Shown here piece by piece: positions 1 to 64,000 of a stretch of 64,000 nt of DNA. The stretch is taken from NCBI RefSeq assembly GCF_001440345.1, contig NZ_LJYX01000017.1:186001-250000 (forward strand). Direction: 5' to 3'. The position numbers and the translations under genes were made by a program. The first letter of the stretch is position 1. Each line of letters opens with the position of its first letter. The notes under the pieces are model-generated. The model had not been told where the DNA came from. It did not search any database and worked only from the letters and a program-made list of their open reading frames with translations. Source of the DNA: Colwellia sp. TT2012. GTDB taxonomy: Bacteria; Pseudomonadota; Gammaproteobacteria; Enterobacterales; Alteromonadaceae.

Positions 1-231
1 ATTTTTACCGGTGGTATAGGAGAAAACTCAAGTTGGGTGCGTACTGAAATAGTGAAACAACTCAGCTTATTAAACTTTTCTTTAGACGAAGACGAAAACC
101 AAAGAACGCGCTTTGGTGTATCAGGTAATATTGCAGATAAAAACTCAAGAGCTATTTGGGTTATTGCCACCAATGAAGAATGGGTAATAGCAGAGCAATC
201 AGCGCTATTATTAAAAAATTTAGCCAAGTAA
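1..231 (+). CDS. ackA: Acetate kinase, C-terminal end (5' truncated by window)
   Basis: This is the last 76 residues of acetate kinase, which interconverts acetyl phosphate plus ADP with acetate plus ATP in the cytoplasm. The frame is open from base 1 and begins IFTGGIGENS, the conserved TGGIGEN loop near the C-terminus of the family; TAA is at 229-231. The full protein is about 400 residues, so most of it lies before the window. The stop is 33 nt before pta, the usual ackA-pta operon order. The internal ATG/GTG codons in this stretch are not starts. Confidence 0.93.
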   Translation: MFTGGIGENSSWVRTEIVKQLSLLNFSLDEDENQRTRFGVSGNIADKNSRAIWVIATNEEWVIAEQSALLLKNLAK

Positions 232-264
232 ATGCTCCATATCACGTTAAGTAGGATTTAATTT

Positions 265-2385
265 ATGCCCCATAGAATTATGTTAATCCCTGTTGGCTCA
301 GGTGTCGGTTTAACCAGTGTATCATTAGGCTTATTACATGCTTGTCAACAAAAAGGTATTAAAGTTGGACACTTCAAACCCATTAGCCAACCTTCGCGTA
401 ATAGCTTAGCTAAAAAGAATAAAACCATTGATGCCATTAGCTTATCGCAAAATAGTACTAGCATATCACTTAGTTATGTCGAAGAAAAAATGGGCGATGG
501 CCTGCTCGATGCCGTGTTAGAAGAAATTGTTGCCAATTTTGATGCCTTTAAAAAAGATCACGACGTAGTCATTATTGAAGGCTTAGTACCCACACCAAGA
601 CAACCCTATGCTGGGCGTATTAACCGTGATGTCGCCCAAGCGCTTGGTGCCAACATAGTATTGGTTGCTAGCCCAGGCAATGATAGTGCCGAAGAGTTTG
701 AAGACCGACTTCAAGTCACAGCTCAAACCTATGGCGGTATCAAAAACAAGCAGCTCATTGGCTGTGTTATCAATAAACTCAATTGCCCAGATCAAGACGA
801 ATACGGCATCTTGCCAAAAGAAGAAGAGATAGAAAGTGACTTTAAACTAACAGACTGGTTAGATTTAGCCATTTTTAAAGACCGGAACTTTGATTTACTC
901 GGCACTATAATGTGGGACATAGACCTCATTGCTCCGCGCATCTGTGACATAAGTAACTACCTCGATGCCAAAGTCCTTAATCACGGGGATATGGCGCATC
1001 GCCGATTCCGCAGCGTTGCCTTTTGTGCTCGTACCGTATCAAATTTAGTCAGCTACCTAGTCCCCGGTCGTCTTATTGTTACCCCTGGCGACCGCACCGA
1101 CATTATTATTGCCACCTGTTTATCGGCGTTAAATGGTACTAAATTAGGCGGCATGATATTAACGAATGGCTTTGAACCATCAAAGCAAGTTTGGGAGTTA
1201 TGCAAACAAGCGCTTGAAGCAGGTTTACCCGTATTATCAGTACCCTGGGACACTTGGCAAACATCACGTCACATCATGAGCTTTAACCCAGAAATACCGC
1301 AAGATGACATCCAACGTCAAGATAAAGTAAAGCAGCATGTTGCCGATAATTTAAGTAGTCATTGGCTCGAAAGCCTTACCTCTAAAAACAATAGTTATAA
1401 TTTATTATCACCCCCAGCCTTTCGGCATAAATTAACCGAACTGGCTCGCAAGGCCAACAAACTCATAGTCCTACCAGAAGGAAACGATATACGCACAATC
1501 AAGGCGGCAGCAATTTGCTGTGAACGTAATATTGCTCGCTGTCAACTTATGGGTAATAAAGAAGAAATACTGCAAATAGCCGAGCATCAAGGTATTACCC
1601 TTCCCGATAACTTATTAATAACGGATCCCGATACCATTAGAGAAAATTATGTTGGCCCTTTGGTCGAGTTGCGTAAACATAAAGGTTTAACGGATGTTAT
1701 TGCACTGGAAAACCTCAAAGATAATGTTGTTTTAGCCACTATGATGTTACAACTTGGTCAAGTTGATGGCCTAGTTTCCGGAGCGGTTAATACCACAGCA
1801 AATACCATAAGACCCGCATTACAATTAATTAAAACCGCTCCCAATAGCGCTTTAGTTTCATCGATATTTTTCATGTTACTTCCTGAGCAAGTGCTTGTTT
1901 ATGGTGACTGCGCCATTAACCCAGAGCCTAATGCCAAACAGTTAGCCGATATTGCGATTCAATCTGCGGACTCGGCCAAAGCGTTTGGTATTGAACCCAT
2001 AGTTGCCATGATCAGTTACAGCACTGGGCGTTCAGGTCATGGTGCTGATGTAGAGAAAGTCGCTAAGGCAACTGAAATAGCCAAGGCTAAGCGCCCTGAT
2101 CTTATTATTGATGGACCACTACAATATGATGCCGCCATTATGGAGAATGTCGCTCGGAAAAAAGCGCCGAACAGTCCAGTAGCCGGTAAAGCGACTGTAT
2201 TTATATTCCCAGATTTAAATACTGGCAATACCACCTATAAGGCGGTACAGCGCTCAGCGGGTCTATTAAGCATAGGCCCTATGCTACAAGGTATGAATAA
2301 ACCCGTTAATGATCTATCACGCGGAGCATTAGTGGATGATATTGTTTATACCATTGCCTTAACGGCAATACAGGCGACACAATAA
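265..2385 (+). CDS. pta: Phosphate acetyltransferase, long two-part form
   Basis: It converts acetyl-CoA plus phosphate to acetyl phosphate and CoA, and with AckA forms the overflow and acetate-assimilation pathway. At 706 residues it matches the long enterobacterial form (E. coli 714). Residues 1-240 are a P-loop/BioD-like domain (VGSGVGLTSVSLGLL near the start). About 240-370 is the DRTGG domain, with PGDRTDIIIATCLSAL. From about 388 to the end is the PTA/PTB catalytic domain, with LPEGNDIRTIKAA and the C-terminal DLNTGNTTYKAVQR block. The ATG follows TAGGA at a usable distance and sits 33 nt after ackA. Nothing looks damaged. Confidence 0.96.
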   Translation: MPHRIMLIPVGSGVGLTSVSLGLLHACQQKGIKVGHFKPISQPSRNSLAKKNKTIDAISLSQNSTSISLSYVEEKMGDGLLDAVLEEIVANFDAFKKDHDVVIIEGLVPTPRQPYAGRINRDVAQALGANIVLVASPGNDSAEEFEDRLQVTAQTYGGIKNKQLIGCVINKLNCPDQDEYGILPKEEEIESDFKLTDWLDLAIFKDRNFDLLGTIMWDIDLIAPRICDISNYLDAKVLNHGDMAHRRFRSVAFCARTVSNLVSYLVPGRLIVTPGDRTDIIIATCLSALNGTKLGGMILTNGFEPSKQVWELCKQALEAGLPVLSVPWDTWQTSRHIMSFNPEIPQDDIQRQDKVKQHVADNLSSHWLESLTSKNNSYNLLSPPAFRHKLTELARKANKLIVLPEGNDIRTIKAAAICCERNIARCQLMGNKEEILQIAEHQGITLPDNLLITDPDTIRENYVGPLVELRKHKGLTDVIALENLKDNVVLATMMLQLGQVDGLVSGAVNTTANTIRPALQLIKTAPNSALVSSIFFMLLPEQVLVYGDCAINPEPNAKQLADIAIQSADSAKAFGIEPIVAMISYSTGRSGHGADVEKVAKATEIAKAKRPDLIIDGPLQYDAAIMENVARKKAPNSPVAGKATVFIFPDLNTGNTTYKAVQRSAGLLSIGPMLQGMNKPVNDLSRGALVDDIVYTIALTAIQATQ

Positions 2386-2980
2386 CTTAGCCCGCTTGAT
2401 GAATTTTGTTAATAAGTACCCATTAGCAAGGTTCAACCGGCGGTCAAAGTGACTTTTAAGCCATTTAACTGCAATAAAACGTTAATTTAACCGATAAAAT
2501 GATCCAATTGGTTATTTTTATCACTTATCCTGTTTTTCAGTATTTAACACCTAGCTAGACAAAAAATGAGCTATTGGTTTTCTTTATATATTTCAATGGG
2601 TAACAGAGTTACCACAAGATTACCCACAATTATATCCACAGTTTTTGTGGATATAAAATTTAAAGATAACTATTCATAAAACCCTAAAACAACCTAGTAA
2701 GAGCGTCGTAAATAGCCACTGTAAATAACTTTCAGTGAGAGCTTTCCATTTTCAAATATTACTATCGATGGTCTACAAAGAAATCAGGCGCGGTAGCAAT
2801 AGAAATAAGCCACTACCCCATAGTCCACTTACCTAACTAAACCCGCCATGCTATCAAGATTAGTACTCTTTTATTGATAAGCTGCACCGCTATTCTCGGT
2901 CCGAAGAAAAGCGGATATAGGATATCGTTTCTGATATCATCTTAAGCCTTAATTATTGGATATGTGGATTACTCCTAGAT
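2386..2980. other. Gene-free region after pta
   Basis: No credible coding sequence is visible in these 595 bases. The main structure is a perfect 11-bp inverted repeat at 2630-2656, in a run of sequences close to the DnaA box (2620-2628, 2632-2640 and, reversed, 2646-2654). The end nearest yffB should hold its promoter; no strong consensus stands out. There is no clear rho-independent terminator directly after pta. Confidence 0.5.
2630..2656. repeat. Perfect 11-bp inverted repeat of DnaA-box-like sequence
   Basis: Arms TTATATCCACA (2630-2640) and TGTGGATATAA (2646-2656) flank a 5-nt loop, GTTTT. Each arm contains ATATCCACA, one base from TTATCCACA, and TTACCCACA lies just upstream at 2620-2628. 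No U-run follows, so it is not an obvious terminator. DnaA binding is only an inference from similarity. Confidence 0.6.
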
Positions 2981-3334
2981 ATGATCACCCTTTATGGCAT
3001 CAAGAATTGCGACACAGTGAAAAAAGCGACCAAGTGGTTGGCTGAAAATGACATAGCACATCAACTTTATGACTTTAAAAAACAACCGTTAACCGCAGAG
3101 TTATTAAGCCAATTTGTTAGTCAAAGTAATTGGTCACTATTATTAAACAAACGCAGCACCACCTTTCGTAATCTGCCTGATGAGATAAAAAACAACCTCA
3201 CCGATGAAGTAATGTTTACCGCGGTACTTGCGCAACCAACATTACTGAAGAGACCGCTATTACCATTAAATGGTGAACTCAATCTTGGTTTTAAAATTGA
3301 CCAGTATCAAAGCCTTTTCGATAAAAACAAATAA
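2981..3334 (+). CDS. yffB: ArsC/Spx-family thioredoxin-fold protein (YffB type)
   Basis: This 117-residue protein belongs to the ArsC/Spx/YffB family, which has a thioredoxin fold with a single active-site cysteine. The N-terminus MITLYGIKNCDTVKKATKWL carries the Cys at about residue 10 in the NCDT motif typical of YffB. The C-terminal half contains LLKRPLLPL, the family's conserved RP region. The E. coli homologue has no firm physiological role. It precedes dapE by 49 nt, the same arrangement as E. coli yffB-dapE, which supports the assignment and suggests co-transcription. Confidence 0.88.
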   Translation: MITLYGIKNCDTVKKATKWLAENDIAHQLYDFKKQPLTAELLSQFVSQSNWSLLLNKRSTTFRNLPDEIKNNLTDEVMFTAVLAQPTLLKRPLLPLNGELNLGFKIDQYQSLFDKNK

Positions 3335-3383
3335 AAACAGTTCATTTAAAAGTAAGTATTAAAATAAACTTAGGGTAATCGTT

Positions 3384-4610
3384 GTGAGTCAAACTGAACA
3401 AAAATATGAAAGCGCCGTTATTGCGTTAGCAAAAGAACTCATCGCTAGAGCATCCGTCACCCCCGAAGATGCAGGTTGTCAAAAACTTATAGCAGAGCGC
3501 CTTGCCAAGCTTGGCTTTAATAATGAAAGTATGATCTTTGCTGATACCACTAATCTTTGGTCTCGTCGAGACGGTAGCCTGGGCCCAGACAATAAGAAAA
3601 ACACGGGTAAAATAAACAATGATTTAGTTTTTTGTTTTGCTGGCCACACCGATGTGGTGCCGGCTGGTAACCTTGAACTATGGCATACGCCGCCCTTTGA
3701 GCCAACAATAATTGATGGCATGTTATATGGCCGTGGTGCAGCAGATATGAAAGGTAGCCTAGCGGCAATGATAGTGGCGACAGAGCGTTTTGTGCACGAC
3801 CACCCAGATCATCAAGGTGCTATCACTTATTTGATTACCAGTGATGAAGAAGGTCCCTTTATTAATGGCACCACTAGAGTTATTGATACCCTAGAAGCAC
3901 GCAATGAAAAAATCACTTATTGTATTGTCGGTGAGCCTTCAAGTACTCATGCTGTTGGCGATGTCGTAAAAAATGGTCGCCGTGGTTCAATTACTGCTGA
4001 AGTAGTCATTAAGGGTAAACAAGGTCACGTTGCCTATCCTGAGCATGTCAGAAACCCGATTCATTTAGCTATGCCCGCATTAACAGAGCTCAGCCAAATA
4101 GAGTGGGATCAGGGCAATGAATATTTCCCGGCGACTAGCTTTCAATTATCAAATATTAATGCCGGCACAGGTGCCAGCAATGTTGTCCCTGGCCATTTAA
4201 CGGCATTATTTAATTTACGCTATAGCACAGAATTAACCGATCAAATGATTGTTGAGCAAGTTGAGTCAATCCTTAACAAACATCAACTGGATTATGAGAT
4301 AAAGTGGACTTTCAATGGTAAGCCATTTATTACCAAACATGTTGATTCTGAGCACAGCTTTCTCAATGCCGTTAGCCAAGCCATACTCTCTGTTACCGGT
4401 CAGCAAACCCAGCTTTCTACCGCAGGTGGCACTTCAGATGGACGTTTTATCGCGCCAACGGGTGCACAAGTGATTGAACTAGGACCATGTAATGCTACGA
4501 TTCATCAAGTCAATGAATCTGTTTGTTGTAACGATTTAGAACAACTCGTTGATATTTATTACCACTGCTTGGTTAATGTTTTATGTACACACAAAAACAT
4601 TAGTGGTTAA
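3384..4610 (+). CDS. dapE: Succinyl-diaminopimelate desuccinylase
   Basis: DapE hydrolyses N-succinyl-LL-2,6-diaminopimelate to LL-DAP and succinate in lysine and peptidoglycan precursor synthesis. It is an M20 di-zinc enzyme: HTD (His88, Asp90), [15 protein letters not shown], the DEEG catalytic/metal pair, and a late HxVNE segment are all present. The start is GTG after TAGGGTAAT. At 408 residues it is longer than E. coli DapE (375), partly from an insertion at about residues 65-78 ([13 protein letters not shown]) just before the first metal motif. It appears intact and functional and follows yffB. Confidence 0.95.
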
Positions 4611-4639
4611 CTTCTTTCGGTACAAGGTGTCATTTGTCC

Positions 4640-5356
4640 ATGCAGACTAGCAATGAAAGCCACTCTACTCAAGTGCTCGGTCAAAACGAGCAACATCTGT
4701 ATTATCTCAATGAGCGAGTGGCAATTCACCAAGAAATGAAGAGTGCCTTTAATGCTTTAGTTACTGCGGCTAACACCGCTAATATTGAGTTGAGCATTGC
4801 CAGTGGCTTTCGATCTTTTGACCGACAACTTATGTTATGGAACAATAAATTTTCTGGAAAAACACCGATTAAGAATATTGCCGGAGAACATGTTTTACCC
4901 GCGAGTTTATCTCCACTTGAGTTAGTTCACAGTATTTTACTTTATTCAGCCTTACCCGGCGCTAGTCGGCACCATTGGGGCTGTGATATTGATGTTTACG
5001 CGCCTAACTTGCTAGCTGATGACTATCAACTCCAGCTTGATCCATGGGAATATAGTGCCCAAGGGCCTTTAGCAAAATTATCTACTTGGTTGGTTAAATA
5101 CGCCCATCAATTTGGTTTTTTCCTACCTTATGCTAGCTTCCAAGGCGGTGTTGCCAGTGAGCCTTGGCATTTATCTTATGCGCCATTAGCGCAACAATAT
5201 CAGCAAGCTTTTGATATTGAACGGTTAGCCAAGGCATTAAATAACAGCGCTATATTGGGCAAGGACGTCATTATTAAAAATTTAGATGACATAGCAAAGC
5301 GTTATATTAATAATGTCTGTGCTGTGCCGACAAATGTTATACTCGCTAAACCGTAA
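4640..5356 (+). CDS. D-Ala-D-Ala carboxypeptidase-like peptidase (VanY, M15B)
   Basis: This is a zinc carboxypeptidase of the VanY/M15B family, which trims the terminal D-Ala of peptidoglycan stem peptides. Visible motifs are SGFRSFDRQ, then SRHHWGCDID (the SxHxxGxxxD zinc motif, His111 and Asp118) and EPWH (catalytic Glu174, third zinc ligand His177). No signal peptide or membrane segment is seen, so action in the cytoplasm on recycled peptides is possible. A TTG six bases upstream (4634) is an alternative start; the ATG has the better distance from AAGGTG. It lies 29 nt after dapE, probably in the same transcript. Confidence 0.85.
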   Translation: MQTSNESHSTQVLGQNEQHLYYLNERVAIHQEMKSAFNALVTAANTANIELSIASGFRSFDRQLMLWNNKFSGKTPIKNIAGEHVLPASLSPLELVHSILLYSALPGASRHHWGCDIDVYAPNLLADDYQLQLDPWEYSAQGPLAKLSTWLVKYAHQFGFFLPYASFQGGVASEPWHLSYAPLAQQYQQAFDIERLAKALNNSAILGKDVIIKNLDDIAKRYINNVCAVPTNVILAKP

Positions 5357-5413
5357 GCTGAGAGTAATTACTTAGCCTTAACTAACTTAACAAATTTATT
5401 AAGAGGCATTCCA

Positions 5414-5602
5414 ATGGACAATGGCGTAGCTATTTTCATGATAGTAATAGCGCTAGCTATCATCATAGGTAACTTGAGTACCTTTCAAAAAAATTCTAAA
5501 CAAAAAATGCGCAAACACAATTTAAATGACTTAAAAGAAACCCTGCCAAGAAGTAACAAAAGTGCTCATAAATTGGCAACATTTGAAAAAAACACCCCCT
5601 AA
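5414..5602 (+). CDS. Small membrane protein, DUF2897 type
   Basis: This 62-residue protein has one N-terminal hydrophobic segment (about residues 5-22, VAIFMIVIALAIIIGN) followed by a basic, lysine-rich cytoplasmic tail. The size and layout match the DUF2897 family of small inner-membrane proteins, whose function is unknown. GAGGCATTCC before the ATG provides a ribosome-binding site. It follows the VanY-like gene and ends just before a bidirectional terminator. E. coli also has a small membrane protein (YpfN) after dapE, but the sequences are not clearly related. Confidence 0.72.
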   Translation: MDNGVAIFMIVIALAIIIGNLSTFQKNSKQKMRKHNLNDLKETLPRSNKSAHKLATFEKNTP

Positions 5603-5624
5603 AGAGCTGACGAATTCAAGACAT

Positions 5625-5667
5625 AAAAAAACTCCAACACTAGATATAAAAAGTGTGGAGTTTTTTT
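5625..5667. terminator. Bidirectional rho-independent terminator
   Basis: ACTCCAACACT pairs with AGTGTGGAGT (one bulge) around a 10-nt loop, flanked by an A-run on the left and seven T on the right. It lies between the convergent DUF2897 gene and bamC, so it can serve both. Confidence 0.85.
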
Positions 5668-5731
5668 ATGCCAACTTTATCTGCGTCTTATTTCGACAAA
5701 AATCGGGTAAACGCTTTAAGTAGTAACTCTC

Positions 5732-6901
5732 TTAAAAAACATTTCTAAACGATAAGCCCTGCTCGAAGACCGGGAAAATCCTCTCTAGCGTTTCTAACGA
5801 CAACGGCTCTCCGGCAGAATTATATATGGTTACTGCGGTCTTGTGATTAAGTTCATCCAGAGGTGCTAGAACAAATTGGTAGTTGGCATCATTAACATCG
5901 ATAACCGGTACATCTTGACCCCAAATACTATCCCAAACACTACTATCAGGTTTAACAAAGTCGACATAGTAAATTTTCTTATCTTCGTTTAAATCGCTAA
6001 TGATAAAACCATGTTTTTCGAAGAATAAAGGCATATTGTCCCATAAGTCGTCTAAGCCCATCTCAACGACATAGCCAGCTTCTTCTTCAATATTTTTTCC
6101 TATTGTTACTAGCTTTTGATTGGCACGAGTTAAGCGATCTGCGCGCTGTTGAAGACGGTAATTATAATCAACAGCAGCAATTAGCTCATTAAGTATGGCT
6201 TTTTCAGCACGTTGCTTATCAATGGGATCCATGATTTTTCTACCACCGGTTTCATCCGTTTGTAAAAAATCAACTAATGAAACACGTAATGAAACACTGC
6301 GGCCATGAGGTTTAGCTAATAATTGATAGCGGAAACGTAAACTCTTGGAAAATTGTATGTCGGTATCAATCCAACCAACATCAACTTCATTATGATACCA
6401 ATCCGATTCTATGATGGCCGTCTTAATGCCTTCACGCTTAATACTGGTTTCTTTTAAGCTGGTCGCCCCCTCAATGACTTTACTTAAGGTAACCTCAATA
6501 TCTTCTTCAATATAGTTATATGTTATTTTATCTTCAGCTAACTTTTCTATGACAACTTTTTCAATAAATTCCAATAAATCTTTATCTTCTAAAACCTTAT
6601 CAAACCAAATAATCGCGATAGTAGACTCATCAACAACTCTTGAAGAGGCGGCCACAGGCAGAACCAGTGAAGGTGCTCGAATATCCATATCTTCACCGAT
6701 AGGGCCTTGATGGTTTATTTTATCGGAGACAAAGAAGTCCTGCGCTTGTTTGGGTTTATTCAAATTGGCAGGAATGACGAGAGCGTTAGCTTCAGGTTTA
6801 TACTGATAAGCAAAGCTCCCCTGCGCTTGTTTATTATTAACAGAACCACAAGCTGTTAGTGACAAGGCTAACAGTGATAAATAAAATACTCGACAACTCA
6901 T
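5732..6901 (-). CDS. bamC: Outer-membrane assembly lipoprotein BamC
   Basis: BamC (NlpB) is a lipoprotein subunit of the BAM complex that inserts beta-barrel proteins into the outer membrane. The 389-residue product starts with a signal peptide and lipobox (LSLTACGS, lipidated Cys18). An unstructured linker follows (about 20-90), then two helix-grip-like domains separated near residue 240. Length is slightly above E. coli BamC (344). In E. coli bamC is second in an operon after dapA; here nothing lies between it and the divergent gcvR, so it must have its own promoter in 6902-7209. Confidence 0.88.
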   Translation of the reverse strand: MSCRVFYLSLLALSLTACGSVNNKQAQGSFAYQYKPEANALVIPANLNKPKQAQDFFVSDKINHQGPIGEDMDIRAPSLVLPVAASSRVVDESTIAIIWFDKVLEDKDLLEFIEKVVIEKLAEDKITYNYIEEDIEVTLSKVIEGATSLKETSIKREGIKTAIIESDWYHNEVDVGWIDTDIQFSKSLRFRYQLLAKPHGRSVSLRVSLVDFLQTDETGGRKIMDPIDKQRAEKAILNELIAAVDYNYRLQQRADRLTRANQKLVTIGKNIEEEAGYVVEMGLDDLWDNMPLFFEKHGFIISDLNEDKKIYYVDFVKPDSSVWDSIWGQDVPVIDVNDANYQFVLAPLDELNHKTAVTIYNSAGEPLSLETLERIFPVFEQGLSFRNVF

Positions 6902-7209
6902 TAAAACTCCTGTGGCTTAGGTTATTGATATTCAAAACCCAACTAAGCTCACTAAAAACTAAAAAACTAAAAAACTAAAAACAATTCGATTTAATACCAA
7001 GGTAACTAAATTTATTTTTACCTCAAGCGATGCCCGCTGTTTAACAAAAAACGCAACGCATTAAAATTAAAATAGGGCTAAACATTGCGCCCCATGGTAC
7101 TTGGCTGATTTTACAAACACAAGTTATATGACCACAAAAATGTAAGATGATTCCAACTTTAATCATGATCAGTTACAATGTACCTTTATTGACAACTTAG
7201 GCGTAATGA
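6902..7209. other. Divergent intergenic region bamC/gcvR, no dapA
   Basis: No gene is visible in these 308 bases. The region must hold the promoters of bamC (leftward) and gcvR (rightward). Next to bamC is a short A-rich array of CTAAAAA-type units (about 6950-6982). In enterobacteria dapA would sit here; there is neither an intact copy nor a recognisable remnant. Confidence 0.6.
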
Positions 7210-7740
7210 ATGTCACAATATTTAGTACTAACTGCGATGGGATCGGACCGAACAGGTTGTGTTAGTGAGTTAACTAAATTAGCAAGTGAATGCGAATGTA
7301 ATATCTTAGACAGCCGAATGGCCCTTTTTGGCTCTGAATTTACTTTCATTATGTTACTTAATGGTGAAAGCAGAGCAATTAATAAGATTGAAGCGAGGAT
7401 CCCTAAACTTGCTCATAGTTTAGATTTAATTACTATGATGAAGCGAACTTCTGGTCACCGAACCTTTAACTTGGTACAACACTACCAAGCTGAATATTGT
7501 GGTATTGACCAACCGGGTATTTTAAAAGCAATGACCGCCTTTTTTGCCACACGAAAAATAGACATTTCTTCGTTGAAATCAGCTATAGATCCCAAAACTA
7601 ACCATATGAGTGCCAAGATATTGTTTGCTTTAACGGAGAAAATTAGTATTGATGAAATTGAGCGGGACTTCTTAGAGCTTTGTCAGCAAACTGACGTCCA
7701 AGGCTGTATTAAAAAAGCCAATACTAACTTATTAGAGTGA
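7210..7740 (+). CDS. gcvR: Glycine cleavage system regulator GcvR
   Basis: GcvR is an ACT-domain protein that in E. coli binds GcvA and blocks activation of the glycine cleavage operon when glycine is low. The 176-residue product has two ACT domains: residues 1-80, opening YLVLTAMGSDRTGCVSELTK, and about 90-170, with GIDQPGILKAMTAFFATRKIDISSL. This double-ACT layout and length are diagnostic. It is followed 84 nt later by bcp, as in E. coli, and is divergent from bamC. Confidence 0.9.
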   Translation: MSQYLVLTAMGSDRTGCVSELTKLASECECNILDSRMALFGSEFTFIMLLNGESRAINKIEARIPKLAHSLDLITMMKRTSGHRTFNLVQHYQAEYCGIDQPGILKAMTAFFATRKIDISSLKSAIDPKTNHMSAKILFALTEKISIDEIERDFLELCQQTDVQGCIKKANTNLLE

Positions 7741-7824
7741 TAAGTACCGCGATCAATGAGTAAGACATAGTTACCCTTAAAATAAAGTAAATGACTTTCA
7801 TCCCTTTTTAACAGTGAGTTTATA

Positions 7825-8301
7825 ATGAATACTCTAAACGTTGGTGATACCGCGCCACTATTTACCCTAGCCAATGAAAATGATGAGTCAGTATCATTAG
7901 CTGATTATATCGGCAAAAAACAGGTGCTAGTATATTTCTACCCAAAAGCAATGACTCCGGGTTGTACCGTGCAAGCACAAGGTCTACGTGATATTAAAGC
8001 TGAGCTGAATGAATTAAACACCGTTGTTTTTGGTATCAGCCCTGACGAAGTAAAGCGCTTAACTAAATTCTGCCAACGGGATGAACTAAACTTCTCCTTG
8101 TTAGCTGATGTTGATCACCAAGTAGCCGAGCAATTTGGTGTTTGGGGTTTAAAGAAGTTTATGGGCAGAGAGTACGACGGCATTCATCGTTTAAGCTTTT
8201 TAATTGGCCTTGATGGCAAGATCAGCCACGTTTTTAATAAATTCAAAACTAAAGAGCATCACGATGTGGTTTTAGCTGTATTAAACGAGTTAAGTCAGTA
8301 A
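7825..8301 (+). CDS. bcp: Thiol peroxidase Bcp (1-Cys-like variant)
   Basis: Bcp is a thioredoxin-dependent peroxiredoxin that reduces hydrogen peroxide and organic hydroperoxides in the cytoplasm. The peroxidatic motif PKAMTPGCT is present (Cys47). In E. coli Bcp the resolving cysteine lies five residues further (PGCTVQAC); here the sequence is PGCTVQAQ, so Gln52 replaces it. No other cysteine in the early helices could clearly take that role (Cys93 is in CQRDELNF), so turnover may need an external thiol. The C-terminus GVWGLKKFMGREYDGIHRLSFLI is typical. Length is 158 residues. Confidence 0.92.
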   Translation: MNTLNVGDTAPLFTLANENDESVSLADYIGKKQVLVYFYPKAMTPGCTVQAQGLRDIKAELNELNTVVFGISPDEVKRLTKFCQRDELNFSLLADVDHQVAEQFGVWGLKKFMGREYDGIHRLSFLIGLDGKISHVFNKFKTKEHHDVVLAVLNELSQ

Positions 8302-8355
8302 CTTAATAGCTAGTTACCGTAAGCTTTAAAGGTGCTTACCCTTAAAGTAAAAAAG

Positions 8356-8394
8356 AAAAGCCCTAAGCTAAATAATATTAGCTTAGGGCTTTTT
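8356..8394. terminator. Bidirectional rho-independent terminator
   Basis: AAAAGCCCTAAGCTAA and TTAGCTTAGGGCTTTT form a near-perfect stem with a short loop; the ends provide A- and T-runs. It separates the convergent bcp and mgsA genes. Confidence 0.92.
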
Positions 8395-8475
8395 AGTTAT
8401 GATTATTGAATTAACAGCATAGAGTTAAGTAGTATTGATTTAGCTAGCAATGAATAAAATACCTTACTAAGGTAT

Positions 8476-8949
8476 TTAGTCCATTGACTTGGTACGTGCC
8501 GCTAAGTAACCCGCATAGTCTGGAATTTCAATAGCACTCTCTTGGGTCATCAGCTCCGAGTCCATCAAAAAATTAGCGGTAGATTTATTAGTCGCTACCG
8601 GTATATTCCATACCGCGGCTAATCTTAACAGAGCTTTAACATCAGGATCATGTGGTACCGCATCAAGCGGATCCCAGAAAAATATTAGCACATCAATCTC
8701 CCCTTCTGCGATTAATGCACCAAGTTGTTGATCGCCACCCATGGGCCCTGACAACAGACATTTTATCGGTAAAGCAATGGCTCTGCTCAATAAATAACCC
8801 GTAGTGCCAGTAGCAAATAAATGGTGGAATTTCAAATCCTCACTACGATTTTTCGCCCAAGCAATTAAATCGGCTTTTTTATTATCATGAGCCACTAGCG
8901 CCATGCGTTTATTCGCTGGCATCATTCGTTGGGTGTACGATAATTCCAT
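8476..8949 (-). CDS. mgsA: Methylglyoxal synthase
   Basis: MgsA converts dihydroxyacetone phosphate to methylglyoxal and phosphate, the entry to the methylglyoxal bypass. The conserved core [16 protein letters not shown] (catalytic Asp73), [18 protein letters not shown] and ATN motifs are all present. The start is set at the ATG at 8949 ([21 protein letters not shown]), preceded by AAAGGAAC; the frame stays open 35 codons upstream, but that part does not match the family. The resulting 157 residues compare with 152 in E. coli. It is last in a leftward tusA-like/perM/mgsA group. Confidence 0.94.
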
Positions 8950-8998
8950 TTTAGTTCCTTTAACTAGCGAGGATTTTTTGCAATTATTTCCATTGTTT

Positions 8999-10081
8999 TT
9001 ACAGTTCAGGGGCTTCATTTTTCTCGTCTGTTTCGGGCACTGAAGGCCAAGCATTAATGACAGCTTTTACCAGCGTTGCTAAAGGGATGGCAAAAAACAC
9101 CCCCCAGAAGCCCCATAAACCACCAAAAAATATCACCGCGATAATAATAACAACTGGATGAAGGTTAACCGCTTCAGAGAAAAGTAAAGGCACAATAACA
9201 TTACCATCGATTGCTTGAATTATGCCATAGGCAAGCATAACGTAGCCAAATTCACTGCCAAAGCCAAATTGGAAAAGCGCGACTAACATGACCGGAAAAG
9301 TAACAACAGTTGCCCCCACATAAGGGACCAGTACCGACAAACCAACCAAAACACCTAATAATAATGCATATTGCAAATCAAGAAACATAAAAGCTATGGT
9401 CGTTGCTGTGCCAACAATAAGAATTTCAATCACTTTACCGCGGATATAATTTAAAATTTGTTGGTTCATTTCTTTACTTACTTTCTTTGCCATGCGGCGT
9501 TCTTTAGGTAAAAAATACGCGACGCTGTTCAGTAATTCAATTTTATCTTTTAAGAAGAAAAACATCATTAAGGGCACAAGAATTAAATAAACCATTAAAG
9601 CGACAATGTCAGAAATAGAGTTTAATGATGCTTTCAGCGCTACCTGACCCCATTCAAGTAAATTATCATTGACCATAACAATAAAGCTTTCAATTTGAGA
9701 CTCATGTACTAGTTCGGGGTACTTTTCTGGTAGGGTCAATAAATACTCTTGTCCTTGAGTTATCATATTAGGGACTTCTTGCAATAAATTGCTGCTTTGC
9801 GTCCAAATAATGGGCATAAGTCCCAAAACAGCCAATAAGGCAAAGCCAATAAAAGCCACTACCACTATTATCGTGGCACTCAAACGTGACATGGAGCTTT
9901 GCATCAGTTTATTAACCGGAAGATCTAATAAAAAGGCTAAGGCGATAGCAACAAAGACCGGCATTAATAAACTACTAAATAAAGCAATAAACAAGGCAAT
10001 ACATATTAAAATGACAACGAGGGTTACGGCATGGGGGTCTGAAAATTTACGGGTATACCAATCACTGAATAACTTAAACAT
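8999..10081 (-). CDS. perM: PerM/AI-2E transporter family permease
   Basis: This 360-residue inner-membrane protein belongs to the AI-2E exporter/PerM family. About eight hydrophobic segments are visible: a hydrophobic N-terminal pair (about 20-50), one at about 62-85, a central amphipathic region, and the C-terminal cluster from about 150 onward with [18 protein letters not shown] and the family motif [14 protein letters not shown]. It sits near bepA and yfgD, the same neighbourhood as E. coli perM (yfgO). The substrate is not established for this subgroup. mgsA begins 49 nt downstream, probably in the same transcript. Confidence 0.87.
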
Positions 10082-10134
10082 AACGTCCTATTTTATATTT
10101 TTTTTAGCCAAGGGGCTATTGCTCTTACTTAATT

Positions 10135-10353
10135 TTATATGCTAATACGAATCTCTACCGTACCATTACCAAGATTTTTTTTACTGTGTTGATAGCCCTG
10201 TTTATCTAACAGCTTAGGGATATCATTTAATGAGCCGACATCATTTATGCTAATGATACATTCATCACCCACATGCATTTTTTTTAACAATAAACGCATG
10301 TTAATTAAAGGTAGCGGACACTTTTCGCCTATACCATCATATTTATAAATCAT
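10135..10353 (-). CDS. TusA-like sulfur-carrier protein
   Basis: This 72-residue protein has the TusA/SirA fold. The signature GEKCPLPLINMRLLL contains the conserved CPxP motif, with Cys12 as the expected persulfide-carrying residue. TusA-family proteins relay sulfur for tRNA thiolation, molybdopterin synthesis and other routes. Which member this is cannot be decided from sequence alone, because canonical tusA and yedF-type copies share the motif. It lies upstream of perM with a 53-nt gap and is probably co-transcribed. Confidence 0.82.
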   Translation of the reverse strand: MIYKYDGIGEKCPLPLINMRLLLKKMHVGDECIISINDVGSLNDIPKLLDKQGYQHSKKNLGNGTVEIRISI

Positions 10354-10489
10354 CTAATTAAAAAACAGCGCTTTAGTTTAATTCACTAATTTGCGACAAT
10401 TAATCCATGGTACTAATTAAAGTTATCATAGCGTACCTCTATAGGTATGTCTTATGTAAAAACAACTTAAATACTAGGAATATTAACTA

Positions 10490-11117
10490 AATGAGTTCAT
10501 TAGACCCAGAAGCTAGCTTAAAAGAAATTAATGCTTATAAAAAATAAATCAATTGGGGGCACGTCTCTGCGATTTACCATATATTTCCTTCTTCTTTAGG
10601 GGATTTAGATGGCGTACTTACCCATGGTTTTGATAGTGCCTACAAAGAAATATTAAAGCCAACCACATGGAATTTAGCCCGATTAGGTGCAAGTAAAAGT
10701 ATTGATGGTGCTATCCAAGTAAAAAACAAAGCACAAATCAGCTTAGGGCATGAATTTAATGATAGGGGTTATGAGTTACATTGTTACCCGGTTGTTGATG
10801 GCGAAAACATACTCAAACGCTTCTTTGATGGGTTTATAATGACTTTATACCGCGAGTGACTATGCTTCAATTATTTCCCTTGCCTAAAGCCATTTTAATT
10901 CCCACTGAAATCCTGTACTTTGAATGGTAACGGGTATATACGACTTCAAAGCGCTGACGAAGCCGATAAAGCGTTATTAAAGTTTGCCCATGACAAAGTC
11001 GAAACGTTAATTACAACATTAAGCGAATCTTTTCAAATTGTTGCGGTCAAAGGTTATAATATTGCTGAGTTTTATCAAGAAATTGCCAATAAAAATGGTA
11101 ATATCCTTAGCCCATAG
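10490..11117 (+). pseudogene. Decayed gene, product not recognised
   Basis: Protein-like sequence continues across three frames. An ATG at 10490 opens MSSLDPEASLKEINAYKK and then meets TAA (10544-10546). The same frame reads on through INWGHVSAIYHIFP to a TGA near 10857. Another frame picks up at about 10849 (VTMLQLFPLPKAILIPTEIL), and a third from about 10920 (NGNGYIRLQSADEADKALLK) to a stop at 11115-11117. At least one stop and two frameshifts are needed to join one protein of about 205 residues. I do not recognise the family. The two flanking genes are intact. Confidence 0.6.
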
Positions 11118-11183
11118 AGCTAAGTATTTAAAATCACCTTTTAATAACCATGAATATTTCGATCATAAATGTAGGATGTTATA

Positions 11184-12653
11184 TTGTTTAACCTAAAACC
11201 CATGCTTATCGCATTATTGCTGACATTAGGCATTGCTGCGACGACAAGTTTTAATGCCAGTGCCATTAATAATAATAACAATAAAAATAAATTACCCGAT
11301 ATTGGCATTTCAGCCTACAGCGTTTTATCGATAGATAAAGAGCTACAAATTGGCCAGGCAATGATGCGCCAATTACGTGCTTCACAGCCATTAATTCAAG
11401 ACCCAGTTCTTATTGAATACATTAATCACTTAGGTAATACCTTAGTGAAAAATGCCCAAGGGGTTAATTATGCCTTTGAGTTTTTTCTCATCAATAATAA
11501 AGAATTAAACGCTTTTGCCTTTTTTGGCGGCCATGTAGGTATTCATAGTGGTTTAATTACCACCGCGGATACAGAGAGTGAGCTAGCGTCTGTTATTGCC
11601 CATGAAATATCTCACGTCACCCAACGCCATCTAGCCCGCCGACTTGAGTCACAAAGCAAAACTCAAAGTTTAACTATGGCTGCTATGTTATCCAGTGTAT
11701 TGCTCACCTTAGTCAACCCCACCGTTGGTATGGCCGCGCTTACCGCTAGTATGGCCGTAACACAACAGGCAAGTATAAATTACACCCGAGGTAATGAAAA
11801 AGAAGCCGATAGAGTCGGTATCACTTTGTTAGCCAATAGTGGTTTTAATCCTCAAGGCGCATCCAGTTTCTTTAGCAAGATGTCAGAAAAATACCGCTAT
11901 GCCAGTAAGCCGCCAGCCATGCTGCTAACCCATCCTCTACCCGAGTCGCGCATCGCTGAGGCTAGGCAACGGGCATTAAATTATCCAGCAAGGCCTTTAC
12001 CACCCAGTTTAGACTTTGAGCTCACTAAGGCGAGATTGAAAGCAAGATACCAGGGCGATGCCAAGTCTAATATTATTTATTATCAACATCAATTGTCGAA
12101 AAATCGCTATGCGATAAAAGCAGCAGCACAGTACGGTTTAGCCTTATCGTATTTTGAAAATAAACAAACGAAACAAGCATTGCAACTTTTGGAAACATTA
12201 AAACAACAGGACAATAATAATTTATTTTATATTGATGCCTTAACGGATGTGTATTTAGCAAATGACCAAGCACCGACAGCCATTAAGATGCTTGAGCAAT
12301 TAAATTTATTTATGCCCAATAACCAAGTGGTGAGTTTAAACTACGCCAATGCACTACTTTCGGTAAAAAATTATGATCTCGCTGCGGAGATACTACAGGA
12401 CTTTTTATTGGTAAACCCAGGTAACTTTATCGCTTATGATATATTAACCACCTTATATCGTTCACAAGGAAAAGAGGGATTAATGCATATGAATAAAGCA
12501 GAGGTCTATGCCTTGCTAGGTGCATACTCTAAGGCTGTAGATGAGTTACAAACCGGTTATACCTTTCTTGAAGATCAGCCTTTAATACGAAAAAGGATCA
12601 AGGCCCGTATTTTACAATTTCAAGAACAAGAGAATCGTTTAAAACGCTTATAA
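11184..12653 (+). CDS. bepA: Periplasmic M48 metalloprotease/chaperone BepA
   Basis: BepA (YfgC) assists LptD assembly and degrades misassembled outer-membrane proteins in the periplasm. The 489-residue product matches E. coli (487). It has a signal peptide (about 1-27), an M48 domain with HEISH (His140, Glu141, His144) and the later zinc ligand in GNEKEADRVG, and C-terminal TPR-like repeats from about 310. The start is TTG at 11184 with AGGA eight bases upstream; ATG at 11202 is an alternative that keeps most of the signal peptide. It heads a four-gene run with yfgD, DUF2069 and a lipoprotein. Confidence 0.93.
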   Translation: MFNLKPMLIALLLTLGIAATTSFNASAINNNNNKNKLPDIGISAYSVLSIDKELQIGQAMMRQLRASQPLIQDPVLIEYINHLGNTLVKNAQGVNYAFEFFLINNKELNAFAFFGGHVGIHSGLITTADTESELASVIAHEISHVTQRHLARRLESQSKTQSLTMAAMLSSVLLTLVNPTVGMAALTASMAVTQQASINYTRGNEKEADRVGITLLANSGFNPQGASSFFSKMSEKYRYASKPPAMLLTHPLPESRIAEARQRALNYPARPLPPSLDFELTKARLKARYQGDAKSNIIYYQHQLSKNRYAIKAAAQYGLALSYFENKQTKQALQLLETLKQQDNNNLFYIDALTDVYLANDQAPTAIKMLEQLNLFMPNNQVVSLNYANALLSVKNYDLAAEILQDFLLVNPGNFIAYDILTTLYRSQGKEGLMHMNKAEVYALLGAYSKAVDELQTGYTFLEDQPLIRKRIKARILQFQEQENRLKRL

Positions 12654-12719
12654 GCCATTTATCATGTCAACATTTCTGCCTGTTAGCATTTTATAGCAGG
12701 CTATTTTAAAGGTAACCCT

Positions 12720-13076
12720 ATGTATACTATTTATCACAACCCAAGATGCTCAAAAAGCCGTCAAACACTGGCTTTACTTGAAGAGCAGGTGCAACAGACA
12801 AAACAAGAAATCACCATCATTGAGTACTTAAAATCACCACTTGATCATGAGAATATTAAACAACTACTCGCGCAACTTAATTGCTCTGCTATTGAGATGA
12901 TGCGTACCAAAGAAACTGAGTTTACTGAACAAAACCTAAAAGGTGCTAGTGAAGACGAGCTAATTAACGCCATGGCAAATACGGCAAAGCTAGTTGAGCG
13001 CCCTATTGTAACCGACGGTAGCAAAGCCATTATTGGTCGCCCTCCTGAAAATGTATTAAGCTTTTTTAAAAGCTAA
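12720..13076 (+). CDS. yfgD: Arsenate reductase-like protein (YfgD type)
   Basis: This is a 118-residue glutaredoxin-dependent ArsC-family protein. The active-site motif HNPRCSKSRQTL holds Cys10, and the C-terminal LVERPIVTDGSKAIIGRPPENV block carries the family's RP and GRP elements. No arsR or arsB is nearby, and the position 66 nt after bepA is that of E. coli yfgD, so a role in arsenic resistance is possible but not shown by context. Confidence 0.88.
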   Translation: MYTIYHNPRCSKSRQTLALLEEQVQQTKQEITIIEYLKSPLDHENIKQLLAQLNCSAIEMMRTKETEFTEQNLKGASEDELINAMANTAKLVERPIVTDGSKAIIGRPPENVLSFFKS

Positions 13077-13113
13077 ACGTCAATTTAATCCACCATTACC
13101 AATAAGCATCCCA

Positions 13114-13509
13114 ATGAATAAACAACTATTTTCAACCGACACTTACAAAAAAATAGCCTTGGCGGGTTATTTTTCATTACTTCTCTTTATGCCGTTATGG
13201 CTAATAGTACTAAGCCCAAGTGAAAGCTTGAATATTCCAACGTCTTTAGTGATGTTTACTCTACCGTTATTATTTCCATTAAAAGGTATGTTACAAGGCA
13301 ACCCGTTCACCTATGCTTGGTCTAATTTTATTGTCTTAATCTACTTTTTACATAGTTTAACCACACTTTGGGTATTGCCAGCAGACAGAATATGGGCAAT
13401 ATTAGAGTTAATTTTTGCTAGTGCAATGTTTTTTGGTGCTAGTTATTACGCTAAATTCCGTGGTCAAGAGCTTGGGCTGAGTATACGAAAAAAGAAAGAA
13501 GACAAATAG
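13114..13509 (+). CDS. DUF2069 inner-membrane protein
   Basis: This 131-residue protein has four hydrophobic segments (about 13-33, 43-57, 65-85 and 90-108) and a basic, lysine-rich C-terminal tail (RKKKEDK). Size, topology and position after yfgD fit the DUF2069 family, whose function is unknown. It lies 37 nt after yfgD and 40 nt before the following lipoprotein gene. Confidence 0.8.
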   Translation: MNKQLFSTDTYKKIALAGYFSLLLFMPLWLIVLSPSESLNIPTSLVMFTLPLLFPLKGMLQGNPFTYAWSNFIVLIYFLHSLTTLWVLPADRIWAILELIFASAMFFGASYYAKFRGQELGLSIRKKKEDK

Positions 13510-13549
13510 TTCAAAGCTTCTTCACGCTGAAATAACAAGGAAGAAGTCA

Positions 13550-15496
13550 ATGCGATTAAATTTTGTAAAATTGTATTTACTGCTATCACTGTCACTAGTC
13601 ACTTTATTAACGGCTTGTGATGGTAACTCCAATCGGTTCCAAACGAATTACTCACTCAATAGCATAGTACAGCTTGATAAAAGACAAAATATCAATCAAA
13701 GCATTGATCTTCTTCTTTATTTCCCCTATGACACTGTCAGTAACATTCGCTGGCAGCAATTAACTGGTGAGCCTTTAACCCTGTTAGCAAAGACAAGTAA
13801 AGTTATCTCTTTTACTCCGACAAGCGCTGGCAGTTATAGCTTTAGCGTCTTTTTTACCCTAAACGACAACCTGACACAAACCTTAGAAAAGCATATTACT
13901 GTCAGTGATGATTACCATGAAATCACTGCCCGCTTATCTCATACCGCTTTAACAGGGAATAAAGTTTCATTTCGCAGTGAAATACAAACATCAATAGACG
14001 CCAGCACTCTGATATGGCAGCAAATAGAGGGACCTAGTGTCACGTTAACAACAGACAATAGTAAGGGTGCATTAGCAATATTCTTTGATGCACCTATGGT
14101 TAGTTTTGATACCATTATTGCTTTTAATGTCTCAGCAACTGACGCTAACAATAATATAACCTATCACGACCAAGTGGCGGTATTAGTCGAGCCCGCTGAC
14201 GCGATTACGAGTAATGCTTATTTTTCCGATCGTAAAGCCAATGTTTTTGCCTATAACACCAATAGCCCTTACGCAGACAATTTAGTTCATTGCGTGTATG
14301 AAAATAGCTTAAGCAGCTCTTGTACCCTAGCTCAAACACCGTTACTTGCTGAGGAAGTCAATGGTTCGTCGGCGACACCTTCCGTGGCCAGCATTATGGA
14401 CAGAGTGGTGGTATCTCATCAGTGGATGGGTGATAGGTTTAAAGATTTTTTAACAAATAATGATGACAATGACGATATAAAAAACTTATTAAGAGCGACC
14501 ACGGCGATTGTTATCGCTTATGATATTCGCCCTTCTTTTTATTGGGCTGCCACGGGCGCTATTTATTTAGATGCAGAAAATTTATGGTTAAGCCCCCAAG
14601 AGCGAGATACCATAAATGAGGCAGCCGATTTTAGAGCCGACTTTGGAAATGATTTACAATTTGTTATGCCTTGGCGTTATATCAAAGATAATGCCGATGC
14701 GAGCCAAAGCTTTAGTAAGTCGGCACGAGTAACGCGCACAGCTACAGCGGCTTTATATCGTTTAACATCATTAATGTATCATGAACTTGCCCATGCTAAT
14801 GACTTTTTCCCCAGTAATGAATGGTATATTCATCATAGTGAGCAACGTGTTCTTGATGCGGCCCTTAGTACTAATTTTGAATCAGATGAACTGGCAATTG
14901 CTCTACCATTAGCCAGCCAAGAAATGCGTAATTTAGCACAAGTTAGCTTTGCCGGTGAAACCGCCAACTTAACACAAAAAAATTACTTACCTACTGACAT
15001 TGAAAGCTTCTTTAGCCCAGACAGAGCGACAGATTATTATGCTTATTCAAGTGAACGTGAAGATTACGCCATGTTATTTGAAGAGTTAATGATGCAAAAC
15101 CGCTTTAACGTTATTCGCGATGTTGCCATCACCAACCAACCTTCTGGCAATAACATTTCCGCTGCTGATTATATCGTCACTTGGGGACAACGTGGCCGTA
15201 TTGGCGACGATAAATTAACAGAGCGAGTACTTTTTAGTGCCAGTAGGGTATTAGCTAAATTTGACAGTCAAGCAGCCATAAACTTAGTACCGGCCCCCAT
15301 TTCCATGGTTGTGGGCGATAGTTGGTTGGATAATTTAACCATCAGCCCAAGCGAGGCTAATATGGATAATTTGATGAAACAACTAAATGGCTATGCTATC
15401 CCTCACCCAGCAGCAGATAAGCCCATCATTGCGCCCGCAGCTGAAGCGTTAGAAAACTTTAATCGTTATTACCAAAAACCTTTACCTAATCATTAA
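13550..15496 (+). CDS. Lipoprotein with HELAH metallopeptidase motif
   Basis: This 648-residue protein was not recognised by family name. Residues 1-23 form a lipoprotein signal (LLTACDGN, Cys23), so it should be membrane-anchored and face the periplasm or surface. About 30-220 is beta-rich and resembles one or two Ig/PKD-like domains (IRWQQLTGEPLTLLA, then LIWQQIEGPSVTLTT, each followed by a SYSF- or FNVSA-type strand). The C-terminal half contains LTSLMYHELAHANDFFP, an HExxH zinc motif at His411/Glu412/His415, and later SSEREDYAMLFEELMM, which could supply a third ligand. A peptidase role is inferred from this motif alone. It ends the bepA-yfgD-DUF2069 run. Confidence 0.75.
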   Translation: MRLNFVKLYLLLSLSLVTLLTACDGNSNRFQTNYSLNSIVQLDKRQNINQSIDLLLYFPYDTVSNIRWQQLTGEPLTLLAKTSKVISFTPTSAGSYSFSVFFTLNDNLTQTLEKHITVSDDYHEITARLSHTALTGNKVSFRSEIQTSIDASTLIWQQIEGPSVTLTTDNSKGALAIFFDAPMVSFDTIIAFNVSATDANNNITYHDQVAVLVEPADAITSNAYFSDRKANVFAYNTNSPYADNLVHCVYENSLSSSCTLAQTPLLAEEVNGSSATPSVASIMDRVVVSHQWMGDRFKDFLTNNDDNDDIKNLLRATTAIVIAYDIRPSFYWAATGAIYLDAENLWLSPQERDTINEAADFRADFGNDLQFVMPWRYIKDNADASQSFSKSARVTRTATAALYRLTSLMYHELAHANDFFPSNEWYIHHSEQRVLDAALSTNFESDELAIALPLASQEMRNLAQVSFAGETANLTQKNYLPTDIESFFSPDRATDYYAYSSEREDYAMLFEELMMQNRFNVIRDVAITNQPSGNNISAADYIVTWGQRGRIGDDKLTERVLFSASRVLAKFDSQAAINLVPAPISMVVGDSWLDNLTISPSEANMDNLMKQLNGYAIPHPAADKPIIAPAAEALENFNRYYQKPLPNH

Positions 15497-15652
15497 TAGT
15501 AAACGCATAATTTAATAGGTCTAATGCAATAGGCATAGCTAATAGTTTTAGTCATGCCTACCCCCCAAAAAGCACCCTTGATTTAATCGTATTTTTTGTT
15601 TTTATTGAAGATATTTTTTCTTGGTGATGACGTTACTAACGCCATCGACTAA

Positions 15653-16360
15653 CTATTTCAGGCTAAGCACTTGCTTAATAAAGGGAATGGTAATTTTTCT
15701 TTGCTCTTGAATAGAGGCTTTATCTAAGACATCCAGTGAGCTAATTAAGCTGCCCATATCTCGACTCAAACGATTAAGTAAAAATTTAACCACATCGTCT
15801 GACAAAAACAAACCACGTTGCGTGGCACGGTGTTGGATAGCAATGATTTTCTCTTCATCATCAAGTGGTTTAACTTGCTCCGTTAAACCCCAAGAAAGTC
15901 TGGAGACAAGATCAGGTAAACTAATGCCTAGTTGTTGGACACTTTCATCCCCAGTGATTAATAAATAATTATTTTGTTCAAACACCCGGTTATACAAATC
16001 AAAAATAGCTTGTTGCCAACGCTCATCACCGGCAATTAAGTGAATATCGTCTAGGCAAATTAAATCCATTTGCTCTAAGCCATCTAAGACTTCCACGGGT
16101 AATAGTTTTAACTCGGCACAAGATAAACACACTGAAGATTTGCCAACGTGTGCAGCATAACTACTGCTAGCATGAAGTAGATGTGACTTACCAACACTAG
16201 ATGAGCCAAACAAATAAAAACTATGTGGGCTATCCTGTTGCTGATCAATATAGGATTTTAATTGGCTGACAATCGCTAGATTATCATCACTTTTATAGCT
16301 ATCGAAAGTTTCATCATCAGGTAATTGCACCTTCAAAGTGAGTTGAGCTACTTGCTTCAT
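15653..16360 (-). CDS. hda: DnaA regulatory inactivator Hda
   Basis: Hda binds the beta clamp and stimulates ATP hydrolysis on DnaA, limiting re-initiation. The N-terminus MKQVAQLTLKVQLPDDETF carries the clamp-binding QLTL motif. A DnaA-type AAA+ fold follows, with Walker A GSSSVGKSH and Walker B LICLDDIHLI, then the lid helices to residue 235. I chose the ATG at 16360: it overlaps the TGA of the upstream DUF2066 gene as ATGA and has GGGAG in front. A TTG four codons further up is less likely. Translation is therefore probably coupled to the DUF2066 gene. Confidence 0.92.
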   Translation of the reverse strand: MKQVAQLTLKVQLPDDETFDSYKSDDNLAIVSQLKSYIDQQQDSPHSFYLFGSSSVGKSHLLHASSSYAAHVGKSSVCLSCAELKLLPVEVLDGLEQMDLICLDDIHLIAGDERWQQAIFDLYNRVFEQNNYLLITGDESVQQLGISLPDLVSRLSWGLTEQVKPLDDEEKIIAIQHRATQRGLFLSDDVVKFLLNRLSRDMGSLISSLDVLDKASIQEQRKITIPFIKQVLSLK

Positions 16361-17796
16361 CCTTGCTCCCAATAAAAAACAGGGATAGATGGCACCCGCG
16401 TTAACTGTGGTTTGGCCACAAATACTGTCGTCAATGACGTATTTGTTGCCCGTTCAATGGCAGATTTAACGGCTAAATTGTTGCCTTTATCTTGAGCTGA
16501 GTTGGTAACCGCTAAATTTTCATCAATAAGCACTATTTTATTAGCCTTTAAATTCCCCTGATAAGGTGTAAGACCAGCGACTTCTATTTCGCCGAGGACA
16601 GTAAACCTTACGGGGTTATTGGTTTCGTTTAGTTCAGCTTGAGCAGTTTTTTGAGGATTAAAGGGCTGACGCTGAGAAAAACTATCGAGCTGAGTATCAA
16701 TTTGTTGCGTTAACTTATTGTTTAATTTTAAGGATGCAAGAAATGAAGCCTTTGAACCCAGCAAGTCTAATTTAAAACGACGAACATTACCTTGGGCTCT
16801 GATTAAAGTAACATTCTTAACCGCTGATAAATCTGCTAAAAATGTAAATAATTGGGTATCATGTTTTAATGACGTGACATTATTCACTTCAATAACAAAA
16901 TTATTTTCTGCTGAAGTTAATAACGCATAAGACTGATAAATCAACTCGGTGATATCGGATAAACCCTGATTAATCAAACTGACTTTATTAACACCTTGGT
17001 ATGTTTGCGTATACAGTGTACCTTGAGTATAAACACGCCAATCTAGCACTTTAGGACGGTCAACTTCTGCGGGTTGGCACAATAAACCACAAGCAATATT
17101 ATCTACCGCACTTGCTGCTTTAGCTATATCTTCTTTATTCACTAAACTTGAATCAGACACTCTCATCACAACAATTGTATCCGCAAAATAACGCAGCGAG
17201 GCTTGTTGAATTTGTTCAGGAAAATAGCCCCAAAAGTCACTTACCACCACGTGTTCACTATCGGTTAGGTCCATTAACGGCATGATAATAGGCAAACCAC
17301 GTTGTATCGAAAAATCATGAACACTTGCAGGAATAATACTATCAGCATCGGAGGCAACCATAGTACGGCTTGCACCTTGCTCATCGATTAACCATAAAAG
17401 CACTTGTGGGCGTAAGCTGCCCCAGCGCGCTAACTTGGCGTCTTTAAACAACTGATTAACTTTATCTTCATTAAAACTGACAACTAAGCTTAGCTCAGCG
17501 CCTTTTCGTTGATAACGATACTGGCTAACATAGCGACTGGCTCTTTTTTGTGCTTGTTGTAACACCTGATGTGTTAAGACACTCTTTTTACCACCAACTT
17601 TTAAAAACACCCCTTGCAGAGCTTGTTTTATTGCCTGCTCACGCTGTTCTTTCGCTTGTGAATCAACAACAACATTAGCTTGGTATAAATCATCGACTTC
17701 CAGGGCCAGTAGATTAGTGCTAAAAAGCGTAAATATAAGGAAAATTATAACAAAAGGAAATCTAAACATATCAACTAAAAATTTTATAAACTCCAT
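16357..17796 (-). CDS. DUF2066 periplasmic protein upstream of hda
   Basis: This 479-residue protein has an N-terminal hydrophobic signal or anchor (about residues 10-33, FRFPFVIIFLIFTLFSTNLLA) and a long hydrophilic domain with no catalytic motif that I can name. The sequence after the signal (VDDLYQANVVVDSQAKEQREQAIKQALQGVFLKVGG) is typical of DUF2066 proteins found upstream of hda in Shewanella- and Vibrio-type genomes. The function is unknown. Its TGA overlaps the hda ATG by four bases. ATG at 17769 is an alternative start that keeps the signal. Confidence 0.8.
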   Translation of the reverse strand: MEFIKFLVDMFRFPFVIIFLIFTLFSTNLLALEVDDLYQANVVVDSQAKEQREQAIKQALQGVFLKVGGKKSVLTHQVLQQAQKRASRYVSQYRYQRKGAELSLVVSFNEDKVNQLFKDAKLARWGSLRPQVLLWLIDEQGASRTMVASDADSIIPASVHDFSIQRGLPIIMPLMDLTDSEHVVVSDFWGYFPEQIQQASLRYFADTIVVMRVSDSSLVNKEDIAKAASAVDNIACGLLCQPAEVDRPKVLDWRVYTQGTLYTQTYQGVNKVSLINQGLSDITELIYQSYALLTSAENNFVIEVNNVTSLKHDTQLFTFLADLSAVKNVTLIRAQGNVRRFKLDLLGSKASFLASLKLNNKLTQQIDTQLDSFSQRQPFNPQKTAQAELNETNNPVRFTVLGEIEVAGLTPYQGNLKANKIVLIDENLAVTNSAQDKGNNLAVKSAIERATNTSLTTVFVAKPQLTRVPSIPVFYWEQG

Positions 17797-17966
17797 GACT
17801 TCATAACTATTATCTTATCACAATGACAGTAATTAATATCTGCAAATATTGATAAATACCCTCAAAAAATAAAACAAGCTAAGATACGGTTATCAACTTG
17901 AGTATGAGCCTTAGCACTGGTAGAATACGCCCCTTTAAATACTGTCAGTAATTTCTGAGGTCTCCC

Positions 17967-19007
17967 GTGAGCGAACAAAAACAGTCGTTAAGCTATAAAG
18001 ATGCTGGTGTTGATATTGATGCTGGTAATGCCCTAGTCGAAAAAATCAAAGGTGCGGTAAAACGCACAAAACGCCCTGAAGTTATGGGTGGCCTAGGTGG
18101 TTTTGGTTCGGTATTCCAACTACCTACAGGTTATAAAGAACCTGTATTGGTTGCTGGTACCGACGGTGTCGGCACTAAATTACGTTTAGCTATCGATTTA
18201 GGTAGACACGATACGGTTGGTATCGATTTAGTGGCTATGTGTGTTAATGATCTTATCGTCCAAGGTGCTGAACCCTTATTTTTCCTTGACTATTACGCCA
18301 CCGCCAAACTTGATATTGATGTTGCCGCCTCAGTTATAGAAGGTATTGCTGAAGGCTGTATACAGGCTGGCTGTTCTCTTGTTGGTGGCGAAACCGCTGA
18401 AATGCCAAGTATGTACCATAAAGGCGATTACGATATCGCTGGGTTTTGTGTAGGTATTGCTGAAAAATCTCGCTTAATTGACGGAACTCGTGTAGCCGCT
18501 GGCGATCAATTGATAGCGCTTGGTGCTTCAGGACCGCACTCAAATGGTTTCTCATTAATTCGTAAAGTATTAGAAGTAAACAACACGGATACCGATGAAT
18601 TACTTGACGGTAAAAAAATCGCTGACCATTTACTTGAGCCAACTAAGATATACGTAAAATCTGTGCTTGAGTTAATTAAAAATGTCGAAGTACACGCACT
18701 TTCTCATATCACTGGTGGTGGTTTCTGGGAAAATATCCCACGGGTATTACCTGCAACAGCACAAGCCGTTATTAAAGGTGACAGCTGGCAATGGCCGAGT
18801 ATCTTTAGTTGGTTACAAGAGAATGGTAACATTACAGAACATGAAATGTACCGCACGTTCAACTGTGGTGTTGGTATGATTATCGTTGTACCTGCTGATA
18901 AAGTAGCACAAAGCATCGAAGTGCTAACCGCGCATGGCGAAAATGCTTGGCATATTGGCGAAATAGCCGATAAAGCTGACGGTGAAGAGCAAGTTATTTT
19001 TAACTAA
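17967..19007 (+). CDS. purM: Phosphoribosylformylglycinamidine cyclo-ligase
   Basis: PurM (AIR synthetase) closes the imidazole ring of AIR using ATP in purine synthesis. The 346-residue product shows the conserved [19 protein letters not shown] opening, [12 protein letters not shown], the GGETAEMP motif and [15 protein letters not shown]. The start is GTG, preceded by CTGAGG. It is divergent from the DUF2066-hda pair and followed by purN; the E. coli genes uraA-upp, which lie between hda and purM, are not here. Confidence 0.97.
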
Positions 19008-19040
19008 ATAACCACGTTTCTAAGCTAACAAAATATATTA

Positions 19041-19067
19041 TAAAGGGGCTATTTATTAGCCCCTTTA
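19041..19067 (+). terminator. Stem-loop between purM and purN
   Basis: TAAAGGGGCTA pairs perfectly with TAGCCCCTTTA around a 5-nt loop, followed by AATTTAT. The T-run is weak, so it may only partly terminate and lower purN relative to purM, or protect mRNA ends. Confidence 0.6.
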
Positions 19068-19093
19068 ATTTATCTAAAAATTGAGGAAAAAAC

Positions 19094-19735
19094 ATGTCGA
19101 GTCGTATCGTTGTATTGATCTCTGGTGGTGGCACAAACTTACAAGCCATTATTGATGCTTGTACCGATGACAATTTTCCTGGAGAGGTTGTTGCGGTAGT
19201 ATCAAATAAAGCCGATGCTTATGGCCTAACTCGTGCTCAAAATGCTGACATTGCCAACGTAGCTCTTTCACATAAAGAATTTGCTAGCCGTGAAGATTAC
19301 GATCAAGCACTGATCAAAATAATTACTGGCTTTGATGCTGATTTAATCGTATTAGCAGGTTTTATGAGAATTCTTACGCCCAGCTTTGTGCAACATTTTC
19401 AAGGCAAACTGCTCAACATACACCCATCGCTATTACCCAAATACCAGGGATTAAATACGCATCAACGTGCTATTGATGCCGGTGATGATGTACACGGTGT
19501 TAGTGTGCACTTTGTTACTGAAGAACTCGATGGTGGCCCAGTCATTCTTCAGGCGAAAGTACCCGTTTTTCAAGGTGATAGCAGTGAAGATCTTGCGGCT
19601 CGTGTTCATCAGCAAGAACACCGTATCTACCCCTTAGTAGTAAAATGGTTTGCTGAACATAGACTTAACATGCAGGGTGACCATGCAATACTCGATGGTA
19701 ATATACTGCCAGCCTCAGGTTATGCTAACGACTAA
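19094..19735 (+). CDS. purN: Phosphoribosylglycinamide formyltransferase
   Basis: PurN transfers a formyl group from 10-formyl-THF to GAR, the third step of purine synthesis. The 213-residue product contains LISGGGTNLQAIID (phosphate-binding loop), GFMRILTPSFV, the catalytic segment LNIHPSLLPKYQGLNTH (Asn and His) and the Asp of VHFVTEELDGGPVI. GAGGAAA precedes the ATG. It follows purM after a stem-loop and a gap of 86 nt. Confidence 0.96.
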   Translation: MSSRIVVLISGGGTNLQAIIDACTDDNFPGEVVAVVSNKADAYGLTRAQNADIANVALSHKEFASREDYDQALIKIITGFDADLIVLAGFMRILTPSFVQHFQGKLLNIHPSLLPKYQGLNTHQRAIDAGDDVHGVSVHFVTEELDGGPVILQAKVPVFQGDSSEDLAARVHQQEHRIYPLVVKWFAEHRLNMQGDHAILDGNILPASGYAND

Positions 19736-19862
19736 TATTGATAGCTAACTCGCTTAACTGGGGTTAAATAGCACAAAAAATAGTTAGTGTTTTTTTATAA
19801 ACACGCTACAGAAACTGTTAGTATCCTTAATTATACTATTGCTGCTGGACTCTTTGCTTATT

Positions 19863-20627
19863 ATGCGAAAACGCTTTTCCTTACTGTTATTCATATTACC
19901 TTTCCTGGTTTCAGCCAATACGGCTGGTACTAATATTGATACGCAAAAGCAAGCAAGCGCTCAACCACAAAAAGAGTCTTTCGCAGCAGTCATCCCCGCT
20001 TACCGAGCAACTTATACCTTATTACATAAATCAGATCCCATAGGTACCGCAGTCAGACAGCTGAGTTACCTTGCGGATAATAAAATTAAATACCATTATG
20101 AAACGGATATAAGTTGGTTAATCTTTTCTGATAAACGCAGTGAAACCGCCATAGTTAAGATAGAAAACAATCAAGTGATACCGTTAAGTTATGATTATAA
20201 ACGCGAAGGCACAGGTCGCGATAAACACTACCAATGGCAGTATGATCTAGCACAAAAAACGGCAACCGATATTAAAAATAATAAAGTGATCACTTTAGAG
20301 TTCACCGAGGGTCTGTTAGATAAACTTAGCTACCATCTGCAAAATCGCCTCGACTTAATTAACAACCCAGCACAAAAAAAGTTTGTTTACCCAGTGATCA
20401 GTACTCGCGGCTCGGTCAAAGATTATCAATATATCTATGATGGTGATGAGGAACTAATACTTCCCTTTGGCTTAGTCAAAACTATCCGTTTGAAGCGTGA
20501 AATTGTTGAAAAAAAACGTATCACCTACGTTTGGTTTGCCCCAGAGTTAAACTTTTTAATGGTTAAACTCTATCAAGTGAAAGACGGCGCGGAACAATTT
20601 GAAGCGCAATTATCAGCATTAGAGTAA
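19863..20627 (+). CDS. DUF3108 exported protein
   Basis: This protein has a signal peptide (MRKRFSLLLFILPFLVSA, residues 1-18) and a periplasmic domain of about 235 residues, beginning FAAVIPAYRATYTLLHKSDPIG. It matches the DUF3108 layout: a beta-rich domain ending in the conserved TYVWFAPELNFLMVKLYQ block. Function is unknown. The start is placed at ATG 19863 because it gives a clean signal peptide; a TTG eight codons upstream is also in frame. No clear Shine-Dalgarno precedes either. Position after purMN is shared with related marine genomes. Confidence 0.75.
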   Translation: MRKRFSLLLFILPFLVSANTAGTNIDTQKQASAQPQKESFAAVIPAYRATYTLLHKSDPIGTAVRQLSYLADNKIKYHYETDISWLIFSDKRSETAIVKIENNQVIPLSYDYKREGTGRDKHYQWQYDLAQKTATDIKNNKVITLEFTEGLLDKLSYHLQNRLDLINNPAQKKFVYPVISTRGSVKDYQYIYDGDEELILPFGLVKTIRLKREIVEKKRITYVWFAPELNFLMVKLYQVKDGAEQFEAQLSALE

Positions 20628-20677
20628 TAAACAAAAGCAAGTATTTAATAACTCTCCTTTAGACTGTTACTCTCCAC

Positions 20678-20703
20678 TAAATGAGCATAGCTATGCTCAT
20701 TTA
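20678..20703 (+). terminator. Perfect 26-nt palindrome after the DUF3108 gene
   Basis: TAAATGAGCATAG and CTATGCTCATTTA form a gap-free palindrome 51 nt after the DUF3108 stop. It lacks a long T-run, so it is only a probable transcript end; a protein-binding role cannot be excluded. Confidence 0.45.
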
Positions 20704-20950
20704 ACTTAGCTATTCACCTTAATTAATAGCTTACAATACATTTCATCTAACACCTTGCTACTAGCTGCCCAGCTAAAATATACCATCACCACTGCCAAAG
20801 ACAACGTCCAGCGTTTTATTCTTCTTTGCTTTGTTTTGCTTAGCTTTTTTTCAGCAGATACACATATTTCAATGGCTATATTTCAAGATAAATATTTCAA
20901 TAATGTATAAAAACTAACAAATAATGCTTGAATAACCAGCAAAAGCAATA

Positions 20951-20970
20951 TACTGTACATGCATACAGTA
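20951..20970 (+). promoter_or_regulatory. LexA (SOS) box controlling sulA
   Basis: TACTGTACATGCATACAGTA is a fully palindromic 20-mer with CTGT-N8-ACAG, the LexA consensus of gammaproteobacteria. It overlaps a likely -10 (TATACT, 20949-20954) with a TTGAAT -35-like hexamer at 20928-20933 (spacing 15), so LexA bound here would block transcription. It lies 35 nt before the sulA ATG. Confidence 0.9.
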
Positions 20971-21005
20971 ATCATACCTATCACTATTTAGCACGAGGCA
21001 GAACT

Positions 21006-21497
21006 ATGTACACCACCGAGACACTTAATAGCAATATCATAAACAAAACCATCAGTTCTCCCCTTGCACAGCAGACTTGGTTAAAACTAGCCAATGTTGC
21101 CAATCATCAAGAATTATCGTCTCACTATGCAGATATTTGTCAGCAATATACTCAAGAGAAAAAGTGGGTGTTGTTTATTAACCCTGAAGAAGCATCCTTA
21201 GAGCAATTAGCGCACACCCACGGCGTTGATATTTCCAAGGTGCTTTGTGTCAGTTTCAAGGGGAAAAACAAAGTAAATAACTTGCTTGATAAGCATTCTG
21301 CTCACTTAGATATTGAGCAAATAAAGCGTGTTTTATGCCGAGGTAACTGCTCAGCAGTTATCCTGTCTAATGCCTCTTTTAGAGACGATGAAATTGCCGC
21401 GCTCGATAGCTGTGCGCGTTTAGGGAAAACTCAGTGTGTGCTACTTAAAAACTTGCGTAAAAATGAGCTGACGATACATCATAGGCACAGCCACTAA
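21006..21497 (+). CDS. sulA: SulA-like SOS cell-division inhibitor
   Basis: SulA binds FtsZ and halts septation during DNA damage. The 163-residue product (E. coli 169) has the SulA/RecA-like core: KKWVLFINPEEASLEQLAHT, the VLCV strand, then the RGNCSAVILSNASFRDDEIAALDSCA block that corresponds to the FtsZ-binding region of the family. I placed the start at ATG 21006 (GAGG upstream), because the LexA box at 20951-20970 lies inside the longer open frame and must be upstream of the gene. SOS control is clear from the box. Sequence similarity to E. coli SulA is moderate, so the name rests on both lines of evidence. Confidence 0.8.
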   Translation: MYTTETLNSNIINKTISSPLAQQTWLKLANVANHQELSSHYADICQQYTQEKKWVLFINPEEASLEQLAHTHGVDISKVLCVSFKGKNKVNNLLDKHSAHLDIEQIKRVLCRGNCSAVILSNASFRDDEIAALDSCARLGKTQCVLLKNLRKNELTIHHRHSH

Positions 21498-21562
21498 GCT
21501 CAAACGAAGCAAAATCATTCTTGAGTGATAACGAATAGCCTTTATTTAGCTTAGCTAAAGAG

Positions 21563-21595
21563 AAAAGCCGTATTGTTAACAACAATACGGCTTTT
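21563..21595. terminator. Bidirectional rho-independent terminator
   Basis: AAAAGCCGTATTGTT and AACAATACGGCTTTT form a perfect 15-bp stem with a 3-nt loop, between convergent sulA and the DUF885 gene. Confidence 0.93.
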
Positions 21596-21615
21596 TATCT
21601 ACTAGATACGTTAAC

Positions 21616-23517
21616 TTATGACTTACTGTCTAACCAATGATTTATATTTCGTGATAACACTGTCATAGGCACGGCGCCATTTAACAGCACAACATCATGA
21701 AATTCGGCTAAATCAAAAGCATCACCTAAACGTTTTTGTGCTTGCTCTCTTAAACTTAATATTTTTAACATCCCTAGTTTATAGCCAAGTGCTTGCCCAG
21801 GCCAAGCCATATAGCGTTCAATTTCTGCAATAACATCAGACTCAGCGGTACCTGTTTTCTTTGACATATAGCTAATGGCTTGCTCTCGAGTCCAGCGTTT
21901 ATCATGTAAGCCGGTATCAACCACCAAACGTACTGCTCTAAATAATTCCGCTTGTAAGCGACCTAAATTACCAAAGGGATCGTTTTCATACATGCCTAAT
22001 TCAAAAGCAACTTGCTCACTGTATAAAGCCCAGCCCTCCGCATAAGCATTGTAAGGGGCAATTCTACGTAAAAAAGGTAATTCTGTTTGATCTAAATTCA
22101 AGGATATTTGCCAATGATGGCCAGGATTTGCTTCATGATAAGTTAAGGTTTTCAAACCAAATTTAGGATTCGCTTTCATATCACGCAAATTAATCCAATA
22201 AATACCTGGTTTACTACCATCAACAGCAGGTGAAGTATATTGACCACCTGGCGCACCATCTTGTACCTCAACAGGAAAGGCTTTGACTTCTACTTGGTAA
22301 CTAGGGGTGGTTTTAAATACCGGGGCCATTTTTTCGGTCATTTCAGTGATATAACCATTAATATCACTTAATAGCTCTTCACGTCCTGCTTTTGAATCTT
22401 CATATAAAAAGCGTGGCTCTTCATTTAACGCTACCATGCGCTCGCCAACAGAGCCTTGTTTATAACCTTGCTCTTGTAATATTTTATCCATAGCAACACT
22501 AATACGAGCGACTTCATCTAGGCCAACTTGATGTATTTCACTTGGCGTTAATTCACTATCACCTAATTGTTTTATCGCATCTTGGTAATACTCACTGCCT
22601 TTAGGCTGTGCCCATATACCCGACTCATCACGAGATTTAGCTAATAATTTTTCGCTGGCTTTTGCTACCGATTGGTAGGCGGGATAAACCACCTGGCTAA
22701 CTTGCACAATAACTTGCTTTATTAACCCTTGCTTTTGCTCGTCGGTAAGGGCATCAATTTTTTCAATTTTATCGGTAAAGACACTAACAAAAGTATGCTG
22801 TTCGGCGGCAACACGGGTAAAGCCTTTAAGGTACTTAATTGCACCTTGTAAAGTGACTTTCGGCGGTAACCAGTTCTGTGCAGCATCAAAGGCTTGTTTT
22901 TCAATAATGCTACTGGCAAGACGGTCAAATGCCCCTAAACGCGTGATGTAGTCTAATGCTTCTTGCTCTGTGGTAATGGGCTGATCGTTTTGCATAATTC
23001 GTGGGATATCAATCAAAGGGCCATTAATTTGATTGACAATAAAGGGTGAAAGCCCCATCCAAGTGTCAATAAAGCCAACGCTAAAGTTTGGCTCCCCGGC
23101 AAAGTATCGCGTTAGCCCCGCCATCACTTGTTGATTATTTTTCGCCGTGATATCAGCCCCATCAAGCTTAACGCTGGCAATTTTATTCGATATCGATAAT
23201 AACTCAGCTCGCAGTTTAGCTTCATTTTCAACACCATAAAGCTCCATCTTATCACTAATAGCTTGACCAACATCCTGTGCAGACAAACCATACATGGTCG
23301 CTGATAAAGCACGCTGTTTAAAAAGGCTTTGTTTAGCTTGCTGATAAAGCGCCGTTAAGGTTTGTTCTGCGCTATTAAGGGTGCTTTTTTCTGCCGGAGT
23401 TGTCGCTGGCGTTGATTGATTTACTGCTACAGTATCGCTTGGTTTATCACAGCCACTCAAGCCAAGTGTGGCTATAATAGCGCTTGCTAATAAGCTGTTT
23501 TTTAGGTTCTTATTCAT
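21616..23517 (-). CDS. DUF885 lipoprotein, probable metallopeptidase
   Basis: This 633-residue protein has a lipoprotein signal (ATLGLSGCDK, Cys23) and a long helical domain typical of DUF885. The motif TYHEANPGHHWQ near residue 460 (HExxxxHH form) is the conserved core, and EGWALYSEQVAFELG follows as a likely metal-ligand region. The family is related to zinc peptidases, but few members have been tested, so peptide hydrolysis at the periplasmic face is an inference. It is transcribed alone, facing sulA, with a bidirectional terminator in between. Confidence 0.85.
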   Translation of the reverse strand: MNKNLKNSLLASAIIATLGLSGCDKPSDTVAVNQSTPATTPAEKSTLNSAEQTLTALYQQAKQSLFKQRALSATMYGLSAQDVGQAISDKMELYGVENEAKLRAELLSISNKIASVKLDGADITAKNNQQVMAGLTRYFAGEPNFSVGFIDTWMGLSPFIVNQINGPLIDIPRIMQNDQPITTEQEALDYITRLGAFDRLASSIIEKQAFDAAQNWLPPKVTLQGAIKYLKGFTRVAAEQHTFVSVFTDKIEKIDALTDEQKQGLIKQVIVQVSQVVYPAYQSVAKASEKLLAKSRDESGIWAQPKGSEYYQDAIKQLGDSELTPSEIHQVGLDEVARISVAMDKILQEQGYKQGSVGERMVALNEEPRFLYEDSKAGREELLSDINGYITEMTEKMAPVFKTTPSYQVEVKAFPVEVQDGAPGGQYTSPAVDGSKPGIYWINLRDMKANPKFGLKTLTYHEANPGHHWQISLNLDQTELPFLRRIAPYNAYAEGWALYSEQVAFELGMYENDPFGNLGRLQAELFRAVRLVVDTGLHDKRWTREQAISYMSKKTGTAESDVIAEIERYMAWPGQALGYKLGMLKILSLREQAQKRLGDAFDLAEFHDVVLLNGAVPMTVLSRNINHWLDSKS

Positions 23518-23703
23518 AGCTTCCTCTAAGGATAATTAATACCATTTATTATTTTTCTCATTTTTGTTGTTTTTATTCTAATTACTTGGTTGTAATCATT
23601 TTGACTGAATATGAGTAACTCAGATTAGAGCAAATGTGCCTAAGATTGTAAACATTATACAATCTTTATTTTTCCCGAGTTTATTTTTAATTTTGTATAA
23701 AAA

Positions 23704-24055
23704 GCAACCTTACTTGATTATCCAAAATACTAGGCTGAGTGCTACGGCACAGCGCCTTTTTTACCTATGTCTCGACAAGAAATGGACATACTCGGCTGGG
23801 ATAGCTGCGATATTATTATCGTCACCGGTGACGCTTATGTTGATCACCCAAGTTTTGGTATGGCTATTATCGGTCGTATGCTTGAAGCGCAAGGTTTTAG
23901 AGTTGATCTAATTGCCCAGCCGGACTGGCATTCAAAAGATGCCTTTATGGGACTAGGCAAGCCTAATTTATTTTTTGGTGTCACCTCCGATAATAGGGAC
24001 TCCATGTTTAACCGATATACCTCTAAGCGAAAAATGCGTCATGATTTTTTCTGAT
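23704..24055 (+). pseudogene. ygiQ: Remnant of radical-SAM protein YgiQ
   Basis: Only the first 115 or so residues of YgiQ remain; the family is over 700 residues. The fragment [21 protein letters not shown], followed by [20 protein letters not shown] and [11 protein letters not shown], is highly conserved. Upstream in the same frame, YPKY is followed by TAG (23731-23733) where the family has Trp (YPxYW). After RKMRHD the match is lost, and the radical-SAM CxxxCxxC region is absent from this window. Traces of the next conserved block may persist in other frames to about 24120. It is a truncated, inactive gene. Confidence 0.85.
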
Positions 24056-24174
24056 CGCCGCTCAGATACTCACCTGATTAACATGCTGATAGGTATCGTC
24101 AGAGCGAATGTTTGCGTCGATTGATAATCGTCATGGCGCATAAAGAAGTGAGCACTTTCTTATACTGCTTGCTA

Positions 24175-24537
24175 CTAGGTAAACCAGACAAAAAACCGAC
24201 AGAGATAACTCTTGGTGTTTTCTGCAACTAAAGCATCAACAAGCTCATTAACTTCATCCGTTAATGACAACGCTTTTTCGTCGCTAGGATCAGCCTTGTC
24301 TTGGCTTTTAATACAGGTTTTAATACAGGTTTTAATACAGGTTTTTAACGCGTTTATTTTGAGGGCTATTTTAGCGGTTAGCCATGTAGCTTTATCTGAA
24401 GATAACTTTCGCCCGACCTCTTTAGCTACCTTGATAAAACGTACTTGACCATATATTCCAGCTAGCCTGAACGGCTTTGAGCTAATAGCAAAAAACACAA
24501 AGATGCTTAAATATAGAAACTTTATCAGTATTTTCAT
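24175..24537 (-). CDS. Unknown small exported or membrane protein with TCIK repeats
   Basis: No family was recognised. The start is set at ATG 24537 (MKILIKFLYLSIFVFFA), which has AGAGGTAG upstream and gives a hydrophobic N-terminal segment (residues 1-20), so the 120-residue product is likely exported or anchored. A 12-bp tandem repeat encodes TCIK three times (around residue 65). The remainder is hydrophilic and helical. It is flanked by the ygiQ remnant, and whether it is expressed is uncertain. Confidence 0.5.
   Translation of the reverse strand: MKILIKFLYLSIFVFFAISSKPFRLAGIYGQVRFIKVAKEVGRKLSSDKATWLTAKIALKINALKTCIKTCIKTCIKSQDKADPSDEKALSLTDEVNELVDALVAENTKSYLCRFFVWFT
24309..24344. repeat. 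Three tandem copies of a 12-bp unit
   Basis: TAATACAGGTTT is repeated exactly three times inside the preceding small gene, in frame (4 codons each), so copy-number change would not break the frame. Confidence 0.85.
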
Positions 24538-24829
24538 AATACTACCTCTTATATAATAGCAAATAGCAAACATCTTCCCTGAAAGTATTTTTATCTACCT
24601 CTTTAGTATATGTCAATATTTTAGCTTTGCTGAGATAGCTCTAAGGGTTGCATATTCCCTAAACTGGTTTATTTGAACATAGCTAATCTATAAATTATCG
24701 TATGCGACTTTTCAACACTAGTGTATAATCGCGCGCATAACTTGTCCGCTAACTACCTATTTTAGGTAACTATCGGTAAATTTACTGACATATTTGATTC
24801 AGTAAACCTCAACATTCGACGGAACACAT

Positions 24830-26422
24830 ATGCTATCAGCAAATAACATTACCCAACAATTTGGCGCTAAGCCATTATTTGAAAATATCTCACAAAAATT
24901 TGGTGACGGTAATCGTTACGGCTTAATTGGCGCCAATGGTTGTGGTAAATCTACCTTTATGAAAATTTTAGGGGGTGATTTAGAGCAAACCGGTGGCAAT
25001 GTTACCCTTGATACGGGTGAGCGCTTAGGTAAATTACGTCAAGACCAATTCGCCTTTGAAAACTACAGCGTGATTGACACTGTTATTATGGGTCATACCG
25101 AACTTTGGGCCGTTAAAGAAGAACGTGACCGCATCTATGCTTTACCTGAAATGAGCGAAGCAGATGGTATGAAAGTTGGCGATTTAGAGTCTGAATATGC
25201 CGAAATGGATGGTTACAGCGCAGAAGCTCGTGCTGGTGAGTTGTTAATTGGTGTGGGTATCCCAGTAGAGCAACATTACGGTTTAATGAGTGAAATAGCG
25301 CCTGGTTTTAAGTTACGTATATTACTAGCGCAAGCACTGTTTTCAGATCCTGATATTTTATTATTAGATGAGCCAACCAACAACTTGGATATTCACACTA
25401 TCCAATGGTTAGAAGAAACGTTAAATGAACGTAATTCAACCATGATCATCATTTCTCATGATAGACATTTTTTGAACAGTGTTTGTACCCATATGGCCGA
25501 TTTAGATTACGGTGAGCTACGTGTTTTCCCGGGTAACTATGACGAATACATGTTGGCAGCAACACAAGCAAGAGCACGTTTATTATCAGATAACGCTAAG
25601 AAAAAAGCACAAATTGGTGAGCTGCAAGCCTTCGTGGCGCGTTTTTCTGCTAACGCTTCAAAAGCGAAACAAGCCACGTCTCGTGCTAAGCGCATTGATA
25701 AAATTCAGTTAGAAGAAGTAAAAGCATCAAGTCGAAGCAATCCGTTTATTCGCTTTGAGCAAGAAAAGAAATTATTCCGCAATGCGCTAGTGGTTGAGAA
25801 ACTAAATAAGAGCTTTGATGGTAATCATATCCTTAAAGATCTTTCAGTATTAATTGAAGTAGGTGAACGCATCGCCATTATTGGTGAAAATGGTATTGGT
25901 AAAACTACCTTTTTACGCACCTTAATGAACGAAGTCGCTTATGAGCAAGATTCAGGTGAGTTTACTTGGTCTGAAAATGTCAATATTGGTTATTACGCGC
26001 AAGATCATGAATTTGAGTTTGAAAATGACATGACCTTATTTGACTGGATGAGCCAGTGGCGCCAACCGACCGATGACGAGCAAGCGATTCGTGGTTATTT
26101 AGGGCGTTTACTGTTCTCTGCTGATGATATTAAAAAATCAATTAAAGTGTTATCCGGTGGTGAAAAAGGTCGGATGTTATTTGGTAAGTTAATGATGCAA
26201 CAGCCTAATATTTTACTGCTTGATGAACCAACCAACCACATGGACATGGAATCCATAGAATCATTAAATATGGCGTTAGAGCAATATGAGGGTACGCTTT
26301 TATTCGTTAGCCATGACCGAGAGTTTGTTTCAACTATCGCCACTCGTATTATTGAATTAACCAAAGACGGTTATATCGACTTTGCCGGTACTTATGATGA
26401 GTACTTAGCTAGCCAAGCATAA
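24830..26422 (+). CDS. ybiT: ABC-F ribosome-associated ATPase YbiT
   Basis: YbiT is an ABC-F protein thought to act on the ribosome rather than in transport. The 530 residues equal E. coli YbiT in length and align without gaps that I can see. There are two ATPase cassettes: Walker [10 protein letters not shown] (about 36-44) and GENGIGKTT, Walker [12 protein letters not shown] and [11 protein letters not shown], with the linker helix region ([20 protein letters not shown]) between. The first cassette has the [10 protein letters not shown] signature variant characteristic of YbiT instead of LSGGQ; the second has LSGGEKGR. No membrane segments are present. Confidence 0.95.
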
Positions 26423-26423
26423 C

Positions 26424-26490
26424 GTAGGCGTGACTGCAGTCGCGCTAAATATTGCTACCCCCTTATTTGCGCGGTTAAAACCGCGCCTAC
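26424..26490. repeat. REP-like nested palindromic element
   Basis: Between ybiT and rlmJ lies a compact element bounded by GTAGGCG (from 26425) and its inverse CGCCTAC (26484-26490). Inside are two hairpins: GCGTGACTG/CAGTCGCGC (one mismatch) and GCGCGGTT/AACCGCGC (26469-26486). It is more GC-rich than its surroundings. Such paired palindromes resemble REP/BIME elements; copies elsewhere in the genome cannot be seen from here. Confidence 0.65.
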
Positions 26491-26507
26491 CGAAGAAGAT
26501 ATTTTTT

Positions 26508-27371
26508 ATGCTTAGTTATCGTCACGCTTTTCATGCTGGCAATTTTGCCGATGTACTCAAACACAGTGTTTTATCGCTGGTACTTGAGTACATGACTCGT
26601 AAAGAAAAAGGCTTTTGTTATATAGATAGTCACTCTGGCGCGGGCATGTATCAATTGGCCGAAGAGTATGCGCAAAAAACGGGGGAGTATAAAGACGGTA
26701 TTGCCAAGATAATTAACGATGACCATGCACCTGAAGCACTTGCACCTTATTTATCGCTAATCAACAGCCTTAACCTCAGCCCTGATGCAGGTAGTGAACC
26801 AAGTAGTGAACTTAAGGTTTATCCTGGCTCTCCTGGCATAGCTAAAGCCTTTGTTCGTCGCCAAGACAGCAGTCATTTATTTGAATTACACCCAACGGAT
26901 ATTAAACACTTAGAAGATTTTTGTCAGCGCTGGCGTAAAGTATTTGTTAAGCAGTCTGATGGTTATAAAGGTGTACTCGGCTTATTACCACCACCTAGTC
27001 GCCGTGGTGTAGTGTTAATTGATCCGCCTTATGAGCTTAAAGAAGATTATCAAAAAGCGGTCAAGACCATCATCAAAGCCTATGCTAAGTTTTCAACCGG
27101 TACTTACATTCTTTGGTATCCGGTGGTTAAGCGTGAGCTAGTTGAAGAAATGCAGCAAGCATTCACAGCAAGTGCGGTTAACAATGTGCTGCAAGTTGAA
27201 TTTTGCATGACAGCGGATACTGACGAATATGGCATGACCGGCACTGGTTTGTTTATTGTTAACCCACCATGGCAATTAACGACCCAACTTGAAGAAATAT
27301 TACCCTATATGAAAACTAAATTAGGTAGTAAAGAGACTAGCTATACCCTCAGTCAGTTAATATCTGAATAG
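26508..27371 (+). CDS. rlmJ: 23S rRNA (adenine2030-N6)-methyltransferase
   Basis: RlmJ methylates A2030 of 23S rRNA with S-adenosylmethionine. The start is at ATG 26508, giving MLSYRHAFHAGNFADVLKH, the invariant family N-terminus; the frame is open upstream through the palindromic element, but that sequence is not family-like. The SAM-binding YIDSHSGAGMY and catalytic GVVLIDPPYE (DPPY) motifs are present. At 287 residues it is close to E. coli (280). The ribosome-binding site is weak. Confidence 0.94.
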   Translation: MLSYRHAFHAGNFADVLKHSVLSLVLEYMTRKEKGFCYIDSHSGAGMYQLAEEYAQKTGEYKDGIAKIINDDHAPEALAPYLSLINSLNLSPDAGSEPSSELKVYPGSPGIAKAFVRRQDSSHLFELHPTDIKHLEDFCQRWRKVFVKQSDGYKGVLGLLPPPSRRGVVLIDPPYELKEDYQKAVKTIIKAYAKFSTGTYILWYPVVKRELVEEMQQAFTASAVNNVLQVEFCMTADTDEYGMTGTGLFIVNPPWQLTTQLEEILPYMKTKLGSKETSYTLSQLISE

Positions 27372-27414
27372 GTGCTACATCCGTAAACCATACTGCCAGC
27401 ACGAGTGTTTACTC

Positions 27415-27454
27415 GGTTTGAGTTCAGCTTTAAAAATGCCTGAATTCAAACCGG
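27415..27454 (+). terminator. Probable terminator after rlmJ
   Basis: CGGTTTGAGTTCAG pairs with CTGAATTCAAACCG (one mismatch) around a 12-nt loop, 43 nt after the rlmJ stop. There is no long T-run. Confidence 0.5.
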
Positions 27455-27582
27455 AAATTAAGTGTAACCTTGCAAAATGCCTTCATTAACAAATCTAATA
27501 ATACCTTTAAAAATCAAAGACTATCATTAAGCTCGCTGAGCGTTTACTTGATGAGTTTTGGTCTGATGAAACTCAGGTGCTT

Positions 27583-27890
27583 TCAGTATAAAAAAATTAT
27601 CGACATTTGTGCTCCATAAGGCGAGCGCCTTTTGACCATTTTCGGCACTAATTTGGCAGGATCATCAAGCCCCATACTACCGACTAATTCATAAATACTT
27701 GCCAAGGTATTGCAGTGAAATTTTTTCACTCGCTCACTTTTCGACTCAACATCAACGGCTTTTGCGCGAGCAGGGTCTTGAGTTGCCACCCAGTCGTTAG
27801 AGGTTGGTATTGCAATGCCTTGATTGAATACAGCCAATGGCCATCATCATAGTTCTGGCCGCGGCTGAGGGTGTATTATTGACAAGGTGG
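27583..27890 (-). pseudogene. 3' fragment of FMN-binding glutamate synthase-family gene
   Basis: The leftward frame holds VATQDPARAKAVDVESK, then FHCNTLASIYELVGSMGLDD and PAKLVPKMVKRR, the C-terminal end of GltB-like FMN-binding proteins. Upstream in a different frame the homology continues as ARTMMMAIGCIQSRHCNTN, ending at a TAA where the family has the conserved CPTG segment, so there is at least one frameshift and one stop. The matching 5' part lies 3.1 kb away at 31023-32005 on the same strand. It cannot make an active enzyme. Confidence 0.85.
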
Positions 27891-27920
27891 GCACCTTAGA
27901 TAAATGGGAGGCCTGCCCAT

Positions 27921-28457
27921 TTAATGGATCTCTATCTCGTTATAAGGACCTGTTCGAAAACTAATGTAGGACAGGTTTTCGTCCACTTCGCTCCACCAAT
28001 GAGCTGTGTAACCTGGAATAATAATAACATCACCCGGTCCAATCTTACGACTTACTCCTCCCTCTATATATGTTCCCTTAATCGTTATATAGTTTGGCGA
28101 GGCAAGTACGCCATCAGGTATAGTACCACCCGTTACCAAGGTGCCATGTCCCTTTAATATATAATAAGTTTCGGTGGTGGAAATATGATGTAAATTAGCT
28201 TTACCTAGTACGTCTTTAGGACGGTAAACCCCATAAAGACCTACGCCATTCTCGTCGACGACTTCTACCACACGGATTTTTCTATCCGAAACAGTATCCT
28301 GTGGTAAAGCCTCTATAAATTCATCAATCTCAGTAGCGGTAAAATAGGTAGCAACAAGTAGCCCATCAGGTGGCAAAGTTCGGTCGGAAACATGCAGCGT
28401 TTCACAGCCAAACAAAAACATAGCCAACACGGGTATCAAGAATATTTTTCTTATCAT
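27921..28457 (-). CDS. Lipoprotein with a cupin domain
   Basis: This 178-residue protein has a lipoprotein signal (LAMFLFGCET, Cys18) followed by a single cupin barrel. The first cupin motif is visible in ANLHHISTTETYYILKGHG (two His and one Glu as metal ligands), and the second in GPGDVIIIPGYTAHWW (fourth ligand His). An envelope-anchored metal cupin is unusual; the substrate is unknown. It is downstream of the flavin amine oxidase on the same strand (gap 164 nt with a stem-loop), and both sit between the halves of a broken glutamate synthase-type gene. Confidence 0.8.
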   Translation of the reverse strand: MIRKIFLIPVLAMFLFGCETLHVSDRTLPPDGLLVATYFTATEIDEFIEALPQDTVSDRKIRVVEVVDENGVGLYGVYRPKDVLGKANLHHISTTETYYILKGHGTLVTGGTIPDGVLASPNYITIKGTYIEGGVSRKIGPGDVIIIPGYTAHWWSEVDENLSYISFRTGPYNEIEIH

Positions 28458-28568
28458 AATGAGTCGTCCTATAAAATATCAACAATAATCGTTATATTTC
28501 GCCATTTAAAAACGCTTAAGCAAAAACGAAGAATCGAAATAAAAATCAAATACAATTAAGCTAAATAA

Positions 28569-28606
28569 TTGAGGTGCTAACAAGGGTAAAAGTGCTAGCA
28601 CCCCAA
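28569..28606 (-). terminator. Stem-loop between amine oxidase and cupin genes
   Basis: TTGAGGTGCTA and TAGCACCCCAA pair with one mismatch around a 16-nt loop just after the amine oxidase stop. Read leftward it is followed by ATTATTT. It may end or attenuate the transcript before the cupin gene. Confidence 0.5.
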
Positions 28607-28621
28607 TCATAAAATGGTTAA

Positions 28622-30523
28622 TTAAACGCCTTCAACCATAATACGTGTATCAGGTAAGCTTGCAAGATGAGGTATTTCTAAATCAGGATAAGCGGCTCGC
28701 GACAATGCATTTAATGCAGCGGCAATAGCACCTTCCTGCCACCCAGTTAAGGATGACAGCTGGTCACCTACAACAAAAAAGTTTGGCTCACTACCGTCAA
28801 TTCCTGTACCCTGCATCAACTGGTTAAAGTGTTTAACATTATCTTTGACACCATCACCCACTAGATGCCATTGTGCCCAGCCGCCTTTAATATAGGGCAT
28901 ATGCTGCCAAGCGATCGCAACACCGTTTTCCAGCCCTTGACCAAATTCATTGTTAAATAATTTCGCCCCATCACGGGCGGTAACAAGACGCTCATCGATA
29001 GGTAATTCACCCATATTATAAGCATTTTTGGAATAGTTATAACAGCCGGTCAAAATTCCCTTTTGATCATGATAATCGTTCGAGGGATACCATATTTGAA
29101 CAATCTGATTGTCAGTTCTCGAAATGCCGCCAAAAATTGGGACAACACCTATTTCAGAGCTTTTGACATCATTACACTCTTCACCCGAATTTTCATCACG
29201 AGAAGGCGTTATTGCACTACCTTGCCATAACGATCGCTCGGCCTGCCAACCTACTTTGGTTGTGCACGATAAAAAACGATTGGGAAAACCGTCTTCGTCA
29301 TTAGGGTTGTTTTGAGCATGGTATACGGCGGCTAAACCTTCTTTAAAGCTTTTACTAAAACCTTTTTCACTATCTGTATCTTGCAGCCGATCAGACAATA
29401 TATTTTCCAAAAAGGGCATAGCGACATTACTAAAACAATAATCAGCCTTATACACTTTACATTTGTCCGTGCCCAGTATTGAAACATGAATTTCAAATTG
29501 TTGATCCTGTTCATTCCAGTCAATTTTCTGTACCGGACTATTTAAATGCACAGTCCCACCGAGTGCGGCAACTTGTTGCGCAAAAGCATGCTGAACTTGG
29601 TCCATTCCACCGACGGGCTGAAACAATGTTGGCTGCCATAAGAAATCTTGAGATTGATAAAAGTTCGTTTTCCAAAATTCCGAATCTAACAAGCTATTAA
29701 GATCTAGTTGCTCTGCGGTAATGCCACTAGCCACCCCTGGTAGTACTGAAAAACCCGCTCGATCAGATGTAAAAGGATTCGAATCGCTGCCGACAGGAGA
29801 TACCCCCACATTATAGTTACCGTATGGACTAAGATCACCAAAACTGACCATAAGATCTTTTAACTTATCCGCAAGTGAAGAAATGTCATCTGCCGTAGAT
29901 CCTGGATTTAGGCCACTAATTAAATCATTTGCATTTTTATACACCATTTCTGCAATATGACCGCGGGTATTATGATCGAGTCGGCGACCAACAACAGCTT
30001 GCCCACTAAATCCCTGACTTGTTTGAATTAAATTTGATCCACTATCCATCACATAGACTTCTACGTCTACACCAAACGTTTTCAAGTATTGTAATAGCCT
30101 TTTATGGCTGGAGGGAATGCGGCCTGGGCCAGCATTGAGATAAGGTTCGTTATCGCCAAGTGGGCGTTCAAAACGTACAACTTGGGTACTACCCGGTGTG
30201 GAATTAATTAGTTCACGATCTTTATCCTGAACTAGAGTATCTCCCGTACGCAATGTCAAACAGCGACCGCCTGTTCGATTTTGTGCTTCGAGTATCGTCA
30301 CTTCCATGCCAGTTTCGTTGGCAAGTAACTCGTAGGCCGTCGTGAGTCCACCCACACCCGAACCGATAATAATGGCGGTTTTATTTTTGAAACAATCTTT
30401 CTGAAGCTTAAGAGTCCCAGGTGTCACTTTTTTCTGCTGGTTAACGGCGTAATTCAGTTCTGACCATGCTTTAGCTGATGGATTCTTCTTAAAAAAATCA
30501 GCTCTACTTTGATTATTAGACAT
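28622..30523 (-). CDS. Flavin-containing amine/L-amino-acid oxidase family protein
   Basis: This FAD enzyme of about 633 residues belongs to the monoamine oxidase/L-amino-acid oxidase fold. The N-terminal dinucleotide motif AIIIGSGVGGLTTAYELL, then LEAQNRTGGRCLT, binds FAD. Near residue 130 is LNAGPGRIPSSHKRLLQYL, a segment typical of amino-acid oxidases, and the C-terminal FAD contact GDQLSSLTGWQEGAIAAALNAL is intact. Such enzymes deaminate amines or amino acids, releasing H2O2 and ammonia; the substrate cannot be told. ATG 30523 is chosen because GGAG lies seven bases upstream; an ATG four codons earlier lacks one. No signal peptide is seen. Confidence 0.85.
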   Translation of the reverse strand: MSNNQSRADFFKKNPSAKAWSELNYAVNQQKKVTPGTLKLQKDCFKNKTAIIIGSGVGGLTTAYELLANETGMEVTILEAQNRTGGRCLTLRTGDTLVQDKDRELINSTPGSTQVVRFERPLGDNEPYLNAGPGRIPSSHKRLLQYLKTFGVDVEVYVMDSGSNLIQTSQGFSGQAVVGRRLDHNTRGHIAEMVYKNANDLISGLNPGSTADDISSLADKLKDLMVSFGDLSPYGNYNVGVSPVGSDSNPFTSDRAGFSVLPGVASGITAEQLDLNSLLDSEFWKTNFYQSQDFLWQPTLFQPVGGMDQVQHAFAQQVAALGGTVHLNSPVQKIDWNEQDQQFEIHVSILGTDKCKVYKADYCFSNVAMPFLENILSDRLQDTDSEKGFSKSFKEGLAAVYHAQNNPNDEDGFPNRFLSCTTKVGWQAERSLWQGSAITPSRDENSGEECNDVKSSEIGVVPIFGGISRTDNQIVQIWYPSNDYHDQKGILTGCYNYSKNAYNMGELPIDERLVTARDGAKLFNNEFGQGLENGVAIAWQHMPYIKGGWAQWHLVGDGVKDNVKHFNQLMQGTGIDGSEPNFFVVGDQLSSLTGWQEGAIAAALNALSRAAYPDLEIPHLASLPDTRIMVEGV

Positions 30524-31022
30524 ATTGTGCTCCATTCATATTGTTTTTTTGCTACTTGATTTATTTTTAGATTTAACCTAATTAATGACTTTAACTGCGC
30601 TTGTTGACGAGGTTGCTTCGCGACAGAAAAATAAATCCTCATCATCAATAATAATGCCTCTACGCACTCACCAACGAGCGCGACTACTCGGAGGGTGTAA
30701 CAATTCGCAAGAGAGGTAAATCACTTAAAAGGCTGTTCCCGTCCTTTGGGTGATCGTAGGCTCCTTGCAAACTGAATATATCAAATAGTTATTTAAAATA
30801 ATATTACATCCTATTACACGGGAACTTTGCAATTCTTTTTTCTTCGTGATAGAAAAATAACATAGCACTAACTTATTGATAATAAATATAAAAGCAGTAT
30901 TATTTATATTGAATATTGATACTTACGGTAAATTAAAATGTGCCGTGGTAGCGAAGAGTAGAATTAAGTACTAATAATGTTTTTAGAGTGGGCGTCTTAG
31001 TTATTTATTGGTTATTTTATTT
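30524..31022. other. Leader region of the amine oxidase, no gene
   Basis: About 500 AT-rich bases precede the amine oxidase; no credible coding frame was found. The region should carry its promoter and one edge of the inserted cassette, which abuts the broken glutamate synthase-type gene at about 31023. No terminal inverted repeat or target duplication was identified at this edge. Confidence 0.45.
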
Positions 31023-32005
31023 TTAATTAGCCTTACAAATACTTAAAAACTCGGCCGGATTACCCATACATAATTTAAAACCAACAGGCTTACCACCACT
31101 TAAGCTGCGTAATCTTTCTATGAAAGCTAACAGGTCTTTTGGCGAGGTACATTCGGGGTTTACTGCTGGCGAGACACAATCATGATCTTTTGAAATATGT
31201 CTAATACGTGCTATTTCATCGGTTATTTTGGCTTTAGGCAGCACACCACCATGACCAGGTTTTGCCCCCTGGCTTAACTTTATTTCGATCATTTTAACTT
31301 GCGGTAGTTTAGCCGTTTTCTCAAAGCTAGCAGGATTAAAGCGCCCCTGCTCATCACGGCAACCAAACAGCCCAGTGCCCAGCTGCCAAACAATATCACC
31401 GCCATGTTTTAAGTGATAAGGACTCGCGGCGCCTCTCCGGTATTATGGTAACAACCGGCTTTTTTTGCGCCTAAATTAAGTGCTTCAATAGCATTGGCAC
31501 TTAACGAGCCAAAGCTCATAGCTGAAATATTCAAATAAGATGCCGAATAAGGTTGCTTGCAACTATCACCACCTATGAGTATACGTTTAGCACTCTCTTT
31601 TATATGAGCAGGTGATAATGAATGCCATAAACTTAAGTAATTATCTTCGACCAGATCACGCTGGGTACCAAAGGCAATGGTATCACGGATATTTTTAGCG
31701 CGTTGATAGACCAAGGCACGTTGCTCTCGGTTAAAAGGCCGCTATTCCGTGTCATTAGCAATAAAGTATTGCTGTATTTCTACACGGTAAGATTCAAGAA
31801 AATAGCGTAAATATGCCACTACCGGGTAAATACGATTCAAACTATGGCGACTATAAAAAACATCGTATATGCCAATAATGCTATAGAGTAATGTTGACAC
31901 TAACAAACAATACTACAAACACTTTGGCTGTGCATAAAGCAGTACCCGGCGGAAAAGTTACCTAGGCTGGCAATTAACCAGAGAGTTTTTTGCATTATGG
32001 TCATA
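31023..32005 (-). pseudogene. 5' fragment of FMN-binding glutamate synthase-family gene
   Basis: Reading leftward from ATG 32005 (AAGGACG upstream), the sequence encodes an N-terminal hydrophobic segment, then in another frame YPVVAYLRYFLESYRVEIQQ, a TAG (near 31743) before RPFNREQRALVYQRAKNIRD, and LNISAMSFGSLSANAIEAL. A further frameshift at about 31430 is followed by SPYHLKHGGDIVWQLGTGLF and MIEIKLSQGAKPGHGGVLP. It stops abruptly after GNPAEFLSICKA. About 100 residues of the family are missing between here and the 3' fragment at 27583-27890. There are at least two frameshifts and one stop. Confidence 0.87.
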
Positions 32006-32220
32006 AAACGTCCTTATTTAACATCTGTGTTGGTATTTAAAATACGCCATATATCATTAATAACTTAGCGCTATTGCAAGCTATCGAATACATGGATATA
32101 TACTTAAAAAATCTCTTGTTACTATTGGTTTGATAAAGAAAGGGCAGCGGACTAAAAGGTGAGTTTTAGGGTAAATAAGTAAGCTAAACATCACTACTTT
32201 TATATCTATTAAACTAGTGC

Positions 32221-32448
32221 GGTCATGCAAAAGACAGCTGGGAAGCTAACAAAGTCATTAAAGCATCTCTTTGGTCTATCACGCTTTTGGGTACAAAGCG
32301 CCATAGGTTTTATGGCAACTTGGTGCGCTATGCTAAATGGTAAAATTAGAGTCAAACATCCGTAGTTGATTTAATAGCTGACATTGCCCGATCCCCAAAT
32401 CACTTAAATCTTAATACTGTTTATCCTTTAGATTATCAAAAATATTAA
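32221..32448 (+). pseudogene. Possible decayed small gene, unknown
   Basis: One frame reads GHAKDSWEANKVIKASLWSI and on to VRYAKW, then two stops, then VVDLIADIARSPNHLNLNTV and YPLDYQKY before a TAA at 32446-32448. An ATG at 32225 opens a different 47-codon frame over the same DNA. No family was recognised. The final TAA touches a terminator-like stem, which hints at a former gene. Confidence 0.3.
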
Positions 32449-32483
32449 GGTCCAATGTAGTGGCTTGGTTAATTGGACCTTTT
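32447..32483 (+). terminator. Probable rho-independent terminator
   Basis: AAGGTCCAAT and ATTGGACCTT form a perfect 10-bp stem with a 15-nt loop, followed by TT. Confidence 0.6.
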
Positions 32484-32631
32484 AGCTAAAGACATTATCA
32501 ATTAAAAAATACAAAACTGTGGTCAATATTACGGTGTTTTTCAAGATAGTTGGACACAACACCTTGAGTAATTACCCCTATAAAGTTTTTTGTACTATCT
32601 TTAGATGACGTAATCAAAATAAGGACTAATT

Positions 32632-32826
32632 ATGTTAATTCAAGGAAGTGAAAAAAATCAATCCATTGTTATCTGTGACGATACAAGTATTTCAGCACCG
32701 AAAATCAGCAATGGCCATGTAAAGCTTGAAAACTTGGAGCCTTCTGATGTTGCCTCGCACGAAGAACTTATCCCTTATAAATGGTATTCGCCACTTACTG
32801 ATTTACTCGAACACTTAGCGCATTAA
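32632..32826 (+). CDS. Small hypothetical protein
   Basis: This 64-residue acidic protein (MLIQGSEKNQSIVICDDTSI at the start) was not recognised. It has no signal peptide or membrane segment. AAGGAC precedes the ATG at a good distance, the main reason for calling it. The neighbourhood is gene-poor, so expression is uncertain. Confidence 0.45.
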   Translation: MLIQGSEKNQSIVICDDTSISAPKISNGHVKLENLEPSDVASHEELIPYKWYSPLTDLLEHLAH

Positions 32827-33828
32827 TAAACGGCTCCTTGCTGGATTGGTAAAGTCAATTCCATTGCCTGTGTCGTCATCCACCAAATAAGGTCAGAAAG
32901 GTACGCACCACGGACGTTAAGATTTATTTGATTAATATCACTCAAAGTAACACTGTTCTATCTAAGGGATATTAATCAATAAAAATCATCTAAAAATAAT
33001 GGCTTATGAATAAAGATTTTATTCTTCAACGGATATGTATTTTCAGGGAAAGAAATAGAGCCTAATGCTGCATAACAGGTTATCAATATATTGAGAGATA
33101 AATTTAATATTCATTTACCGCAGAGGCGAGCACTGGACGAATCACTTACCTCGTCAGGCAGTGTGCATGAAATTGTTGATTCATCTCAGTTCAGATCCTA
33201 ACTAATGCCGAGATTCAAGCTCCCCTTCCTTACATATTGAATATTTAACAAAGTATCGGAAGCCTAAAGCTATTTACTCGCTTCTTTTCACTGTACAATG
33301 ATGTTTAACCTGATGGTTAATACTGATTTGCTGCTACGGTAAAGTGAGTGCCTTTCGACATTGTCACGATAAGCCTATAAGAGCTAAATTACGTAATTAA
33401 ACCATCTTCAAATATTGCCGGAATTAGTTGAAACGTTATAGTCTCAAATAAAATCAATTACCGAACAAGTTATTATCTTCAAAAAAGTGCTTCAGAGCTT
33501 TAATGAAGAAATTTTTTTTAACTATATTGATAGTGGTAGTACGGGTAAAACAAAAATTTTATTCCATCGTTAGGCATAAAACCTGAGCGAGGTTCACTAT
33601 TTTCATCGGCTGAGGTGAGTAAATGAATAAAAGATGGAGCCGATGATATTTCACCTGAGTGACTTGTTATTGCGCGAAATGTGGCTAGTATGAAAATAAA
33701 AAAGGTAAGCATCGTTAATCAGCAATACAATTTGCAGCTTAAGGTGACTTAATTAAATTCAAAATCTGATTTTGTAATGGTGATAGCAAATCAGAATTAT
33801 ATTTTTCACCAAAAATAAAGAGAACGTT
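32827..33828. other. Gene-poor kilobase before the cold-shock gene
   Basis: No convincing gene is present in 1,002 bases. Short open frames on both strands lack ribosome-binding sites and family resemblance. The stretch around 33115-33200 reads as a protein-like fragment (RRALDESLTSSGSVHEIVDS) but has no start. The end nearest the cold-shock gene contains an inverted repeat, TCTGATTT/AAATCAGA (33765-33795), which probably lies in its leader RNA. Confidence 0.45.
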
Positions 33829-34035
33829 ATGAGTAAAGGTATAGTTAAGTGGTTTAATTCAGATAAAGGTTTCGGCTTCATTACTCCAGAAGACGGAAGT
33901 AAAGATTTGTTTGTTCATCATTCAGAAATTCAATCAGGCGGTGAATATGCAACATTGGCTGATGGTCAAGCCGTTGAGTACGAAGTAGGTCAAGGACAGA
34001 AAGGTCCATGTGCAAATAAAGTTGTTGCTGTTTAA
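33829..34035 (+). CDS. CspA-family cold-shock protein
   Basis: This is a 68-residue single OB-fold RNA chaperone. The RNP1 motif KGFGFI and RNP2-like LFVHHS are present, with the N-terminal [15 protein letters not shown] and the C-terminal [13 protein letters not shown] typical of the family. It melts RNA structures and supports translation in the cold. A long stem-loop closes the transcript. Which csp paralogue it is cannot be told. Confidence 0.94.
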
Positions 34036-34047
34036 ACCGTAGCACAG

Positions 34048-34096
34048 AACAATTAAGTAAGCGGATGCGTTACACGCACTCACTTACTTAATTGTT
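34048..34096 (+). terminator. Long stem-loop after the cold-shock gene
   Basis: AACAATTAAGTAAG pairs perfectly with CTTACTTAATTGTT (14 bp); the loop contains a second small stem TGCGT/ACGCA. It starts 12 nt after the csp stop. Confidence 0.75.
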
Positions 34097-34277
34097 ATCG
34101 ATAGAAAAACCAATCCAAATTAGCTTCACCACCTAACCCCTAATGTCTTCTAAGTGCTATTAATAAACATTTTGGTGTTATTCTTAAACAATAAATCTTC
34201 AAATCAAAACGCTATACATGTGCTAAAAATAAACTAGTTACTTTTCTTAAAGTCATTATTAGGGTGTTAGGCGAATC

Positions 34278-34595
34278 ATGAATCCAAGTAAAGTTTTCCG
34301 TGACAAAATTAGGAAACTTACAGATCTTCCAAATATAGGTAAGGCAGGTGCCGCTGACCTTGAGTTACTTGGTATAGAGAAACCTGACGATCTCATGGGG
34401 CAGAATCCGTATGAAATGTATGAGAGACTCTGCATTATAACTGGCAACAGGCACGACCCCTGTGTCATTGATGTGTTTATTTCAGTTACATGCTTTATCA
34501 ATGGTGACGAGCCAAAGCCTTGGTGGGCTTACACTGCTGAGCGTAAAAGTGTGCAAAACGCTCAGCAGCATAATATTTTAGCAAGCATTACTTAG
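34278..34595 (+). CDS. Helix-hairpin-helix protein, Cdd1 (pathogenicity locus) type
   Basis: This 105-residue protein begins with an HhH motif, LTDLPNIGKAGAADLELLGI (about 14-33), followed by KPDDLMGQNPYEMYERLC and a conserved WWAYTAERK near the C-terminus. This matches the Cdd1 family, once annotated as mitomycin-resistance proteins. The HhH suggests DNA binding; no enzymatic role is known to me. It is 53 nt upstream of an HNH endonuclease gene. Confidence 0.78.
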   Translation: MNPSKVFRDKIRKLTDLPNIGKAGAADLELLGIEKPDDLMGQNPYEMYERLCIITGNRHDPCVIDVFISVTCFINGDEPKPWWAYTAERKSVQNAQQHNILASIT

Positions 34596-34648
34596 CCCGT
34601 TATTTGGGCGTTAACTGAATATTGAAGGTTACAAATTGGGGAGGTTCT

Positions 34649-34972
34649 ATGAGTGGCAACAAAAAACTGGTACGTCAAAACTTCAGAGACTCTGTCTTTA
34701 AGCGGGATAGAAATAAATGCGTGTTCTGTGGACAGACTGACAATTTAATCGTCCATCACATTACGGAAAGAAATCTAATGCCATTTGGTGGCTATATTAA
34801 GGAAAATGGTATTTCTCTCTGTCCTGATCATCACAAGATGGCTGAGAGCTATCATCACAGTAATGGAGAAGAATATCCTCAAGGCTTCCACCCTAATGAA
34901 TTATACAGAAAAATAGGATCAAGTTTCGAAATAGCACAAAAAGCCTCAAAACGATTAGAGAGATACAGTTAA
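34649..34972 (+). CDS. HNH endonuclease-like protein
   Basis: This 107-residue protein is built around one HNH domain: FKRDRNKCVFCG (first zinc CxxC), LIVHHI (catalytic His) and NGISLCPDHHKMAE (second CxxH and catalytic residues). ATG 34649 is chosen because GGGGAGG lies four bases upstream; a TTG nine codons earlier is in frame but has no such site. It may be a stand-alone nuclease, like those of mobile or defence regions, but no partner apart from the HhH gene is seen. Confidence 0.78.
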   Translation: MSGNKKLVRQNFRDSVFKRDRNKCVFCGQTDNLIVHHITERNLMPFGGYIKENGISLCPDHHKMAESYHHSNGEEYPQGFHPNELYRKIGSSFEIAQKASKRLERYS

Positions 34973-35015
34973 CAAGACACCTCAGTCAGCCTTATGTCTG
35001 CCGCTGTGCTTGGCA

Positions 35016-35657
35016 TTAGCGATTAAGTGCGGCGTCAAAATTAGCTAGCGTAACAACGTCACCGGCAATCAAGCTATCTATATGGATGTCGCCAATTCGG
35101 ACTCTTACCAGTCTTAATGTGGCAAAGCCCACAGCCGCCGTCATTTTTCTTATCTGGCGATTTTTCCCTTCACAAAGAGTGATAGAGATCCAGCTAGTAG
35201 GGCCATGTCGCGAATCGCGAATTTTACGACCACGACTGGGCAGTTGAGGCTCACCGTCTAATTTGAACGCTTTACAAGGTAAGGTTAGATATTTAGTGCC
35301 ATTGATAGCAATATCAACACCCTTTTGCAGCTGTGATATTACGGCTACCGTGATCACGCCATCAACTTGCACGTAGTACTCTTTTTCTATAGCTTTGTCT
35401 CTGACTTTGTAGCTCATCATACCGTCAGTTGTCAGTAACAATAAACCTTCGGAGTCGTGATCTAATCGGCCAATCGCCATCGTTTTCTCGGGAAAGTTAA
35501 ATAGCTCACCGAGGAGATGTTTCTTCTTTCGTGATTCGGGTAAAAACTGACTTAAAAAACCATATGGCTTAAATATTTTGAAGTGCTGGTGCTGGTGCTG
35601 CTGATCGTGGCTTGGCTCAGCGAGCTCTGTTAAACTGGTTTGCTTAGTGGTTGGCAT
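35016..35657 (-). CDS. rluE: 23S rRNA pseudouridine synthase, RluE-like
   Basis: This 213-residue protein is of the RsuA/RluE group. The catalytic motif AIGRLDHDSEGLLLLT (with the essential Asp of GRLD), the KEYYVQVDG strand, and the C-terminal GKNRQIRKMTAAVGFATLRL, then RVRIGDI, are all present. It lacks the N-terminal S4 domain of RsuA and RluB, as RluE does. RluE makes pseudouridine at position 2457 of 23S rRNA in E. coli. The His/Gln-rich residues 18-26 (HDQQHQHQH) are a local oddity. Confidence 0.8.
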   Translation of the reverse strand: MPTTKQTSLTELAEPSHDQQHQHQHFKIFKPYGFLSQFLPESRKKKHLLGELFNFPEKTMAIGRLDHDSEGLLLLTTDGMMSYKVRDKAIEKEYYVQVDGVITVAVISQLQKGVDIAINGTKYLTLPCKAFKLDGEPQLPSRGRKIRDSRHGPTSWISITLCEGKNRQIRKMTAAVGFATLRLVRVRIGDIHIDSLIAGDVVTLANFDAALNR

Positions 35658-35719
35658 TAAACATAGCTTTGATGGTAAAGTCTGATTGGTATCACATTAT
35701 ACAGTTACTTTTGGCATAA

Positions 35720-35743
35720 AAAAGGCAACCGAAGTTGCCTTTT
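35720..35743 (-). terminator. Rho-independent terminator after the DEAD-box gene
   Basis: AAAAGGCAAC and GTTGCCTTTT form a perfect 10-bp stem with a CGAA tetraloop, 22 nt past the helicase stop. Confidence 0.92.
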
Positions 35744-35765
35744 AGCTCTTTATTAGCGAAAAATG

Positions 35766-37115
35766 CTAATCCTGTTCTTTTTTGGACGAATTTTCAATTT
35801 GCTCAGGTGTTAACGCCTTCTTACGCTTAATAATTTTCATGGCGCCGGCATCTTCTATATCAAGGAAAGTTTTCTTAATGACTTTTCTCGGTTTCTTAGC
35901 AAGCGGTTTTTGCTCTATCGTGCTAGTCACTTTAGCTTTAACCACTTTTTCTTTTCTCGGTTTTAAGCCTTTAAATTTGACTTTAATACCAGCAACTTTA
36001 GTAAAGCTTATTTTTTTCTGCAAGAAAGCTTCAACGTTTTTAAAGCTTAACCAATCATTTGGCCCGACTAATGAAATCGCATCCCCTTTGCTTCCGGCAC
36101 GACCCGTCCGACCAATACGATGGACAAATTCCTCCGCATGTTTTGGCATATCAAAGTTAATCACATGCGAAACATTGATTAAATCAAGGCCACGTGAAGC
36201 TAAATCTGTGGTAACCAATATCTTGTGTTTACCTTTAGCAAAACTGTCCATAATTTGATTACGTTGGCCTTGGTTTAAGTCACCACTTAATGCGACCGCA
36301 TTAAGATCTTGCTTGGTTAACATGGTAGCTAAACGTTCAGTATCACTTCGTGTTGCCGTGAAGATAATGATTTGCTGCGAAATTTCTGTCGTTAAGAAAT
36401 GCTGCAAAAGTACTTCTTTTTGACTGAGATTATCTGCTAAAAAGAAACGTTTGGTAATATCTTCATGTTCGGTATGAGCTGATGCTATGGCAATACGTTT
36501 CGGTTTTTTTAATAACTCTTTGGCAAAGTCATTCACTTGCGCATGGTCTAAAGTTGCTGAAAACAATAAGGTTTGGCGTTTACGGTGATCGGCAGCATTA
36601 TTTATTTGCGTGAGCTGTTTACTAAAACCTAAATCCAACATGCGATCGGCTTCATCTAAAATAAGCAGCTCTAAGCCATTTAAATAGAAATGACCTTGCT
36701 TTAAATGATCCGCTAAACGACCCGGTGTTGCGACAATAAAATGCGGGTCTTTCTCTAACACTTTCACTTGGTCGTTAAAGTTTTCACCGCCTAAAATCAG
36801 CACTGCCTTAAATTGGGTATTGGCAGTAAACAAACGTAATTGACTAAAGACCTGCTTAGCTAATTCACGTGTTGGCGTTAAAATAACTACCCGTGGATCA
36901 CGCTTAGATAAAGCACGGTTTTTAGTTAACCTTTGTATCGCTGGCAGGATAAAAGCTAAGGTTTTACCCGAGCCGGTTTTCGATGAAGCAATTAAATCAT
37001 GCCCCGCCATCGCCGCAGGAATAGCCTGTTGCTGAATTTGTGTTGGCTCGCTAAAACCAAGATGATTAACGGTATCTATCAAACATCTGTCTAAACCAAA
37101 ATCACTAAATTGCAC
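35766..37115 (-). CDS. DEAD-box RNA helicase
   Basis: This is a 449-residue ATP-dependent RNA helicase. The Q motif (FSEPTQIQQQAIP), motif I (SSKTGSGKT), PTRELA, motif II LDEADRMLD, SAT (LFSATL) and motif VI HRIGRTGRAGSKGD are all present. After about residue 375 there is a basic, lysine-rich tail (PRKEKVVKAK and similar), as in several RhlE/SrmB-type ribosome-assembly helicases. The exact subfamily is not certain. It starts 42 nt after gltX and is probably co-transcribed with it. Confidence 0.92.
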   Translation of the reverse strand: MQFSDFGLDRCLIDTVNHLGFSEPTQIQQQAIPAAMAGHDLIASSKTGSGKTLAFILPAIQRLTKNRALSKRDPRVVILTPTRELAKQVFSQLRLFTANTQFKAVLILGGENFNDQVKVLEKDPHFIVATPGRLADHLKQGHFYLNGLELLILDEADRMLDLGFSKQLTQINNAADHRKRQTLLFSATLDHAQVNDFAKELLKKPKRIAIASAHTEHEDITKRFFLADNLSQKEVLLQHFLTTEISQQIIIFTATRSDTERLATMLTKQDLNAVALSGDLNQGQRNQIMDSFAKGKHKILVTTDLASRGLDLINVSHVINFDMPKHAEEFVHRIGRTGRAGSKGDAISLVGPNDWLSFKNVEAFLQKKISFTKVAGIKVKFKGLKPRKEKVVKAKVTSTIEQKPLAKKPRKVIKKTFLDIEDAGAMKIIKRKKALTPEQIENSSKKEQD

Positions 37116-37157
37116 TAGGCACTCTCCTACGTTTATTTAACGTGATTAAAATTGTCA

Positions 37158-38570
37158 TTAACTCGCAGCAATTCTTGCTTCAACTAACACTAAGGCTTGG
37201 TCAATTCTTTCTAACACTTTACTTTGCTCTAACAAGGCTAAAGTAATATCAAGTGATGGTGAGTTACCGCCGCCTGTGGCCGCAACACGAAGTGGCATAC
37301 CGACTTTACCCATACCAAGTTCTAATTCAACCGCAGTATCGTTAATTGCGGCGTGAATAGGCTCTGGTGACCAATCAGTTAATGCCGCTAGTTTTTCTTT
37401 TACTAATAACATTGGCTCTTTAACTACTGGACGTAAATGTTTTTTAACCGCTTTTGCATCAAGCTCGGTAAAGTCTTCATAGAAATAACGTGAAATTTCA
37501 GCCATTTCTTTCAGAGTTTTCACTCTGTCTGCTTGAATTTTAACAATATCAGCTAAAGCTGGCCCCTTAGTGGTGTCAATGCCTTGCTCTTTCATGTGCC
37601 ACGCTAAGTGCTCAGCAACATAAGCAGGGTCTAAGGTTTTCATGTAGTGCTGGTTTACCCAGATAAGTTTATCGGTATTAAAACCAGACGGTGCACGATT
37701 ACAATCTTTTAAATCAAATAACTCAATCATCTCTTCACGAGAGAATATTTCTTTATCGCCGTGTGACCAACCTAAACGCACTAAATAGTTTAGCAGCGCT
37801 TCAGGTAAGTAACCATCATCGCGATATTGCATCACACTAACAGCGCCATGGCGTTTAGATAAGCGCTTACCATCTTCACCTAAAATCATTGGCAGGTGGG
37901 CATATTCAGGTACAGTGGCACCTAAAGCACGAAAAATATTAATTTGTCTCGGGGTATTACTAATATGATCATCACCACGGACAACATGAGAAACCTTCAT
38001 ATCCCAGTCATCAACAACCACAGTTAAGTTGTATGTTGGTGTACCATCAGAGCGCGCAATGATTAAATCATCTAACTGCTCATTACTAATGGTAATGTCA
38101 CCCTTAACTATGTCTTTAATTACCACGACGCCTTCAAGCGGATTTTTAAAACGAATAACAAAAGGTTTATCTGTTGGGTGGTCAGTACGGTCACGCCATA
38201 AGCCATTATATTTTTCAATACCGCCTTTCGCTTTAGCTTCCTCACGCATCACATCAACTTCTTCCGCTGTGCTGTAACAGCGATACGCATTACCCGAGGC
38301 AAGTAGTTGTTCGATGACTTCTTTATAACGATCAAAACGTTCTGTTTGAAAATAGGGACCATGAGTCCACTTAAGATTTAACCAGTTCATACCATCCATA
38401 ATGGCATCAACAGAAGCTTGGCTTGAACGCTCTAAATCGGTATCTTCGATACGAAGTATAAAATCACCACCATTTTTTTTGGCATATAACCAGCTATATA
38501 AGGCAGTACGAGCACCACCAACATGTAAATAACCTGTTGGGCTTGGGGCAAAACGTGTTGTTAAAGTCAT
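37158..38570 (-). CDS. gltX: Glutamyl-tRNA synthetase
   Basis: GltX charges tRNA-Glu with glutamate. It is a class I synthetase with the HIGH-type motif [13 protein letters not shown] (residues about 17-29) and KLSKR-type [12 protein letters not shown] (about 235-245), and the anticodon-binding helical domain after 330. The 470 residues match E. coli (471). A tRNA-Val array lies upstream on the same strand, the neighbourhood known from E. coli, where gltX adjoins the valU-lysV tRNA operon. Confidence 0.97.
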
Positions 38571-38976
38571 AAAAGTCTCAATATAAAGTAACTAAAGCCG
38601 TACTTTGATTGTCGAAAGAACACGGCATCAGTAAAGTAAGTCTAAAAAATTGACGGCATTTTACCACTGAGGGTAAGTTAATTCATCACTTTGATGTAAT
38701 TAAATAGCTTATCTTTGAAAACAATGACAGTACTTAAAATACACTGGTAAATTTCTATTTATTAGCCGATATCTGCGGCTGATAAAAATTAGCAGATAGA
38801 GAGTATTTAATAAAATAGTGGACTTGAAGCAGTGAATCTGCACAGCTTGTAAAAATAGATAATATAAAGAAAGGTATTAAGAGTGCTGGATGTTTCTTGA
38901 TAAGAGCAGGCTTGAAGCTTTTCGAATCATAAACATTGCTATTGTTATTTACTTTCATAATTAAATAACAATAAAG
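38571..38976. other. Intergenic region between gltX and the tRNA-Val array
   Basis: No supported gene is visible. A stretch at about 38818-38853 shares blocks with the tRNA-Val genes (GTGGAC, CAGTGA and CTTGTAA in the same order), possibly a decayed copy. A 67-codon open frame on the minus strand covers it, without a ribosome-binding site or family match. Confidence 0.45.
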
Positions 38977-39052
38977 TGGTGGACGATACTGGGCTTGAAC
39001 CAGTGACCCCCGCCTTGTAAGGGCGGTGCTCTCCCAACTGAGCTAATCGTCC
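38977..39052 (-). tRNA. tRNA-Val (TAC), copy 5 in transcription order
   Basis: This is a 76-nt cloverleaf with encoded CCA. Acceptor GGACGAT pairs with ATCGTCC; the D-arm is GCTC/GAGC, the anticodon stem CCGCC/GGCGG with loop CTTACAA (anticodon TAC, valine), and the T-arm ACTGG/CCAGT with TTCAAGC. Confidence 0.97.
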
Positions 39053-39123
39053 ATTTTGAGTTTTAATTCTTTATGGAAAAAGAATGTCTATCTTTACTAG
39101 GGTAATTTTCTTGGCAAGAAAAT

Positions 39124-39199
39124 TGGTGGACGATACTGGGCTTGAACCAGTGACCCCCGCCTTGTAAGGGCGGTGCTCTCCCAACTGAGCTAATCGTCC
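39124..39199 (-). tRNA. tRNA-Val (TAC), copy 4
   Basis: Same 76-nt sequence as the neighbouring copies, with anticodon TAC and encoded CCA. No base difference is seen. Confidence 0.97.
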
Positions 39200-39268
39200 A
39201 TTTTGAGTTTTAATTCTTTATGGAAAAAGAATGTATCTTTACTATGGTAATTTTCTTAGTAAGAAAAT

Positions 39269-39344
39269 TGGTGGACGATACTGGGCTTGAACCAGTGACC
39301 CCCGCCTTGTAAGGGCGGTGCTCTCCCAACTGAGCTAATCGTCC
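39269..39344 (-). tRNA. tRNA-Val (TAC), copy 3
   Basis: Same 76-nt sequence as the neighbouring copies, with anticodon TAC and encoded CCA. Confidence 0.97.
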
Positions 39345-39415
39345 ATTTTGAGTTTTAATTCTTTATGGAAAAGAATGTATATCTTTTTCTATGGTAATTT
39401 TCTTAGCAAGAAAAT

Positions 39416-39491
39416 TGGTGGACGATACTGGGCTTGAACCAGTGACCCCCGCCTTGTAAGGGCGGTGCTCTCCCAACTGAGCTAATCGTCC
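39416..39491 (-). tRNA. tRNA-Val (TAC), copy 2
   Basis: Same 76-nt sequence as the neighbouring copies, with anticodon TAC and encoded CCA. Confidence 0.97.
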
Positions 39492-39545
39492 ATTTTGAGT
39501 TTTAATTCTTTAATGGAAAGAATAAAAGTATACTTAAAAATAAAA

Positions 39546-39621
39546 TGGTGGACGATACTGGGCTTGAACCAGTGACCCCCGCCTTGTAAGGGCGGTGCTC
39601 TCCCAACTGAGCTAATCGTCC
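39546..39621 (-). tRNA. tRNA-Val (TAC), copy 1, nearest the promoter
   Basis: Same 76-nt sequence as the other copies. It is the first to be transcribed, 57 nt after the -10 hexamer. Confidence 0.97.
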
Positions 39622-39678
39622 ATTTTACTTTTAACACTGCAACGTTTTAGGTTAGACCGTCTGCGTTTCAGTGGGCGT

Positions 39679-39706
39679 ATTATAGGGAGATAGAAAAAGC
39701 TGTCAA
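39679..39706 (-). promoter_or_regulatory. Strong sigma-70 promoter of the tRNA-Val operon
   Basis: Reading leftward, TTGACA (39701-39706) and TATAAT (39679-39684) are both perfect consensus, with a 16-nt spacer. The discriminator that follows is GC-rich (ACGCCC), as at stringently controlled stable-RNA promoters. Confidence 0.92.
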
Positions 39707-39824
39707 CACAAAAGCGGTAAATTTATTGATTTATTTCAAAAAATCATAGTTTTGATTTTTTTTCAGCCATAACGCTGCTTTAGTATGCATAAAACATTAA
39801 TTTTAGTCGCTTTAATTTGAAAGT

Positions 39825-41156
39825 CTAAAATGGCTGACCGACCATCAGCCAAGTACTTGTGCCTTCATTTGAACGGGTAAAGTCTAGTCGCACGACAATA
39901 CCAGCGGTAAGCGCCCGCAATGAAACACCGACATCAGCTTTCCAATCAGAAAATAAAGTATCGCGATGAAAGGTTGGTGATACCCTGCCCCCTTCGACAT
40001 ATAATACGGCTTGCAACCAATCAAGGTTTAGAAACTTTAACCAGCGGACATCGGCAATAGGGTTATAATCTAAGGTCATTCTGTATTCCGCCGTTGCATA
40101 AATAACCGCTTTATCATGAAAGCGATTTTGCCTATAACCGCGTAGCCGATACATGCCACCTAATGTTGCCCCTTCAAGAAAAGGTGCATTATTGCTGACT
40201 AGGCTATTTCCTGCATCATCTAGGGTATCTTGCCAGCTTGGCGAGTAACCAAGCCAAGCATTAACAGCAATAATATTTTGTTTCGCAAATGAAGTAGCCC
40301 CTAAAGAAAAATACTTACTGGCTTCTATTTCAATAAAGCTCCACCGCTCTTTCGACTCTAACCACTGAGGGTTATAACTAAAGGCGATATATTGTGAACT
40401 ACCTTGGCTTGGGTTAACCGGAAAGTCGGTATTATCATAAAGCAGGCCTAACTCGAGCCCATGAACAGCACCAGCAAGTTCACCTTCTTCACTTCTATAT
40501 TGCTGGTAACGATTGAACTGCCGAGCAATTAAAATACTGGTACCTGTCTTAAACGGGTTCCAGTCAGCTTGTTGCACATCATCAATTAATAACCCGCCCT
40601 GTAGCTGGTAGCTGGCCATACTTTGCTTTTGTGCACTGCCCCAGGGCAAAACATACTCTAATTTCACCTCCCACCAATTACTCGAACCGCTTGCTTGGAT
40701 AAAATCATCAAAGCTTGAATCATTAGACCCTGCTCGAGGCGTTGCGCTAACGTCTCCCGGCAAGGGGGAATAGGCACGTAATAATGGAAACTCGCCCATC
40801 ATAGCAATCGCACTAAAAAAAAAGCGCTCACTATCTAAAATACGATAGTTCCACAAGCTTAATCCAAAACCTTTAGTATCCCCGCCACCATAAACTGTGC
40901 CTCCTATCGTCATTTGTTTTTGATACAAGCCGGTTGCCATTGCGCCAACACCGATAACTGTGCCCAAATCATCGGTACTAAAAGCATAGGGCAGCACTAA
41001 ACTTTCCCGTGGTTTAGTGTTTTCTTGCCTTGCTACCGAATACTTGACCTGACTGGGCGGCTTAGCTTGCACATTAGCGATAGCCGTAATCTGCAATGCA
41101 CTAACTAACGATACTGTAGCGATATTGGCAAAATATCGAGGAACTTTGAAACTCAT
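39825..41156 (-). CDS. BamA/TamA-like outer-membrane barrel without POTRA domains
   Basis: This 443-residue exported protein (signal peptide to about residue 31, VQA) is predicted to form an Omp85-type barrel. TLGGMYRLRGYRQNRF near residue 340 resembles the conserved loop-6 LRGY/RGF motif, and the C-terminus ends in WLMVGQPF, a terminal aromatic as in barrel signals. There are no POTRA repeats, so it differs from BamA and TamA and resembles the shorter surface-antigen group. It lies 22 nt after a DUF3313 lipoprotein gene on the same strand and is likely co-expressed with it. Confidence 0.8.
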   Translation of the reverse strand: MSFKVPRYFANIATVSLVSALQITAIANVQAKPPSQVKYSVARQENTKPRESLVLPYAFSTDDLGTVIGVGAMATGLYQKQMTIGGTVYGGGDTKGFGLSLWNYRILDSERFFFSAIAMMGEFPLLRAYSPLPGDVSATPRAGSNDSSFDDFIQASGSSNWWEVKLEYVLPWGSAQKQSMASYQLQGGLLIDDVQQADWNPFKTGTSILIARQFNRYQQYRSEEGELAGAVHGLELGLLYDNTDFPVNPSQGSSQYIAFSYNPQWLESKERWSFIEIEASKYFSLGATSFAKQNIIAVNAWLGYSPSWQDTLDDAGNSLVSNNAPFLEGATLGGMYRLRGYRQNRFHDKAVIYATAEYRMTLDYNPIADVRWLKFLNLDWLQAVLYVEGGRVSPTFHRDTLFSDWKADVGVSLRALTAGIVVRLDFTRSNEGTSTWLMVGQPF

Positions 41157-41178
41157 AAAATATGGCTATCCAATTAAC

Positions 41179-41877
41179 CTAGTTATTTTTTGGCAGATGA
41201 GCTTCATCATACTTAGTGCGTAATGCTTTAGCCCATTTTCTGATCATACGCTTGGCGTCGGCACGGTTAGATACGCGAGTAGCCCATTGATAATAACCGT
41301 TATCGCCCGCAACAGAAACATTAACGATACGCGCTAGTATCTCACCGCTTACACCATCATACAGCTCTAAAAACAAGGTAGCTTGCCCTGCCTCACTGGC
41401 ATAAGATTTAACATTGGCCGATGAGCTAAGATCCGGCGCAGCAACATCTAAATTAACAATGGCGGGTCTAATAACTAAGGTATTTGAGCTTACTTTATCA
41501 ACAATTGGAAACTTAGCATCTTTACTAAACTCTTCTTTAAAGACTTCATCAAACAATTTAGCGACATCGGCTTTAATACGCATGACATCTTTATCACGTA
41601 CCCGCGTCGATAATGAACTACTTGATCGGTTAAAATCACGCTGCCAATTTTTCTTAAAAGCAACGACACTAGGCAATATTTGTACTTTGTCGTACTCTGA
41701 GAAATCTACGCCTGCTTTTTTATAAGCAATCGTTGAACGAGTCGATTTTTTTAACTCCATGCCCTCTGGTGATAACTGTGGTGCATTGGCTAGATTAGTT
41801 GTAGTACAAGCCATAACCAGTGATGTCGCTAAAGCGATAATACTTAGTTTAAGACCCTGTTGTTTTTTCATATTCAT
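41179..41877 (-). CDS. DUF3313 lipoprotein
   Basis: This 232-residue lipoprotein has a signal ending LVMACTTT (Cys24). The domain after it, with YDKVQILPSVVAFKKNW and VNLDVAAPD, then AGQATLFLELYDGVSGEIL, matches DUF3313. Function is unknown. It sits between the large GPW-repeat protein (75 nt upstream, with a stem-loop) and the barrel gene (22 nt downstream), so it probably belongs to the same envelope module. Confidence 0.8.
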   Translation of the reverse strand: MNMKKQQGLKLSIIALATSLVMACTTTNLANAPQLSPEGMELKKSTRSTIAYKKAGVDFSEYDKVQILPSVVAFKKNWQRDFNRSSSSLSTRVRDKDVMRIKADVAKLFDEVFKEEFSKDAKFPIVDKVSSNTLVIRPAIVNLDVAAPDLSSSANVKSYASEAGQATLFLELYDGVSGEILARIVNVSVAGDNGYYQWATRVSNRADAKRMIRKWAKALRTKYDEAHLPKNN

Positions 41878-41919
41878 TCCTTTTGATTATCATGGCTAAG
41901 TTAAAATTAATTACTCGTT

Positions 41920-41943
41920 TTGAGGGCACTTTAGCGCCCTCAA
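41920..41943 (-). terminator. Stem-loop after the GPW-repeat gene
   Basis: TTGAGGGC and GCCCTCAA form a perfect 8-bp stem with an 8-nt loop, 10 nt past the stop. There is no T-run, so partial termination or RNA protection is possible. Confidence 0.5.
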
Positions 41944-41952
41944 TAAAGCATA

Positions 41953-44133
41953 CTATCTACCTCTGTGAACATTAGCCCGCGGCTGGTGTCCGCCTCGTGA
42001 CATATTACCCATTTGTCTGCCATGTAATTCACGGTTCATTCTTTGGTGATCAAATGAGCCTTTATTAACTCCTTGCCTGTTTAGCTGCTGAATAGGGCGA
42101 GTAGATGAATTAAACGTGCCTTGTTTAGGAATCGTCTGCCAATTTTTATTACTGCGCTTTTGCCACTGGCCATTTTCATGGCGCACCACGCTACCTTTGC
42201 TATCGGCAAAAACATTATTGGCTCTCTTTGACGAACTACGGGCTTTTTGGATAGTTTTATTCGATCGCGAGCTACTAGACAGTGCTTTTTTTGCATTACG
42301 ATGTTTATTGCTCGTATTATTGTATAAATTATTACGATGCGAATTATTATTACCAAGCTTATTACCACCAGAGCGATTGCCAATATTGTTATTCACGGTA
42401 TGTCGATTACCAATACTGGTTGAGTTACCTATATTGATGTCACCGTTGATGTTAATGGTATTGTGACCACCGCGATAACCGCCATGATAACCGCCGCCGT
42501 AACAACAACCACCACGATAATGATTATGATAACCACCACCCCAAACAATGCCGACACTAAAGAAAGGCCCACCCCAACTTACGCCAACATTCCAGCCAGT
42601 CCAAGGGTTATAACCAACATGTAACCCCCAGGTTGGCGGACGCGGGTAATACCAGCGACCATAATAAGGTGGGTAGTACCAACCAGTACCATAAATAGGC
42701 ACGCCATAATAAGGATATGACCACATATAACCTGGGGTATAACCGACATAAACCACTTCTGGGGTTGAGTCATATATTTTAACGTAAGTGGTATTATAGA
42801 CTGGTGAGCTCGGCGGAATTTGAGCAATGGCGGCTGCTGGAATAGTATCCGCCACTAACCAAGGGCCTTTGGCGTTATTGGCAACAAACCAAACACCATT
42901 ATCTACCGCAAAGAATTTACCCGCAACTTTTAATACTTGTGCGCTAGTATTAACCGCATAATCTACTTTAGTATCTTTGATATGAACAAATTTAGGCTCA
43001 CCATCATATTGTACCGTCAATTTGGCTTCACTACGCTTAATGGCGGCAGTTTGTGGTATTTGGGCATTTAATACCGCTTGATTAGCTTCATCGGTACCGG
43101 CAACAGAGACTCGTAAACCACCGATAGCAGAATCTGGCGGAATATCTTTAAAACTCTTCGGTAATTTATCCCCGCGGACAAAAACCCAAGGGCCTTGTTC
43201 ATTTTTACTTTTAAACCAACGTCCCGACAGCAATAAGTACATCTCGCCACTGGCTATTTCTCTAAGCCAAGGTGTTTCGGTATTTTTCACATAAAGTAAT
43301 TTACCGCCGGTTAAGCTGGTCCATGCGGCTGAACCATCAGAGACCACCAATTCGGTCGCTTTAGTGGCAGTCACTACTTGCGGTATTTTCTTCGGTTTTT
43401 GTTTATGAGCATCGGGGGCATCTTTCGCGATCATTTTCACTAAATCCGCGGGCGGATTATTAGTGACCTGCCAAGGACCCAGTTCATTACTAGCTTGATA
43501 CCAAATACTGCCACTGGTTAAATAGTATTGAGATTTATTGTTCACTTTAATAACGGCAAACTGAGTATTTAAGGCGCGTTGATAGGGACTATTCTCAATA
43601 TCTTTAAAAATGGGTTTACCGTCATAACTGAGCAATACTGCTAATTGATCTTTAAAGATAATTACCGGCGGATCATTTTTAATATTATCTAAACTCTTTT
43701 GCACTTCCTTTGAACTAGCAAGAGTGGCAGTAAGCTTAGATAAAGAGCCGGTAAAACTCGAATTTTGTAACTCTTGTTCGACAAACTCAGTAAATTCAGC
43801 TTCGTCAGAGTCTTTTGAATCAGGCCAACCGACCTTAATCACTTCAATGTTACTAATTATAACGGAGTTGGTATCACGGTCGGTTTCTATAGTGGATGAA
43901 AACCAAAACACCCCAAAAACAGGCTCTTTTTTATTCTTCAGCTCCAATTGCATCGCTGCTCGACCGGTTAGAATATTACCAACAAGTTTTTCCGGTTGCG
44001 GCTGATAAATAATTATGGTGGCTTTATCACCCGTTAACTCTTGTGGCCAAGAACTGGCATTGGCATTGGCATTACCAACAATTGCGCCAAGCAAAAGTAT
44101 GCTTAGCCAAAATTTAGTCAAAAAACTTTTCAT
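41953..44133 (-). CDS. Large exported protein with GPW repeats and low-complexity tail
   Basis: This 726-residue protein has a signal peptide (residues 1-26, NANA). Residues about 150-450 contain at least three related units built as YxVNxSxQVxKVxxKxYxxxxGxWYxxxNxxGPW (for example WYQASNELGPWQV, WFKSKNEQGPWVF, WFVANNAKGPWLV). A Tyr/Gly/Trp-rich segment follows (about 470-560), then a Gly/His/Asn-rich region with repeated INIGN and SIGNRH and a basic Arg/Ser/Asn tail to the end. It is sometimes annotated as autotransporter or carbohydrate-binding, but no enzymatic motif is seen and I assign no function. It is first in an envelope group with DUF3313 and a barrel. Confidence 0.78.
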   Translation of the reverse strand: MKSFLTKFWLSILLLGAIVGNANANASSWPQELTGDKATIIIYQPQPEKLVGNILTGRAAMQLELKNKKEPVFGVFWFSSTIETDRDTNSVIISNIEVIKVGWPDSKDSDEAEFTEFVEQELQNSSFTGSLSKLTATLASSKEVQKSLDNIKNDPPVIIFKDQLAVLLSYDGKPIFKDIENSPYQRALNTQFAVIKVNNKSQYYLTSGSIWYQASNELGPWQVTNNPPADLVKMIAKDAPDAHKQKPKKIPQVVTATKATELVVSDGSAAWTSLTGGKLLYVKNTETPWLREIASGEMYLLLSGRWFKSKNEQGPWVFVRGDKLPKSFKDIPPDSAIGGLRVSVAGTDEANQAVLNAQIPQTAAIKRSEAKLTVQYDGEPKFVHIKDTKVDYAVNTSAQVLKVAGKFFAVDNGVWFVANNAKGPWLVADTIPAAAIAQIPPSSPVYNTTYVKIYDSTPEVVYVGYTPGYMWSYPYYGVPIYGTGWYYPPYYGRWYYPRPPTWGLHVGYNPWTGWNVGVSWGGPFFSVGIVWGGGYHNHYRGGCCYGGGYHGGYRGGHNTININGDINIGNSTSIGNRHTVNNNIGNRSGGNKLGNNNSHRNNLYNNTSNKHRNAKKALSSSSRSNKTIQKARSSSKRANNVFADSKGSVVRHENGQWQKRSNKNWQTIPKQGTFNSSTRPIQQLNRQGVNKGSFDHQRMNRELHGRQMGNMSRGGHQPRANVHRGR

Positions 44134-44276
44134 ATCTTAATCCATTGTTATTAAAGCTTAAGGGCGGTAAAGTCACCATAAGAATCACAAACATAACATT
44201 TATACCCGTTTCACTTCAAGTGTGCTGGTACAAGGATACCAAGGCGATTCATATAACTATTTACCCCTCTATTATT

Positions 44277-44939
44277 TTATATTTTGAATTTAAAATTTAA
44301 AATAATAGTATTTTCCGTTGATGTCTGTAGGTAAACCAATTTAGTTTCATCGAGGTGATAACCAAAATCAAACTCCATATAAAATTGGCGGGTTTCTTCA
44401 CCATTAAAACCATAGGTATATTGTGGGTTTAACATCAAATAAAATTGCTCATTGATGTCATATTTAAAATAGCTTTGGGCAATAACAATTTTTGTTTCTT
44501 CAAATTTATCATTGGCTTCCCATGATTCCCCATAGGTTAGGCCAGCATATAATCTGAGATTTTTAGTCAGAGGCACTACCTGCAATACCCCAATGGTGGC
44601 ATAGTTAGAGGTAATACCGTCAATAGAGGTATCGGTGCCAGCATCAATATAGACCCCAGTGCCAGTTACCTTATTTGGGGTAAATAGCCTGATTCTATAA
44701 GCATCAAGATTCTTTTTTGCCTCAATCTTCCCTAAAAACCCCCAATCGCCTTTATTAATACCAAATTGAAAGGCCCCACCTAAACCATCGTTACCACCGG
44801 TTATGGCGCCACCGGTATATACCGCCATGGGATCAGATATATCCACCGATTGGTGAGATTTTTGTTCTTGTTGAGCTTGTAATAGGCAAGGTGCCGAAAG
44901 CAAGCTAACTATTAGGGTACTCATTGATAACTTATTCAT
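44277..44939 (-). CDS. Small exported beta-rich protein
   Basis: This 220-residue protein has a signal peptide (to about residue 22, LLQA). The rest alternates aromatic and hydrophobic residues and ends in ENTIILNFKFKI, a pattern like an outer-membrane beta-barrel closing with an aromatic strand. No family was recognised. It begins 3 nt after the hdeD-like stop and is clearly co-transcribed with it. Confidence 0.65.
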   Translation of the reverse strand: MNKLSMSTLIVSLLSAPCLLQAQQEQKSHQSVDISDPMAVYTGGAITGGNDGLGGAFQFGINKGDWGFLGKIEAKKNLDAYRIRLFTPNKVTGTGVYIDAGTDTSIDGITSNYATIGVLQVVPLTKNLRLYAGLTYGESWEANDKFEETKIVIAQSYFKYDINEQFYLMLNPQYTYGFNGEETRQFYMEFDFGYHLDETKLVYLQTSTENTIILNFKFKI

Positions 44940-44942
44940 TGT

Positions 44943-45527
44943 TTATTCCTGATTATTTTCAAGTTGACGAGCAATGCTTAGCAAAGCAAAGCCATCGAAA
45001 AGAAAGCTGATGCCAATAAGTAAACCAATAATCCAGGCAGAGCCAAAAGGCCAGCTATCAAAGACTAATACGCCAAGCACAAAAGATAATATGCCGTTAA
45101 ACAAACTAAACCACTTAGCCGAAGATTTAAGTTCAAAAGACCAAGCAATAGCGCTAAAACCACTAAAGATAAAATAAATGGCGATTAACAGGCCCAGCAT
45201 CGACAATACTATTGCGGGGTTTAGCAAAATAATAAAACCTAACATCGCCAGCACAAAAGGTTGCAGCCATAACGTCAAGACTTGGTTTTTTTGCTGTGTT
45301 CGACTTTGCCAAGCATTATGCGCTAATACTAGGCTTGCTAATAAAAAAATGCCGCCAACAAAGCTATTAAAGGTCATGCCAATGACATTAGGCGCTAACA
45401 TAGCCAACACGCCAATGATGATCATCACTATGCCGGTAGTTTTTGCATTCTTTGCTATGACTTGATTAAGATGGGTTAAGTTGACTGATTGATCAGGTTG
45501 AACTGAGTTATCCATAATGTCGCTCAT
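44943..45527 (-). CDS. HdeD/DUF308 membrane protein
   Basis: This 194-residue protein has six predicted membrane helices in three pairs, with GMTFNSFVGGIFLLASLVLA and RQLENNQE at the C-terminus, matching the DUF308/HdeD family. HdeD affects acid tolerance at high density in E. coli; the role here is unknown. It is first in the leftward group and divergent from the barrel gene at 45839. Confidence 0.83.
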   Translation of the reverse strand: MSDIMDNSVQPDQSVNLTHLNQVIAKNAKTTGIVMIIIGVLAMLAPNVIGMTFNSFVGGIFLLASLVLAHNAWQSRTQQKNQVLTLWLQPFVLAMLGFIILLNPAIVLSMLGLLIAIYFIFSGFSAIAWSFELKSSAKWFSLFNGILSFVLGVLVFDSWPFGSAWIIGLLIGISFLFDGFALLSIARQLENNQE

Positions 45528-45838
45528 GCGGTAAATATCCTTTGATGCATATGTTCTGTAACATTTAAGTTAACAAAAAAACATAACCAGCTGTATTCTC
45601 TATTAAAAAAGTGATATCTGCAAGCTACTTTTCAGCCAATTTTTCTGGCTTTATCCTAGATGATGAATTAATCTAGCTTGGCTCTGGCAGGGCGGAATAT
45701 AACCGTTCGAACGCTGCTACTAAAACCTGCTTTAGGTTTGTAGTTTCAATATGTTAGTAATAAAAATGAATTGACCCGATTAAGGTATTGAATAAGGGTC
45801 ACACTTAATCTCAAAACAAAATAAATAAGGACATCAAG
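45528..45838. other. Divergent promoter region hdeD/barrel
   Basis: No gene is present in 311 bases. A hairpin is visible with AAACCT/AGGTTT arms (45723-45739) framed by CTAC and GTAG. A GTTCGAAC palindrome lies near 45704. These could be operators shared by the two divergent operons; no family-specific site was recognised. Confidence 0.45.
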
Positions 45839-47062
45839 GTGAAATTAAATAGCGCATTCATGTTATCGGTTTTTGTACCAATACTTTTCTTAGCCATGAC
45901 AACAACAAATACTCATGCAACTTCATTTATTGATAAGTATATGTTCGACCCCGATGACGGTATGTTAGATGCAAGTCGCTACCTTTCTGAAGTACCCTTA
46001 GGATTTCTACCTGTACCAACCATAATAACAGAGCCAGCAACTGGTAATGGTTTAGCATTGTTAGGGGTGTTTTTTCATGAATCTGATGAACAAAAAAAAC
46101 AACGAATTACGCACAGCAGCAGTAAACATTTTGTCTTGCCCAGTAATATTTCTTTAGTGGGCGCTGGTGCTACCGCTAACGGCAGTAAAGGTTTTGGTTT
46201 TGGTCACATGGGTTTTTGGCTTAAAGATACCGTGCGTTACAAAGGTTATCTGCTGTACAGCGATTTTAATTTAGACTTTTATTCATTAGGTGGTACCGAT
46301 CTAAAGCGGCCAATTGAGCTAAATATCAATGGCCCGATAGTATTACAAGAATTGAAAATGCGCCTTGGAGAAAGTAAATGGTTTCTTGGCGGTCGTCAGG
46401 TCTATAGAAGCGTAGAAACGAGTTTAGCTAACGTTAAAAATGTCAGTTTACTTCCTACTGATTCTTTGAATGATACGGTCAATAATTTTCTTGACCAACA
46501 TTTATCTCAATCAGTGACAACCTCGGGTTTAGGTCTACTGGCTGAGTATGACTCAAGAAATAACCCGATGAACCCTGAGTACGGTTATGATTATCAACTG
46601 CATATTACTCGCTTTGATGACACCATAGGCAGTGATGTTGACTACATGAGTTATCATTTTGAAGGGTTGAATTACTGGCAATTATCGAAAAATTTTCTTT
46701 TTGCCTTAAGGCTGCAATACGACGGTGTCAATGCCAATGATGATGTAAACTTGCCTTCTTACGTGCCGCCAAGTGTTGATTTAAGAGGTGTACCCGCGAT
46801 GAGATATCAAGGTAATAAGGTTGCGGTTTCTGAGATTGAATTCACTTACAAATATAACTATCGGTGGAAGTTTAATGTCTTTACCGGTGTAGGTAGAGCA
46901 GCACAGAGTTTTAGTGAATTAAGCAGTGCTGAATCGGTACATAACTACGGTGTTGGTTTTCGTTATTTAATTGCTAAACGTTATGGTTTTACCATGGGCA
47001 CCGATTTAGCGAAAGGGCCTGAGGATACGGTAATTTACATTCAAGCTGGTTCTACTTGGTAA
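45839..47062 (+). CDS. BamA-like outer-membrane barrel (surface antigen type)
   Basis: This 407-residue exported protein starts with GTG (AAGGACATC upstream) and has a signal peptide to about residue 28. No POTRA domain is seen. The beta-barrel region opens FLPVPTIITEPATGNGLALLG, contains YDSRNNPMNPEYG (the conserved DSRxxPxxPxxG motif of the Omp85 surface-antigen group) and a loop VPAMRYQGNK, and ends in AGSTW. It is divergent from the hdeD group and 43 nt upstream of a porin-like gene. Confidence 0.82.
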   Translation: MKLNSAFMLSVFVPILFLAMTTTNTHATSFIDKYMFDPDDGMLDASRYLSEVPLGFLPVPTIITEPATGNGLALLGVFFHESDEQKKQRITHSSSKHFVLPSNISLVGAGATANGSKGFGFGHMGFWLKDTVRYKGYLLYSDFNLDFYSLGGTDLKRPIELNINGPIVLQELKMRLGESKWFLGGRQVYRSVETSLANVKNVSLLPTDSLNDTVNNFLDQHLSQSVTTSGLGLLAEYDSRNNPMNPEYGYDYQLHITRFDDTIGSDVDYMSYHFEGLNYWQLSKNFLFALRLQYDGVNANDDVNLPSYVPPSVDLRGVPAMRYQGNKVAVSEIEFTYKYNYRWKFNVFTGVGRAAQSFSELSSAESVHNYGVGFRYLIAKRYGFTMGTDLAKGPEDTVIYIQAGSTW

Positions 47063-47105
47063 CTATTACCAATAAATGAAGAAAGCAAAACAGGAGAAAT
47101 AATAA

Positions 47106-47966
47106 ATGGACCTTAAACGTAATAGCTTTTTAGCAATCATCGCACTTTTATTGACAGGCAGTTGCCTGGCCGATGACATGGATGCCTTGAGTAAAGAATT
47201 AGTTAATCCGATAGGCATGAAATGGAAATTAAACAATTACATTGAAATAGCACAAATGAGTGGCGCTGCCAGTAAGGATAAAAAAAGTTCTACGGTATGG
47301 AATATTCAACCCGTTATGCCAATAATGCTCAACAATGGCAGTGGATTTACTTTAATGAACCGCCCTTCATTACCCGTATTTTTAAATAAACCCATGCCAA
47401 TGAATAACGAGTTAAACCAGAGCAATAACTTTGACCGAGTATCCGGTATTGGTGATTTAACCCTGCAAAGCTCCTTAGGAAAAATGCCTAAAACCTCTTG
47501 GGGTTCTTATATGTGGGGCACAGGCTTAAGTTTAACCTTACCCACTGCCAGTGATGATAAGCTGGGTTCAGAAAAGTATGCTGCGGGTCCTTCTGCAATG
47601 TTAGTAGGCTTCACTGAAAATATGACCTTTGGCCTTGTTGCTGCCCATGAGTGGTCATTTGCTGGTAATGAACAACGCCAAGATATTAATCGCAGCATGT
47701 TACAGTTTATTTATTATACACAGCTCGGCGGTGGTTGGCAGATTGGTGATAATCCGCAGTGGAGTGCTGACTGGGATAACGTTGGCGGACAAAAATATAC
47801 TATGCCCATCGGCTTAGGCTTGTTTAAAACCTTGAAAATTGCCGACAGTCCTTGGCGCTTGGGTATCACGCCAAGATATTACCTTAAAAGTAATGGACAA
47901 TGGGGCAATGACTGGAGCATAAACTTCACCATAACCGCGGTAATCAACAGCCCTATATCTATGTAA
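47106..47966 (+). CDS. Porin-like outer-membrane protein (MetA-pathway/transporter type)
   Basis: This 286-residue exported protein has a signal peptide (residues 1-22, SCLA). The sequence alternates polar and aromatic residues and contains GIGDLTLQSSL, GTGLSLTLPTASDD and SAMLVGFTENMTFGLVAAHEW, features of the phenol MetA-pathway/transporter barrel family. The C-terminus is WSINFTITAVINSPISM. The substrate is unknown. It follows the barrel gene by 43 nt, probably in the same operon. Confidence 0.6.
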   Translation: MDLKRNSFLAIIALLLTGSCLADDMDALSKELVNPIGMKWKLNNYIEIAQMSGAASKDKKSSTVWNIQPVMPIMLNNGSGFTLMNRPSLPVFLNKPMPMNNELNQSNNFDRVSGIGDLTLQSSLGKMPKTSWGSYMWGTGLSLTLPTASDDKLGSEKYAAGPSAMLVGFTENMTFGLVAAHEWSFAGNEQRQDINRSMLQFIYYTQLGGGWQIGDNPQWSADWDNVGGQKYTMPIGLGLFKTLKIADSPWRLGITPRYYLKSNGQWGNDWSINFTITAVINSPISM

Positions 47967-48048
47967 CAACTCGTTCCTTGATTGCAATAAACTCAATATA
48001 CACATTGCCGAGAAAAGAACCAAGCCTAACAATAACTCCCCCTTGAGA

Positions 48049-48801
48049 TTAAAGTGGCAAGTCGATACTTGCCGCTTTAAAGCGCACATAAATAGGGTTG
48101 TGATCTGAAACCTCAGCACTGTTGATCGCTTGTGCATATTCAAGGGTCAGGCCACGATAAAAAACATGATCTAAGGGTTTATAAAAAAAACGTTTAATGT
48201 GCTGAGGTTGTTTAAAATCAACGCGCTGTAACTTTAGCACCTGCTGAAAACTTGCCAGCGCTTTCATTCGACCAGCACTCCAGCTATTAAAATCACCTGC
48301 TATGACTATCGCGCCAGTAAAGCCCAACAATTGCCGAGTTAAATAGTCTAACTCTTGGCTAAAGCTCGCTAATGAGACAAAATTAATGGCATGAATATTA
48401 ACCAAACACAGTAATTGCTGGTTTGCTTGGCGATGATAACTAATTAATAAACTTTTATGGGTGAAAAAATTCAGCTCTTTATGCTGACTTAACAAGGGGT
48501 TTATCTGTTCAAAACTTGTTTTAGCCGCAGTTAACACACCAAAAACATGCTGGGGACTTTCCATATTAGTGGCCATCGCATAAGAATAATCTGCGAACGA
48601 GCAAGATGAGTTTTTAAGCTGTTTAACTTCCTGAAAAACTAAAAGATCACTGGGATATAACTGCAGTAATTGTTGTAATTTATTGTCAAAACGCAGTTGA
48701 TTATTTTCTTTATGAATATTCCAACACAGCAGGGAAAAATTTGCCTTTAATGCCCTACTTTGATGGAAAAGCAGCTGAGGGGAAATTTTAGGCGTAAACA
48801 T
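48049..48801 (-). CDS. Endonuclease/exonuclease/phosphatase-fold protein
   Basis: This 250-residue protein carries the EEP motifs in order: LLCWNIHKENN, FQEVKQL (metal-binding Glu), AGDFNSW (catalytic Asp/Asn) and EVSDHNPIYV (His). No signal peptide is seen. Its ATG overlaps the last base of the cardiolipin synthase stop (TAATG), so the two are translationally coupled. EEP proteins next to cls may act on phospholipids or nucleic acid; that is not decided by sequence. Confidence 0.85.
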   Translation of the reverse strand: MFTPKISPQLLFHQSRALKANFSLLCWNIHKENNQLRFDNKLQQLLQLYPSDLLVFQEVKQLKNSSCSFADYSYAMATNMESPQHVFGVLTAAKTSFEQINPLLSQHKELNFFTHKSLLISYHRQANQQLLCLVNIHAINFVSLASFSQELDYLTRQLLGFTGAIVIAGDFNSWSAGRMKALASFQQVLKLQRVDFKQPQHIKRFFYKPLDHVFYRGLTLEYAQAINSAEVSDHNPIYVRFKAASIDLPL

Positions 48802-50231
48802 TAGAGTATTGGCGCCATTAAACGCGCGATTCTGGCCGCAATGCGAAACAATACCGGTTTGTCGCTCAGTTCATTTGCCATTATTTCACGGCAATGATTG
48901 AAATCGTCAGCAAACATTCGTGCTACCTGAGCATTAAAACAGCTATCAGCAATGAGCGCGGTAATTTCAAAATTTAAGCGCAATGAGCGATTATCGAGAT
49001 TGGCACTGCCAACACCAGCATGACTGTCATCAACTAACATTACCTTGCTGTGCATAAAACCTTGCTGATAACGAAAAAATTTAACACCGGTACAACTCGC
49101 GGCTTTAATATAAGTAAAAGAGGCTAAATAGACAGCCCAATGGTCGGCCATATCGGGTAAAATAATACGTACATCAACACCCCGTAAACCAGCAAGTTGC
49201 AAAGCTTTAATAATGGCCTCATCGGGAACAAAATAAGGGCTAGTGAGCCATAGACGTTTTTTGGCCGAGTTAATGGTTTGCAAAAACATTAAACTAGCGG
49301 TTTCTAATGACTCTGCTGGACTTGATGGTAAAATTAATACCTTGATATTGGCAGTGGCTGCGGCCTCTGCCTGCCAAAGTAAATGGCTTAGCTGTTGTTC
49401 AGCGGCCCAATACCAGTCTTCAATAAAAGCAATTTGCACTGTCAGTACCGCCGGTCCGGTTATTTTAATATGAGTATCACGCCAAGCACCAAATTTTTTC
49501 GACAAACCCAAATATTCATCACCAACATTATGTCCACCTAACCAAGCGACCTTACCATCAACCACCACCACTTTTCTATGGTTGCGAAAGTTCACTTGGA
49601 AACGATTTTTAATGCCTTTTTGACTATGAAAATTAAAGAGTTCAATGCCAGCCACTCTTAACTCATTTTTATAATGCTGGCTAAGCTGATAACTGCCTAT
49701 TTCATCATATAAAAAATGAATTTTAATACCTTGTTTGGCTTTATCCAACAGTGCTGCTTTAATTCTTTGCCCTAAGCCATCATCATGAACAATAAAAAAT
49801 TGAAACAGTATGTAGTGTTTCGCCTGGCTTATACCGGTAATAATACTGGCAAAAGTCGCCTCACCATCAATCAACAGCTCAACGGCATTGTTTGCTAGAT
49901 AAGGCAGTTTCACTAATTTTTCTGCTGCTTGTTCACGCGCAGTTAATTCACCTGCCGGCACACGAAAATCAGCAAAGTTTGCCAATAAATAATGGTGTTT
50001 TTTCTGGATGATGGCATCGGATACTAGTCGTTCACTGCGATAACCAGCAAATTTACTGCGACCAAAAACCCAATAAGCAACTACAGCCACATAAGGAAAT
50101 GTTAGCAACACTACTGCCCAAGCGATCGCGCCTTGTGACGTTCGTACTGTCATCACGGCATTAATCGCGCTGATAAGTCCAAAAAGATGAAAAACTAATA
50201 ATAGGGTTATTAGCATGGCATTTGTTGCCAC
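48801..50231 (-). CDS. cls: Cardiolipin synthase (phospholipase D family)
   Basis: Cls joins two phosphatidylglycerols, or transfers a phosphatidyl group, to make cardiolipin at the inner membrane. Two N-terminal hydrophobic segments (about 6-25 and 37-55) anchor the protein, and two HKD motifs follow: HRKVVVVDG (His218, Lys220, Asp225) and HSKVMLVDD (His394, Lys396, Asp401). The 476 residues are close to E. coli ClsA (486). Its stop overlaps the EEP-family start by one base. Confidence 0.92.
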   Translation of the reverse strand: MATNAMLITLLLVFHLFGLISAINAVMTVRTSQGAIAWAVVLLTFPYVAVVAYWVFGRSKFAGYRSERLVSDAIIQKKHHYLLANFADFRVPAGELTAREQAAEKLVKLPYLANNAVELLIDGEATFASIITGISQAKHYILFQFFIVHDDGLGQRIKAALLDKAKQGIKIHFLYDEIGSYQLSQHYKNELRVAGIELFNFHSQKGIKNRFQVNFRNHRKVVVVDGKVAWLGGHNVGDEYLGLSKKFGAWRDTHIKITGPAVLTVQIAFIEDWYWAAEQQLSHLLWQAEAAATANIKVLILPSSPAESLETASLMFLQTINSAKKRLWLTSPYFVPDEAIIKALQLAGLRGVDVRIILPDMADHWAVYLASFTYIKAASCTGVKFFRYQQGFMHSKVMLVDDSHAGVGSANLDNRSLRLNFEITALIADSCFNAQVARMFADDFNHCREIMANELSDKPVLFRIAARIARLMAPIL

Positions 50232-50602
50232 TTACCATAAAAATTTTCAAATAATACCGACACTAAGGCAAATAAAATATTTTTACCGCCAATGTGATGA
50301 TGAAATTTATAGGCACTAATAGCAATTTGATTGAGATCAACAAGATTAACCATCAATGGCTCAAGTCCATAGTTCGCTTATTCTCCATCTGTATGTCCTT
50401 ATATTAGGCTCTGTTGTAGTTTGGTGTTGCTGAGTAAACAAACGAGACGCATAAACCCTTCCATGGGGCTCTGCACAAGCATCCATGCTTGTGCAGCTCG
50501 TTTTTATCACATCCTCAACACCTTTTTTCAAATCAGCGTGTTACATTATAGACAACAGTGTTCTACAACAGAGCCTTATATTATTACTTACGTTTAACGT
50601 GT
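50232..50602. other. Intergenic region carrying a MITE
   Basis: The 371 bases between cls and the Crp/Fnr gene contain no gene. The first 170 should hold the cls promoter, including a TTGAGATCAACAAGATTAA stretch near 50331. The rest is a miniature inverted-repeat element at 50407-50575. Confidence 0.7.
50399..50583. mobile_element. MITE, 169 bp with 13-bp terminal repeats and 8-bp target duplication
   Basis: The element proper is 50407-50575. Its ends are GGCTCTGTTGTAG (50407-50419) and the exact inverse CTACAACAGAGCC (50563-50575). Both sides are flanked by TTATATTA (50399-50406 and 50576-50583), an 8-bp target-site duplication. Inside is a perfect 12-bp hairpin, CTGCACAAGCAT/ATGCTTGTGCAG (50471-50496). 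There is no coding capacity. The ends and duplication length resemble those of IS6-type elements, but the parent is not in the window. Confidence 0.88.
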
Positions 50603-51367
50603 TTAAGTAGGTAGTGTCCTAGCATTAGCTAAGTTATCACTATAATGTGCCTCTTGCTCTAACGCCTGTAAATCCTTAATAATTAACTGATTACGCTTTT
50701 TATCTAAAATCCCTTGCGCTTGCCAATACCTGAGTTGTTTGTTGACTACTTGCCTGACTGAACCCACCATACGCGCTAAGGTTTCATCATTTAAACCGTT
50801 AACCAAATGTTGCTTATGCTCACAATCAGGTGCGCCGTTATAACTGTTAATTTTTTCGATATGTTTCAAGATCAAACGACTTAAACGGGTACTAGTATCA
50901 TGTAGCACTAAACTTGTCGCACGCTGCTCATGCTCGCGCATTTTCTGTGCCAAATAAGGTAAAAATTGATTATTGACTTCCGGGTAGGTCCAAATCCATT
51001 GACGCATGGTTTCAATAGGTATGCTTAACAAGCGTACAGTATTTAACGGCGCAATAATCACCTCATGGGGTTTGCCATCAAGTAACACCATCACATCGAA
51101 ACTATCACCTGGGTAAAAAATATCTACTGTGGCCTCACGAGCCGTTTCCGGATGAACTTTTTTCAGTTCAACTTGGCCATCAAGCAACACAAAGAACTGC
51201 TTTGTTAATATTTCAGCACTAATGTACTGACCCTTATGCCAAGTGATGACCTGAAAGTCTCGCTGTATTTTTTCCAATAAGACTTGCGGTAATTCGGCAA
51301 ACAACTTTGCTTGTTTTACTAAAGTCGCACTGGCTTGATGATTTACTGGTACTAGGGCCTTGTTCAT
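50603..51367 (-). CDS. Crp/Fnr-family transcription regulator
   Basis: This 254-residue protein has a cyclic-nucleotide-binding beta-roll (about 30-140, with WHKGQYISAEILTKQFFVLL and FYPGDSFDVMVLLDGKP), a long dimerisation helix (about 140-170) and a C-terminal winged HTH (ETLARMVGSVRQVVNKQLRYW, about 195-215). The recognition helix has Arg-Gln where Crp has Arg-Glu, so the target site should differ from TGTGA. There is no Cys cluster for an Fnr iron-sulfur centre. It is divergent from dnaK, with a CTGTCA-N6-TGACAG palindrome between them. Confidence 0.87.
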   Translation of the reverse strand: MNKALVPVNHQASATLVKQAKLFAELPQVLLEKIQRDFQVITWHKGQYISAEILTKQFFVLLDGQVELKKVHPETAREATVDIFYPGDSFDVMVLLDGKPHEVIIAPLNTVRLLSIPIETMRQWIWTYPEVNNQFLPYLAQKMREHEQRATSLVLHDTSTRLSRLILKHIEKINSYNGAPDCEHKQHLVNGLNDETLARMVGSVRQVVNKQLRYWQAQGILDKKRNQLIIKDLQALEQEAHYSDNLANARTLPT

Positions 51368-51460
51368 GATCTGCTCACGATATTAATAACCTAATGAAAT
51401 ATTAACAATATTCTACCTAGATAACGTCAAAGTACAATTAATTTAATATATTGCTTCAAA

Positions 51461-51478
51461 CTGTCACTTATCTGACAG
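51461..51478. promoter_or_regulatory. Candidate operator CTGTCA-N6-TGACAG
   Basis: This inverted repeat lies between the Crp/Fnr gene and dnaK, 94 nt before the first and 148 nt before the second. The 6-base centre is the spacing of Crp-type sites, with TGTCA half-sites instead of TGTGA. Binding by the adjacent regulator is an inference. Confidence 0.5.
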
Positions 51479-51625
51479 TAGCACTTTGGTTAAGGCCGTA
51501 TGATGGCCCCACTAAGACCAAACGGGTTAATTAATTCTATTGGTACAGCTAGCAGCGCGAACTTAATACAACTGAAAAACAAACTCAAGGTGCTGCTTTT
51601 CTAAAATGATAAAAGGAAAATTATA

Positions 51626-53518
51626 ATGACTAAAATTATTGGTATTGACTTAGGTACAACAAATTCATGTGTCGCAGTAATGGAAAGTGGCAAAGCAACC
51701 ATCATTGAAAACAGCGAGGGTAATCGTACCACCCCCTCGATTATCGCCTATGGCAACAATGAAATATTAGCGGGGCATCCGGCAAAAAGACAAGCGGTGA
51801 GTAATTCAAAAAACACCTTGTTCGCTATTAAACGTTTAATTGGCCGCAAGTTTGATGATGAATTACTGCAAAAAAACATTGAATTATCACCCTACAAAAT
51901 TGTAAAAGCTGACAATGGTGATGCCTGGGTAGAAATTGATGGTAAAGCGATATCGCCACAGCAAATTTCTGCTCAAATATTAATGAAATTGAAAAAAGAT
52001 GCCGAAGCCTATTTAGGCGAAAAAGTTACCGAAGCGGTAATAACCGTACCGGCATATTTTAATGACTCACAACGCCAGGCCACTAAAGATGCAGGTAAAA
52101 TTGCCGGTTTAAATGTTAAACGTATTATCAACGAGCCGACAGCGGCAGCATTGGCTTACGGCGTCGATAAAAGTGAAGAAGGTGAACAAAAAATTGTGGT
52201 TTACGATTTAGGTGGCGGTACCTTTGATGTTTCTATTATTGAAATATCCAACCTAGAGGGCGAAAAGCAGTTTGAAGTATTGGCCACTAATGGCGATACC
52301 TATTTAGGGGGTGAAGATTTTGATAGCGCACTGATCAACTATCTTGTGGCAGAGTTTAAAAAAGAGCAAGGCATTGATCTGACCAGCGATGCGTTAGCGA
52401 TGCAAAGGGTCAAAGAAGCCGCTGAAAATGCTAAAATCGAGTTATCATCGACCAAGCAAACTGATATTAATTTACCTTATGTTACCGCCGATGCCAGTGG
52501 ACCTAAGCATATGAATATTAAAATAACTCGGGCTAAATTAGAGTCTTTAGTAGATGACTTAATTAAACGCACCATTGCACCGTGTAAACAAGCACTAAAA
52601 GATGCCGGTTTAAGCATTAGCGATATCAACGATGTTATTTTAGTAGGCGGTCAAAGCCGTATGCCGAAAGTACAAGAGGCGGTACAAAGCTTATTTAAAA
52701 AAGAGCCGCGTAAAGATATTAACCCAGATGAAGCAGTCGCCCTAGGTGCATCAATTCAATCAGGGGTATTATCGGGTACGGTAAATGACGTGTTATTACT
52801 TGATGTCACGCCCTTGTCTTTAGGCATTGAAACCCTAGGCGGTATTGTTACTAAGTTAATCAGTAAAAATACCACTATCCCAACACGGGCAAGTGAGGTG
52901 TTTTCGACTGCAGAAGATAACCAAAGCGTGGTAACTGTTCATGTATTACAAGGTGAGCGTGACATGGCCAGCGATAATAAGTCATTGGGACAATTTAACT
53001 TAACCGATATTAAAGCAGGCCCTCGCGGCAGTGCACAAGTAGAGGTTAGCTTTGATATAGATGCCAATGGTATTTTAAATGTGACCGCAACGGACAAGGT
53101 CACAGGTAAAGAGCAAGCCATTACTATCACAGCGTCGAGTGGTTTATCGGAAGATGACGTAAATCGCATGGTTAATGAAGCGGAGCAATATTCAGCTCAG
53201 GATAAAACGAAGCGTGAACTCATTGAACAGCGTAATCAAGCAGATCATTTAATTCATACAGTAACGGCAGCAATGAGCGACTTTAGTGATGGGCAACAAG
53301 CAAGTTTTAATACCTTAATTGAGCAATTAAAAATGGCAGTTAATGGTAATGATAAACAAGCGATTGAAGTGCGTCACGAGGCATTAAATGATACTTATAA
53401 CATAGCAATGCAAGCTCAAGCGCAGGCTAACACTGAAAGTGCCCCGTCTGAGCAACCAAACGCAGCTAACGATAGCGATGTCATAGATGCCGATTTTGAG
53501 GAGGTCAGTGGGCTTTAA
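51626..53518 (+). CDS. dnaK: Hsp70 chaperone DnaK, without neighbouring dnaJ or grpE
   Basis: This is a 630-residue Hsp70. The ATPase domain has [16 protein letters not shown] (phosphate 1), [20 protein letters not shown], the [13 protein letters not shown] connect and [14 protein letters not shown]; the linker [16 protein letters not shown] and substrate domain follow. The end [13 protein letters not shown] is a close variant of the usual DAEFEEV tail. Canonical dnaK is followed by dnaJ; here a terminator and a convergent PpiC gene follow, so this may be a second copy. It is divergent from a Crp/Fnr regulator. GGAAAATT precedes the ATG. Confidence 0.93.
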
Positions 53519-53547
53519 ATCAGTAAACGCTTAAAGGTTGATAAAAC

Positions 53548-53584
53548 AAAGGCTGCTAAATAGTAATATTTAGCAGCCTTTTCA
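53548..53584. terminator. Bidirectional rho-independent terminator after dnaK
   Basis: AAAGGCTGCTAAATA and TATTTAGCAGCCTTT form a perfect 15-bp stem around GTAA, followed by T residues and preceded by A residues. It lies between convergent dnaK and the PpiC gene. Confidence 0.92.
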
Positions 53585-53619
53585 TTAACATAGTTCTAAA
53601 TTGATTAATCCGTTTGGTA

Positions 53620-54453
53620 TTAAATCTGCTTAACTTGGTACTCAACAAACAAACGTTGATAAAATTTAGCTAAGGTTTGTTGGCGTTGTTGATTAAACCA
53701 AGCTTGTTTTACTTGCCCTCGCACCGCCGCTAAAGATTGCAGTTCTCCGCCTTGTTTAGCGTTCAACTTAACAATATGCACACCATAACCAGACTTGATA
53801 TCTGGCAACCATTTACCAAGTTCCATAGCCACTAAAGCATTAGCAAAATCACTACCAAAATAGCGTGCAACTTGAGAAAACGACATATTGTGGTATTCAT
53901 ATTCCAAATAGATATTGTCGGATAAGCTTAATAAATTTTCTTTAGTCTGTTCACTAACGGTTAATGACTTTATTTTCGCGACAATGGTCTGCATCTCGCC
54001 GTCAATATCGTCATGCTTTTGAAGATTAAAATATAATTGCACAAAACTAAATAACTGCTCTTTACGGTATTCTTCACTGTGCTTTGTCAAAAACACCGTT
54101 AGCTGCTCTTCACTAGGTGTTAAACTTGCCACGGTATCTTCAACAATAAACTCTAATTTTTGTTGGATACGTTTTTGAATGATAGAGTCGCCATCAAGTA
54201 GACCTAGTTCTTTACCCTTCTGATAAGCCACCTGCTCTTTAAAGTAGTTGTTCACTAAGGCGTCAAATTCTTCCTTGCTTGGTGGTCGTTGTCGGGTTTT
54301 TTCAAAACTGTAGTTAAGTTGCGCTATTTTAGCGGCTGAAAGTGTTATTTCATGATCACTTGCTTGGTTATCACTGACCAAGGCATAAAAATAAAAAAGC
54401 GCCGCGCCCAACAGTAAAAAATGCAGTAACGGCTCTTTTAATAAAGTTTTCAT
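53620..54453 (-). CDS. PpiC-type peptidyl-prolyl isomerase, membrane-anchored
   Basis: This 277-residue protein has one N-terminal membrane anchor (about 9-26, LLHFLLLGAALFYFYALV) and a periplasmic SurA/PpiC-like chain. Residues 35-130 are a helical chaperone-like domain (PPSKEEFDALVNNYFKEQVAY). About 140-245 is a parvulin domain, with LGKWLPDIKSGYGVHIVKL as its conserved end. It likely helps fold exported proteins. It is the last gene of a leftward operon that begins at 60924 with a barrel gene, which suggests a client within that operon. Confidence 0.83.
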   Translation of the reverse strand: MKTLLKEPLLHFLLLGAALFYFYALVSDNQASDHEITLSAAKIAQLNYSFEKTRQRPPSKEEFDALVNNYFKEQVAYQKGKELGLLDGDSIIQKRIQQKLEFIVEDTVASLTPSEEQLTVFLTKHSEEYRKEQLFSFVQLYFNLQKHDDIDGEMQTIVAKIKSLTVSEQTKENLLSLSDNIYLEYEYHNMSFSQVARYFGSDFANALVAMELGKWLPDIKSGYGVHIVKLNAKQGGELQSLAAVRGQVKQAWFNQQRQQTLAKFYQRLFVEYQVKQI

Positions 54454-54493
54454 ATTTTTCCTTTTATTCTATTATCCTAAAGTGCTGATTAAT

Positions 54494-56494
54494 TTAGCCC
54501 TTAGAGTTATACCAAATAGGCGAAGTATAAGCGCGTTCTTGGGTTTTTAACTTAATGCCTTCAGGCATAGAAGTTACCTGATAACGCACGGCGTCATAAG
54601 CAGTCCAACGTGGTGTTGGAATTTCTATCGCGCGGACATAATAAAACGCTTTTTCGCTAGCATCAAAGTCTGGATCTTGCCATAGGGTTTCCAGTTGAGC
54701 GGCGCCAATGGTATTGGTCCAAGTGGGAATGGACAAATCTACCGTATCACCTACTGCCGGCAATTTACCTTTAGCATTGACCTTACGCTTTCCTGAGTCT
54801 TTACCTGACCAAGCAACATCGTATACTTTTTCATGGGCTTTACCCTTGTTGTCAACCCAACCTTTGATCACTTGTACTCGGTCTAAATTAGCACCGTCAG
54901 GATCGCGCAAGGCACGAATTAATAAACTCGGTGTTTGTCCTTTTTTAGCACTGGCTAAATCACCGCCCATGGGTACACCTTTGTCATAACCGACACTGGC
55001 AATATCGCGCTGTTTAAGATCGTCCTGGTCAAAATCATAACCGGCAAAAACACGTAAGCGAATACGTGGTCCGGTAGTGGCATACACCTCTTTGCGCTTC
55101 ATCGCATCAAAGATAGCCGCTCGGGTATTTGATGTTGCCCAAACTGCTGTTGGCCCAGGTGTCGCATAACGCCAAGCGTCATAACCTATATCAAGTTTCT
55201 TGTTATACTTGCCCGGTTGGTTAAGACGTTTTTTCGACGGCTCCATCCAGGCAAAGGCACCAAAAAAGTTATCGTCACTTTGAGTCACTAAGGAAGTATG
55301 CAGATCACCACCACCAACAAAACCTAATTTGAATGGATTAATACCCAATTCAGTTTCTAATAACAAACCATTTTTTAACGCGGCTCGAGTATATTCAGTG
55401 GCTAACATGGCATCGGTTTTTTTTGTGGTTAAATCAAGATTGCCAAAGTCCCACGTTTCATAATCAGCAAATTCATCATCAGGTGATAATATTGGATGAG
55501 TTTCACTATCACCTTTAGTTTGCCCCACTTCTACCAGTTTTTCCCATTTGGCGCGCTCGGTGACATAGGCTAAATCAAATTTTGCGCCATTGTTAAAATC
55601 ATCTTGCAGAGCAAATAACCAACCATTGGATAAGTTACCATTGTGCGGAATGGCAATGGCTTTACCACCGGTATTTGCTTCATAGTCTGCTAACCACTGC
55701 CACAAATCTTGCGGGTTTGGGCTACCAATGGGCGCGGTCATAGTAAAAGGCAATACTTGCAAGGCACGGTCTGGTCCATCACGTAAAATAATATTACGAT
55801 GCAGATTATTACCCTTAACCATGGAGGTCCATTCGTAGGAAATCATAGTAGTAAATCGATGGGGTTCATTAAATTCTTCCGCCGCTTGTACCAAATCTTG
55901 CCAAGTACGGCTATAACCTGGATTGCCCGGCTGATACACTAAAGCACTAGAAAGTTCACCATTGGCAAAGGCCGAGATTAAATCAAAAGAAGCTTGTTTA
56001 GCGTCGGCACCACCTTTACTAAAGCGTCGATGAAATTCAGCACCTTGTTCATCGGCCATGATATTTTCAGTGCCTTTTAAGATATCGGTGATCACACCCA
56101 TGCCATCGGTATGTTCAGTTAAACAAATAAAATCTAATGGTCGGTCTAATTTTACTGGCTGATTGGTATTACTTAATACTTCTTCCCCCCGGGCAAAACG
56201 ATATAGATCGCGTGGCATTAACGTGGTGCCCCCGCCACCGGCATCGGCAGAAAGTGCTGAATGAATATGAGTTTCACCAAAAAGTAATTGGGTTGGGTAG
56301 TCTCGATCGGCATAGGGTGAAAAATTAGCTTTACTCACCTTTACTTGGCTGGCTTTATTTGGTTTTTCTTCAATGAGTTTAACTTTTTTAATCGGTGAAG
56401 CTGTAACACTAGCCTTAGTTTGGTTTTGTTCGCCGCAGGCCGCTAGGCTTAAACTGGCGATACACAGTGCTAAAATTGATTTTTTATACATCAC
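54494..56494 (-). CDS. DUF3604 lipoprotein, second copy in operon
   Basis: This 666-residue lipoprotein (LSLAACGE, Cys20) has a DUF3604 domain. PHP-like metal motifs are visible: LFGETHIHSALSADAGG (His76, His78), CLTEHTDGMG (Glu127, His128), AIPHNGNLSNGW and VGGGDLHTSLV, consistent with a metal-dependent hydrolase fold. The C-terminal PRIRLRVFAGYDFDQDD and IEIPTPRWTAYDAVRYQ are shared with the paralogue at 57642-59579. Function is unknown to me. It lies 40 nt upstream of the PpiC gene and 79 nt after HupE. Confidence 0.85.
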   Translation of the reverse strand: MMYKKSILALCIASLSLAACGEQNQTKASVTASPIKKVKLIEEKPNKASQVKVSKANFSPYADRDYPTQLLFGETHIHSALSADAGGGGTTLMPRDLYRFARGEEVLSNTNQPVKLDRPLDFICLTEHTDGMGVITDILKGTENIMADEQGAEFHRRFSKGGADAKQASFDLISAFANGELSSALVYQPGNPGYSRTWQDLVQAAEEFNEPHRFTTMISYEWTSMVKGNNLHRNIILRDGPDRALQVLPFTMTAPIGSPNPQDLWQWLADYEANTGGKAIAIPHNGNLSNGWLFALQDDFNNGAKFDLAYVTERAKWEKLVEVGQTKGDSETHPILSPDDEFADYETWDFGNLDLTTKKTDAMLATEYTRAALKNGLLLETELGINPFKLGFVGGGDLHTSLVTQSDDNFFGAFAWMEPSKKRLNQPGKYNKKLDIGYDAWRYATPGPTAVWATSNTRAAIFDAMKRKEVYATTGPRIRLRVFAGYDFDQDDLKQRDIASVGYDKGVPMGGDLASAKKGQTPSLLIRALRDPDGANLDRVQVIKGWVDNKGKAHEKVYDVAWSGKDSGKRKVNAKGKLPAVGDTVDLSIPTWTNTIGAAQLETLWQDPDFDASEKAFYYVRAIEIPTPRWTAYDAVRYQVTSMPEGIKLKTQERAYTSPIWYNSKG

Positions 56495-56573
56495 AGTTCC
56501 TTATGTTTATCGTTACTATATTTAGTTTTAGTTTTTGTCGCATAACTCTTAATTAGGCTAGCTATCGAATTTT

Positions 56574-57638
56574 TTAAAACAACATCACTCGCTCGATCAG
56601 CCACATACTGGCAATAGAGCCGATCAAATAGGCATTAATTTTTTCTACTTTTTTCATGCCAGCTTTGCTGATATCGGTTAGTCTTTTCACTGAAAAAATC
56701 ACCAATATTACACTAGCAATAAACAACAGCTGCCCTATCTCGACCCCGACATTGAAAAATGCCAAGGCCAAAAACTGATCGTTTTTTGGTAGTCCTAACT
56801 CTAATAACACCGAAGCAAAACCAAAACCGTGCAGCAAACCAAAGCTGCTCGATACCGCAACAGGATAACGATATGTTAAGGACTCTTCTGGCGTTTTTTT
56901 AACGGTATTTTTCACTATTTCAGTGGCTAGAAAAACAATGCTCAAAGCGATCACCGCCTCAACCACCAGTATGGGTAACTGCACTAGGTTCAAGGTGCTC
57001 AATACCAAAGTGATGGAATGCGCTAAGGTGAAACCTGTGATCGCCCACAAAAGTTTTTTAACGGTAGAGGCAATCAATAACAAACATAAAACAAACAGTA
57101 AGTGGTCGTAGCCGGCAAGAATATGTTCGATACCAAAAACGACGTAGCTTTGTATAGTTTGCCATGACGATGGACTGGCAACAAAGGTATAGCTTGGCCG
57201 AGCAGGTGTTAATCGTACTGAATAATCATTATCAATACTTTTATAGTTAAGCATCACTTCGACATCAGTTTTTTCTAAGTTGAAGATAGTCAGCGTTTTA
57301 TCAGCCAAACTTTGCGAAGTTATTAGCGTAAAAGATTGAATATTAGCGCCATTGAGCAAAGCTGGCGCTGCTTTTTTACTGAATTTCACCCCCTGACTAA
57401 ATTGTAAACTAAGTGGCGCATTGCCCGTAGCAGCTGGTTGTTTCCACATGCCCTGATAACAACTATTGCTCACTATAGTTGTATCACTACAAGTGACAGC
57501 TTCAATTTGTAAATAAGCCAGTTGAATTTTATTTGCTTTTGCTACATTACTATTAATAACAACAAGTAACAAAATAAAAAGGAATATCCCAAAGCGGGAT
57601 ATTCCTTTTATTGTTTTTTTATCACTGAAAAACATCAT
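56574..57638 (-). CDS. HupE/UreJ-family membrane protein
   Basis: This 354-residue protein has an N-terminal signal or anchor (about 14-35), a periplasmic beta-rich domain (about 36-165, with two Cys pairs in TCSDTTIVSNSC) and a C-terminal membrane block of six or more helices. The core VSSSFGLLHGFGFASVLLE and GYDHLLFVLCLLLIAST are the HupE/UreJ signature. Relatives are linked to nickel or cobalt permeation, but this long form is not proven to be a metal transporter. It sits 3 nt after the DUF3604 gene at 57642 and is firmly in the operon. Confidence 0.85.
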   Translation of the reverse strand: MMFFSDKKTIKGISRFGIFLFILLLVVINSNVAKANKIQLAYLQIEAVTCSDTTIVSNSCYQGMWKQPAATGNAPLSLQFSQGVKFSKKAAPALLNGANIQSFTLITSQSLADKTLTIFNLEKTDVEVMLNYKSIDNDYSVRLTPARPSYTFVASPSSWQTIQSYVVFGIEHILAGYDHLLFVLCLLLIASTVKKLLWAITGFTLAHSITLVLSTLNLVQLPILVVEAVIALSIVFLATEIVKNTVKKTPEESLTYRYPVAVSSSFGLLHGFGFASVLLELGLPKNDQFLALAFFNVGVEIGQLLFIASVILVIFSVKRLTDISKAGMKKVEKINAYLIGSIASMWLIERVMLF

Positions 57639-57641
57639 AAA

Positions 57642-59579
57642 CTAATGGGCAGCGTCTTGTGCTGGGGTAAACCAAATCGGCGAACTCCAAGCACGCTCTT
57701 GAATAGTGGCTTGCACATCGGTTAATAGTGGTAAATTATTACGCACTGCATCATAAGTTGACCAACGCGGCGTCGGTATCTCAATAACACGCGCATAATA
57801 CAGTGTCGGTAACTCTGGCTTAAATTCATTATCGGTAAAGCTACCCATTAACATCGCTGCACCAATGGCATTGGTATATTTAGCGGTGGTTAAATCAACG
57901 GTATTACCCACTTTAGGTAAATTACCTTGAGCGTCAGCTTTACGATTGTCAGACCAAACAACATTGATAATTTTTTCATGTTGCTCGCCCTGTAGATCTA
58001 CCCAACCTTTGATGATTTGAATACGATCTAAGTTAGCGCCAATACTATCTTTGACCGCCCAAACATTGAAGACCGGAGCACTTTTAGCACCTTCAATGGT
58101 ACCGCCCATAGGCACACCTTTGTCGTAGCCTTCTTTGACCATGGCATTGATGTCATTATGATTAGTGGTTAAGTGCTCGCCCGCAAAAATCCTAACCTGA
58201 ATTCTTGGTCCAGAAGTGCCGTACACCTCGCGGTTATACATGGCATCCCAAATAGCGCCACGAGTATTTTTCTCTGCCCACACACCAGTAATTGAACCTA
58301 TGCTTTCATCTTTAGCATCGAGCCATTCAGGTACTTGCCCTGTTCTGCGTAACTCTGGGGTATTATCGGCCGCACCATGGCCACCGATGTAGTTGTCTTC
58401 GTCCACATTAGCCATTAAGCCATTGTGGCTATCGGTACCACCATTGAAGCCTAATTTATAGGGATTTACGCCTAAATTTTGATAATGCTTTAAGCCTTCA
58501 ATCACGCCCCAGCGGACAAAGTTACGTTTATCAAATTCACGATTACTAAATTTTGCTATCGAGTCGGCATTTTCAAAATCAGCAAATTCATCTGCTGGCC
58601 AAAATTTACGATGCACTTCCGAGTTGCCTTTAATTTGCATCATTTCGATAGTACGTTCAAAGTGACTACGCAGCTCGGCATACTCTTTAGTAATAGGCTT
58701 GCCGGTAGAGTCATTCGGGTTAAACATCATCAACTTAGAGGCATTGGAATTATGTGGAATGGCAAGTAAAGTGCTACCTAGTTTTTCTTGCTGAGCCATC
58801 CAATTCCATAAACCCTCTTCTCGGTTGTAGTCGGCGTAACCAACAGGATACTCTGGTACTACCATATCTCTAAACAATACATTACGATGTAAGTTGCCGC
58901 CTTTTGGCGCGCCACTCCATTCAAATGCCGCCAAGGTAGTAAATACACCCGGTTTATATTCATCTTTTGTTGCTTGTAAAATAATTTGCCAAGCACTCTT
59001 AGTGCTTTCAATGCCAGTATAAAATGGTGGATGGGCTGGTTTGGCATCTCCTCGGTTCACTGAGATAACGTATTTAATAAACCAGCGTAATTGATCTTTA
59101 TACTCAGTTAAGTCACGCAATTCTTTTAATTGCGCTTGGTTATGGCCAACGGCTTCTTCATCAAAAGTAGTATACATTTCACCGATATATTCAGCGTGAT
59201 CGGTAGTGGCAGCAAAATCTAATGGTCTATTCAACTTATGCATTTCCCCATTGATCATTTTTTCTTGCCCTTGAGCAAATTGCAAAGAATCAAGCGGGCT
59301 CATACGATTACCCCCAATATAGGCATCTAAAGAAAACTTAGTATGCATATGGGTTTCACCAAAATAGGCGTTTTTTAGTGGATTGGAGGGCGCATTATCT
59401 TCTTGCTCTTTAATGGTTTGTGCTCTCGCGGCGACAGATTTATCTTTATTTTTAGTTGTGTTGTTTTGACTCACATCTTTAACATGAGTTTGATCTTTTT
59501 GTGAGTCTGTTTGCGGCTCAGAGCAGCCGCCTAATGCTAATAAAACCGTAACGGCGATTAGCGAAATTTTAGTATTCAT
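57642..59579 (-). CDS. DUF3604 lipoprotein, first copy in operon
   Basis: This 645-residue lipoprotein has signal LALGGCSE (Cys19), a low-complexity linker (about 25-65) and a DUF3604 domain. The PHP-like motifs are AYFGETHMHTKFSLDAYIGG (His77, His79), AATTDHAEYIGEM (Asp127, His128), AIPHNSNASKL and GGTDSHNGLM. Compared with the second copy, motif two has Asp instead of Glu and motif four SH instead of LH, so the two may differ in metal or substrate. It follows the barrel gene by 49 nt and precedes the HupE gene by 3 nt. Confidence 0.86.
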   Translation of the reverse strand: MNTKISLIAVTVLLALGGCSEPQTDSQKDQTHVKDVSQNNTTKNKDKSVAARAQTIKEQEDNAPSNPLKNAYFGETHMHTKFSLDAYIGGNRMSPLDSLQFAQGQEKMINGEMHKLNRPLDFAATTDHAEYIGEMYTTFDEEAVGHNQAQLKELRDLTEYKDQLRWFIKYVISVNRGDAKPAHPPFYTGIESTKSAWQIILQATKDEYKPGVFTTLAAFEWSGAPKGGNLHRNVLFRDMVVPEYPVGYADYNREEGLWNWMAQQEKLGSTLLAIPHNSNASKLMMFNPNDSTGKPITKEYAELRSHFERTIEMMQIKGNSEVHRKFWPADEFADFENADSIAKFSNREFDKRNFVRWGVIEGLKHYQNLGVNPYKLGFNGGTDSHNGLMANVDEDNYIGGHGAADNTPELRRTGQVPEWLDAKDESIGSITGVWAEKNTRGAIWDAMYNREVYGTSGPRIQVRIFAGEHLTTNHNDINAMVKEGYDKGVPMGGTIEGAKSAPVFNVWAVKDSIGANLDRIQIIKGWVDLQGEQHEKIINVVWSDNRKADAQGNLPKVGNTVDLTTAKYTNAIGAAMLMGSFTDNEFKPELPTLYYARVIEIPTPRWSTYDAVRNNLPLLTDVQATIQERAWSSPIWFTPAQDAAH

Positions 59580-59628
59580 AACTTATCCCTATATTTTTAG
59601 TAATTCCGATATTGCTAAATTGTTACCG

Positions 59629-60924
59629 TTAGAAGTTCTCGTTCAAACGTACATACATAGCACTAGCACCATCTGCACCTCGGCCAAAATCAATACCAAC
59701 ATTAGTACCCGTTTTCTTGTCCAACATAAATCTAAGACCTATACCATAACCCGGCTTAATGTATTGACCCAAGTTAATATCATTAAGGCCGGTAGCACTA
59801 GCTGTTGAGGCATTTACTTGTACCACGCCGCCAACGGGAACATCCCACCACATATTAAATAAATGTTTACGATATTCTACACCAACGTAGGCATAATCTT
59901 GGCCGCGAAACCGCCCTTGTACGTAACCGGTACCACTGCGAGCATATTGATCATAACCGGTAGCAGGTAACGTCATATAAGGTACATCACCACTGGTGAT
60001 AAAATTACCATAAGCCCAAAAGGCTAAAACATCTGGGTATTTTTTCCCTGGGGTAAGGTTATGAAACTTACGATATTCTAACCACAAGCTGCTGGACTTT
60101 TGATCTGAGCCTAAAAATTCGGCATTGTATCGATAAGTGGCTAGCGCATATTGGCCTTTTGCAGGATTAATGGCGTTATCACGACTATCGAACATCACAT
60201 TCAGTGACAGCCCCGACAAGGTGTAACCCGTTGGGTCAAAACCATTAAGCTGACTATAGCTATAGTGTGAGGTAATTACTTTCTCTTCTGCGTTTAAGTC
60301 AAGCATATTATCTTGAATGTCTTTATATAAATCAAGATGATAACCAAGACCCACATACCAATCACCATGAATGCGTTTTAATGCGGTTTCATAAAAGCGG
60401 TAATATTTAAATTCCATCATTTGGGTTTTATCGTAAGTACCCGAAAATATATCACCATCAAATTCAAATTCTTGGCCACTGGTGACTAGCTTGGATGAAT
60501 CCGGACCGGTACCTAAACCATAGGTTGGTTGTGACGTATCAAGATAGCGCCAATCACCTAACAGCGCCCAGTCGTTATTGGCGGTAAAACCCGTACTTTT
60601 AAATAAGAAGATGCTTTGCCCTAACGAAGTTTTTGCTAGTCCTGCAATCATGTTAGATACCTTGGTGGTTTTCGGGTCACCAAAATAATAACTGGCCGAG
60701 GCACCAACGCCATAAATAGTACCATTGGCGGGGTTATAACCAATAACAGGGATAGGGGTAAGATAAAGTTTGTTGGCTTCTAGGCCAGAGTTCACCGCTA
60801 CTTTTTCTGTTGCTGGCTGTTTGTCAGTAACAGAGTTTTCTTCTGCGGCCATGGCCGATTGAGATATGCCAATAGTTAAAAAAATAGTAGCTATTTTTTT
60901 AAGAGTGTTAATTTTGTGTTCCAT
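59629..60924 (-). CDS. BamA-like outer-membrane barrel heading the DUF3604 operon
   Basis: This 431-residue exported protein has a signal peptide to about residue 26 (SAMAAEE) and a short linker, then a beta-barrel. YLTPIPVIGYNPANGTIYGVGAS, the DSRDNAINPAKGQYALATY motif and a loop with GYVQGRFRGQDY (the RGF/RGQ region) are typical of the Omp85 surface-antigen group; the end is MYVRLNENF with a terminal Phe. There are no POTRA domains. It is first in the five-gene operon with two DUF3604 proteins, HupE and PpiC. Confidence 0.83.
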   Translation of the reverse strand: MEHKINTLKKIATIFLTIGISQSAMAAEENSVTDKQPATEKVAVNSGLEANKLYLTPIPVIGYNPANGTIYGVGASASYYFGDPKTTKVSNMIAGLAKTSLGQSIFLFKSTGFTANNDWALLGDWRYLDTSQPTYGLGTGPDSSKLVTSGQEFEFDGDIFSGTYDKTQMMEFKYYRFYETALKRIHGDWYVGLGYHLDLYKDIQDNMLDLNAEEKVITSHYSYSQLNGFDPTGYTLSGLSLNVMFDSRDNAINPAKGQYALATYRYNAEFLGSDQKSSSLWLEYRKFHNLTPGKKYPDVLAFWAYGNFITSGDVPYMTLPATGYDQYARSGTGYVQGRFRGQDYAYVGVEYRKHLFNMWWDVPVGGVVQVNASTASATGLNDINLGQYIKPGYGIGLRFMLDKKTGTNVGIDFGRGADGASAMYVRLNENF

Positions 60925-61176
60925 TACAAGTGTGTTTGCATCCCATCAATTGAAAAATAACACTGATAATATACCCTATTATAAAAGCAAACAACTTGAT
61001 TTTAAAAACATTTAACAAAAATTTCATAATTCATACAAAAAAGTAACAATTTCACAACCAACTGATAAATAATACATTTCACATTATTTTTGTCATAACC
61101 CCAACAATCAGCATAAGCAGGTCTTTTATTGCTTTAATAATAAGAGAATTAGGCAAAAATCATAAGAAAATAGGAA

Positions 61177-62080
61177 ATGCTGTATAATGTAAAGTTGGCC
61201 AAAAGCATCACTTTAGCCATATTGCTGGTGTGGCAAAGTCAGTTTGCTTTTGCTGCAAAGTAAGATACGTTAATGTCATCGTGGCAAAACACCTCAACAA
61301 AAGCCACCATCATAGATTTTGTTAGCCGAATCACAGATGCAAAACACCCAGATTACGTACCTCCGGTCGAGCGAATTGCCACCTTTGATAACGACGGCAC
61401 CTTATGGACTGAGCAGACCTTATACTTTCAACTTACCTTTGCTCTTGAACGACTAAAGACGTTGGCAAAAGACCATCCTGAATAGCAACACACCCAAGCC
61501 TTCAAGGGTATTCTATCAAGTGACAGAGAAGTGCTTGCCAGCCTAACCGAAGACGATCTAATAAAAATAGTGATGGCCACTCACGCCAATATCAGCGTAA
61601 ACGAATTTAACCAGATAGCTAAAAACTGGCTCCATAATGGTAAACATCCACGTTTTAATCAGCCTTATACAAACTAGCGTATCTGCCTATGATTGAACTG
61701 ATGAATTATCTACGAGCCAATGACTTCCATGTATATATTGCTTCTGCTGGCGGTTTGGAATTTATGCGCTCAGTTGCCCAAGAAGTTTATGCTGTGCCAC
61801 CATAAAATATTATCGGCAGTGATTTAGGCACAAGTTATGAGTTATATAAGGGTAAATATCAGCTAGTACGTAAAGCAAGTTTATTCTTTAATGATGATCA
61901 TGCTGGCAAACCCGTTGGCATACATCGCCATATTGGCCGTCGCCCTATCGCCGCTTTTGGTAATTCCGATGCCGATTTTGAAATGCTGGCTTGGGGTTAC
62001 TGACGGAGATGGGCCTAGACTGGCTGCAATTGTTAATTGATATGAAAAAAGATTGGCGAAAAATATATTCGTTTAACTAA
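61177..62080 (+). pseudogene. Decayed HAD-family phosphatase (exported)
   Basis: The frame opens with a signal peptide (MLYNVKLAKSITLAILLVWQ) and soon meets TAA (61261). It continues as VERIATFDNDGTLWTEQTLY, the HAD motif DxDGTLW, then TAG (61483). A frameshift near 61670 leads to PMIELMNYLRANDFHVYIAS (motif II region), TAA (61803), RPIAAFGNSDADFEMLAWGY (motif IV), TGA (62001), and a last piece WLQLLIDMKKDWRKIY in another frame. The intact enzyme would be about 300 residues, like phosphoserine-phosphatase-type HAD proteins. At least four stops and two frameshifts are present. Confidence 0.9.
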
Positions 62081-62162
62081 AAAATTAGACATCACATAAA
62101 ACTCAATAAATAACGAACAATTCTAAGTTAATTATTTTACTAAAAATAAGGGAAATATAAGT

Positions 62163-63727
62163 ATGATAAGTGTTAAAAAGAGCGCGTTACTGCTGTTACC
62201 CCTAATAGCCGTTGCCAGTTTTATCCTGGGTATGCCCTATGGACAAGCCGCAAAAAAACCTAACATTCTAGTGATCATGGGCGAGGACATTGGCTCGAAC
62301 AATATTAGCGCCTATAGCCCTGGTGTAATGGGCTATCGCACGCCAAATATTGACCGAATTGCCAATGAATGGGTACTATTCACCGATCATTATGCCCAAC
62401 CCAGTTGTACCGCAGGCCTAGCCTCTTTTATTATGGGCACTTACCCAATCCGCTCAGGCATGAACACTGTTGGTATGGTTGGCAGCCATTTAGGCATGCA
62501 AGCCGTTGATGTCACTCTGGCCGAAGTACTGAAATAGCTAGGCTATATGACCGGCCAATTTGGTAAAAACCATTTAGGTGATCTCAATAAACATTTACCG
62601 ATTTTACATGGTTTTGATGAATTTTATGGTCACTTGTACCACTTAAATGTGCTGCAAGAACCCTTAGATAATGACTACCCTAAGGGCAATAAGTTTTTCA
62701 AAAAAATATGGTCCGCGCGGTATCCTACATACTTGGGCCAGCGACACCTATGATAGGTCAATACCTGATGTTAGATTCGGCGAAATCGGTAAACAAAAAA
62801 TCATCGATACTTGCCTGCCTGATGAAGCACGTTTAGAGCAACTAGATACCGAATATTTCGATGTCGCTTTTAAATTTTTGTAAAAAGCGAAAAAAATAAA
62901 AAAACCTTCTTTATGTGGTTAAATCCAGCGCGGATACATGTATTTAATCGCGAGCAAAAAAAACATCATGAACAAGTTCGTCAGTTTACTAGCTACGATG
63001 ACAATCATGGTGCGGGTATGTTACAGCATGATGAAGATATTGGTCGCTTGTTAGCCAAGTTGGAAGAACTTGGTTTTCTCAACAATACCATTATTGTTTA
63101 TACCACGGATAACGGTCCTGAACATAACACCTATCCTGAAGGCGGTACCACACCATTTCGTGGTGAAAAAATGACTACCTGGGAAGGCGCGTCCGGATGC
63201 CAATGTTAATTCGTTGGCCTGGTCATATCAAAGCGGGTTCTGAAATTAACGGCATTCAAGCACATATGGATATCTTCACCACCTTAGCTGCTGCAGGGAT
63301 TGATACTGATGACTTGGCAGAACGTCTTAAAAAAGGCGATAAAGTTGGCACTGATACCGTTAAAAAAGTTTACTTAGATGGTGTGAAAAATCTGGATTAC
63401 TGGACAGGAAAAAGTGATAAATCAGAACATAATTACTGTATCTATTGGGCCGAATCCAGTCCAAATGCTATTCGTGTTAATCAATGGAAAGCACATTTTG
63501 CTGTACGTGACGGCTATTACGGCACGACTACGAAAATTGAACTGCCTTGGGTCTATAGTTTACGGCAAGACCCGTTTGAATCATACGGACAGGATCCCAG
63601 ACCACCAGCAAATTTTTTGCAACACAAGTCTTGGATGTTCAATATAGTGGCCGCAAAAATGGGCGCCCATATTCAAACACTGATAGAGTTTCCACCCAGC
63701 CAAAAAACCGACCACGCTCTCCATTGA
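62163..63727 (+). pseudogene. Decayed arylsulfatase
   Basis: A full-length sulfatase of about 520 residues can be traced from a signal peptide and KKPNILVIMGEDIGSNNISA. It continues through TAG (62535), a frameshift at the A-run near 62700 (then [17 protein letters not shown]), TAA (62881), FFMWLNPARIHVFNRE and VYTTDNGPEHNTYPEGGTT, a frameshift near 63190, and MLIRWPGHIKAGSEINGIQA to the end. The formylglycine motif should read CTAGR; here it is CTAGL (Leu86), so the key Arg is lost by a CTA codon. The HAD remnant lies 82 nt upstream. Confidence 0.92.
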
Positions 63728-63790
63728 GAAACTGGTGGCCGAATCGATGAAAAACCACACGGCAGATTAAATTAAGCTGTTGAGGTTAAG

Positions 63791-63820
63791 ATAAAGCCAG
63801 CAAATATTTGCTGGCTTTAT
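63791..63820. terminator. Perfect palindromic bidirectional terminator
   Basis: ATAAAGCCAGCAAAT and ATTTGCTGGCTTTAT form a perfect 30-nt palindrome between the sulfatase remnant and the convergent gene at 63874. Confidence 0.85.
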
Positions 63821-63873
63821 TATTGTTGGTCGGTTAAAAATCACCTCAAGCTAAAGACTATTGTTGATTATTA

Positions 63874-64000
63874 TTAAAATTTAGCGACCACTTTTAAAAA
63901 AATGGTATCGCCTTTAACCCGCCTAGTGGTATCAAATTCGTGTAACCATTTCAATTCGGCCAAGATATCGGTATTGCCCACCTTGTTGATAAAGGAAATG
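63874..64000 (-). CDS. Porin-like outer-membrane protein, C-terminal end (cut by window)
   Basis: The minus strand is open from the window edge to TAA at 63874-63876. It reads ISFINKVGNTDILAELKWLH, then EFDTTRRVKGDTIFLKVVAKF, the terminal strands and closing Phe typical of the phenol MetA-pathway/transporter barrel family. Only 41 residues are inside the window, so the family call is tentative. Confidence 0.6.
   Translation of the reverse strand, partial: ISFINKVGNTDILAELKWLHEFDTTRRVKGDTIFLKVVAKF

Follow-up and report, generated by a model that had tools for sequence, protein, structure and literature searches.

A widespread DUF3604/PpiC/HupE gene cassette and its enlarged, genus-level operon in Colwellia sp. 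TT2012

Background

The anglerases Ang-1 and Ang-2 are HupE/UreJ-2 proteins with an N-terminal metal-binding domain, and Ang-1 binds Cu and Ni, according to the article describing them (Nat Commun 2025, PMC12537917). The same article cites the characterised HupE of Rhizobium leguminosarum as a nickel importer. A secreted PHP phosphodiesterase, Sb-PDE of Sphingobium sp. TCM1, was reported to contain 2.1 Zn per enzyme (PMC5460133). A literature search found no description of a cassette of DUF3604, PpiC and HupE, and none of soxB with HupE; in the literature searched, DUF3604 appeared in one paper, as a row in a Chlamydia transposon table.

Operon structure

The window, i.e. the whole stretch of DNA analyzed, comprises 64,000 nt of Colwellia sp. 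TT2012 (assembly GCF_001440345.1, contig NZ_LJYX01000017.1, positions 186,001-250,000). Five open reading frames, all on the minus strand, occupy 53620-60924 with intergenic gaps of 49, 3, 79 and 40 nt along the operon, exactly as predicted. The features are, in order of transcription:

59629-60924, minus strand: Omp85-like single-domain outer-membrane barrel, first gene of the operon (PF01103, 25.8 bits)
57642-59579, minus strand: DUFa, a DUF3604 protein of a divergent clade with a lipobox-like N-terminus (649 bits)
57577-57609, minus strand: terminator-like hairpin in the 5' part of the HupE gene, inside codons 10-21
56574-57638, minus strand: HupE/UreJ_2 permease with an N-terminal ZrgA/Ang-1-like periplasmic beta-sandwich (152 bits)
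54494-56494, minus strand: DUFb, a DUF3604 protein with a PHP fold, a C-terminal beta domain and a lipobox-like N-terminus (749 bits)
53620-54453, minus strand: PpiC-type parvulin-like foldase, member of the cassette subfamily (PF13145, 33.1 bits)
53548-53581, minus strand: strong terminator-like hairpin directly after PpiC (15 pairs, T-rich tail)

All five family assignments were borne out by Pfam matches above the curated cut-offs, marginally so for Omp85 (cut-off 24). The hairpin after PpiC is likely the end of the operon. The hairpin within HupE has counterparts at this or a nearby place in six relatives, the hairpins of the set being of three unrelated kinds (z between -2.2 and -6.5, with -5.7 for the window). 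It is a candidate attenuator or mRNA-processing element; uneven or separate transcripts of the operon may result. Promoter-like sites showed no excess, with 26 in the window and 26.9 in shuffled sequences.

Conservation of the cassette

Linkage of the families was examined among named loci and across 369 genomes of the class. The named sample consisted of the 80 DUF3604 loci that best matched an alignment built largely from cassette loci and is thus biased; within it, 29 of the 43 loci flanked by 6 kb on either side contained both PpiC and HupE and 14 contained neither, in a count that accepted HupE matches down to 61-99 bits (L034, L052, L054, L081). The class survey yielded 18 genomes with both DUF3604 and the PpiC subfamily, 5 with DUF3604 only, 2 with PpiC only and 344 with neither (p=3.8e-24), and 21 of the 23 DUF3604 genomes also encoded a HupE_UreJ_2 protein of any kind (p=1.7e-10). 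Places holding the PpiC subfamily had HupE within 3 kb in 20 of 21 cases and DUF3604 within 6 kb in 15 of 21. HupE lay within 10 kb at 18 of 38 DUF3604 places, some of the others being on long contigs. At control HupE loci away from DUF3604, PpiC was present at 1 of 40.

In 27 of 48 pairs, the PpiC and HupE reading frames share an overlap of exactly 4 nt. With HupE required to exceed 150 bits, the order was DUF-PpiC-HupE in 31 rows, PpiC-HupE-DUF in 15 and convergent in 5; along the DUF3604 tree, the linked rows changed gene order 12 times or more. Linkage spanned many phyla, as given in the record titles, and the three-gene cassette was also found in rhizobia and a Ruegeria. In the clade of DUFb, the partners were absent wherever the flank suffices (4 rows besides the window). 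A phage or mobile-element origin was considered and dropped: phages gave no match, and the 79 matching plasmid records were mostly from Rhizobium and Sinorhizobium.

DUF3604, the PpiC subfamily and the HupE/UreJ_2 subfamily form a real cassette, of which the window operon is an enlarged, genus-level version. The expectation that all five families co-occur beyond chance held for these three but failed for the barrel. An Omp85-like barrel was present at 2 of the 80 named DUF3604 loci, and within the genus, in the close relatives L181, L182 and L184, the same operon slot is filled by an unrelated Phenol_MetA_deg-type barrel. The barrel was therefore dropped as a core part of the predicted system; it is a lineage-specific, interchangeable head of the operon. 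It scored 69.6 bits against the NCBIfam model Omp85_fam (NF047779), for which 200 are required, and its Pfam matches included no POTRA domain.

Beyond the operon head, three further genes were recognized by comparison with locus L016:

61177-62074, plus strand: remnant of a gene for a HAD-like hydrolase, oriented divergently from the operon, intact in L016
62157-63767, plus strand: remnant of a sulfatase gene, broken by stops and changes of frame, intact in L016
63877-64000, minus strand: 3' end of a gene for a Phenol_MetA_deg-type barrel, continuing past the window

The first consists of two main pieces in different frames, 79% and 94% identical to the L016 protein (PF12710). The L016 sulfatase matched arylsulfatase and choline-sulfatase models, both below their own cut-offs. 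On L151, the barrel gene is 76% identical to the L016 protein (PF13557) over 316 residues. The sulfatase and HAD-like hydrolase genes, both intact next to the operon in L016, have thus degenerated in the window.

DUF3604 proteins

DUFa and DUFb exceeded the DUF3604 cut-off (PF12228, 20.4 bits) by a wide margin and covered positions 2-591 and 3-590 of the 591-position profile. DUFa groups with L016_6922, L017_6186, L085_14843 and L057_5626. Both proteins contain HxH, (D/E)H, PHN and DxH, and the metal motifs named in the original prediction are intact. Residues H76, H78, H128, H284, N285, D397 and H399 were invariant in all 65 aligned sequences, while position 127 was Asp in 64 and Glu in DUFb. 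A lipobox-like LAAC or LGGC was seen by eye at both N-termini, consistent with the predicted lipoproteins in the window, but the pattern is no family trait: it occurred in 13 of 94 sequences, the window's two included, with start codons chosen mechanically.

A search of solved structures by sequence found no relative of DUF3604 (best E 0.34). The predicted model of DUFb (pLDDT 90.5) was most similar to 3e38 (Z 15.8, rmsd 3.3, 228 residues aligned) and 2anu (Z 15.3); 17 structures had Z of at least 8, followed by a drop to 4.1. Apart from PsfC (7RTY), these were PHP or metal-dependent phosphoesterases by title or other PHP-domain proteins (Pol III alpha, EndoQ, RNase AM and 2YB1). Foldseek also placed PHP rows first, weakly (E ~1e-3), the VIA structural comparison being clearer. 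The modeled fold and the intact motifs support the predicted PHP-like nature of these proteins: DUF3604 has a PHP-type metallo-phosphoesterase fold and is a putative enzyme. The proposal that two DUF3604 proteins work as a pair fared worse, since many cassettes hold one.

HupE and PpiC

The HupE protein matched HupE_UreJ_2 (PF13795) well above the cut-off of 24.5 bits, and H172, D178, H179, H207, H270 and E300 were kept in all 58 aligned sequences. A sequence search of solved structures with HupE gave no match. The N-terminal domain of the predicted model (pLDDT 88) resembled metal-binding proteins: its top seven rows were ZrgA, PA4063 and Ang-1 at Z 8.2-10.5, with ZrgA (8f1b) at 10.5 and Ang-1 (9gce, 8.2) just above the first unrelated row at 7.5. 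In Foldseek, ZrgA and PA4063 were among the first rows, weakly (E ~1e-3), and the VIA comparison was again clearer. Position 36, the predicted mature N-terminus with the cleavage site placed by alignment, was His in 45, Asp in 11 and Asn in 2 of 58 sequences. The two with Asn, the window and L016, lack the first-residue His of the Ang-1 type, and Ang-1-like capture of Cu or Ni therefore cannot be assumed in the window. With the ZrgA/Ang-1-like domain lending support, HupE is a putative metal-handling partner. This much of the claim that HupE supplies metal gains support. The direction is in doubt, since characterised HupE imports nickel, whereas a Sec-exported enzyme would have to be loaded on the other side of the membrane; moreover, the HupE of the window has Asn where most relatives have His.

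PpiC exceeded the Rotamase_2 cut-off of 27 bits and has one N-terminal hydrophobic anchor, as judged by eye. It scored 298 bits against the subfamily profile, though it is itself a row of the query alignment. Sequence searches of solved structures gave weak matches to SurA. Position 139, where parvulins usually carry their first catalytic His, was Gln in 25 and His in 9 of the 34 rows, with Q139 in the window; the second, H226, was kept in all 34. From its linkage, PpiC may fold a DUF3604 protein, as suggested in the original prediction; the Gln at the first catalytic position does not favor this.

Proposed function

According to the reading that we prefer, with a probability of roughly one half, the task of HupE and PpiC is to mature or to serve a secreted PHP hydrolase, here accompanied by the exchangeable barrel and by DUFa as a second enzyme. 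The DUF3604 enzymes would leave the cytoplasm through Sec and work in the periplasm as metal-dependent (phospho)esterases, their folding aided by PpiC at the inner membrane. The beta-sandwich of HupE would gather a transition metal in the periplasm, and HupE would handle metal so that the apo-PHP enzyme is metallated or the surrounding metal balance is kept. DUFa would be a second PHP enzyme in the operon of the window lineage, and the barrel would admit substrate across the outer membrane. The well-flanked DUF3604 loci with neither partner nearby (14 of 43) count against this model, as do the lack of partners in the clade of DUFb, the DUF3604 places of the class survey without HupE within 10 kb, Asn36 and the nickel import of characterised HupE, and the Gln at position 139 of PpiC.

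A more specific form, in which the cassette serves secreted PHP hydrolases as a dedicated line for metalation and folding, is less likely than not: HupE might present or export metal to the periplasm, or hand metal from its beta-sandwich directly to nascent enzyme held by PpiC. We know of no earlier machine of this kind for an exported PHP enzyme; if correct, this would be the first, and the pairs of SoxB with HupE would provide another example of its principle.

It is rather unlikely that the module instead scavenges metal, with the secreted PHP enzyme degrading an organic ligand or ester, HupE importing the freed metal, PpiC serving the enzyme, and a sulfatase and outer-membrane barrel joining in some lineages. 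HupE-type proteins are importers, and PMC12537917 proposes metal capture for uptake. Furthermore, sulfatase-profile matches (20 of 1097 genes, 14 of 80 DUF3604 loci, vs 0 of 402 genes at 40 HupE control loci) and Phenol_MetA_deg-type barrels (10 of 80 vs 0 of 40 loci) were enriched, in a comparison biased upward by profiles built from DUF3604 loci and by shorter control loci, and TonB/ExbBD genes adjoin the cassette in Ruegeria THAF33. However, the ten annotated recurrent neighbour clusters of DUF3604 loci included no metallophore genes, and PHP enzymes themselves need metals, making a link to the enzyme simpler.

Transport by HupE of a hydrolysis product or other small solute rather than metal, in a catabolic uptake route, is improbable. 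The recurrence of sulfatases, FGE-type proteins and outer-membrane barrels near DUF3604 and the interchangeable barrel slot would fit such a route, but the fully conserved His/Asp/Glu residues of the permease and the resemblance of its N-domain to metal-binding proteins argue against it. It is very improbable that the three genes were simply inherited as an operon and have little to do with each other in function, the five-gene set being a chance assembly: despite the DUF3604 loci lacking partners and the lineage-specific barrel, linkage has survived the repeated reordering on the tree and extends across many phyla, and PpiC and HupE are nearly inseparable.

The cassette offers an experimental handle on metal acquisition by exported metalloenzymes and on the role of DUF3604, to which Pfam assigns no function and whose genes keep these two partners in very different bacteria. 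It also connects the permeases recently named as anglerases, or their type, with particular client enzymes.

Comparison with known systems

Like Ang-1 and Ang-2, the cassette HupE has a signal peptide and a periplasmic beta-sandwich followed by the HupE/UreJ_2 permease. The likeness to Ang-1 extends to the N-domain (Z 8.2 with 9GCE, as with ZrgA 8F1B at 10.5) and to the mature His1 of 45 of 58 cassette HupEs, which Asn replaces in the window. The cassette differs in its partners DUF3604 and PpiC, words absent from the main text of PMC12537917.

Sb-PDE shares with DUF3604 the PHP superfamily, conserved metal motifs and export, the last inferred for DUF3604. It differs in having 441 residues and belonging to PF02811, not DUF3604, and the accessible part of PMC5460133 makes no mention of HupE or PpiC. 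The catalytic part of DUFb has a fold like that of 3E38 (BVU_3505, a two-domain PHP protein) and 2ANU (TM0559), at 15-17% identity; both are titled merely predicted phosphoesterases.

At 7 of the 40 control loci, a SoxB-type gene adjoins HupE_UreJ_2 (TIGR04486 tested on one); the SoxB tested scored 21.6 bits for TAT_signal, just below the Pfam cut-off of 22.7. These pairs involve another HupE subfamily and another enzyme family, without PpiC, but likewise set a metallophosphoesterase-like enzyme beside HupE_UreJ_2. Although a hydrogenase is the enzyme served by the Rhizobium leguminosarum HupE, as cited in PMC12537917, the likeness is that of a HupE/UreJ permease serving a metalloenzyme.

Gene organization of the window

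The five same-strand genes read from the sequence were confirmed on the minus strand at 60924-53620, with intergenic gaps of 49, 3, 79 and 40 nt, in order. The two DUF3604 proteins, DUFa and DUFb, share 36% identity.

Features of the five-gene set and its flanks (window positions)
60924-53620, minus strand: Omp85-like barrel, DUF3604 (DUFa), HupE/UreJ_2, DUF3604 (DUFb) and PpiC-type foldase (Pfam families)
53581-53548: strong terminator-like hairpin, 3' of PpiC
57577-57609: strong terminator-like hairpin at the HupE start (window and six relatives)
61177-62074: HAD-like gene remnant, upstream of and divergent from the set (comparison with L016)
62157-63767: sulfatase gene remnant, upstream of and divergent from the set (comparison with L016)

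L016, from Colwellia MAG ALOHA_DT_126, has the barrel-DUFa-HupE-DUFb order of the window up to its contig end, and its HAD-like and sulfatase genes are intact where those of the window (61177-63767) are decayed.

Linkage of DUF3604, PpiC and HupE

DUF3604, HupE and PpiC genes are associated. In a single scan of named genomes, a sample biased to relatives of the query alignment, both HupE and PpiC lay within 6 kb of DUF3604 in 47 of 80 loci, HupE alone in two and neither in 31; restricting the set to loci flanked by more than 6 kb on each side left 43, of which 29 had both partners and 14 neither. Judged by record titles and gene context, with many loci being MAG contigs that are possibly misassigned, the full cassette (DUF3604 with PpiC and HupE of particular subfamilies) occurs in Alpha-, Beta- and Gammaproteobacteria, Desulfobacteraceae, a Sulfurovum, a Nitrospirales, a Krumholzibacteriia, a Pyrinomonadaceae, Haloferula, Akkermansiaceae, Prosthecobacter and a Flavobacteriaceae MAG. 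It was not seen at the two Gemmatimonadota loci of the sample (L071 and L077). The triad lies side by side in NCBI-annotated records of Rhizobium leguminosarum pSK02, Sinorhizobium meliloti RCAM1115 and Ruegeria THAF33, the last with TonB/ExbBD genes upstream and a sulfatase-like gene downstream.

Across 369 genomes of the class, the cassette PpiC subfamily comprised 21 places above 100 bits, followed by a gap (next scores 95, 87 and 84 bits) and a bulk of mostly long, PpiD-size proteins. HupE_UreJ_2 was found within 3 kb of 20 of these places and DUF3604 within 6 kb of 15. Per genome, 18 carried DUF3604 and PpiC, five DUF3604 only, two PpiC only and 344 neither (Fisher p 3.8e-24, which overstates independence because the genomes are related). 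From the DUF3604 side of this survey, HupE lay within 10 kb at 18 of 38 places, many of the remainder, though not all, being on short contigs. Starting from HupE, the cassette PpiC was present at one (L113) of 40 control loci, i.e. HupE_UreJ_2 loci away from DUF3604. These HupEs appear to belong outside the cassette subfamily, since all but L113 and a contig-end copy, L123, scored below 200 bits against the cassette profile. Of the families originally proposed for a co-occurrence survey, DUF3604, HupE and PpiC recur together; the Omp85-like barrel is not a core part and is replaced in some relatives.

An exact four-base overlap between the PpiC and HupE ORFs was present in 27 of 48 pairs, with starts chosen mechanically. 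On a quick DUF3604 tree with 30 of 96 inner branches drawn open, where horizontal transfer is possible, raw counts gave at least 12 changes among three arrangements of the linked rows and at least 14 between linked and unlinked states. A description of the cassette was not found in the literature searched, which covered few subscription journals.

Architectures within the genus

DUF3604 was present in 17 of 39 genomes of the genus, and 20 stretches from DUF3604-bearing genomes were compared. The ordinary DUF3604-PpiC-HupE cassette occurs in eight (L186, L187, L188 and L191-L195). A second architecture (barrel, DUFa, HupE, optional sulfatase, DUFb, PpiC) is found in the window, L181, L182, L183 and the truncated L016; DUFb is absent from this locus in L184 and L185. 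In L183 a sulfatase-like gene (L183:9390) lies inside the operon, between HupE and DUFb. At the head stands an Omp85-like barrel gene in the window, L016, L183 and L185, but a Phenol_MetA_deg-like one in L181, L182 and L184 (family taken from the L016 homologue); the outer-membrane slot is therefore filled by unrelated barrels. Of the interpretation first offered, the DUF3604/HupE/PpiC association and the PHP fold and motifs stand, while the barrel as a core part does not.

L017 (uncultured Tropicimonas) has two DUF3604 proteins, one of which groups with DUFa and the other with DUFb, in distinct clades. It also carries a sulfatase-cluster gene between these two and a Phenol_MetA_deg-cluster gene upstream, a slight indication that the combination of DUFa, DUFb, sulfatase and barrel predates the genus. 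Sulfatase-profile matches occurred at 14 of 80 DUF3604 loci vs none of the 40 control loci, the profile being derived from DUF3604 loci and the control loci being shorter. The DUFb clade has nine rows; besides the window, four have flanks long enough to judge, and all four lack HupE and PpiC, which is evidence against a strict need for these partners.

The HupE-start hairpin had z values of -5.7 in the window, -4.6 in L016, -3.2 in L181, -2.2 in L182, -6.5 in L183 (start codon uncertain), -4.0 in L185 and -3.3 in L184, for hand-chosen segments. Three kinds, unrelated in sequence, were distinguished, so conserved coding is not their cause; a T-run follows in five of seven. With such a hairpin, HupE, DUFb and PpiC may be expressed at a lower level than the barrel and DUFa.

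HupE with other partners

A SoxB-type gene (identity from model TIGR04486, applied to L098) directly adjoins HupE_UreJ_2 in seven of 40 control loci (L098, L101, L105, L112, L118, L124 and L133). HupE_UreJ_2 may be a general partner of metallohydrolases, given these neighbors and the metallophosphatases noted near the anglerase Ang-2 in the account of PMC12537917. No paper naming both SoxB and HupE was found in the literature searched.

Other neighborhoods were also observed. At about ten loci (L106, L109, L116, L117, L128, L132, L134 and others) HupE_UreJ_2 groups with small His-rich proteins, one of them DUF6488, and a DUF3240/P-II-like protein. Candidate large CusA-type efflux pump genes, recognized by eye, adjoin some other HupEs, and a DUF4331 gene with a TPR gene recurs beside HupE_UreJ_2 in L107, L108, L114 and L127 (families assigned on L107). 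In L146 (G159:C2:46141-46476), one 333-residue frame combines a short N-terminal part of DUF3604 with a C-terminal part of HupE, probably a deletion fusion.

Predicted structures and proposed function

By the fold of its predicted structure (pLDDT 90.5, alignment of 65 sequences), DUFb is a PHP enzyme. The best structural matches were 3E38 (Z 15.8) and 2ANU (Z 15.3); 17 listed structures reached Z of at least 8, before a drop to 4.1, and these are PHP proteins by title or known family, PsfC (7RTY) putatively so. H76, H78, H128, H284, N285, D397 and H399 are identical in 65/65 aligned DUF3604 sequences, bearing out the proposal that these proteins keep PHP metal motifs.

HupE (model pLDDT 88) joins an N-terminal beta-sandwich to a permease. 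The seven best rows for the sandwich were ZrgA (zinc-bound, Z 10.5), PA4063 (Z 10.0) and Ang-1 (9GCE, Z 8.2), with unrelated receptors starting at Z 7.5.

The putative DUF3604 enzymes are probably periplasmic hydrolases of phosphate (or other) esters, and HupE and PpiC would most likely serve to bring them to the active, metal-bound form; export, metal loading and folding help are what we infer. The transport direction of HupE is the weakest step of this model: were HupE an importer, metal scavenging would fit better than enzyme loading.

Comparison with known systems

Ang-1 is a domain that binds Cu and Ni and is carried by a HupE/UreJ-2 permease; the closest fold named for it is 8F1B, which is ZrgA (PMC12537917); DUF3604 and PpiC are absent from the main text of that paper. 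Anglerases have a metal-binding His at the mature N-terminus. With the signal-peptide end placed by alignment, the first residue in 58 cassette HupEs was His in 45, Asp in 11 and Asn in two, namely the window and L016. Asn was also read by eye from the DNA of L181, L182, L184 and L185, outside the 58; the window's HupE clade therefore differs from anglerases in lacking that His. Six permease residues (H172, D178, H179, H207, H270 and E300) are nevertheless kept, as counted in the window and L016. For DUF3604, the nearest characterized exported PHP enzyme found for comparison was Sb-PDE, a zinc phosphodiesterase as described in PMC5460133.
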